DNA of 26,965 nucleotides from a virus. The DNA lies in the IMG/VR virus record IMGVR_UViG_3300017749_000107, positions 1 through 26,965 of that record, one strand, 5' to 3'. The notes below the pieces were generated by a model. It saw only the letters and a list, made by a program, of their open reading frames with translations. It was not told the origin of the DNA and ran no database searches. Positions within the stretch are counted from its first letter, which is position 1. Every line of letters begins with the position of its first letter. Shown one piece after another: positions 1 through 26,965 of the stretch. The translations under genes were made by a program, and so were the position numbers.

Positions 1-159
1 GGGCGTATTCTTGGGGAACTATGGAGAACCACAAACTATGCTGACAAGTCAATCAACGATTACATGATTGATAAACGTCATGCTGTTGCATATCATGGTC
101 AATCGAAAGAAGATATTCAAGAACAACATATCAAGAACAGAGAGTTCCACAATCTTTAA
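1..159 (+). CDS. C-terminal fragment of SNase-like (thermonuclease) protein
   Basis: The reading frame is open from the window edge and stops at TAA 157-159, leaving 52 residues; the start lies upstream. It begins GRILGELW and continues through SINDYMIDKRHAVAYHG. This resembles the C-terminal half of staphylococcal nuclease-type domains, where a Y-G-R motif carries a catalytic arginine and is followed by a V-N-x-x-L-V-x-x-G-x-A-x-x-Y helix. The Arg at fragment residue 2 would be that catalytic arginine. SNase-fold proteins cleave DNA or RNA using calcium; the other active-site residues are outside the window, so activity cannot be judged. It ends 32 bases before gp25 and is separated from it by a late promoter. 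The family call rests on motif resemblance only. A different structural or nuclease protein remains possible. Confidence 0.6.
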   Translation, partial: GRILGELWRTTNYADKSINDYMIDKRHAVAYHGQSKEDIQEQHIKNREFHNL

Positions 160-166
160 CTTTCGT

Positions 167-174
167 TATAAATA
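167..174 (+). promoter_or_regulatory. T4-type late promoter (TATAAATA)
   Basis: An exact TATAAATA lies in the gap between the nuclease-like gene and gp25. It is 17 bases before the gp25 ATG and just before an AGGAG ribosome binding site (180-184). In T4 this octamer is the -10 element read by the gp55 sigma factor with the gp33/gp45 co-activators. It probably drives the gp25-gp6-gp7-position block. Confidence 0.8.
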
Positions 175-191
175 GATTGAGGAGATATTAA

Positions 192-635
192 ATGGCAGCA
201 AACCCTACAGCGTTCAAAGATGCAGAGTCAACTAATGACTCTGACAGAAGTGCTCAGATATATAAAGATATTAATCTGAACTTCTCTATGCATCCTATCA
301 CTGGAGACATTAGTAAGTTATCTAATGTCGAAGCAGTTAAGCGTAGCGTTCGGAATCTTGTGAATACAAATTTCTATGAGCGACCATTTCATCCAGAGAT
401 TGGTTCTAATGTAAGATCAATTCTCTTTGAACCAGTATCATCTCTGGTAGCAGATGTTCTCAAAAGATATGTCGAGGATGTGATTAATAACTTTGAACCA
501 AGAGCAGAACTTATTGACGTAAATGTTAATGCTCAGATTGACAGAAATGCATATGAGGTAGAGGTGAAATTCTATTTGGTTAACTCACCTAGTGGATTGC
601 AAACTGTAAATTTATTTTTAGAAGGTTTGAGATAA
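192..635 (+). CDS. gp25: Baseplate wedge subunit gp25
   Basis: This 147-residue protein belongs to the gp25/GpW-type baseplate wedge family (T4 gp25 has 132 residues). The conserved core runs from about residue 45 to 80: SNVEAVKRSVRNLV, then FYERPFHPEIGSNVRS, then ILFEP. That core is the usual signature of the sheath-initiating wedge protein that contacts gp6 and the first sheath ring. The residues ahead of it form a short polar extension. ATG 192 is supported by AGGAG at 180-184 with a 7-base gap. It is the first gene after a late promoter and is followed nine bases later by gp6, the same order as in other T4-like marine phages. Old databases label the family 'lysozyme-like'; nothing here supports enzymatic activity. 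Confidence 0.93.
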   Translation: MAANPTAFKDAESTNDSDRSAQIYKDINLNFSMHPITGDISKLSNVEAVKRSVRNLVNTNFYERPFHPEIGSNVRSILFEPVSSLVADVLKRYVEDVINNFEPRAELIDVNVNAQIDRNAYEVEVKFYLVNSPSGLQTVNLFLEGLR

Positions 636-644
636 GGAACTAAC

Positions 645-2486
645 ATGGCAACAAAACTACAAGTCACAGAGTTGGACTTTGATGATATCAAAACCAATCT
701 AAAAACATTTATGAAGAATCAATCAGAGTTCTCTGATTATAACTTTGAGGGTTCTGGACTTTCAGCGCTCATTGATGTGCTTGCATACAATACTCATTAC
801 TTGGGCATGAATGCAAATATGGCAGTCAATGAAGCGTTTCTAGATACTGCAACTCTTCGTTCTTCGGTTGTATCTCATGCAAAGACTTTGGGTTATACCC
901 CACGTTCTGCTCGTTCTCCACTTGCGTATATTGATATCCTTGTTAATAATACTACTAATCTTGGCAGTGTCACTCTTGCAAAAGGAACAAAGTTCACAAC
1001 ACAAATCAACAACACGACATATGGATTTATTGTAAACGAAACTATTACGACAACCAAAATTAATGACATTGTTAGATTCCAAAATGTTCCTATCTATGAG
1101 GGAACTCTTGTGACTGCAAAATATACGGTAGACAGTTCTGATTTGGAAAAGAGATTTTTGGTTACAGATAATCGAGCAGACACCACTACTCTAAAGGTAT
1201 CGGTTCAAAACTCTGCTTCTGATTCAACCACAAACATTTACACTCTTGCAACAGATATATCACAAGTAACTGCAACTTCTAATGTTTACTTCTTACAGGA
1301 AGTCGATGATGGAAAGTTTGAGGTTTACTTTGGTGATGGTGTAGTAGGGAACAATCCAACTGATGGAAATATTATTATCCTAGAATATATTGTGACAAAC
1401 AAAGATGCAGCAAATGGCGCAAAGACTTTTAGTGGAACATCATTCAGCGGCATTACAGACTATACTATAACGACAACAGCAGCAGCTGCTGGTGGTGCTG
1501 AACCAGAAACTATTGAGTCTATTAAATACAACGCTCCCTTGGATTATTCGTCACAGGGTCGTGCCGTTACCACTGAAGATTACAAAGTTATTATTCCACA
1601 AGTTTATGCAGACGCACAAGCAGTTCAAGTTTGGGGTGGAGAGGATAATGATCCACCAAGATATGGACAGGTATTTGTTTCCATCAAAACTTCTTCGGGT
1701 ATTAATCTTACTCAAGCACAGAAAGATAATATTACAACCTCATTGGACAGATATAATATTGCTTCTATTCGTCCAACCATTATTGATCCAGAGGTAACAA
1801 AGATTCTTTTAACCTCAACATTTAAGTTTAGCGCTAATGCAACAACTAAGACTGCACAGGATTTAGAAACTATCGTGAGGGATACAATCGTTTCATATAA
1901 CTCTTCTGACTTGCAGGCGTTCGATGGTTTGTTTAGATATTCAAAACTGTCTCGTTTGATTGATGCTAGTGATCCATCTATTCTATCTAACATCACTTCT
2001 CTAAAAATATCTAAATCATTTACGCCCACACTGAATGCAACCAATCAATATATTATTAATTTTTCTAATATGTTATATAATCCACATGGTGGTCATAATT
2101 CTGCATCTGGCGGCATTCTTTCTTCCACTGGATTTACTATTACATCAAATACAAATACTCTTTACTTAGATGATGATGGTAATGGTAATATTCGTTCATA
2201 CTTCTTTGAGTCTGGCACTAATAGAAGTTATGTTGATTCTACATTTGGAACAATTGATTATGCAACTGGCACAATCACATTGCCATCTCTTATTCCATCA
2301 GGCGTTTCTAATACTGATGGAACTATTACTCTCACAGTTCAACCTCGTTCAAATGATGTTGTTCCAGTAAGAAATCAATTATTGGAAATTGATTTAACTA
2401 ATACTTCGATTACAGGTGAGAACGACACAATTGAATCTGGTGGTTCATCTGCTGGAACTGGTTACTCAACCTCATCTTCATATTAA
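645..2486 (+). CDS. gp6: Baseplate wedge subunit gp6 (baseplate J-like)
   Basis: The 613-residue product matches T4 gp6 in position and size (T4 gp6 has 660 residues). The N-terminal third carries the family pattern of a short acidic start, then NFEGSGLSALIDVLAYNTHY and the helix MNANMAVNEAFLDTA, then RSSVVSHAKTLGYTPRSARS. A beta-rich middle follows (EVYFGDGVVGNNPTDGN near residue 225), then a baseplate-J-like segment (SSQGRAVTTEDYKVIIP, near residue 300). gp6 dimers form the continuous inner ring that holds the wedges together and links to gp25 and gp53. The C-terminal 140 residues are Ser/Thr/Asn-rich and probably variable. Start ATG 645 has AAGGAA just upstream, and the gene follows gp25 at nine bases, so the two are probably co-transcribed. 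Confidence 0.92.
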   Translation: MATKLQVTELDFDDIKTNLKTFMKNQSEFSDYNFEGSGLSALIDVLAYNTHYLGMNANMAVNEAFLDTATLRSSVVSHAKTLGYTPRSARSPLAYIDILVNNTTNLGSVTLAKGTKFTTQINNTTYGFIVNETITTTKINDIVRFQNVPIYEGTLVTAKYTVDSSDLEKRFLVTDNRADTTTLKVSVQNSASDSTTNIYTLATDISQVTATSNVYFLQEVDDGKFEVYFGDGVVGNNPTDGNIIILEYIVTNKDAANGAKTFSGTSFSGITDYTITTTAAAAGGAEPETIESIKYNAPLDYSSQGRAVTTEDYKVIIPQVYADAQAVQVWGGEDNDPPRYGQVFVSIKTSSGINLTQAQKDNITTSLDRYNIASIRPTIIDPEVTKILLTSTFKFSANATTKTAQDLETIVRDTIVSYNSSDLQAFDGLFRYSKLSRLIDASDPSILSNITSLKISKSFTPTLNATNQYIINFSNMLYNPHGGHNSASGGILSSTGFTITSNTNTLYLDDDGNGNIRSYFFESGTNRSYVDSTFGTIDYATGTITLPSLIPSGVSNTDGTITLTVQPRSNDVVPVRNQLLEIDLTNTSITGENDTIESGGSSAGTGYSTSSSY

Positions 2487-2496
2487 GGTTTAATAG

Positions 2497-5481
2497 ATGT
2501 CTGGACAAGACCCAACATTAAAGAATAAGGTATCCCCACATATTCAGTCTCAACTGCCTGAGTTTGTACAACAAGATCATCCTTTATTCTCTCTCTTTCT
2601 CAAATACTATTATGAGTTTCTTGAGGCAGGAGAACTGGTCGTTTCTGGTAGTAATAGTTATGTTATTGAAGAAACGATTACAGAGAACAAAATACTTGAC
2701 GAAACAGGAGAGAACATTGTTCTTGAAGAATCTGTTGGAAAGTTTGCCGTGGGGGAAACTATCACTGGTTCTATTACTGGTGCAACCGCTCGTATTCTTG
2801 TTGATGACTTTGATGATAACAAAAGATTATTTGTCACATCCCAACAAAGGTTTCAAACTGGCGAGACATTAACAGGTAGCACCTCTGGTGCAACAACTAC
2901 TGTAGTCTCTTATCGTGGAAACCCTGTACAGAATATTCAACAACTTCTTGCATACGCAGACGTTGATAATACAATCTATGATTTCTTAGATAAGTTTAGA
3001 GATTCCTTTATGGAGTCTATTCCAAACACACTCGCTGATGGTCTTGCAAAAAGAAAACTTGTTAAGAACATTAAAGATATGTACACTGCAAAGGGTACAG
3101 AGGATGGACATAAACTATTCTTTAGAATCCTTTTCAATGAAGAATCAACAATCGTTTATCCTCGTGATAATCTTCTTCGCCCTTCTGACGGAACTTGGTC
3201 TCGTGACTCGATTATAAGAATTACTGAAACTAGTGATTCAGATTTTAACACTGCCATTGGACAAAGGATAACTGGTGTTTCTTCTGGTGCGACAGCGCTA
3301 ATTGGTACGGTTATTAAATTTAGAGAAGGTGCAGTTCAGATTGCTGAATTGAATGTTGACACCAACTCAATCACTGGAACATTCTCTGCTGGGGAAACTA
3401 TCACGACAACTGATACCTCTCGTGACTTAGAAATTTCTGGTGTAATTAAAAGTATTGTTACTGAAGGAACGGTTACTGCTGGTGGTGCATACTATACTAC
3501 TGGTGACAGTATCGTGGTTGGTTCTGGTGGAAATAATGCTGCTGTTGCAAAGGTTGAGTCTGCTGGTACTGGATCGGTTGATAGGATTATTATCCAGAGC
3601 GGCGGTACTGGTTATAAAGTAACTGATTCAGTATCTTTCAATAACACTGACACAGGTGGAGCAGGAGTTGCTGCTGAGATTGCTGTTGTGGGTGGTAGTT
3701 TTATTCTTGAAGGAATAACCTCACCAGATCATTTTATTACAGAAGATGGTTTCCCAATCATCACTGAAGTTGCTGAGTTCCTTCATCAAGAAACCACAGT
3801 AGGAGAAGATGATTTTCTTGTTCTGGAAGATGGTGGACAAATTATTATTGAAGAGGAAACTTTCAATAATCTGGGCGTGAGTGCAGAGATCGGACAGATT
3901 ACTGCCGTTGACATTACAAACCCCGGCAACGGTTTCTTAAAACTTCCTCGTGTTACAGTAACATCTAGTACAGGTAGTGGTGCAAGTCTATTTGCATCTT
4001 CTGTCATTGAACCTAGAATTGGTCACGTTGAAGGCATTTCTATTACAAACTTTGGTTTGGATTATAACGCTGCTCCATCATTGACATTCAATAAGAATGT
4101 TCTGATATCAAATGTATCGGGCGCTTTTATTGCTGGAGATACACTTACTTCACACCAAGCAACTGTTGTATCTTATGATACAAATACACAACTACTTGAA
4201 CTTGCAAGTGATGTTGTGTTTGATGATGGTGATGATATTGCTTCTGTAACTGGTGCTACTGCAACGATTAGACAATCAGATGAAGCAAAAGGAATATCAT
4301 CAATTGGTGTTGTTGGTAACAGTGTTGCTGGTTTTGTAAACGATAGAGGTAAGGTTTCTGTAAACACCATGCGTGTTCAAGACTCTTTCTACTATCAGGA
4401 CTATTCATATGTGGTTCGTATTGGTGAATCAATTAACCAGTGGAGAGAAAGTATTAGACGTTCTGTTCACCCTGCTGGTTGGAACGTATTCGGTGAAGTG
4501 TCTTTTGCATCACAGGTTTCTGCAAATATTCAAATACCAACTGCTGGCGGTATTGCTGACAATCGTAGTAAGGATACATTCTCACCAGAACTTGCATCTA
4601 CATTTACCAACTTGTTTACTACAGTATTTGGTAGAAGGTTGGCAACACCTACACAGAAAACTCTTAACGCAAGTCCAAAGGTTGGCGTTAATGCTCCAGA
4701 AAATCTTCCTTCTGGACAGAGAGATGTTACACTATCAAAAACAACGGTTGTCTCTCTAAAGACAAATCGTGGTTCACATTGGACAGGACATACTTCACTT
4801 GCAAATCTTCCAATCTATGCTTTTGCAGTTCCACCACTTGGAACAGATGAGATTGCATCTGAATATCTTGATCCTGCTGGCAGAAGAATAACTGCTGGTG
4901 CAAATCAAACTCGTGACCTATATAATATTAAGCAGTTTGGTCATCACACCATCAAATCTGTTTCCGACTACGGTTTCCTAAGACTTGAAGAAGGACTAGA
5001 TGGAGATGGCGACAAGATTGTTTTGGAAACAGGTTCGGGGTTCTTAAAAGATGAAGTCATAAAGATTCCAGACACAGCATATACTACAAGGATTAATGTA
5101 CCACCCCCATCTGAAATTATAATAGATCGTGGTGGACTTATCAATTCATTTGATAATGACTTTATAAAGTTCAGTGACGCCGTTCAAAGATTTGATGAGG
5201 GAGATGCCTCTGGAACAATAAGAGATACAGAGGGCAATCATGCAACCTCATTCGATCAGTCTGGATCGCTTGGTATTAGTTTTGATCAGAACAGTGTAAG
5301 ATTTGATACCGCTTCTGGTAACGAACAAGACTTTGAGGTAAAGACATTTGATGAAAGTGATGATACCTTTGATGTAACAACAAATAGTTTTGATGCGTCC
5401 AAAACAATTGGACAGATATCTCTATTCAGCAATAACAATACAACCTTTGATAAAACAACAGAAACTTACGATACCCAATAG
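2497..5481 (+). CDS. Large baseplate/virion structural protein in the gp7 position
   Basis: This 994-residue beta-rich protein follows gp6 directly, where T4 has gp7 (1032 residues). Position and size suggest the gp7-type wedge role, but I do not see enough identity to assign the symbol. The N-terminus (residues 22-46) has FVQQDHPLFSLFLKYYYEFL, a start common in marine T4-like structural proteins. Residues 163-234 form a conserved alpha-helical block (FLDKFRDSFMESIPN through YTAKGTEDGHKLFFRILF). At least four GETxTGxxTGA-type beta repeats occur (about residues 87, 124, 255 and 583). Residues 634-670 contain YSYVVRIGESINQWRESI and HPAGWNVFGE, conserved in this family. The final 115 residues are acidic with a run of Phe-Asp motifs. 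AAGG at 2485-2488 supports ATG 2497. Confidence 0.75.
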   Translation: MSGQDPTLKNKVSPHIQSQLPEFVQQDHPLFSLFLKYYYEFLEAGELVVSGSNSYVIEETITENKILDETGENIVLEESVGKFAVGETITGSITGATARILVDDFDDNKRLFVTSQQRFQTGETLTGSTSGATTTVVSYRGNPVQNIQQLLAYADVDNTIYDFLDKFRDSFMESIPNTLADGLAKRKLVKNIKDMYTAKGTEDGHKLFFRILFNEESTIVYPRDNLLRPSDGTWSRDSIIRITETSDSDFNTAIGQRITGVSSGATALIGTVIKFREGAVQIAELNVDTNSITGTFSAGETITTTDTSRDLEISGVIKSIVTEGTVTAGGAYYTTGDSIVVGSGGNNAAVAKVESAGTGSVDRIIIQSGGTGYKVTDSVSFNNTDTGGAGVAAEIAVVGGSFILEGITSPDHFITEDGFPIITEVAEFLHQETTVGEDDFLVLEDGGQIIIEEETFNNLGVSAEIGQITAVDITNPGNGFLKLPRVTVTSSTGSGASLFASSVIEPRIGHVEGISITNFGLDYNAAPSLTFNKNVLISNVSGAFIAGDTLTSHQATVVSYDTNTQLLELASDVVFDDGDDIASVTGATATIRQSDEAKGISSIGVVGNSVAGFVNDRGKVSVNTMRVQDSFYYQDYSYVVRIGESINQWRESIRRSVHPAGWNVFGEVSFASQVSANIQIPTAGGIADNRSKDTFSPELASTFTNLFTTVFGRRLATPTQKTLNASPKVGVNAPENLPSGQRDVTLSKTTVVSLKTNRGSHWTGHTSLANLPIYAFAVPPLGTDEIASEYLDPAGRRITAGANQTRDLYNIKQFGHHTIKSVSDYGFLRLEEGLDGDGDKIVLETGSGFLKDEVIKIPDTAYTTRINVPPPSEIIIDRGGLINSFDNDFIKFSDAVQRFDEGDASGTIRDTEGNHATSFDQSGSLGISFDQNSVRFDTASGNEQDFEVKTFDESDDTFDVTTNSFDASKTIGQISLFSNNNTTFDKTTETYDTQ

Positions 5482-5491
5482 GGTCAATCGT

Positions 5492-5499
5492 TATAAATA
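5492..5499 (+). promoter_or_regulatory. T4-type late promoter (TATAAATA)
   Basis: An exact TATAAATA begins ten bases after the stop of the gp7-position gene and 37 bases before the ATG at 5529, with AGGAG at 5516-5520. It probably gives the two inserted fibre-like genes their own late transcript. Confidence 0.8.
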
Positions 5500-5528
5500 A
5501 CTACAGGAATTAACTAGGAGAAACCCAA

Positions 5529-6542
5529 ATGGCATATCAATCAATCGGGCGAGGAACTTCTGCAAATGACGGAACAGGTGATGACCTTCGTAGCGGAGCA
5601 GGTAAGATCAACGCCAATTTCGTAGAAGTATACAACAAGCTTGGCAACGGTAGTGCCCTAACAAGTGATACGGTAACACTAAACACTGCAACCCAAACTC
5701 TAACTAATAAAACATTGACTGCACCCACTATTACTGGTGCTGGTGCAATCGCTGGAGTATTCACAGGAAATATTACTGGTAACGTAACTGGTAACTGTTC
5801 TGGAACTTCTGGTTCTACTACTGGTAACGCTGCAACAGCAACTGCTCTTGCAACGGCAAGAACTATTGCTGGTCAGTCATTTGATGGTACAGGCAATATT
5901 ACAATCGCAAGTACAGACTTGAGTAATACGAGTGCAATCACACTATTGACTGCAACCCAAACTCTAACTAATAAAACTCTGACTGCTCCAATCGTTGGTG
6001 GTAGTGTTACTACTGCATCTGGTAATTTGGATTTAGATCCAGCAACTCAGATTGTAGAAGTCAAGGGTGACGGTTCATCAGTTGAAGGACAGATTAAACT
6101 TAACTGTCATGCAAACTCACATGGACAAACAATTAAAGCACAACCACATAGTGCAAACGTAACAAACACAATGTTGCTTCCAGATGGTGCAAACTCTACA
6201 CTGGTAAGTAAGGTGTCTGCTGATGTTCTTACAAACAAAACTCTTGCAGATTTGAAAACAAGCGTTCAGACTATTAGTGGTGCCGGTGCAGTTGACTTAG
6301 TTACTGGTGTAACAGAAATTACAACAACTGGCGCACAGGCATATACACTTGCTAATGGTGTGGTAGGACAACTTAAAGTTATTACTATGGTTGCAGACGG
6401 TGGAGATGGTACTCTTACTCCAACAACCTTGAATGGTGGATCAACTATTACATTCAACGATGTTGGTGATACAGTTCTTCTAGTATATGTAACTACTCTT
6501 GGTTGGACTGTTATTTCTAATAGTGGTGCTACTGTCGCCTAA
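5529..6542 (+). CDS. Fibre-like virion structural protein with TNKTLTAP repeats
   Basis: The 337-residue protein is Thr/Ala/Gly/Asn-rich with no enzymatic motif. It opens with MAYQSIGRGTSANDGTGDDL and INANFVEVYNKLG, an N-terminal module common in marine phage structural proteins. Two copies of TATQTLTNKTLTAP occur near residues 55 and 141, carried on a perfect 29-base DNA repeat. Between them lies a low-complexity stretch of NITGNVTGN type and AATATALATARTIAG, seen in many phage fibre shafts. The last 90 residues (VQTISGAGAVDLVTGVTEI onward) look like a compact beta-rich terminal domain. The gene lies between the gp7-position gene and gp8, which is not the T4 order, and has its own late promoter. 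It is likely a fibre or baseplate decoration; its partner is unknown. Confidence 0.7.
   Translation: MAYQSIGRGTSANDGTGDDLRSGAGKINANFVEVYNKLGNGSALTSDTVTLNTATQTLTNKTLTAPTITGAGAIAGVFTGNITGNVTGNCSGTSGSTTGNAATATALATARTIAGQSFDGTGNITIASTDLSNTSAITLLTATQTLTNKTLTAPIVGGSVTTASGNLDLDPATQIVEVKGDGSSVEGQIKLNCHANSHGQTIKAQPHSANVTNTMLLPDGANSTLVSKVSADVLTNKTLADLKTSVQTISGAGAVDLVTGVTEITTTGAQAYTLANGVVGQLKVITMVADGGDGTLTPTTLNGGSTITFNDVGDTVLLVYVTTLGWTVISNSGATVA
5685..5713 (+). repeat. 29-base direct repeat, copy 1 (TNKTL module)
   Basis: This block is identical to 5949-5977 in the same gene and encodes TATQTLTNKT. Perfect DNA identity suggests recent internal duplication or gene conversion. Confidence 0.85.
5949..5977 (+). 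repeat. 29-base direct repeat, copy 2 (TNKTL module)
   Basis: Second copy of the block at 5685-5713, 264 bases downstream (start to start) and in the same reading frame. The bases after the repeat diverge at the third codon position first. Confidence 0.85.
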
Positions 6543-6557
6543 TAAGGGAAAAAATAA

Positions 6558-7535
6558 ATGGCAATAGATACAATTAAATCCTCAGCAGTACTTGACGGTG
6601 CTATTGCAACAGCTGATATTGCAGATGATGCTGTAACTAATGCAAAGATTGGTTCTGGTGCAGTTGGAGCAACTGAAGTTGCAAGTAATGCTGTAACAAC
6701 TGCAAAGATTGCTAGTGGTGCAGTGACTTCTGCGAAATTAGATACGAATATTGCGATTACTGGTGACTTAACAGTAGATACAAATGTTCTAAAAGTAGAT
6801 TCAACAAATAATAAAGTTGGCATTAATGTAACTTCACCAGATGCAATGCTTCAAGTTCAAAATGGTGACATAACTGTTGGTTGGGCTGATAATTTTATTG
6901 GTACGCAGTTTCAAACTGGTTCAGATTTCCGTCTTGGAATGAAATTTGCAACAGTCGCTAGAACACTAAAACTTGTTGCCGAAACAAATGATAATAACGG
7001 TGAAATTACATTTGAAACAAACGGTTCAGAAAGAGCAAGGGTTACTAATAATGGTATTACATTTAATGGTGACACTGCAGCTGCAAACGCCCTTGACGAT
7101 TATGAAGAAGGCACTTGGACACCATTTTATACCTCTCAACATGGCAATCTTACTTTGAATGGAAACGCAAGTAATACTTCAAGTATGTATACATCTCAAG
7201 GCGGTTCATATATTAAAATTGGTAAAAAGGTTATTTGTCATATGACACTTGCAACAACTGGTGTAACATCATTTGGTGGTAGTGGAAACTTATGGGTTGC
7301 AGGCCTTCCTTTTGCAAACGCTACAACAACTGTAAGTAAACCAAGAGGAGTTAATGGTTGCATGGCTGGAAGATTTAACAGTTTTACACCAGACCAACTA
7401 GTATGTAATAGTAATGCAACAACAATACAAATAAGAGCTGGGTTTGAATCTTATCCAGATATTAATAAACTTGATACGGGCGGCAGTGGTAACCGAAATG
7501 TTATTGAAGCACTTATTGTATACGAAACTGCATAA
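6558..7535 (+). CDS. Tail fibre protein with TTAKIA repeats and DDYEEGT tip domain
   Basis: This 325-residue fibre-like protein begins MAIDTIKSSAVLDGAIATAD. It carries three or four short repeats of the type ADIADDAVTNAKIGSGAV (residues 15-60), a common trimeric-fibre module. Residues 65-175 include KVGINVTSPDAMLQVQNGDI, a pattern shared by many phage fibre shafts. A tip domain begins near residue 175 with ALDDYEEGTWTP and contains SYIKIGKKVICHMTL and GLPFANA. The same domain ends the proteins at 20547-21755 and 22855-23559. It probably trimerises and may bind a host surface ligand, as inferred from architecture. AAGGGA at 6543-6548 supports ATG 6558. It follows the 5529 gene by 15 bases, most likely on the same transcript. 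Confidence 0.78.
   Translation: MAIDTIKSSAVLDGAIATADIADDAVTNAKIGSGAVGATEVASNAVTTAKIASGAVTSAKLDTNIAITGDLTVDTNVLKVDSTNNKVGINVTSPDAMLQVQNGDITVGWADNFIGTQFQTGSDFRLGMKFATVARTLKLVAETNDNNGEITFETNGSERARVTNNGITFNGDTAAANALDDYEEGTWTPFYTSQHGNLTLNGNASNTSSMYTSQGGSYIKIGKKVICHMTLATTGVTSFGGSGNLWVAGLPFANATTTVSKPRGVNGCMAGRFNSFTPDQLVCNSNATTIQIRAGFESYPDINKLDTGGSGNRNVIEALIVYETA
6679..6713 (+). repeat. 35-base shared fibre repeat (TTAKIA module), copy A
   Basis: This block is identical over 35 bases to 23957-23991 in another fibre gene and over 25 bases to 20855-20879 in a third. It encodes ASNAVTTAKIA. Confidence 0.85.
7080..7120 (+). repeat. 41-base shared repeat at fibre tip boundary, copy A
   Basis: The 41 bases are identical to 23203-23243. 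A 23-base core (7092-7114) is also identical at 21336-21358. It encodes the ALDDYEEGTW junction that opens the tip domain of three fibre genes. Confidence 0.9.
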
Positions 7536-7538
7536 ATA
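7531..7538 (+). promoter_or_regulatory. Late promoter-like element (CATAAATA) overlapping stop codon
   Basis: CATAAATA contains the TAA stop (7533-7535) of the upstream fibre gene. It lies 19 bases before the gp8 ATG, with an AGGA ribosome binding site between. It differs from the T4 consensus only at the first base. Confidence 0.65.
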
Positions 7539-7556
7539 ACTTTATAGGAAAAAACA

Positions 7557-9023
7557 ATGGCAGCGATTATTACTGAAAAATTCAGACAACATAATGCAGA
7601 ACAGTTCTTTGAGTCATTCTCTGAAGCTTCTGCATCTACATATTATTTGTTTATCGGAAAGAGTTCACCTTTCAGCGTGAGTACTTCTGGTGGCGATGAC
7701 AACTCCCCCCCAACTCCAAACGATGACGTTGTATTGGAGCAACACAAATGGGATTCAATGCTCGCTGCTAAGTTGATATCAACTTCTGATGTTGCATTCT
7801 GCGCCCCTCGTAGAGATTGGGCAAACAGTACAACATATGATATGTATGAACACGATATTTCTACAACCAATCCCACAACAAGTGGTGCAACAAACCTATA
7901 CGATAGTACGTTCTACTTTATGACTTCAGAATATAAAGTATATAAAGTGCTTGACAATAACAACGGAGTTGCATATAGTGGTGTAGAACCTACATCAACT
8001 TCGGCAATCCCATTTGAACTTGGTGGATATACTCTTCAGTATATGTATACATTGAGTGTATCAAATATTGATAAGTTTTTAACTTCAGACTTTATCCCTG
8101 TGGTAACTGACTCTTCTGTGTCGGGTGCTGCTGCAAATGGTTCAATTGATACACTAAGAGTTGTCGCTGGTTCTGGTTTTGCAGACGGTACATACTATTC
8201 ACCTATTGATGGTGACGGTTCAGGCGGTGTCGTAGAGATTAAAGTTGCTGGTGGTGCGATTCAAAGACAAGGTTCTTCTGGTTCAAATATATTTGCCGCT
8301 GGAACTGGTTATACATTTGCTACTGTTGACTTGTCAAATACATTTTCAAATAGTGGAATGACTGTCGGTGCTTCAATCGGTTCTGGTTCTGGTGGTTCAG
8401 TTATACCAATCATTTCTCCTAGAGGTGGACACGGCAAAAATGCAGTTGAAGAACTTGGTGCTCATTATGTAATGATGAACACTAAACTGGAACAGGCAGA
8501 AGGTGATGATGTAACAGTTGCAAACGACTTCAGAGAAGTTGGTATTGTAAAAGACCCTTTCAACTTTGGTACAACAACTATTTCTTCTGCATCAACTCGC
8601 AGACAATCATACGCAATCAAGATGGCAGCATCTCCATCAACAGATTATATCATTGATGAAAAGATTACACAGTCAACTACTGGCGCAGTCGGTAGAGTTG
8701 TAGAATGGGATGCAACGAGAAAGATTCTTTATTATGTACAGGAAAGATTTACAGACTTTGGTATTGCTGCAAATGGAAATCAGATTTCATTTTCTGGTGC
8801 AAATACTGTAACAGGGGCGACATCAAATGCCGCTGCTACTCCTTCTGCAACCTCATCTGAAAACGTAACACTTGCTGGTGGAACAACTTTGACATTTACA
8901 TCTGGATATGCAAATCCAGAACTTCAACCAGATAGTGGACATATTCTTTATGTCGAAAACAGACGCCCGATCTCTCGTGCATCTGACCAAACAGAAGATA
9001 TTAAAATCGTAGTGGAATTCTAA
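7557..9023 (+). CDS. gp8: Baseplate wedge subunit gp8
   Basis: The 488-residue protein is longer than T4 gp8 (334 residues) but keeps its landmarks. The N-terminus has ITEKFRQHNAEQFFESF and YYLFIGKSSPF, paralleling the ITFGRSEPW region of T4 gp8. APRRDW near residue 85 matches VIPRRDW in T4. The C-terminus (ILYVENRRPISRASDQTEDI) closely parallels the T4 ending IYMENRPPIIMAMDQTEEI. gp8 dimers bridge gp7, gp10 and gp6 in the wedge. The extra length is mostly a Gly/Ser-rich beta insert at about residues 180-290 and a TTGAVGRVVEW-type repeat near residue 365, related to repeats in the neighbouring large proteins. A run of seven C residues (7705-7711) lies in the coding sequence. AGGAAAA supports ATG 7557. 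Confidence 0.9.
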   Translation: MAAIITEKFRQHNAEQFFESFSEASASTYYLFIGKSSPFSVSTSGGDDNSPPTPNDDVVLEQHKWDSMLAAKLISTSDVAFCAPRRDWANSTTYDMYEHDISTTNPTTSGATNLYDSTFYFMTSEYKVYKVLDNNNGVAYSGVEPTSTSAIPFELGGYTLQYMYTLSVSNIDKFLTSDFIPVVTDSSVSGAAANGSIDTLRVVAGSGFADGTYYSPIDGDGSGGVVEIKVAGGAIQRQGSSGSNIFAAGTGYTFATVDLSNTFSNSGMTVGASIGSGSGGSVIPIISPRGGHGKNAVEELGAHYVMMNTKLEQAEGDDVTVANDFREVGIVKDPFNFGTTTISSASTRRQSYAIKMAASPSTDYIIDEKITQSTTGAVGRVVEWDATRKILYYVQERFTDFGIAANGNQISFSGANTVTGATSNAAATPSATSSENVTLAGGTTLTFTSGYANPELQPDSGHILYVENRRPISRASDQTEDIKIVVEF

Positions 9024-9026
9024 AAA

Positions 9027-12000
9027 ATGGAAAAAACTAATCTTAACGTAGCACCATACTATGATGACTTTGCAGAGAGCAAAGACTTTCATAGGGTTCT
9101 CTTTCGTCCAGGCTTTGCCGTACAAGCAAGGGAACTATCACAACTACAGTCTATCATGCAGAACCAAATCGAAAGATTTGGGCGTCATATGTTTCAAGAG
9201 GGTACAGTTGTTATTCCTGGCGCTGTTGGGTACACTGATGAATACTACGCAGTTAAGATTGATTCTACATTAAGTGGCGCAGATATTTCAGCGCAAATCC
9301 AAGACTACGTTGGTAAAAGAATTACTGGAACAACCAGTGGTGTTGTTGCTGAAGTCATTCAGGCGGTCGCTGCAACAACTAATGATCCTATTACTCTTTA
9401 TGTTAAATATATTAGTACTGGTACAAACAATGTAACCACAGTGTTTACAAACGGAGAAAGAATCTCTGCTAATGGAACAGTTGGTTCGTTTGGTAGTGGT
9501 GTAGACTCTGCACAGTTGAATGCTACAAACGCAACTGCAACTGGTTCTTCTGCAAACATTCAAGAGGGTGTTTACTTTGTTCGTGGACACTTTGTAAGAG
9601 TTGCAGAACAAAGAATTATTCTAGACAAGTATACTAATACTCCAAACTATAGAGTTGGTCTTACAATCACTGAAGGACTATCAACACCAGAAGAAGATAC
9701 TTCTCTATTGGATAACGCACAGGGAACTTCTAACTTCAACGCAAAGGGCGCTCATAGACTCAAGTTTACATTAACTCTTTCTAAACTTGCTTTAGATTCT
9801 GTCGAGGATGCGAACTTCATTGAACTTCTTAGAATTAAAAACGGTGTTCTGTTAGAGAAAGCAAGAAACACTCAGTATTCAGTTTTGGGCGAAACTCTTG
9901 CTCGTAGAACATATGATGAATCTGGTGACTATACAGTTCGTTCTTTTGACATTGATATTAAAGAAACACTGAATGATGGATTAAACAATGGCGTGTACAA
10001 TACTGGTGTAACTACGGATGATGGTAATGTCGCTAATGATGATTTCCTTACATTCCAAGTTTCGCCGGGCAAAGCATATGTTCGTGGATATGAGATTGAA
10101 ACAATCTCTCCAAAATTTGTTGACGTTGCTAAACCTAGAACCTTTGAAAGTTTCAATGCCGCTGTTACCCCTGTTGAAGTCGGTAACTTTGTCGTAGTTA
10201 AAAATGTACATGGTTCTCCAGAAATCTCACCATTTATTTCTGGTGAGATTGATCAACCATATCGTGATATCGCATTGCACGACCAACAGACATCTTCTGG
10301 TGGTACTGCTAGTGGTAATAAAGTTGGTGTTGCTCGTGTAAGAGCATTTGAACATTCTGCAAACGACACTGGTTCTGGTGTCCACGTTATGACTGCTGCT
10401 GCAGAGTTCAAACTATATCTGTTTGACATTCGTATGTTTACTAAACTTACAATGTCTGCTGCTCCTAGTGGTGGTGTTACAACTGGTGCAAAAGTTACTG
10501 GCGTGACTTCTGGTGCTACAGGTTTCATTCACTCTGATACTACTTCAACTACTATTGTTCTCACAACAGTTACAGGAAACTTTGTAACTGGAGAGAGTAT
10601 CAAATCAACATCTTCTACAGAAGCAGATGAGATACTTGAGAATGGTAGTAACGCAAACATTACTATTAGTTCTATTGCACAGTTTGATTTTAGTCACGTT
10701 AAACAAACATTTATGAATGACCCAAATGTTGGTGATCCAGATTTTACTGCTGATATTGTTTTACAAAATTCATTTAACCTAACAGGACTAGTTTCTTACA
10801 GTAGTAGTACTACGGTTAATGGTTTCCAAACAAACTTCACTGCTGAGTTGAGGGTTGGAGATATCGTAGGTTTCCCAACTGGTGCTGCTGGTGCTATCGA
10901 GTTTAGAAGAGTTACTGCTGTAACAAACTCAACTACAATTACAGTCAATGCTTCTCTTACTAATGCAGTCACATCTGTGGCGGCATCAAGAAAGAGAGCA
11001 CAACTTTCTGACCAACAGAAAAATGTTCTTCTTCGTAAGTTGCAGAAGAACACTATTAAGACTCTAAAGACTGAAGCAAACCTTGGTGTATCTGATACAC
11101 AGGTTACTATTAGACGTTCATTTACTGACACATCAACTGCTGGTGGTGCAGTATCATTTACTGCTGGTTCAAACGAAACCTTTAACGCAGTAGACAATAC
11201 CGATTTTGTTCTTACAGTTATAACTGCTGGTTCTGGTGGTTCAGCAACCGCTGGGCAGATTGTAAATCTCAATAGTTCTAATGTAACAGTTGGGGGTGCT
11301 GGAACTGGAACACTTACAATCACTTCTAGTGCCGTTCTTGGTAATGGTGCTGAAGTCAGACTTATCACAACTATGACAAGAACAGTTGTTTCAGAAAAGT
11401 CAAAAACAAGAACAAGAATGCATCAAGTCTTAGTAGATCATCCGCCTGCCGGCGGGGGTTCTGGCGGTGCTAACTATGGTATTGCTGCTCACCACAAAGA
11501 TATTTCTCTTGGTGTTGCTGATATTCATAAACTATGGGCAGTGCTTGACTCTGAAGATACAGGAACAAATCCTGTCCTTCCACAATGGACAATCACCGGC
11601 GCATCTGGTAACTTTACTAAAGGTGAACTTATCACTGGTGCATCTTCTGGTGCAATCGCAAGAGTTATTAATCCATTATCTCCCATCACATATGTTTCAA
11701 TCAACGAGGTAGACTTCACTGCTACTGAAACTATTACAGGAAGTGAAAGTGGAACAACTGCTACGCTGGATACCTTTACTGCTGGTTCTCGTGTTATCAC
11801 CAATGACTTTACATTAGACAATGGACAAAGAGATAACTTCTACGATATTGGTAAGATTGTTCGCAAACCGGCGGCGGTTACTCCAACAGGTAAACTTCTT
11901 ATTGTTGCAGACTACTTCTCGCATGGTACTGGAGATTTCTTCTCTGTAGATTCTTACAGTTCTATTGATTATAAAGATATTCCAACTTACACTGCTACTC

Positions 12001-15000
12001 GTGTTGATCCAGAGGTTGCAGAACCTACTGGTGAATACGACTTGCGTGACACTGTAGACTTCAGGCCTCGTGTTGCTGATGTCGGACAAAGCACAGTAAC
12101 CATTCAGTCACAAACTGTTTATAAGGTTACGAATATGTCCTTTAACTTTGAATCACGTTCTTTCGCTGGAACTGGTTCATCTACTGTAGGCATTCCAAAG
12201 GATAACTCAAACTTTGTTTATGACTTTGAACATTATATCGGTCGTGTGGATCAACTGTTCCTCACCTCTGCTGGTGAATTCAAAGTTGTAACTGGCGTTC
12301 CCTCTGAAAATCCAACTCAAACCAAACCACTTGATGATGCAATGAAACTTGCACACATTAATGTTCCACCTTATGTGATTAATATTAACGATGTGTCTTT
12401 TGTTAAGACTAACAATCGTAGATATACCATGAGAGATATTGGTAGACTTGAAACTCGACTTCAGAATATGGAATACTACACTGCACTTAATCTACTTGAG
12501 AAAGATGCAGCATCTTTACAAATTCAAGATGCGAATGGACTTGATAGATTTAAGTCTGGTTTTGTTGTAGACAACTTCAAAGGACACGCAACTGGTGATG
12601 TTAAACATCCAGACTATCGTGTTGCTATTGATATGCAAGATGGTATTCTTCGTCCAAAATATTTTATGAAGGGCATTTCTTTAGAAGAAGAGAATACTAC
12701 TGACGCAGAGAGAGCTGTAGATAACTACCATCTTACTGGCGAGGTTATTACTCTTCCATATACTGACACCATTGTGATTGATCAAGGATATGGAACTCGT
12801 GTTGAAAACCTTAACCCTGTTCTTAACTTTGCATGGGCGGGTATTTGTAAACTTACACCATCTGGTGATGAATGGTTTGAAGTAAGTAGACTTCCAGATT
12901 TGATTGTTAACCAAGAAGGTAACTTTGATACCTTTGTTGCACAAAACCAAAATGCGATTGGTACTATTTGGAATGCATGGCAAACACAGTGGGGTGGTGT
13001 AACATCATCTACAACTGATAGATTCCGTGAACACTCATTCCAAAGATCAATCCAACTTGCTGGTGGAAGATTTAGAGGTCGTGCCGTTATCGAAAGAACT
13101 ATTACTACAAGAGAAGGAACTTCTTCTAGAAATGGTGTTCAAACTTCTATTGTCGCTCAGATTGACCATGAGTCACAGGGTGATAGAGTTGTATCACAGG
13201 CAGTCGTTCCTTTCATTCGTTCTAGAAACATTACATTCAACGCAACAGGAATGAAGCCTCGTACAAGAGTTTATCCATTCTTTGATAAAACAAGTGTAAG
13301 TCAATATTGTACTCCACAAGGTGGGTCTTTGGGTGGCGCTCTTATTACCTCTGCTGGTGGTAGAGTTATTGGAACATTTGCTATTCCAAATCCAACACAA
13401 AGAGGCGCTCCAAGATTTAGAACAGGTGAGAGACAGTTTAGACTTACCTCTGATCCTCAGAATGGACAAGAGAGTGTAGAAACTTTTGCACAAGCGATTT
13501 ATACTGCAAGAGGAACACTTAATAATGTTCAAGAAACAATCATTGCAACTCGTAATGCAAGATTTGAAACTCGTGAGGTATCTCAAACTCAAAACGTATC
13601 AAGACAAGAAACTCGTGAAGATGTTGTTGGTTGGTGGGATCCGCTTGCACAGTCCTTTATGCCTCAGGCAAAGGGTGGAGAGTTTCTTACTAAGGTAGAT
13701 GTTTATTTTGGTTCAAGAGATGAAGAACTTCCTGTTTCATGTCAGATTCGTGAAATGCAAAATGGTTATCCTACAACAAAGGTTCTTCCTTTTGCATCTA
13801 AAACACTAGAACCATTTGCTGACGGTACAGTATCTTATACTCAAGGTAGTACAACGATTACTGGAAGTGGTACAGAGTTCACTAAAGAAATAAGAGCTGG
13901 TATGCAAATCACCATTGAGGATATTGGTGTTAGTGGACAAGATTGCGTTTGTGATGTTGTCAGTGTAGAATCAGATACACAACTTACTATCTCTGGTGGA
14001 CAGGGTGCAAGTAACTATAGGTTTACTGGCGGAGTAGAAGGAAGTTCTGGAAGTAATAAATTTTATAGTCTTGTAAACACTGATCCAGATAGAGGTGGCA
14101 TCAAAACCACATTCGTATTTGATGCTCCTGTCTATGTTAAAGATGGGGTAGAATATTGTATCGTTCTCTTTACCGATAGTCCAAAGTATACTGCATGGAT
14201 TTCTCGCATGGGTGAGATTGACTTGGCGGGTAGACAGATTTCTGAACAACCATATTTGGGTGTTCTCTTTAAGTCACAGAACAATACGACTTGGAGTGCA
14301 TATGATTTGGAAGATTTGAAGTTCACTCTTTATCGTGCTTCGTTTGATACATCTAAAACTTCTGTTGTTACTTTGGTGAACGAATCAGTTCCGATTAGAA
14401 CTTTGAATTCAAATCCAATCAGAACTTACAATGGGAAAAACTTTGTTAAGGTAACGCATTCAGATCACCATATGTATTCTTCTTCAAACAATGTTACTCT
14501 TGCTGGAGTTTCATCTGGTATCGGTTCTACATTGTCAAGTGGAATTTCTGCATCGGCGACATCACTTAATATTGCAACCACAAACGGCTGGCCAACCTCT
14601 GGTTCAGTCCACATAAAGATTGGTAGTGAGGTTATGTCTGGTACGATTAATAATAGTGGTGCAATCAGTTCAATCACTCGTGGAGTTGAAGGTACTGCCG
14701 CTACTCATAGTACTGGCGCTTCAATAGAACTATATCAGATTAATGGTATTCCTTTGACAGAAATCAACAAGACTCATAATGCACTTGCAAATATTGGTAT
14801 CGACTCATATACAGTTTCTACAACTGCAAATGCAAATGCTGATGGTACAAGTGGTGGTTTAGTTGCAACTGCAACAGAGAATGCTCAGATGGATCAGATT
14901 CATACGCTTCTTCCTACAGTAGAACTTCCAGATACAAGTATCTCTACTTCTGTTATTACAACAACTGGTACGTCACCAAGTGGCAACCAGACTTCCTTTG

Positions 15001-15653
15001 CACAGTCAACGGTTTCTGAGAGTATTCCAACGAATGATAACTATATCTTTGCTAGACCTAGATTGATTGCTTCTTCAATCAACGAGACTTTAGAGTTGTC
15101 TGGCAATAAATCATTCAAGTGTATTCTAAATCTTACCACTGACAGAGAAAATCTATCCCCATTGTTAGACTTGGATAGAAAGAGTGTTGTTGCGGTTTCT
15201 AACAGAATCAATAATATTGATAGTGCTTCTGACTTGAGTTCTGTTACTGAACTACAGGCAGATTTCATTCCTGCCACTGAACCAGAAGGTGATAATAACG
15301 AGTCGGTTTATGTAACTCGTAAAGTGTCACTACAAAATCCTGCTACTGCAATCAGAATGTATGTTGATGCGGTGCAGTTTGATAGTTCAGAAATTCAGGC
15401 AATGTTCAAGATACTTCGTTCAGACGATTCATCAGACTTTGATGAAATCGGATGGCAATACTTTAACACAAATGGACAACCAGATGAAACAGTCAATGCT
15501 TCTATTAATGAAACAGACTTCATTGAGAGAAAGTATTCTGCTGAAGGTTTGGAAGAGTTCATTTCTTTCGCAATCAAGATTAGGTTACAGGGAACAAACT
15601 CTTGTGAAGTTCCATATCTAAAAGACCTAAGAGCGATTGCATTGGCGACATAA
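9027..15653 (+). CDS. Giant DUF4815-type virion structural protein
   Basis: This 2208-residue protein opens with VAPYYDDFAESKDFHRVLF and PGFAVQARELSQLQSI, the hallmark of DUF4815-type phage structural proteins. Visible blocks, by residue: repeated TGxTSGAxA beta modules (about 95, 490, 870 and 910); an STTVNGFQTNFTAELRVGD module (about 591) that recurs as STTITGSGTEFTKEIRAGM (about 1606); a helical YTMRDIGRLETRLQNMEYYT segment (about 1131); WWDPLAQSFMP (about 1536), which starts a conserved late domain; and SASATSLNIATTNGWP with ITRGVEGTAATHS (1838-1890), a widespread phage surface module. No enzymatic motif is visible. It starts three bases after gp8 with only a weak Shine-Dalgarno, suggesting translational coupling. 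It occupies the place where T4 has gp9-gp10, so a peripheral-baseplate or fibre-attachment role is inferred. Confidence 0.8.
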   Translation: MEKTNLNVAPYYDDFAESKDFHRVLFRPGFAVQARELSQLQSIMQNQIERFGRHMFQEGTVVIPGAVGYTDEYYAVKIDSTLSGADISAQIQDYVGKRITGTTSGVVAEVIQAVAATTNDPITLYVKYISTGTNNVTTVFTNGERISANGTVGSFGSGVDSAQLNATNATATGSSANIQEGVYFVRGHFVRVAEQRIILDKYTNTPNYRVGLTITEGLSTPEEDTSLLDNAQGTSNFNAKGAHRLKFTLTLSKLALDSVEDANFIELLRIKNGVLLEKARNTQYSVLGETLARRTYDESGDYTVRSFDIDIKETLNDGLNNGVYNTGVTTDDGNVANDDFLTFQVSPGKAYVRGYEIETISPKFVDVAKPRTFESFNAAVTPVEVGNFVVVKNVHGSPEISPFISGEIDQPYRDIALHDQQTSSGGTASGNKVGVARVRAFEHSANDTGSGVHVMTAAAEFKLYLFDIRMFTKLTMSAAPSGGVTTGAKVTGVTSGATGFIHSDTTSTTIVLTTVTGNFVTGESIKSTSSTEADEILENGSNANITISSIAQFDFSHVKQTFMNDPNVGDPDFTADIVLQNSFNLTGLVSYSSSTTVNGFQTNFTAELRVGDIVGFPTGAAGAIEFRRVTAVTNSTTITVNASLTNAVTSVAASRKRAQLSDQQKNVLLRKLQKNTIKTLKTEANLGVSDTQVTIRRSFTDTSTAGGAVSFTAGSNETFNAVDNTDFVLTVITAGSGGSATAGQIVNLNSSNVTVGGAGTGTLTITSSAVLGNGAEVRLITTMTRTVVSEKSKTRTRMHQVLVDHPPAGGGSGGANYGIAAHHKDISLGVADIHKLWAVLDSEDTGTNPVLPQWTITGASGNFTKGELITGASSGAIARVINPLSPITYVSINEVDFTATETITGSESGTTATLDTFTAGSRVITNDFTLDNGQRDNFYDIGKIVRKPAAVTPTGKLLIVADYFSHGTGDFFSVDSYSSIDYKDIPTYTATRVDPEVAEPTGEYDLRDTVDFRPRVADVGQSTVTIQSQTVYKVTNMSFNFESRSFAGTGSSTVGIPKDNSNFVYDFEHYIGRVDQLFLTSAGEFKVVTGVPSENPTQTKPLDDAMKLAHINVPPYVININDVSFVKTNNRRYTMRDIGRLETRLQNMEYYTALNLLEKDAASLQIQDANGLDRFKSGFVVDNFKGHATGDVKHPDYRVAIDMQDGILRPKYFMKGISLEEENTTDAERAVDNYHLTGEVITLPYTDTIVIDQGYGTRVENLNPVLNFAWAGICKLTPSGDEWFEVSRLPDLIVNQEGNFDTFVAQNQNAIGTIWNAWQTQWGGVTSSTTDRFREHSFQRSIQLAGGRFRGRAVIERTITTREGTSSRNGVQTSIVAQIDHESQGDRVVSQAVVPFIRSRNITFNATGMKPRTRVYPFFDKTSVSQYCTPQGGSLGGALITSAGGRVIGTFAIPNPTQRGAPRFRTGERQFRLTSDPQNGQESVETFAQAIYTARGTLNNVQETIIATRNARFETREVSQTQNVSRQETREDVVGWWDPLAQSFMPQAKGGEFLTKVDVYFGSRDEELPVSCQIREMQNGYPTTKVLPFASKTLEPFADGTVSYTQGSTTITGSGTEFTKEIRAGMQITIEDIGVSGQDCVCDVVSVESDTQLTISGGQGASNYRFTGGVEGSSGSNKFYSLVNTDPDRGGIKTTFVFDAPVYVKDGVEYCIVLFTDSPKYTAWISRMGEIDLAGRQISEQPYLGVLFKSQNNTTWSAYDLEDLKFTLYRASFDTSKTSVVTLVNESVPIRTLNSNPIRTYNGKNFVKVTHSDHHMYSSSNNVTLAGVSSGIGSTLSSGISASATSLNIATTNGWPTSGSVHIKIGSEVMSGTINNSGAISSITRGVEGTAATHSTGASIELYQINGIPLTEINKTHNALANIGIDSYTVSTTANANADGTSGGLVATATENAQMDQIHTLLPTVELPDTSISTSVITTTGTSPSGNQTSFAQSTVSESIPTNDNYIFARPRLIASSINETLELSGNKSFKCILNLTTDRENLSPLLDLDRKSVVAVSNRINNIDSASDLSSVTELQADFIPATEPEGDNNESVYVTRKVSLQNPATAIRMYVDAVQFDSSEIQAMFKILRSDDSSDFDEIGWQYFNTNGQPDETVNASINETDFIERKYSAEGLEEFISFAIKIRLQGTNSCEVPYLKDLRAIALAT

Positions 15654-15654
15654 G

Positions 15655-15882
15655 ATGACAGAATATATCAAAGTAGAAAATCATCCAGACTTAGTGAGAG
15701 ATACCCATTCTCGTGCGATTGTGAATACAGACTTGTCTGCTTATCAAGCAGCAGTTGCACGCTCTCGTACTGCACAAAAGAATAAAGATGAACTAAGGGA
15801 TGCAGTAAGAGATATAAATAGTCTAAAGTCAGAGATGCATGAAATTAAGTCTCTATTAATGCAAATGATGGATAAGAAATAA
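15655..15882 (+). CDS. Small coiled-coil protein of unknown function
   Basis: The 75-residue product begins MTEYIKVENHPDLVRD. An in-frame ATG exists at 15637 inside the preceding gene, but ATG 15655, one base after that gene's stop, is the more natural start. The N-terminal 30 residues are polar (HSRAIVNTDLSAYQAAVA). Residues 35-75 are strongly helical with heptad-like hydrophobics (LRDAVRDINSLKSEMHEIKS, then LLMQMM), suggesting a coiled coil. Similar short proteins follow the large structural gene in other marine T4-like phages, and a linker or assembly role is only a guess. The stop codon overlaps the next start (TAATG), implying coupled translation. A perfect late promoter octamer lies inside the gene at 15813-15820. 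Confidence 0.7.
   Translation: MTEYIKVENHPDLVRDTHSRAIVNTDLSAYQAAVARSRTAQKNKDELRDAVRDINSLKSEMHEIKSLLMQMMDKK
15813..15820 (+). promoter_or_regulatory. Intragenic T4-type late promoter (TATAAATA)
   Basis: An exact TATAAATA lies inside the small coiled-coil gene, 62 bases before the ATG at 15882. T4-like phages often place late promoters inside the upstream gene. It could start a fibre-locus transcript separate from the baseplate transcript. The octamer also encodes part of an ordinary Asp-Ile-Asn stretch, so chance occurrence is possible. Confidence 0.5.
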
Positions 15883-16292
15883 TGGCAGATCGTAACGCAC
15901 CAGCTAGTTTCACTTTTGAAGAGTGGAGAGTAGAATTTAACGAACTCGCAACAGATGTGGGTGACATTGCGAATCTACCAACTTCTGTTAATGGCACTGC
16001 TGTATCAGATGTTATCGAAGCAGTCAAACAACTTGAACTTGCTCTTAGTAGTGTCATGTTTCCTACAGTCATTGACTTTGATGATTCTACTGGCGTGAAC
16101 AGTGAAAGAATCAAAATGGGCACACATGATGATTTACAAATATACCATGATGGTTCAAACTCAATAATCAATCACACTGGTACAGGTAGTTTGCAGTTGA
16201 CTTCGGATGCAACCACACTTACATTTCCAGGCACAAGTGGAATCATTGCAACTGAAGGTTTTGGAATTGCACTTGCAGTTGCCCTTGGATAA
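15882..16292 (+). CDS. Short fibre-like protein ending in IALAVALG
   Basis: This 136-residue protein starts MADRNAPASFTFEEWRVEFN, with a predicted helical N-terminus (residues 8-55) that includes VSDVIEAVKQLELAL. It continues into DDLQIYHDGSNSII (about residues 91-104), a very common motif of marine phage fibre shafts, and a short beta segment LQLTSDATTLTFPGTSG. The C-terminal IALAVALG resembles the ATALAIALG ending of the protein at 19564-20184, and both are followed directly by a MANxFKNA gene. ATG overlaps the previous stop (TAATG), so its translation is probably coupled. It is likely a fibre base or connector because it lacks an obvious receptor-type tip. Function is inferred from motif and context only. 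Confidence 0.65.
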   Translation: MADRNAPASFTFEEWRVEFNELATDVGDIANLPTSVNGTAVSDVIEAVKQLELALSSVMFPTVIDFDDSTGVNSERIKMGTHDDLQIYHDGSNSIINHTGTGSLQLTSDATTLTFPGTSGIIATEGFGIALAVALG

Positions 16293-16296
16293 TGAT

Positions 16297-16304
16297 TATA
16301 AATA
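16297..16304 (+). promoter_or_regulatory. T4-type late promoter (TATAAATA)
   Basis: An exact TATAAATA lies five bases after the TAA of the preceding gene and 25 bases before ATG 16329. AAAGGAAG lies between them. Confidence 0.8.
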
Positions 16305-16328
16305 ATATAAACAAAGGAAGATAAAAGA

Positions 16329-16673
16329 ATGGCAAACAATTTTAAGAATGCATTTGCAACGAGTGTATCCACTAACAGCGGTTCACCTACAGATGTATAT
16401 ACTGCAAACAATGGTTCTGCCGTCAACTCAATTCTTATCGAACTTGATATAGCGAACACTGGAACTTCTGCTGTTTCTACTACTGTCCTCATTCGTGATA
16501 GTTCTGCAAGCGCATCATTCCATGTTGTTAAAAATGCTCCGATCCCGCCGGGCTCGTCATTGAAAGTTGTGTCGGGTCAAAAGATTGTATTGAATGGAAA
16601 TGACAAAGTTCAAGTATATGCTAGTGCGGCAACCGTAGATGTTGTTGCTTCTATTCTAGAAGATGTAACATAA
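16329..16673 (+). CDS. Conserved small beta-sandwich virion protein (MANxFKNA family), copy 1
   Basis: The 114-residue protein begins MANNFKNAFATSVSTNSG and is predominantly beta. It has a SILIELDIANTGTSAVSTTV core, then LIRDSSASASFHVV, then KNAPIPPGSSLKVVSGQKIV, and ends in a VVASILE strand. Its paralogue at 20199-20534 shares the MANxFKNA start, the IANxTTSAV-type strand, the DSSAS motif, the IP-x-x-(S/T)-x-L turn and the GQK(I/Y)(V/I)L strand. Proteins of this look are frequent in marine T4-like phages, but I know of no assigned function. Size and fold suggest a decoration or adaptor on a fibre or tail surface. It stands between a short IALAVALG-ending protein and an MSNYIG protein, the same order as in the second copy. 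AAAGGAAG supports the start. Confidence 0.75.
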   Translation: MANNFKNAFATSVSTNSGSPTDVYTANNGSAVNSILIELDIANTGTSAVSTTVLIRDSSASASFHVVKNAPIPPGSSLKVVSGQKIVLNGNDKVQVYASAATVDVVASILEDVT

Positions 16674-16685
16674 GGGGTGGATTAA

Positions 16686-17495
16686 ATGTCTAACTATATT
16701 GGTGTTCCATACATTAATCAGATTTCGCCCAGTTTTCCAAAGGAAGATTTTAATGGGTCTAACTTTGGTAATGTAACTGGAGCGTATGCAACTCATACAA
16801 ATGCGATAGCATTATCTGTTGATGTGCCTGGCGCTAATGCAGAGAACCTCTTGGTCGTTTTGGATAACGTGGTTCAAGAACCAGATGTGGCATATACTGT
16901 TCACGAGGATTCAAATAACCAACCAAAGATTTTGAAGTTCTCAGAAGCGCCTGCTACCAACGCTTCTATCTATGTTGTACATAGAGGTATTGGTAACTAC
17001 AATATGGCGCCTCCTGCTGGTTCTGTTACTTCAACACAACTTGCTTCTGGACTAAAGAATATTACTACAGATTCATTCACAGGTAATGGTTCAGCGACTG
17101 CATACACACTTACAGAAACGCCTCCTCATGCAAACTCAATTCTTGTGATTGTTGATGGTATCGTACAAAAGGTTTCGACTAACTATAATGTATCTGGAGC
17201 AACTTTAACATTTAGTTCTGCACCAGATGCTAGTGCAGAGATTGAAGTAAAACATTTGGGTGTGCGTGGTGTTATTCGCAGAGGCCCAGATTTTCAAATA
17301 GACAATCTGACAGGGGATGGTTCTGCTACTGCATTCACTTTAACAAATGCTGGTGTCACAGCGAATAATGCTTTTGTATATTACAATGGTGTGTGTTTGA
17401 AACCTACTACTGATTATGGTATTAGTGGTACTACAATTACATTCACATTCGCTCCTGTTAATGCATCAGAAATAATGGTAAGGTATCAACTATAA
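16686..17495 (+). CDS. Fibre/linker protein with three GNGS-type beta repeats
   Basis: This 269-residue protein begins MSNYIGVPYINQISPSFPKE. It then shows three related beta modules at roughly residues 28-105, 125-195 and 203-269. The second and third open with DSFTGNGSATAYTL and DNLTGDGSATAFTL. All have a LVxxDxVxQEPxxxYxV-like strand pair and end in an IxVxHxG-like strand. The module recurs in the proteins at 19564, 20547 and, more degenerately, 23590. No receptor-type tip follows, so it may be a rod or linker joining fibre components. AGGGGTGGA supports ATG 16686. The stop overlaps the next ATG (TAATG at 17495), coupling it to the S74 fibre. N-terminal similarity to 19564-20184 (MSNYIG) marks the two as paralogues. 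Confidence 0.75.
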   Translation: MSNYIGVPYINQISPSFPKEDFNGSNFGNVTGAYATHTNAIALSVDVPGANAENLLVVLDNVVQEPDVAYTVHEDSNNQPKILKFSEAPATNASIYVVHRGIGNYNMAPPAGSVTSTQLASGLKNITTDSFTGNGSATAYTLTETPPHANSILVIVDGIVQKVSTNYNVSGATLTFSSAPDASAEIEVKHLGVRGVIRRGPDFQIDNLTGDGSATAFTLTNAGVTANNAFVYYNGVCLKPTTDYGISGTTITFTFAPVNASEIMVRYQL

Positions 17496-19270
17496 TGGCA
17501 AGTAAATCAAAAAATATCGCAGAACTTCTTAACGGTGACGTTACTATTGATGCAACTGACATTGCCAGTAACTCAGTTACTACGGCAAAGATTGCTGATG
17601 ATGCAGTAACAAGTGCGAAACTAGAAAACAATGTTACAATCGCTGGAAATTTCGATGCAAGTGCTGGTACTATCAAGTTAGATGGCAATTATCCAACAGG
17701 TACAGATAATACTGCTTTAGGTAATGGTGCGCTGGATGATGGTTCGTTGTCTGGTGGTTATAACGTAGCAGTAGGCGAAGCTGCCCTTGGTGAGAACGAG
17801 GGCGGTCAAGAAAATACTGCTGTTGGTTGGAATAGTTTAGATGCAAATACTTCCGGCAATAACAATACTTCTTTGGGCTCGCAATCTATGGGTGGAAACA
17901 CCACTGGATCTAGTAATACAGCAGTGGGCAAAAATGCTTTAAGAACAAATTCAACCGGCGGGAGCAACGTATCTGTTGGAACATCCGCTTTGAATGCAAA
18001 CACAACAGCTAGTGGCAACAATGCGTTGGGCGTAAACGCTCTGTTGAATAACACTACAGGGGCCGCCAATACTGCTATGGGCTATGCTTCGATGCAAGCG
18101 AACACTACCGCTTCCGAAAATACGGCGTTCGGCTACAATTCTCTTTTATCTAATACTACTGGAGCTGAAAATGTAGCATTTGGCGACAATGCTCTGCGTT
18201 CCAATACTACAGCGTCAAATAATACCGCTCTTGGCAGAACCGCTCTATTTACAAATACTACTGGAGCAGCGTTGACAGCTGTCGGCACTCAGGCACTTCG
18301 TCAAAACACAACTGCTAGTAACAATACCGCTGTGGGCCGCAGTGCGCTTTATAATGCTACTACAGGCGGCGAGAATACTGCGGTGGGCCAAGGTGCGCTT
18401 CAGACTATAACAACTAACAACAACAGCACCGGCATTGGACAAGCAGCAGGTAACGCTTCAACTGGAAGTTACAATACTTTTCTTGGTGCAAGAAGTGGAG
18501 CGACTCAATCGTCTGGCGACCAAAATACCTATGTCGGCGAGGCTTCTGGTTATTCTATGACTACAGGGACTCGCAACTCTATCCTTGGACGCTATAGTGG
18601 TAATGCCGGCGGGTTAGACATTCGCTCACTCAGCAACCAAATCGTTCTGTCTGATGGTGATGGCAATCCTAGAATGCTATTAACTGCCTCTGGTAAGTGC
18701 GGAGTTGGTGCTAACCTAGACCCAAATGGTGGCGCACAGTTTATAGCCCAGCAACCAGATAATAGTGTTGCTGTTGATGCTCGTTCCACAAGCTATTCTT
18801 ACACCAACATTGTTTTGCTAGTTGGTTCAAACACTAACACCACAAACAGCACCTATAACCACATCCGTGCCGACATTCACGGTGTTGCACAAAAGTTTGC
18901 GGTGCGAGATAGTGGTAATGTTGTAAATAGTAACAACAGTTATGGTTCTCTGTCGGACGCTCGCTTAAAAGAAAACATTACTGATGCTACATCTCAGTGG
19001 GATGACATAAAAGCAGTTCAAGTTCGTAAGTATAATCGTTTAGGTGAAACACAAAAAGAACTAGGAGTTGTTGCACAAGAACTTGAAGAATCTGGTATGG
19101 GTGGACTTACTGAAGATGCCACAGTTTACGATGTTGTAAACAATCCAGATGAGGAAACTCGTAAGAGTGTTAAGTATAGCATCCTCTACATGAAAGCACT
19201 TAAAGCACTACAAGAAGCTATGACACGAATTGAAACACTTGAGTCTAAAGTAGAGGCGCTTGAGTCCTAA
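17495..19270 (+). CDS. Tail fibre with YadA-like repeats and C-terminal S74 intramolecular chaperone
   Basis: The 591-residue protein has four parts. Residues 1-65 form the locus-typical N-terminal module (SVTTAKIADDAVTSAKLENN). Residues 70-370 hold about 17 repeats of 17 residues such as NTAVGKNALRTNSTGG, like the left-handed beta-roll heads of YadA-type adhesins. Residues 371-486 form a beta-rich section (SNQIVLSDGDGNPRMLLTA). Residues 487-591 are a peptidase S74 chaperone domain starting SDARLKENI and including KELGVVAQELEESG and SVKYSILYMKALKALQEA, then a short coiled coil. S74 domains trimerise and fold fibres, then cut themselves off just before the Ser; S487 and K492 would be the reactive pair. 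The repeat section is more GC-rich than the flanks. It is translationally coupled to the upstream linker gene. Confidence 0.88.
   Translation: MASKSKNIAELLNGDVTIDATDIASNSVTTAKIADDAVTSAKLENNVTIAGNFDASAGTIKLDGNYPTGTDNTALGNGALDDGSLSGGYNVAVGEAALGENEGGQENTAVGWNSLDANTSGNNNTSLGSQSMGGNTTGSSNTAVGKNALRTNSTGGSNVSVGTSALNANTTASGNNALGVNALLNNTTGAANTAMGYASMQANTTASENTAFGYNSLLSNTTGAENVAFGDNALRSNTTASNNTALGRTALFTNTTGAALTAVGTQALRQNTTASNNTAVGRSALYNATTGGENTAVGQGALQTITTNNNSTGIGQAAGNASTGSYNTFLGARSGATQSSGDQNTYVGEASGYSMTTGTRNSILGRYSGNAGGLDIRSLSNQIVLSDGDGNPRMLLTASGKCGVGANLDPNGGAQFIAQQPDNSVAVDARSTSYSYTNIVLLVGSNTNTTNSTYNHIRADIHGVAQKFAVRDSGNVVNSNNSYGSLSDARLKENITDATSQWDDIKAVQVRKYNRLGETQKELGVVAQELEESGMGGLTEDATVYDVVNNPDEETRKSVKYSILYMKALKALQEAMTRIETLESKVEALES
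17707..18603 (+). repeat. Tandem 51-base coding repeats (17-residue YadA-like units)
   Basis: About 17 in-frame units of 17 residues follow the pattern [N/E]-N-T-A-[V/F/L]-G-x-x-[A/S]-L-x-x-N-T-T-[G/A]-[A/S]. In the middle units the last residues alternate between TTAS and TTGA, giving a 34-residue superperiod. Repeats are degenerate at DNA level, so they are old or selected protein repeats and not a fresh tandem expansion. Confidence 0.85.
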
Positions 19271-19286
19271 CACATAGGAGAATAAA

Positions 19287-19532
19287 ATGGACGAACTAAC
19301 AAAAGAAGAAATCGCACAGAACTACACCGCAATGGGTCACAGCGTTGACCTCATCAATGCTATCATCGCTGGCGACACTATGGCAGATGACGATGCAGCA
19401 GATAAGCAGAAATGCGTAGACAGAAATGTTGAACATCTGGAATTGATGGTAGCAAAGGATTTTTGGACTACTGAAAATATGACAGCAGTTAATGCTGCTA
19501 TCACTGCTGGTAAAGATTATACAGCAGAATAA
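19287..19532 (+). CDS. Small acidic protein of unknown function downstream of the S74 fibre
   Basis: The 81-residue product is acidic and mostly helical: MDELTKEEIAQNYTAMGHSV, then DLINAIIAGDTMADDDAADK, then VDRNVEHLELMV and DFWTTENMTAVNAAITAG. No known motif, signal peptide or membrane segment is visible. AGGAGAATAAAATG gives it a strong ribosome binding site, and it lies 16 bases after the S74 fibre gene. Short helical proteins after fibre genes are often fibre assembly helpers or small virion components; that role here is inference from position. The stop TAA (19530-19532) is part of the late promoter core that follows. Confidence 0.65.
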   Translation: MDELTKEEIAQNYTAMGHSVDLINAIIAGDTMADDDAADKQKCVDRNVEHLELMVAKDFWTTENMTAVNAAITAGKDYTAE

Positions 19533-19535
19533 ATA
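19528..19535 (+). promoter_or_regulatory. Late promoter-like element (AATAAATA) overlapping stop codon
   Basis: AATAAATA includes the TAA of the small acidic gene and lies 29 bases before ATG 19564, with AAAGGTAG between. It is one mismatch from the T4 octamer. Confidence 0.6.
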
Positions 19536-19563
19536 AGAGTATGATAAACAAAGGTAGAATGAT

Positions 19564-20184
19564 ATGAGTAACTATATTGGAGCAGAACCGTCCTACGGAG
19601 TATTTGATAAACAGGTACTTGCTGGTGATGGTGCGACTACACAATTCAATCTAGATCATCCAGTGGCAACATCTTCACAACTGTTGGTCTCTTTGGATGG
19701 TGTTATCCAAGAGCCAGACCATTCGTATACCGTTTCTAGTTCTACTGGACAGGGAGTTATTAACTTCTCTGAAGCACCAGATAATGGTGGTAGAGTCTTT
19801 ATCACATATATGGGTAGACAACTACTACAGGCATCTGTTTCTCAATCTGAATCCTTTGTGGATGAATTTAATGGTAATGGTTCTACTACTGCATTTACTC
19901 TTACAAGAACACCAGTATCTAACGATGCAAGAAACTTCATGGTATTCGTAGATAACGTCTATCAGAGAGAGGGTTCTTCATATGCATTTACTGTTAGTGG
20001 ACAGACAATAACATTTTCTGCCGCTCCCCCAAGTGGAACAAATAATATTCAAGTTTATCAACTTAATAATATTAACACACTAAATAGTGTTGCAGATAAT
20101 ACTATCACAGTTGCAAAGGTTCAACAAGGAGTATTTGACCAAGCAGAAGATGATGCAACTGCATTGGCAATTGCTTTAGGATAA
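19564..20184 (+). CDS. Fibre/linker protein with two GNGS-type beta repeats, ending ALAIALG
   Basis: This 206-residue protein begins MSNYIGAEPSYGVFDKQVLA. Two beta modules follow: GDGATTQFNLDHPV (residues 22-90) and FNGNGSTTAFTLTRTPV (residues 103-170). Each has the LVxLDGVIQEPxxSYTV-like hairpin and a terminal strand. The end (NTITVAKVQQGVFDQAEDDA, then TALAIALG) contains a short TxAKV-type repeat and a hydrophobic tail like that of 15882-16292. The architecture is a shortened version of the 16686-17495 protein, and no receptor-type tip is visible. It heads the second copy of a three-gene arrangement with the genes at 20199 and 20547. A linker or adaptor role in fibre assembly is inferred. 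Confidence 0.73.
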   Translation: MSNYIGAEPSYGVFDKQVLAGDGATTQFNLDHPVATSSQLLVSLDGVIQEPDHSYTVSSSTGQGVINFSEAPDNGGRVFITYMGRQLLQASVSQSESFVDEFNGNGSTTAFTLTRTPVSNDARNFMVFVDNVYQREGSSYAFTVSGQTITFSAAPPSGTNNIQVYQLNNINTLNSVADNTITVAKVQQGVFDQAEDDATALAIALG

Positions 20185-20198
20185 CATAGGAAAGAAAA

Positions 20199-20534
20199 AT
20201 GGCGAACACATTCAAAAATGCAGCAGCAGCAAACGTATCCAATAGTTCATATGCAACTTTGTATACTTGCCCTTCTAGTACACAGACTGTTGTTCTTGGA
20301 CTTGCAATTGCAAACAAGACAACTAGTGCTGTAACAGTACAGGTTCAGTTTACAGATAGTTCTGCTTCTAATGCTACATTTCAACTTTTAGAAAGTGTAA
20401 GTATTCCAGCAAATACTACACTGGAAACACTTGCTGGACAAAAATATATTTTAGAGGCGGGAGACATCCTCAAAGTCAAAGCGGGAACTGGTTCTGCTAT
20501 TGATGTAGTAATGGGTCTCATGGAAAAGTCATAA
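20199..20534 (+). CDS. Conserved small beta-sandwich virion protein (MANxFKNA family), copy 2
   Basis: The 111-residue paralogue of the protein at 16329-16673 begins MANTFKNAAAANVSNSSYAT. Shared landmarks in order are a VVLGLAIANKTTSAVTVQVQ strand pair, FTDSSASNATFQLLESV, SIPANTTLETLAGQKYIL and a closing VVMGLMEKS strand. The two copies share the fold pattern but differ at many residues, so the duplication is not recent. CATAGGAAAG supports the start. It stands 14 bases after the ALAIALG-ending linker and 12 bases before an MPFIG fibre, matching the order around copy 1. Function is unknown; a surface decoration or joining piece is plausible. Confidence 0.75.
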   Translation: MANTFKNAAAANVSNSSYATLYTCPSSTQTVVLGLAIANKTTSAVTVQVQFTDSSASNATFQLLESVSIPANTTLETLAGQKYILEAGDILKVKAGTGSAIDVVMGLMEKS

Positions 20535-20546
20535 GGGTGATATAAT

Positions 20547-21755
20547 ATGCCATTTATAGGAAAAAATCCAACCGCTGGTTTTGCTACAATCGTTAAAGAT
20601 GATTTTACAGGAAACGGTTCAACCACAGTATTTACGTTATCAAAGCAAGTTGCAACTGTAACTGATATTGCTGTCTATGTAGGTAATGTTCGCCAAGAAC
20701 CTACTGATGCTTATACTGTTAGTGGAACAACTTTAACAATGAGTGCTGCACCGGCAACTGGTGTAAACTTTTATGTCCTACACATTGCTGGTACAGTTGA
20801 AAGTTCTGTCATTCCACCAGACTTATCTATCGGAACTGCAAAGATTAATAACAGTGCTGTAACAACTGCAAAGATTGCTGATAATGCCGTTACAAGTGAT
20901 AAGATTTCAGATACACTCACAATTCCAACACAACTTATAACGCCTTCTGTTGCTGGAAGCGCTGACACTGATACATCTATTTCATTTCCAGGCAGTAATA
21001 TTGTTCAAGTAAATAATGGGGCGTCTGCAAGATATAAATTTCATAATCTAAACGGAAATAGTTTATTTGAGGTTGAGTCAAGTAGCACTGGTGGTAGTGG
21101 CGCTGGTGGTGCAATGGTACGATTCAAAGGAAGTAATGGAACACCAGTAAATATTGCATCTATTGATGGTTCAATGACAAATGGTAGTGTTGGTTCTGAA
21201 AGTGGAATACTTTCATTCTTCACTATGAACTCTGGAACAAATTCTGAAAAAGTTAGAATATTCAGTAATGGTTCAATGGCGGTTCCCAATGGTGTTGCGA
21301 TTGGAAATGGTATTAATGCATCTGCATCTAATCTTCTTGACGATTATGAAGAAGGCACATTTACTCCAACATTTAGTTTTACTAACAGTAACGGAAATCA
21401 CACCACTAGTGGTGCAACTGGACACTATGTAAAAATAGGTACACTAGTTCATATTCAAGGTTATATTAAACTTGCAACAAGAGGTACTGCAAATGGTGCA
21501 ATTAGAATTGCATCGTTGCCGTTTACAAATATTAATTCTGGCAGTTCATACGCCGCTGGTTCTGTATGGATGAATAGTATGAATAGTGGAGCACCTATGG
21601 ATGGTGACTTCATGCAATATTTGATTATAAATCCGAACGGCGACCATTTAAGATTATGGTGTTTGTCTGGTAGTGGTGCAGTCCATGAGGCAACTCAAGG
21701 TGACGTTCAAGACCAAAGTGATTTTATGTTTACAATAACATATAGAAACGCATAA
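20547..21755 (+). CDS. Tail fibre with GNGS module, TTAKIA repeats and DDYEEGT tip
   Basis: The 402-residue fibre protein has all three locus modules in series. The N-terminus MPFIGKNPTAGFATIVKDDF leads into FTGNGSTTVFTLSKQV (residues 20-90) with the VRQEPTDAYTVSGTTLTM hairpin. Residues 95-130 carry SAVTTAKIADNAVTSDKI. A shaft follows with a Gly/Ser-rich segment (SSSTGGSGAGGAMVRFKGSN near residue 180). The tip domain begins near residue 260 with LLDDYEEGTFTP, then HYVKIGTLVHIQGYIKL and RIASLPF, as in 6558-7535 and 22855-23559. The MPFIG start is shared with 23590-24750. The likely role is a trimeric adhesin fibre. AAGGGTGAT upstream supports ATG 20547. The gene closes the second three-gene cassette. 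Confidence 0.8.
   Translation: MPFIGKNPTAGFATIVKDDFTGNGSTTVFTLSKQVATVTDIAVYVGNVRQEPTDAYTVSGTTLTMSAAPATGVNFYVLHIAGTVESSVIPPDLSIGTAKINNSAVTTAKIADNAVTSDKISDTLTIPTQLITPSVAGSADTDTSISFPGSNIVQVNNGASARYKFHNLNGNSLFEVESSSTGGSGAGGAMVRFKGSNGTPVNIASIDGSMTNGSVGSESGILSFFTMNSGTNSEKVRIFSNGSMAVPNGVAIGNGINASASNLLDDYEEGTFTPTFSFTNSNGNHTTSGATGHYVKIGTLVHIQGYIKLATRGTANGAIRIASLPFTNINSGSSYAAGSVWMNSMNSGAPMDGDFMQYLIINPNGDHLRLWCLSGSGAVHEATQGDVQDQSDFMFTITYRNA
20855..20879 (+). repeat. 25-base shared fibre repeat (TTAKIA module), copy B
   Basis: Identical to the 3' part of the 35-base blocks at 6679-6713 and 23957-23991. Encodes AVTTAKIA. Confidence 0.8.
21336..21358 (+). repeat. 23-base shared repeat at fibre tip boundary, copy B
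   Basis: Identical to the core of the 41-base repeat at 7080-7120 and 23203-23243. Encodes LDDYEEGT at the start of the tip domain. Confidence 0.85.
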
Positions 21756-21761
21756 TAAATA
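21754..21761 (+). promoter_or_regulatory. Late promoter-like element (AATAAATA) overlapping stop codon
   Basis: AATAAATA overlaps the TAA (21753-21755) of the fibre gene. It lies 20 bases before ATG 21781, with TAGGAAAG between. Confidence 0.6.
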
Positions 21762-21780
21762 AGATTATAGGAAAGATTTA

Positions 21781-22503
21781 ATGAGTAAAATTGCACTGAC
21801 ACCGAATGCAAGTGGAAATGGAACAGTAACTATTACTGCTCCAAACACTAATACTGATCGCACTTTGACTATTCCAGATGTTACTGGAAATGTTGTGACA
21901 ACAGGTGACAGTGGAACTGTTGTTGCTGGAATGATTGGTTCTGGTGCTGTAGAGTATGCTAAGTTAGACCAGACACTTGGTACTTGGAATAAATTAACTG
22001 ATGTGAGTATTGCTGCTAATACAGCACCACAAATGATGTTTCACAGTATTCTCAATGGGCCTTACCAATACTACAAGGTTATTGGAAAGATAGGTGGTTC
22101 ACAGACAACTGGTAATGCAAATATGCAACTTAGATGGGTTACTGGAACTGGAACAGACATAAGTGGTTCAACATATCATAGTGGAAACAGTGGTTACTTG
22201 TCTGACGGCAACTTCAATAATGGTTCAGGCCTGAACCATAACGCTGCTTATATTCTTGTTCATACTTCAACTGGCACATCTAATTTTGTAGATATGACGT
22301 TAATACCCTCACTCGCATATGGATTTGGACATATTCACACACATGATCAAAATACACATATCGGTGTTACTACTTTTGGTTTTAAGTATAACGCTGGGTT
22401 TTCAGATATTTCTGGAATTAAAGTTTATCCTAGCGGCGGTAATATGACAGAAGTTGATTTAACAGTTTTTGGTATGAAAACGTCTGGAAGTTTAGGGGGA
22501 TAA
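21781..22503 (+). CDS. Tail fibre/adhesin-like protein with distinct tip
   Basis: The 240-residue protein begins MSKIALTPNASGNGTVTITA and NTNTDRTLTIPDVTGNVVTT, a short beta module seen at the start of many phage fibres. A single AxxxAKL-type repeat follows (SGAVEYAKLDQTLGTWNKL, residues 58-76). Residues 80-240 form a beta-rich terminal domain with PYQYYKVIGKIGGSQTTGN, MQLRWVTGTGTD and a Tyr/His/Asn-rich stretch (GFGHIHTHDQNTHIG near residue 180). This tip type is not seen in the other fibres of the window. An aromatic- and His-rich surface would suit carbohydrate or metal contact, but that is speculative. It has its own late promoter. The gene for a probable assembly chaperone follows after four bases. 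Confidence 0.72.
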   Translation: MSKIALTPNASGNGTVTITAPNTNTDRTLTIPDVTGNVVTTGDSGTVVAGMIGSGAVEYAKLDQTLGTWNKLTDVSIAANTAPQMMFHSILNGPYQYYKVIGKIGGSQTTGNANMQLRWVTGTGTDISGSTYHSGNSGYLSDGNFNNGSGLNHNAAYILVHTSTGTSNFVDMTLIPSLAYGFGHIHTHDQNTHIGVTTFGFKYNAGFSDISGIKVYPSGGNMTEVDLTVFGMKTSGSLGG

Positions 22504-22507
22504 TATA

Positions 22508-22858
22508 ATGGCATATTCAGTAAATAGTGAAACAAAAGTTGCAACCCTTGACGGAGTTGAATACAAACCGTCTGCTGTGCATGACGGTAAAGAACTAACA
22601 TACGTTGCATTGACAGAAGATGAGTGTAAGTTCTTCAAAGATTTACACGCAACTATTCCTGCTCAACAATTAGAACATCTTAGAAAAATGAGAAATCAAA
22701 AACTCGCAGAATGTGATTGGACACAATCAGCAGATAGTTCTCTAACTGATTCAAAAAAGACAGCGTGGGTAACATATAGAACTGCCCTTAAAGACATAAC
22801 TAAAACATATCAATCCACAGAAGATGATGGATTTAGCTGGCCGGAGAAACCAGAATGA
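22508..22858 (+). CDS. Probable phage tail assembly chaperone
   Basis: The 116-residue protein carries the motif LRKMRNQKLAECDWTQSADS (residues 58-77) followed by KKTAWVTYRTALKDI (83-97). The R-N-x-x-L-x-x-x-D-W-T-Q...W-x-x-Y-R-x-x-L-x-D-I pattern is characteristic of the Phage_tail_APC-type assembly chaperones found beside tail fibre genes of many tailed phages. Members are thought to assist fibre or tail folding and need not be in the virion. The N-terminal 45 residues (VNSETKVATLDGVEYKPSAV) are a variable partner-binding type region. It follows a fibre gene by four bases and overlaps the next fibre start by four bases (ATGA at 22855-22858). Production is therefore coupled to its neighbours. 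Confidence 0.75.
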   Translation: MAYSVNSETKVATLDGVEYKPSAVHDGKELTYVALTEDECKFFKDLHATIPAQQLEHLRKMRNQKLAECDWTQSADSSLTDSKKTAWVTYRTALKDITKTYQSTEDDGFSWPEKPE

Positions 22859-23559
22859 GTACATTAAAAACAGATACCTTATCAACTGTTAGTGGTTCTG
22901 GTAGTATTACAGTAAGTACTGATCTAACTGCATCTGGTAATGCAACTGCAAACTCAATAAATTTAGGTGGAAGAAGTCTTGGTGCTGGTGGAACTCCATT
23001 AGGTGTTAATTTTAGTTCTGCTGTTACAAATGGTATGCAGATTAATGATACTAACTCTGGTAACTTAGGTGGAATGATGGGTTTCTACTCTGGTTCTGGA
23101 GCTGGTACAAATCGGGCAAATATTCAAAATGCAAATAACGCTGGTATCCATGTGTGTGTGGGAACTAGTGGTTCAGTTACATTTGGTGCATTAGGTTATA
23201 CTGCTGCAAACGCCCTTGACGATTATGAAGAAGGCACTTGGACTCCTTCATTCGATACTGGATTTCCTAGTGGTAGTCCAGAAGAAGTAGTTCAAGGGGC
23301 AAAATATGTTAAGGTTGGCAGTCTTGTTCATTGCATTTTAAGACTTCAGGCAAGAAATGATGGAACTAGTATGCAGTTGGGTGGATTGCCTTTTGTACCA
23401 AACTGTGATGGTGGTTTTGGTACAGTAGGACACGACTCTCACACTACAAGAAAAGAAAGAATATTTTCTGGTAATAGTTGGATTGCTTGGGTATACAGTG
23501 GAACATCTGGTTCATTAGTAAATCACTATTTCACCATAACGTATACAACTGACTCATAA
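22855..23559 (+). CDS. Short tail fibre with DDYEEGT tip domain
   Basis: The 234-residue protein begins MSTLKTDTLSTVSGSGSITV, another common marine phage fibre start. Residues 40-118 form a Gly/Asn-rich shaft (GMQINDTNSGNLGGMMGFYS). The tip domain starts near residue 116 with AANALDDYEEGTWTP, then KYVKVGSLVHCILRLQ, GGLPFVPNCDGG and a closing beta section. It lacks both the GNGS and TTAKIA modules, so it is the shortest fibre with this tip. The DNA at the tip boundary is identical over 41 bases to that in 6558-7535, although the tips beyond differ. Its ATG overlaps the stop of the upstream chaperone gene, so that chaperone may serve this fibre. Confidence 0.76.
   Translation: MSTLKTDTLSTVSGSGSITVSTDLTASGNATANSINLGGRSLGAGGTPLGVNFSSAVTNGMQINDTNSGNLGGMMGFYSGSGAGTNRANIQNANNAGIHVCVGTSGSVTFGALGYTAANALDDYEEGTWTPSFDTGFPSGSPEEVVQGAKYVKVGSLVHCILRLQARNDGTSMQLGGLPFVPNCDGGFGTVGHDSHTTRKERIFSGNSWIAWVYSGTSGSLVNHYFTITYTTDS
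23203..23243 (+). repeat. 41-base shared repeat at fibre tip boundary, copy C
   Basis: Perfect 41-base match to 7080-7120, 16 kb upstream. Flanking bases diverge at once on both sides. Confidence 0.9.
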
Positions 23560-23562
23560 ATA
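23555..23562 (+). promoter_or_regulatory. Late promoter-like element (CATAAATA) overlapping stop codon
   Basis: CATAAATA contains the TAA (23557-23559) of the upstream fibre. It lies 28 bases before ATG 23590, with TTAGGAAAC between. Confidence 0.62.
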
Positions 23563-23589
23563 ATATGAACAAGATTAGGAAACAATAAT

Positions 23590-24750
23590 ATGCCATTTAT
23601 CGGAAAACAACCACAGGCTGGTGCATATTCAAAGTTAGACGCAATAACAACTTCTGCTACTGCTACTTATAACTTGACACTAGATAGTGGTGCATACTCT
23701 CCTCAGAGTGCTAACCACTTGTTGGTTTCACTTAATGGTGTTATTCAAGCTCCACAAGATTCATTCACGGTCAGTGGTTCACAGATTATATTTGACTCTG
23801 CATTGACAAGTTCTGATGTTATTGACTTTATTATTGCACTTGGTGATACACTGGATATTGGTGTACCTAGTGCTGGTTCTGTTAATACAAGTCAGTTGGC
23901 AAACGATGCTGTGACTGCTGCAAAGATTGCTGCAGGAGTTGTTAATACAACAGAACTTGCAAGTAATGCTGTAACAACTGCAAAGATTGCTGATGATGCC
24001 ATTACTGGTGCAAAAATTGAAAACAATCCAACTATTGCTGGAAACCTTGCTGTTACTGGCACCAGTGCATTAACTGGTAATGTAGGTATTGGAACAGCTG
24101 CTGGTGGTAATCCTTTAGCAGTACAAGCAGATAGCGGTGCTGGTGGTATTGATATACTTGGTCGTTCATCTGATAACACTGCTACTATGGTGATTGGTAA
24201 AAGTGCTGATGGAAATACAATGTACAATACCATTACTAGTTATTCAAACAGAATGAGAATTCAGTCTGGTTTTTCTGGTGACAGCAATTCAATAGAATTT
24301 TATACGAATGACGGTTTGAGTATGAACATTGACTCTGCTGGTAGAGTTACCGCTGCAGGCACGCCATATTTTAGAGTTCAAAAAACTAATGGTAGTTTGA
24401 CAAGTGCTCAGATTATTATATGGAATACTGTCATTCAAAATGTTGGTAGTCATTATAACAGTTCAAATGGAAGATTTACTGCTCCAGTTAATGGAGTATA
24501 TCAATTTAACGTATTGGGGTCTATCACTTCTAGTCCAACAGACACTTCATTACACAGAGTAAGAATTAACGGAACTTTTCAATCAGACTTATTTCCAATT
24601 GCTACGAATGATGCAAGTCATATTTCTTACTGTCTTGCCTTTGCGCTCAAGTTGAGTGCAAATGATTATGTAGACATAGAATCTGGTAGTTCAACATGGT
24701 ATGGAACTGGAAACTATCATAATGGTTATACTGGTTATCTAGTAGGATAA
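23590..24750 (+). CDS. Tail fibre with TTAKIA repeats and C1q-like tip
   Basis: The 386-residue protein begins MPFIGKQPQAGAYSKLDAIT, followed by a divergent GNGS-type module (residues 20-90; LLVSLNGVIQAPQDSFTVSG). Residues 93-150 carry three TTAKIA-type repeats (NDAVTAAKIAAG, SNAVTTAKIADD, DAITGAKIENN). A shaft with TGNVGIGTAAGGNPLAVQAD follows. The C-terminal 128 residues look like a C1q/TNF-like jelly-roll: YFRVQKTNGSL, then NVGSHYNSSNGRFTAPVNGV, YQFNV, HRVRINGTFQS and LKLSANDYVDIESG. C1q-like tips form trimers and bind protein or glycan ligands. The protein is the best receptor-binding candidate here together with 25580-26314. It is followed by a small protein whose paralogue also follows the other C1q-type fibre. 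Confidence 0.82.
   Translation: MPFIGKQPQAGAYSKLDAITTSATATYNLTLDSGAYSPQSANHLLVSLNGVIQAPQDSFTVSGSQIIFDSALTSSDVIDFIIALGDTLDIGVPSAGSVNTSQLANDAVTAAKIAAGVVNTTELASNAVTTAKIADDAITGAKIENNPTIAGNLAVTGTSALTGNVGIGTAAGGNPLAVQADSGAGGIDILGRSSDNTATMVIGKSADGNTMYNTITSYSNRMRIQSGFSGDSNSIEFYTNDGLSMNIDSAGRVTAAGTPYFRVQKTNGSLTSAQIIIWNTVIQNVGSHYNSSNGRFTAPVNGVYQFNVLGSITSSPTDTSLHRVRINGTFQSDLFPIATNDASHISYCLAFALKLSANDYVDIESGSSTWYGTGNYHNGYTGYLVG
23957..23991 (+). repeat. 35-base shared fibre repeat (TTAKIA module), copy C
   Basis: Perfect 35-base match to 6679-6713. Encodes ASNAVTTAKIA within the repeat region of the C1q-type fibre. Confidence 0.85.
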
Positions 24751-24753
24751 ATA
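24746..24753 (+). promoter_or_regulatory. Late promoter-like element (GATAAATA) overlapping stop codon
   Basis: GATAAATA contains the TAA (24748-24750) of the C1q-type fibre. It lies 19 bases before ATG 24773, with TAGGAG between. Confidence 0.58.
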
Positions 24754-24772
24754 GTTCAAATAGGAGAATATA

Positions 24773-25039
24773 ATGGCGGAAATTAAAGTAACAGTATCAG
24801 ATACACAAGTAAAGTGTCTTGAGTATGCTGCTTATTCGGTACAAGATTGGTGTGATAATGTAATTCACGAACGTGCTCGTATTGCACAAGAAGAAATTAT
24901 TGCTAAACTGGTTACACATTGCAATGCAAATGATATTGCTCTTGCTACTGGTGTTGAAGCACAAATCACTCAAGCATATACCTTAGAGGTAGTTGATACC
25001 GCAAAGAAAATATCTGATGCTGCTGTTATGACAGAATAA
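24773..25039 (+). CDS. Small protein following a C1q-type fibre, copy 1
   Basis: This 88-residue protein has no recognised domain. It begins MAEIKVTVSDTQVKCLEYAA, with WCDNVIHERARIAQEEIIAK (residues 26-45) as an amphipathic helix and VTHCNAND after it. Its paralogue at 26345-26584 is identical in the first 32 residues and in 67 of the first 79. The two Cys near residues 15 and 27 and the one near 50 are conserved in both. Similar short proteins occur in marine T4-like phages without an assigned role. Both copies lie directly after a fibre with a C1q-like end and share the leader AGGAGAATATAATGGC. That pairing suggests a fibre partner or assembly helper; the evidence is positional only. Confidence 0.72.
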   Translation: MAEIKVTVSDTQVKCLEYAAYSVQDWCDNVIHERARIAQEEIIAKLVTHCNANDIALATGVEAQITQAYTLEVVDTAKKISDAAVMTE

Positions 25040-25042
25040 ATA
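25035..25042 (+). promoter_or_regulatory. Late promoter-like element (AATAAATA) overlapping stop codon
   Basis: AATAAATA contains the TAA (25037-25039) of the small gene upstream. The 15 bases from 25036 (ATAAATAACTTTATA) also occur in front of gp8 at 7532-7546, which supports a shared promoter. ATG 25091 is 48 bases downstream, a longer leader than elsewhere. Confidence 0.6.
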
Positions 25043-25050
25043 ACTTTATA

Positions 25051-25070
25051 CCTCTAGTGGATGCTAGGGG
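25051..25070 (+). promoter_or_regulatory. Possible 5'-leader hairpin
   Basis: CCTCTAG (25051-25057) can pair with CTAGGGG (25064-25070), giving seven base pairs including one G-U, around a six-base loop. It follows the late promoter core by eight bases and so would lie near the mRNA 5' end. No U-run follows, so it is not a typical terminator. Confidence 0.4.
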
Positions 25071-25090
25071 CGGACAAAAGGAGAAAAATA

Positions 25091-25354
25091 ATGGCGATTA
25101 CAAAACGTATAGAAGAAGATAAAATTGAAGTAGTAGGCGAGTTCAAGCATATTCAAGTGAGAACCGCTACTGTTATTGAAGAAGATGGTGTGGAACTTTC
25201 AAGAAGTTTCCATAGACACACTGTTGCACCAGACTCAGATTCATCTGGAGAAAGTGCAGACGTAAAAGCAATGGTTGCACAGTTTCATACTGATGCAGTC
25301 AAAACTGCCTATGCTGCTCATCTAGCAGAACAGGTGCAAGAAGAAGAAGAATAA
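25091..25354 (+). CDS. Small acidic protein of unknown function
   Basis: The frame opens at ATG 25061, but ATG 25091 is preferred. It has AAAAGGAG at an ideal distance, and the upstream ten codons overlap the leader hairpin. The 87-residue product begins MAITKRIEEDKIEVVGEFKH. It has a beta-rich first half (IQVRTATVIEEDGVELSRSF), then HRHTVAPDSDSSGESADV and a helical second half (VKAMVAQFHTDAVKTAYAAH) ending in an EEEE tail. The RSFHRHTVAPD stretch resembles short proteins found in fibre loci of marine phages, but I cannot name a family. It lies inside the fibre locus, ahead of a short beta protein and a C1q-type fibre. A helper or accessory role is guesswork. Confidence 0.66.
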   Translation: MAITKRIEEDKIEVVGEFKHIQVRTATVIEEDGVELSRSFHRHTVAPDSDSSGESADVKAMVAQFHTDAVKTAYAAHLAEQVQEEEE

Positions 25355-25376
25355 AAAAACTTAAAGGGGATAAGTG

Positions 25377-25580
25377 ATGCCACTATCTAAAGTACAATCA
25401 CAAGTTATAGAGAACATTGACGGAGGCGGTTCTGATGCTGTTTTCTTTACCAATGATCAGACTATGACAGTAGACTATACTCTTGCTGCTGATAAGAACG
25501 CTGTAACTGCTGGGCCTATCACAGTGAATAGTGGTGTCACCCTCACCATTTCCTCTGGTGCAAGATTGGTGGTAGTATAA
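25377..25580 (+). CDS. Very short fibre-end-like beta protein
   Basis: The 67-residue product begins MPLSKVQSQVIENIDGGGSD. A GTG three bases earlier is also in frame, but ATG 25377 sits six bases after AAAGGGGA and is preferred. The second half (YTLAADKNAVTAGPITVNSG, then VTLTISSGARLVVV) is a motif that in marine phages often ends larger fibre proteins. Here it stands almost alone after a short N-terminal linker. It may be a minimal capping or spacer protein, or the remnant of a larger fibre. Its stop overlaps the next start (TAATG at 25580), so it is translationally coupled to the C1q-type fibre downstream. Confidence 0.68.
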   Translation: MPLSKVQSQVIENIDGGGSDAVFFTNDQTMTVDYTLAADKNAVTAGPITVNSGVTLTISSGARLVVV

Positions 25581-26314
25581 TGGCAATTACTTTAGACGGA
25601 ACAAATGGTGTAACCACACCAGCATCCACAAATACTGGAAATGAAAGTATAACTGGTAATATTACAACAAATGGACAAGTTGGAGTTAATACTTCTGGGA
25701 ATACTGTAACTGGAAGATTCGGAACTGGTATTACAGTTCGTAGGGCAGTTCCAGAAGTTCACCTAAAAAGAGATGACAATCAAGGTGAAGGCGGTATTCT
25801 TCTTGATAATGCTTCATCTACTCAGCGTTTGTTTGTAGGCACATACAACGGAAACCAAGAAACACATATTGGAACTAACGGAACACAAAGATTAGTTATT
25901 AATAATTCTGGTCATATAACTATGCCAAACCAACCAGCGTTTATGGCGTTCAAAGTTGGTAATCAATCTGTCGGCGCTTCAACAACACAAGTAACTGGTT
26001 GGAATAACAACTTAGATGTTGGTAGTAATTGGGATAATACTAACAATAGATATACAGTTCCAACTGCTGGAATTTATCTTGCTGGTGGTTTTTATCAAGC
26101 TAGTGGTACAACTGGATTGCATTTTGGAATTTTGAAGAATGGTGCTGCTTATGGAAACGACAGTTTTTTAGATATAGTTGATGCTAGTGCTAACGGATAT
26201 TCTGTACCATTTTCAATGGCTGCAAACGATTATTTTACATGGATAGCATACTGTTCTACAACTAAGACCATCAATGCAAACAGAACTAAAATCTGGGTAA
26301 TCAAAGTATCCTAG
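25580..26314 (+). CDS. Short tail fibre with C1q-like tip
   Basis: The 244-residue protein starts MAITLDGTNGVTTPASTNTG, a very common marine phage fibre N-terminus. Residues 20-115 form a beta shaft (NGQVGVNTSGNTVTGRFGTG, LKRDDNQGEGGILLDNAS, THIGTNGTQRLVINNSGHIT). Residues 116-244 look C1q-like: AFMAFKVGNQSVGAS, then WDNTNNRYTVPTAGIYLAGG, LHFGILKNGAAYGND and FSMAANDYFTWIAY. This matches the layout of the tip of 23590-24750. It lacks the TTAKIA and GNGS modules. It ends with tandem stops (TAG TAA). The gene is coupled to the short protein upstream and followed by the second copy of the small fibre-associated protein. The probable role is a receptor-binding trimer. Confidence 0.78.
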   Translation: MAITLDGTNGVTTPASTNTGNESITGNITTNGQVGVNTSGNTVTGRFGTGITVRRAVPEVHLKRDDNQGEGGILLDNASSTQRLFVGTYNGNQETHIGTNGTQRLVINNSGHITMPNQPAFMAFKVGNQSVGASTTQVTGWNNNLDVGSNWDNTNNRYTVPTAGIYLAGGFYQASGTTGLHFGILKNGAAYGNDSFLDIVDASANGYSVPFSMAANDYFTWIAYCSTTKTINANRTKIWVIKVS

Positions 26315-26320
26315 TAAATA
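26313..26320 (+). promoter_or_regulatory. Weak late promoter-like element (AGTAAATA)
   Basis: AGTAAATA overlaps the TAG stop (26312-26314) and lies 24 bases before ATG 26345, the same placement as the stronger elements. The same octamer also occurs inside genes (for example 22519-22526), so sequence alone is weak support. Confidence 0.35.
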
Positions 26321-26344
26321 GATTTAATTAAACAGGAGAATATA

Positions 26345-26584
26345 ATGGCAGAGATTAAGGTGACAGTATCAGATACACAGGTAAAGTGTCTTGAGTATGC
26401 TGCTTATTCAGTTCAAGATTGGTGTGATAATGTAATTCATAATCGTGCTCGTCAAGCACAAGAAGAGATTATCGCAAAACTAGTCGCACATTGCAATGCA
26501 AATGGTATCGCAATCGCAACTGGTGCTGATGCACAAGTTACTCAAGCATACACTCTGAAATTAGTTGATACTGCAACAGAGTAA
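26345..26584 (+). CDS. Small protein following a C1q-type fibre, copy 2
   Basis: This 79-residue paralogue of 24773-25039 shares its first 32 residues exactly and differs at 12 of 79 aligned positions, all after residue 32. It is nine residues shorter at the C-terminus (TLKLVDTATE versus a longer KKISDAAVMTE-type end). In the first 32 codons I count eight synonymous and no amino-acid changes between copies, so the N-terminal half is under strong purifying selection. It has AGGAG upstream and the same leader as copy 1. A C1q-type fibre precedes it and a new fibre gene follows after 11 bases. Function is unknown; a dedicated fibre helper or joint protein is inferred from position. Confidence 0.72.
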   Translation: MAEIKVTVSDTQVKCLEYAAYSVQDWCDNVIHNRARQAQEEIIAKLVAHCNANGIAIATGADAQVTQAYTLKLVDTATE

Positions 26585-26595
26585 GGAAACCTACA

Positions 26596-26965
26596 ATGGC
26601 ACTCATTAAACTAAACTCAAGAGCGATACCAGACAATACAGTTATAGCATCTGATATTGCTGACGGTTCTGTTTCTACTGCAAAACTTGCTGCTGGGGCG
26701 GTTTCTGGAGCAAAGCTTGCTGCTGATGCCGTTACAGAAGATAAGATTGCAAGTACGGTTACACTTGGACATAGAAATTTACTTATCAACGGCGACTTCC
26801 AAGAATGGCAAAGAGGCACATCTGGAACAGTTAATCAATACGCTTGTGATAGATGGTATGGTTGGGGAAACCAACACGCCTTAACTCAACAACAAGCAGA
26901 GAATGCAACTCACAATAGTGGAAGATTTGCACTAAGAGTTGCACACAATGATGGTACAGCAAATA
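26596..26965 (+). CDS. Tail fibre N-terminal part (runs off window)
   Basis: The frame is open from ATG 26596 to the end of the window, giving 123 complete codons. AAGGAA at 26583-26588 supports the start. It begins MALIKLNSRAIPDNTVIASD, then three TAKLA-type repeats (VSTAKLAAGAVSGAKLAADA, VTEDKIAST; residues 26-55). A second domain opens at about residue 58 with HRNLLINGDFQEWQRGTSG and YACDRWYGWGN. The N-L-x-x-N-G-D-F/M-x-x-W-Q-R-G-T...D-R-W pattern marks a beta-sandwich domain frequent in phage tail fibres and often placed before a carbohydrate-binding region. The C-terminus is missing, so tip type and length are unknown. It directly follows the second copy of the small fibre-associated protein. 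Confidence 0.8.
   Translation, partial: MALIKLNSRAIPDNTVIASDIADGSVSTAKLAAGAVSGAKLAADAVTEDKIASTVTLGHRNLLINGDFQEWQRGTSGTVNQYACDRWYGWGNQHALTQQQAENATHNSGRFALRVAHNDGTAN

Follow-up and report, generated by a model that had tools for sequence, protein, structure and literature searches.

A putative imported S74 fibre cassette joined to a resident anchor in a tail-fibre slot of a T4-like marine phage

Results

The locus and its genes

We analyzed a stretch of viral DNA of 26,965 nucleotides (positions 1 to 26,965 of IMG/VR record IMGVR_UViG_3300017749_000107), hereafter called the window. The window is a 27-kb piece of a T4-like marine phage in which profile matches to the gp25, gp6 and gp8 families were found, and its gp6 is 72% identical to that of the Methylophilales (OM43) phage Melnitz, 55% to that of Pelagibacter phage Mosig and 51% to that of HTVC008M. 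T4-type baseplate genes and marine myophage relatives, the two marks of a pelagimyophage-like T4 phage, are therefore both present. A search for the window gp6 in nine other contigs gave no hit (0/9), an absence that is uninformative because all nine are fragments. The gene of interest encodes a fibre of 591 residues and lies in the tail-fibre region, downstream of a gene for a 2208-aa protein (DUF4815/phrog_358). In pelagimyophages, the host recognition cluster sits between VrlC and gp14; here, gp14 falls beyond the edge of the window, and in Melnitz the tail-fibre region is followed by a neck protein. The features discussed below are as follows.

16686–17495, plus strand: upstream fibre protein of 269 aa, resident, left flank of the slot (62.5% aa identity to Melnitz gene 170; 88% to L086–L088)
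17495–17648, plus strand: N-terminal anchor, resident, residues 1 to ~52 (MASKSKNIAELLN plus TTAKIADDAVTSAKL repeats; 91% DNA identity to L086)
17639–17666, plus strand: left seam, where resident homology ends (17648) and shaft-donor homology begins (17666), with I-A-G codons alike on both sides
17666–17959, plus strand: shaft-entry block (GTIKLDGNYPTGT..., residues 58–155), closest among the fetched loci to L019, L008–L011 and L022 (78% DNA identity)
17666–18580, plus strand: repeat shaft, predicted by modelling to be a beta-solenoid with a strand every ~17 residues (block pLDDT mostly 58–90 over residues 70–370)
17852–18964, plus strand: segment of elevated GC3, residues 120–490, from a change-point search
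18581–18955, plus strand: tip, or pre-chaperone region, residues 363–487 (76% DNA identity to L005)
18953–18970, plus strand: S74 motif Ser487-Asp488-x3-Lys492, putative self-cleavage site, invariant in 8/8 aligned fibres
18956–19267, plus strand: intramolecular chaperone of the S74 type, whose release is expected (PF13884, 33.7 bits against a cut-off of 22, residues 487–532)
19287–19532, plus strand: partner ORF of 81 aa with three predicted helices (pLDDT 95.3), which goes with S74 fibres
19523–19535, plus strand: right seam GCAGAATAAATA, the last codons of the partner ORF and its stop codon overlapping a late-promoter-like ATAAATA (19529–19535)
19564–20184, plus strand: downstream fibre protein of 206 aa, resident, right flank of the slot (68% aa identity to Melnitz gene 173; 85% to L086)

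The loci used for comparison were the best 80 of 132 candidates in one search and, for the 81-aa ORF, the best 80 of 545 candidate relatives in viral contigs.

Two joints bound the inserted DNA

On the left side, L086, L087, L088 and L098 match the anchor at 90–92% DNA identity up to 17600 and, when shifted by one repeat, up to 17648; past this position they hold a different adhesin. An earlier note on this DNA, made from the letters of the window, had regarded the N-terminal module as resident, and these matches bear it out. Residues 1–65 were compared by nearest-relative DNA matching and not by a tree because they are short and made of repeats. The anchor match of Melnitz, L113 and L103 stops at 17564–17565. 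Since the resident match ends at 17648 and the shaft-entry match begins at 17666, the left joint lies within 17648–17666. On the right side, homology to the L086 group is back at 19523 (94–95% DNA identity), and the match to L005 and L006, described below, reaches 19526; we therefore place the right joint near 19523–19533. Synteny with Melnitz breaks at 17564 and is back at 19520.

Shaft, tip and chaperone have different relatives

The DNA match of the shaft-entry block to L019, L008–L011 and L022 begins at 17666 and halts at 17950–17959; identity to L019 in this block is 89%. Farther along, the mid-shaft has no close relative among the loci compared. L005 and the window have the entry motif in common, and their repeats can be aligned over the entire shaft. 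Shaft entries of the GTIKLDGNYP type account for 63 listings in the fetched loci. In 59 copies with pairwise DNA identity below 80%, codon agreement over codons 0–29, taken by tens, was 0.547, 0.479 and 0.450 against 0.416, 0.368 and 0.332 predicted from codon usage, whereas the excess in the flanks was 0.03–0.07; this statistic ignores relatedness, and the excess could reflect either a favoured site of joining or no more than slow change. The repeats had been described in the earlier note as YadA-like, a label that found no support in a Pfam search of the fibre at E 0.001, which returned PF13884 only and no YadA head. The model of the full fibre has a mean pLDDT of 56 and gave no significant Foldseek match in the PDB, and phmmer found no match among PDB sequences at E 0.1.

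The distal part has another affinity. Among the fetched loci, the tip is 69% identical in amino acids to that of L005 and 48% to the next relative, and L005 is also the nearest relative of the chaperone (79%). Over 18581–19526, the tip, the chaperone and the 81-aa ORF match L005 and L006 at 75–76% DNA identity. Both are fragments of a T7-like phage. Among the genes of L005, whose GC content is 44–45% (~45% in coding DNA), are those for a T7-type internal virion protein, for a large tail fibre and for a terminase that is ~61% identical to its counterparts in Roseobacter phage CRP-125 and Pseudomonas phage LUZ100. Intramolecular chaperones of the endosialidase S74 type are C-terminal and carry a Ser-Asp-x3-Lys motif. 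The window fibre resembles them in its PF13884 match, its motif and its C-terminal domain, which begins at residue 487 of 591, and differs from them in having a repeat shaft and no recognised enzyme domain. SDxxxK was found in 71/72 S74 fibres, and we take Ser487, with Asp488 next to it and Lys492 five residues on, to be the putative catalytic residue of self-cleavage. A helix is predicted, with low confidence, at residues 563–590.

The 81-aa partner ORF

Immediately upstream of the partner ORF, 73 of the 97 resolved rows have an S74 fibre and 24 have another gene; the count is redundant, includes five rows of the window's own locus and leaves aside six more rows without a readable upstream ORF. 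One of the other neighbours is a protein of 293–294 aa that bears a glycosyltransferase annotation in HTVC112P. Across 33 partner-ORF sequences, 15 columns are invariant, and the protein is carried by seven phage records (phages of Roseobacter, Pelagibacter and OM43, plus one record from a metagenome). The closest relatives of the window's copy among the matches listed (86–88%) do not include L005 (81%), and the tree is poorly resolved. The ORF has no notable match in Pfam or PHROG, and its model has no significant fold match in the PDB. We considered, and rejected, a T4 gp38-type adhesin or assembly factor: the Pfam, PHROG and PDB fold searches of this ORF revealed neither sequence nor fold similarity, and no gp38-like adhesin was found at the slot. 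The gene neighbourhood of the ORF suggests a role in assembly.

A late-promoter-like motif at the right seam

The exact 20 bases GCAGAATAAATAAGAGTATG are present in 12 viral contigs, whose partner ORFs fall into three kinds (of 81, 94 and 61–62 aa); the Ala-Glu-stop end of all 12 is a consequence of the search pattern, of which the three kinds of partner are independent. NATAAATA has been reported as the late promoter of S-PM2, and TATAAATA as that of T4 and KVP40 (PMC2984593). In the window, all ten copies of ATAAATA are on the plus strand, the minus strand having none, and nine of the ten lie 24–36 bases upstream of a listed ORF start. Because the number of copies is not above chance (10 against 7.3 +/- 2.8 expected, with 19/100 shuffles reaching 10), the promoter argument rests on strand and place.

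One slot with many occupants

Using both resident neighbours as probes, we located the same slot elsewhere and compared 27 filled slots, among which the window stands as L004; loci missing a flank, slots shorter than 500 bases, identical main proteins and L090–L094 were left out. In L090–L094 the flanking genes adjoin, with 28 bases between them. The occupants have a common MASKSK-like start and, past residue 60, fall into 10 tip clusters (blastp E 1e-8, half length), which include the S74/repeat fibre of the window, Gly-rich tips (n=7) and tips with ends like FEHR.FGEELxLCQRYY (n=8). A conserved anchor, differing distal parts and a single slot, by which modular tail-fibre exchange is recognised, thus occur together here. 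A small ORF precedes the downstream gene in 23/27 slots, in six clusters, and is absent from 4/27. These small ORFs are mostly tip-specific. All seven Gly-rich tips have a single partner family (106–131 aa; phrog_7759 in Melnitz), and a second family accompanies seven of the eight FEHR tips; at the threshold used, the partner of the remaining one (L133) is not included in it. Certain partner families occur with two tip clusters; L103 and the L086 group, for example, have a common partner family and separate tip clusters. The slot of L109 holds several fibres in 5.5 kb. TAAATA lies within the last 75 bases in 26/27 slots and, by our own rule, overlaps the last stop codon in 17.

Composition of the fibre gene

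The GC content of the window is 39.0%. A GC-rich shaft had been reported in the earlier note from five hand counts, all of which are exact (144/300, 30/60, 22/60, 21/60 and 91/240), and the sliding-window check that it proposed found 500-base windows at 46–50% only within 17751–19000. The codon shift that it described is also real: in residues 70–486 compared with the reference, GGC stands at 0.39 vs 0.12, GCG at 0.21 vs 0.08, GCC at 0.13 vs 0.05 and GCA at 0.23 vs 0.50. As a control, 123 S74 fibre ORFs from the fetched loci were reduced by a length rule and de-replication to 72, and then to 56, for each of which 2.5 kb or more of other coding sequence served as background. Raw GC was rejected as proof of foreign origin: amino-acid make-up partly explains GC-rich shafts, the shaft exceeding the chaperone in GC in 46/56 of these fibres, and the Gly-rich occupants of the slot are GC-rich as well. 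Because raw GC is confounded in this manner, we used amino-acid-corrected GC3 together with DNA homology.

Against the other genes of the window, the corrected GC3 z was +0.2 for residues 1–65, +6.0 for residues 70–370, +4.4 for residues 371–486 and -0.4 for residues 487–591, so that the chaperone end does have the local composition, as had been claimed. The highest z in 240 windows of 100 codons from the other genes was 2.95. The change-point search selected residues 120–490 (z 8.2; the highest z among 2000 null simulations was 4.86), with 5–95% ranges of 73–186 for the start and 432–530 for the end; the best segments in the 13 other genes long enough to be tested had z <= 3.9. The elevation takes in the pre-chaperone tip (371–487) besides the shaft. 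Its left edge (~residue 120, uncertain within 73–186) is off the homology junction (~52–58), and its upper edge is near the putative S74 cleavage site. This composition suggests that the cassette once resided in a genome of higher GC than that of the window.

Discussion

By what route could such a gene have been put together? At the level of sequence, a resident anchor (residues 1 to ~52) is fused to an imported shaft, tip, S74 chaperone and 81-aa ORF, which together span ~17650–19530. The imported DNA ends within ~10 bases of the point at which resident DNA restarts, at the stop codon overlapping ATAAATA, and in relatives the slot holds other tips, most of them with other partner ORFs. We are therefore largely confident in the explanation as a whole, namely, that the phage, a T4-like marine relative of Melnitz, encodes in these 591 residues a distal tail-fibre adhesin whose resident anchor has received an imported cassette in an exchange slot.

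The cassette itself is probably composite: its shaft entry would derive from one lineage, and its tip, its chaperone and its partner from that of the T7-like phage L005. The earlier note had proposed separate phylogenies, and in our trees of 28 non-redundant fibres the two parts do differ: the window groups with L019 and L014 in the shaft-entry tree (SH-aLRT 99) and pairs with L005 in the chaperone tree (SH-aLRT 99). The AU test gave a rejection in one of two cases only, since window+L019 was rejected for the chaperone (p 0.001) and window+L005 was not rejected for the shaft entry (p 0.087); the composite origin thus falls short of proof. That surviving constraint, together with the entry motif and the alignable repeats common to L005 and the window, would also suit a single transfer of a whole L005-like fibre with its partner ORF, followed by a fast turnover of shaft repeats that feigned separateness. 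We consider this less likely, because turnover alone would not raise similarity to other phages, whereas the shaft entry is closest to L019 and matches L019, L008–L011 and L022 within sharp limits.

The earlier note had favoured a different division, in which import was confined to the shaft, fitted between an anchor and a chaperone that were both resident. Its separately acquired shaft agrees with both the foreign composition and the homology, its anchor is resident, and the nearest relatives of the shaft entry and the chaperone are indeed different; however, the tip, chaperone and partner ORF were imported too. First, these three match the DNA of a T7-like phage right up to the resident DNA. 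Second, the slots of Melnitz and the L086 group hold no S74 tip. Third, the local composition of the chaperone, on which its supposed residence was based, is no evidence of residence, because the S74 end lies under the GC3 of its own genome in 42/56 fibres (z <-2 in 27/56), including that of L005, whose chaperone has a GC3 of 0.22 against 0.40 expected from its own genome; the window chaperone likewise has 0.22. We therefore regard import of the shaft by itself as very improbable. A methodological warning follows: an S74 chaperone with local composition need not be resident.

Even less credible is a native gene with a repeat-driven or selected codon bias. The frequent excess of shaft GC over chaperone GC among S74 fibres does mean that part of the raw GC step reflects amino-acid make-up, and the earlier note had recognised that the same shift in every relative would speak for such a bias. 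After correction, however, the window ranks first of the 56 fibres in GC3 excess over the 300 codons before the S74 domain (+0.16; next +0.07), the shift being positive (z >2) in 5/56 and in the opposite direction (z <-2) in 25/56. Shaft GC3 otherwise follows genome GC3 (rho 0.83), and the homology breaks are direct. We conclude that the shift is not repeat-driven and that the shaft does look foreign. An assembly chimera, conceivable for a virus contig without an isolate and with repeats that misassemble readily, has a negligible probability, given that a second contig (L004; 26 differences in 13,773 positions, with a 100% identical fibre protein) has both joints, that L097 and L249 have the right one, and that the right seam recurs in the 12 contigs.

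In such a fibre, the anchor, which relatives have in common whatever their tip, would dock the whole to the neighbouring resident proteins. Three chains might form a beta-solenoid, with the S74 domain directing their folding; this domain, by the mechanism of S74 proteins and with the motif residues present here, would cut itself off after Ser487, so that residues ~363–487 would become the distal, host-meeting tip. The partner ORF may help to assemble or modify its own type of fibre. Exchange could take place during co-infection via short similarities at both seams, and a change of cassette would re-target the phage yet keep its docking.

The event itself fits the known modular exchange of tail fibres, and to this our study adds defined seams and a conserved helical partner protein. 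A paper on "mobile regulatory cassettes" reportedly ties a regulatory element to module exchange in T4-like phages; the border element found here is late-promoter-like and overlaps a stop codon. In pelagimyophages, a variable host recognition cluster has been described (PMC7029224), which, as here, is an island of variable tail fibres within the structural genes of T4-like phages (those of SAR11), with YadA domains noted among the putative receptor-binding proteins; that account deals with the whole island, whereas a single slot, its seams and its partner ORFs are resolved here. Metaviromic islands, one with a YadA domain, have also been described at the tail fibres of marine phages (PMC3909814). 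The Alteromonas phages A5, V22 and P24 are reported to have a tail fibre and its cognate chaperone in common although they are unrelated (PMC10579305), and an adhesin with a small partner gene likewise crosses phage families here; their chaperone is a separate gene, whereas the window has an intramolecular S74 domain and a three-helix partner ORF. The frequent shuffling reported for T4 gp37/gp38 (PMC3797505) is similarly a modular exchange of distal fibre determinants. Melnitz, as described in PMC9004378, resembles the window in gene order, flanks, slot and N-terminal start, but the tip in its slot is Gly-rich, the partner ORF has 123 aa, and S74 is absent. Given these accounts of variable clusters, common modules and gp37/gp38 shuffling, the event is of a known kind; in the open-licence literature we found no account of the slot, of the GTIKLDGNYP block (searched for by its letters) or of the 81-aa partner, which has no name.

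Tentatively, we propose a broader model, in which T4-like marine phages would possess a standardised adhesin socket, such that any tip-plus-partner cassette could fit between a short N-terminal coding seam and a 3′ seam made of the partner's stop codon and the late promoter of the next gene. A second conserved joint, the ~90-base GTIKLDGNYP block, would allow shafts to be swapped among this T4-like phage and the phages that infect SAR11 and roseobacters, and the 81-aa three-helix protein would be a widespread dedicated partner of S74 fibres. With each joint narrowed down to a few tens of bases, it can now be asked whether the stop-plus-late-promoter seam and the shaft-entry similarities steer exchange. 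Moreover, since an exchange of adhesins across phage families needs a shared host at some time, a tip common to a T4-like and a T7-like phage provides a lead to phages that were once in one cell.

Partner ORFs and the contents of the slot

The small ORF 3′ of the S74 fibre gene (19287-19532, plus strand) encodes an 81-aa protein that is predicted to form three helices and for which Pfam and PHROG held no family of note. Among viral contigs we found 545 candidate relatives, and S74 fibres are the usual neighbours of the family's genes. The phages carrying this family include ones of SAR11, OM43 and roseobacters. Members in named phages include the following:

L156:3623-4755, HTVC112P gp49-gp50 (pelagiphage), in the order tail fibre, putative glycosyltransferase, 81-aa family member
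L157:4348-4590, Venkman gp54, 81-aa family member (annotation: putative F-box and FNIP repeat protein)

The annotation of Venkman gp54 looks like a misannotation.

Gly-rich adhesin tips were observed in the slots of seven loci (L084, L113, L125, L127, L128, L132 and L145), that of L113 being assigned to PF21722. Located 3′ of the tip in every one of these slots is a single partner-ORF family (106-131 aa), whose member in Melnitz, an OM43 phage, is phrog_7759. The slot neighbours are directly adjacent in L090-L094, where a 28-base gap marks an empty slot, and one locus holds several fibres:

L109:453-6001, 5.5-kb slot, four fibre-like genes with a small ORF after each of them

Other features of the window

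ATAAATA, late-promoter-like sites, plus strand only: 168, 5493, 7532, 16298, 19529, 21755, 23556, 24747 and 25036
23590-24750, another fibre gene: N-terminal module similar, tip C1q-like (PF00386)

An ORF starts 24-36 bases downstream of each of the nine sites. Corrected for amino acids, GC3 reaches its minimum for the window (z −3.7) at 6558-7535, in a putative fibre gene, which makes this stretch a further compositional outlier. The N-terminal 160 residues encoded at 23590-24750 share 61% identity with part of a Melnitz protein, the rest of which does not match this fibre, and the comparison suggests a second exchange slot here.

Follow-up and report, generated by a model that had tools for sequence, protein, structure and literature searches.

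The window, by which is meant the whole stretch of 26,965 bases that was analysed, comes from the record of a T4-like myovirus, in which genes for the baseplate wedge, on the left, are followed by an extended run of fibre genes (Table 1). Within this array, two tail fibre genes (F1 and F2) are each followed directly by a gene for a small putative helper protein (S1 and S2, respectively). The array also includes a chaperone of the Phage_tail_APC family behind another fibre, and a small protein of the phrog_6228 family that comes after S1, not after a fibre tip of the DYEEGTW type described below. The short reading frame that ends where F2 begins resembles the middle of fibre proteins and may be what is left of a fibre after loss or exchange of its tip.

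Table 1. Features of the fibre array in the window, and of a second small-protein family in other loci
Feature	Length (residues)	Coordinates	Strand	Remarks
Phage_tail_APC-family chaperone	116	22508..22858	+	Pfam PF16778, 2.3e-15; behind the fibre at 21781-22503; context
F1, tail fibre	386	23590..24750	+	C1q domain at residues 263-385 (about 24376-24744)
S1, small helper protein (putative)	88	24773..25039	+	22 nt after F1
phrog_6228-family small protein	97	25061..25354	+	phrog_6228, 2.4e-23; context, outside the C1q pair
Reading frame	68	25374-25580		phrog_36881, 5e-12; like the central part of fibre proteins, tip absent
F2, tail fibre	244	25580..26314	+	C1q-type tip from about residue 110 (25907-26311)
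S2, small helper protein (putative)	79	26345..26584	+	30 nt after F2
S94 (other loci)		L004:1607-1888 and L254-L333		Behind a distinct, aspartate-rich C1q tip subclass

Both fibres end in a C-terminal jelly-roll of the C1q/TNF type, at the positions where a sequence-only reading of the window had placed C1q-like domains. The domain of F1 is recognized by Pfam (C1q, 4.9e-11); that of F2 lies below the reach of the Pfam C1q model in a profile search and was identified by fold, its AlphaFold model matching solved C1q/TNF domains including that of Cbln1 (E about 1e-7 to 1e-6). F1 and F2 have phrog_15750 in common (2.2e-6 for F2), and the N-terminus of F1 corresponds to phrog_18673 (1.4e-33). Their tips are only 29% identical to each other and have few close relatives.

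The small proteins behind the two fibres are paralogs (87% identity over 77 aligned residues, E 4e-50), encoded at the coordinates given in that reading. Its count of differences was confirmed codon by codon: residues 1-32 are the same in S1 and S2 despite 8 synonymous changes, and 12 replacements fall within residues 33-79. Its deduction of a constant N-terminal half and a fibre-specific C-terminal half did not survive comparison with 96 homologs, among which mean pairwise identity is 0.70 for residues 1-32 and 0.745 for residues 33-77, and only the tail past residue 77 varies. Thus, the halves are equally conserved, and the argument drawn from the two copies is removed. Two copies of S occur in one record only in the window and in two contigs 99.7-99.9% identical to it. 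F2 and S2 share one reading frame; when the tip of F2, the intergenic codons and S2 were modelled as a single read-through chain (34 paired rows), the C1q fold was confirmed and the S part was less confident than S modelled alone, a result that bears on fold and not on any interface.

Homologs of S are plentiful in viral contigs (86 by single-sequence search, 420 by profile search), but among isolate phages they were found only in Synechococcus phage S-SRM01 and Limnohabitans phage DC33, both only about 40-50% identical to marine S, and the single homolog in cellular genomes lies on a contig of a metagenome-assembled genome. Phage DC33 (L096, PQ492659.1) is filed under Inoviridae, but its circular genome of 39 kb, in which fibre-like genes are very long, looks like that of a tailed phage. 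Searches with S1, S2 and family members returned no meaningful Pfam or PHROG match, and the weak PHROG names obtained (neck, connector) were judged to be due to chance. A profile search against PDB sequences hit a designed repeat protein (1.8e-4), taken as spurious because the match is built from repeated segments, each insignificant alone. S is a previously unnamed family of helical proteins in marine phages, about 85 residues long and acidic (median pI 4.7). The model of S1 has four helices and no strand (pLDDT 94), and a strand may form upon oligomerization; a fold search of PDB and BFVD gave no match with E<=0.001.

The extended N-terminal stretch of S, followed by two helices, brings to mind a small DNA-binding regulator of the ribbon-helix-helix type residing within the fibre array, and weak structural matches of S include NikR (Z 2.9, 42 residues, 2.6 A) and AtaR2 (Z 3.0, 44 residues, 3.4 A). 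However, Z scores of about 3 may reflect a common arrangement only, no Pfam model of such a type matches any of the 96 members, the low pI speaks against it, and a regulator would leave the match between S and tip subclass, described below, unexplained. This role is considered very improbable.

The genes directly upstream of S are recognized by the Pfam C1q model in 48 of 66 cases, compared with 29 of the 145 other ORFs of the same loci. A fibre directly followed by S has a C1q tip in about 90% of distinct cases, versus 20% of other ORFs. With tips clustered at 60% identity and C1q called by a custom-built profile, S stands behind 48 C1q tips and 6 others, whereas phrog_6228 stands behind 1 C1q tip and 38 others (Fisher p about 1e-18); APC proteins stand behind C1q and other tips alike. 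The C1q fibres that precede S carry 33 different N-termini, and in 6 of 66 tip clusters S persists behind a tip that is not C1q. In both DC33 and S-SRM01, a C1q fibre (6e-12 and 1.8e-5, respectively) lies directly before S.

The bias of looking only where S occurs was removed by sampling loci through the small terminase gene of a related group of phages; here, a C1q fibre was counted if it had at least 180 residues in the island after the terminase gene or at least 250 residues anywhere. Some of these phages have, behind a C1q fibre, an unassigned family of about 94 residues (S94) in place of S. Either S or S94 is present in 13 of the 15 loci with a C1q fibre and in none of the 65 others; gene by gene, S or S94 comes directly after 7 of 13 C1q fibres with 220 residues or more, and after 2 of the 273 remaining genes. 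Behind short C1q fibres (median 168 residues), an APC gene is found instead. The expected adjacency of the small protein to C1q fibres is thus found far above controls, in the S-independent sample and in two distant isolates as well.

S94 may be a distant relative of S (hhalign E 0.0019-0.003, probability 10-14); in a comparison of S with 19 other small families, S94 scored best (E 0.003, next 0.094). A search with S94 yielded 80 loci, with a C1q-tipped upstream gene in 59 of 60 distinct contexts. The tips behind which S94 stands have a signature of their own (FgTE.fDvNsDF ... TSNR.Y ... DMDANDTA), and in a tree of 157 C1q tips, S-followed and S94-followed tips are split by 1 change, compared with 39.8 expected with shuffled labels. 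When tips were tabulated against next genes with subclass profiles built from helper-labelled tips, which makes the table, but not the tree, partly circular, S94 stood behind 61 of the 67 S94-type tips with a known next gene and S behind none of them, and S94 never followed an S-type tip (222 with a known next gene). Four S94-followed tips sit in phages otherwise of the S kind and have S94-type tips of other phages as their nearest relatives, so lineage alone does not explain the match of helper to subclass.

Directly behind the S-type tips with a known next gene, S is found in only 69 of 222 cases, so it may act in trans or be dispensable for many of them. Furthermore, in 65 of 87 comparisons, S proteins that share 90% identity or more serve tips that share less than 40%; a near-constant S with strongly divergent tips indicates a partner of a class of tips and not of a particular fibre. 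The notion of an undescribed fibre-cognate helper family thus stands at the level of tip subclass, where the tree separates S from S94, and fails at the level of the single fibre; fibre-by-fibre matching is not supported, and S tracks lineage more than tip.

Tips and helpers are evidently exchanged together. Two loci (L188 and L189) share 99.2% identity across 5,942 bases, as far as the middle of a fibre gene; beyond the break, one has a C1q tip with S94 and the other a C1q tip with S, and similarity returns near the start of the next fibre. Across all loci, the S or S94 helper is kept in 69 of 70 pairs in which one C1q tip replaces another, and in 11 of 33 pairs in which the swap is to another kind of tip; these pairs overlap, and restriction to disjoint pairs gives a median p of 0.0008 (0.09 in the worst draw). 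The small protein phrog_6228 behaves comparably with tips of the DYEEGTW...FTITY kind: it lies directly behind them in 42 of 49 distinct contexts, and it is gone in 65 of 74 pairs in which the DYEEGTW tip is replaced by C1q. By these sequence comparisons, phrog_6228 and the DYEEGTW tip are a second putative tip-helper pair. Two other unassigned genes of 78-82 residues (L011:740-985 and L018:2021-2254), each flanked by S and by a fibre whose tip is not C1q, may encode helpers of further tip types.

The position of S between two fibres allows the reading that it serves the next fibre downstream, or that it is a late gene bound to lineage whose synteny behind C1q fibres is inherited. Covariation is consistent with this, S varying more with lineage than with the tip, and more with the N-terminus of the downstream fibre and with the anchor than with the tip. 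One branch of S, marked by the motif PQDWADN (L074, L097-L155), lies behind an APC or phrog_6228 gene instead of directly behind a C1q fibre; the fibre that comes after it has either a C1q tip or a DYEEGTW tip with phrog_6228, in alternation. However, the genes downstream of S are varied (C1q in 15 of 67) whereas those upstream are C1q, a swap involves tip and helper jointly, the match of S and S94 to tip subclass crosses lineages, and the gene order is retained in DC33 and S-SRM01. Either form of this explanation is improbable.

The gene order, the association with C1q tips, the match to tip subclass, the exchange as a block and the helical model point to assembly chaperones or transient caps for the neighbouring C1q fibre tips, matched to tip subclass, as the probable function of the family of S1 and S2. 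From these observations we infer physical binding of S to the tip, a chaperone role in preference to a structural one, and release of S. S would bind the C-terminal C1q domain of the newly made fibre and hold it in solution and in register until the chains have assembled into a trimer, after which S would depart or remain bound. What is recognized would be the C1q subclass and not the individual fibre, with a near-constant S for diverse tips and S94 for the second subclass, and tip and helper would pass between phages as one cassette.

A permanent part of the virion, such as an adaptor, joint or accessory adhesin on the C1q tip, would be expected to show this gene order, this match to tips and this exchange as a block just as a protein needed for assembly only would, and the fibre chaperone of phage Mu remains on the mature fibre (PMC9608196, PMC10579305). 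A small, acidic and near-constant protein beside highly variable tips is easier to reconcile with a generic folding helper than with an adhesin, and the many C1q tips that have no S gene directly behind them also speak against a permanent virion component; neither point is decisive, and a structural role, while unlikely, keeps more weight than the other alternatives.

The chaperone-like reading of S has precedents that differ from it in sequence and build. Similar to Tfa and Phage_tail_APC (PF16778) proteins, Mu Tfa and T4 gp38, S is encoded directly downstream of a fibre and exchanged with its tip. Because this likeness is one of gene position and exchange only, S is classed as chaperone-like, outside the Tfa and APC families: neither PF16778 nor any other fibre-assembly Pfam model matches any of 96 members at E<=1, S aligns with the APC family of these loci only at E 0.49 (hhalign), and the APC family, unlike S, is indifferent to the kind of tip. 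The Tfa-type protein gp25 of cyanophage Pam3 is a chaperone that binds the TNF-like tip of fibre gp24 and has an alpha-helical domain that mediates trimerization or assembly (PDB 7YPX; PMC9608196). Thus a separate phage-encoded chaperone exists for a TNF-like (C1q-related) fibre, the role proposed for S; however, gp25 has at least 162 residues and grips the fibre by an N-terminal beta-sandwich, whereas S has about 85, is all-helical and lacks a beta-sandwich, and no sequence link between the two was found. Alteromonas phages V22 (gp26-gp27) and A5 (gp8-gp9) have fibre-plus-chaperone modules, the chaperones being described as 'transient caps' (PMC10579305). These marine modules, like that of S, are common to distantly related phages; the paper mentions neither C1q nor TNF.

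C1q-like proteins in metaviromic islands of marine phages have been described as hypervariable putative receptor-binding proteins in a paper that describes no helper and in which the words 'chaperone' and 'downstream' are absent (PMC3909814). Variable C1q host-recognition genes are thus already known, as are fibre chaperones, one of them serving a TNF-like fibre; the literature searched, which covered few subscription journals, yielded no account of S or S94. Marine phages may possess a code of helpers, with S and S94 for two C1q subclasses and phrog_6228 for the DYEEGTW tip, in which tip and helper together are the unit of host-range exchange; the case for and against this broader scheme is evenly balanced. 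C1q-type tips are among the common receptor-binding domains in marine phages and vary greatly, and the papers searched yielded no helper for them. Should S and S94 be chaperones of these tips, they would explain how C1q tips fold and why certain tips travel with a small gene, would aid the prediction of unnamed C1q-tipped fibres, and would provide a co-expression partner for the laboratory production of C1q tips.
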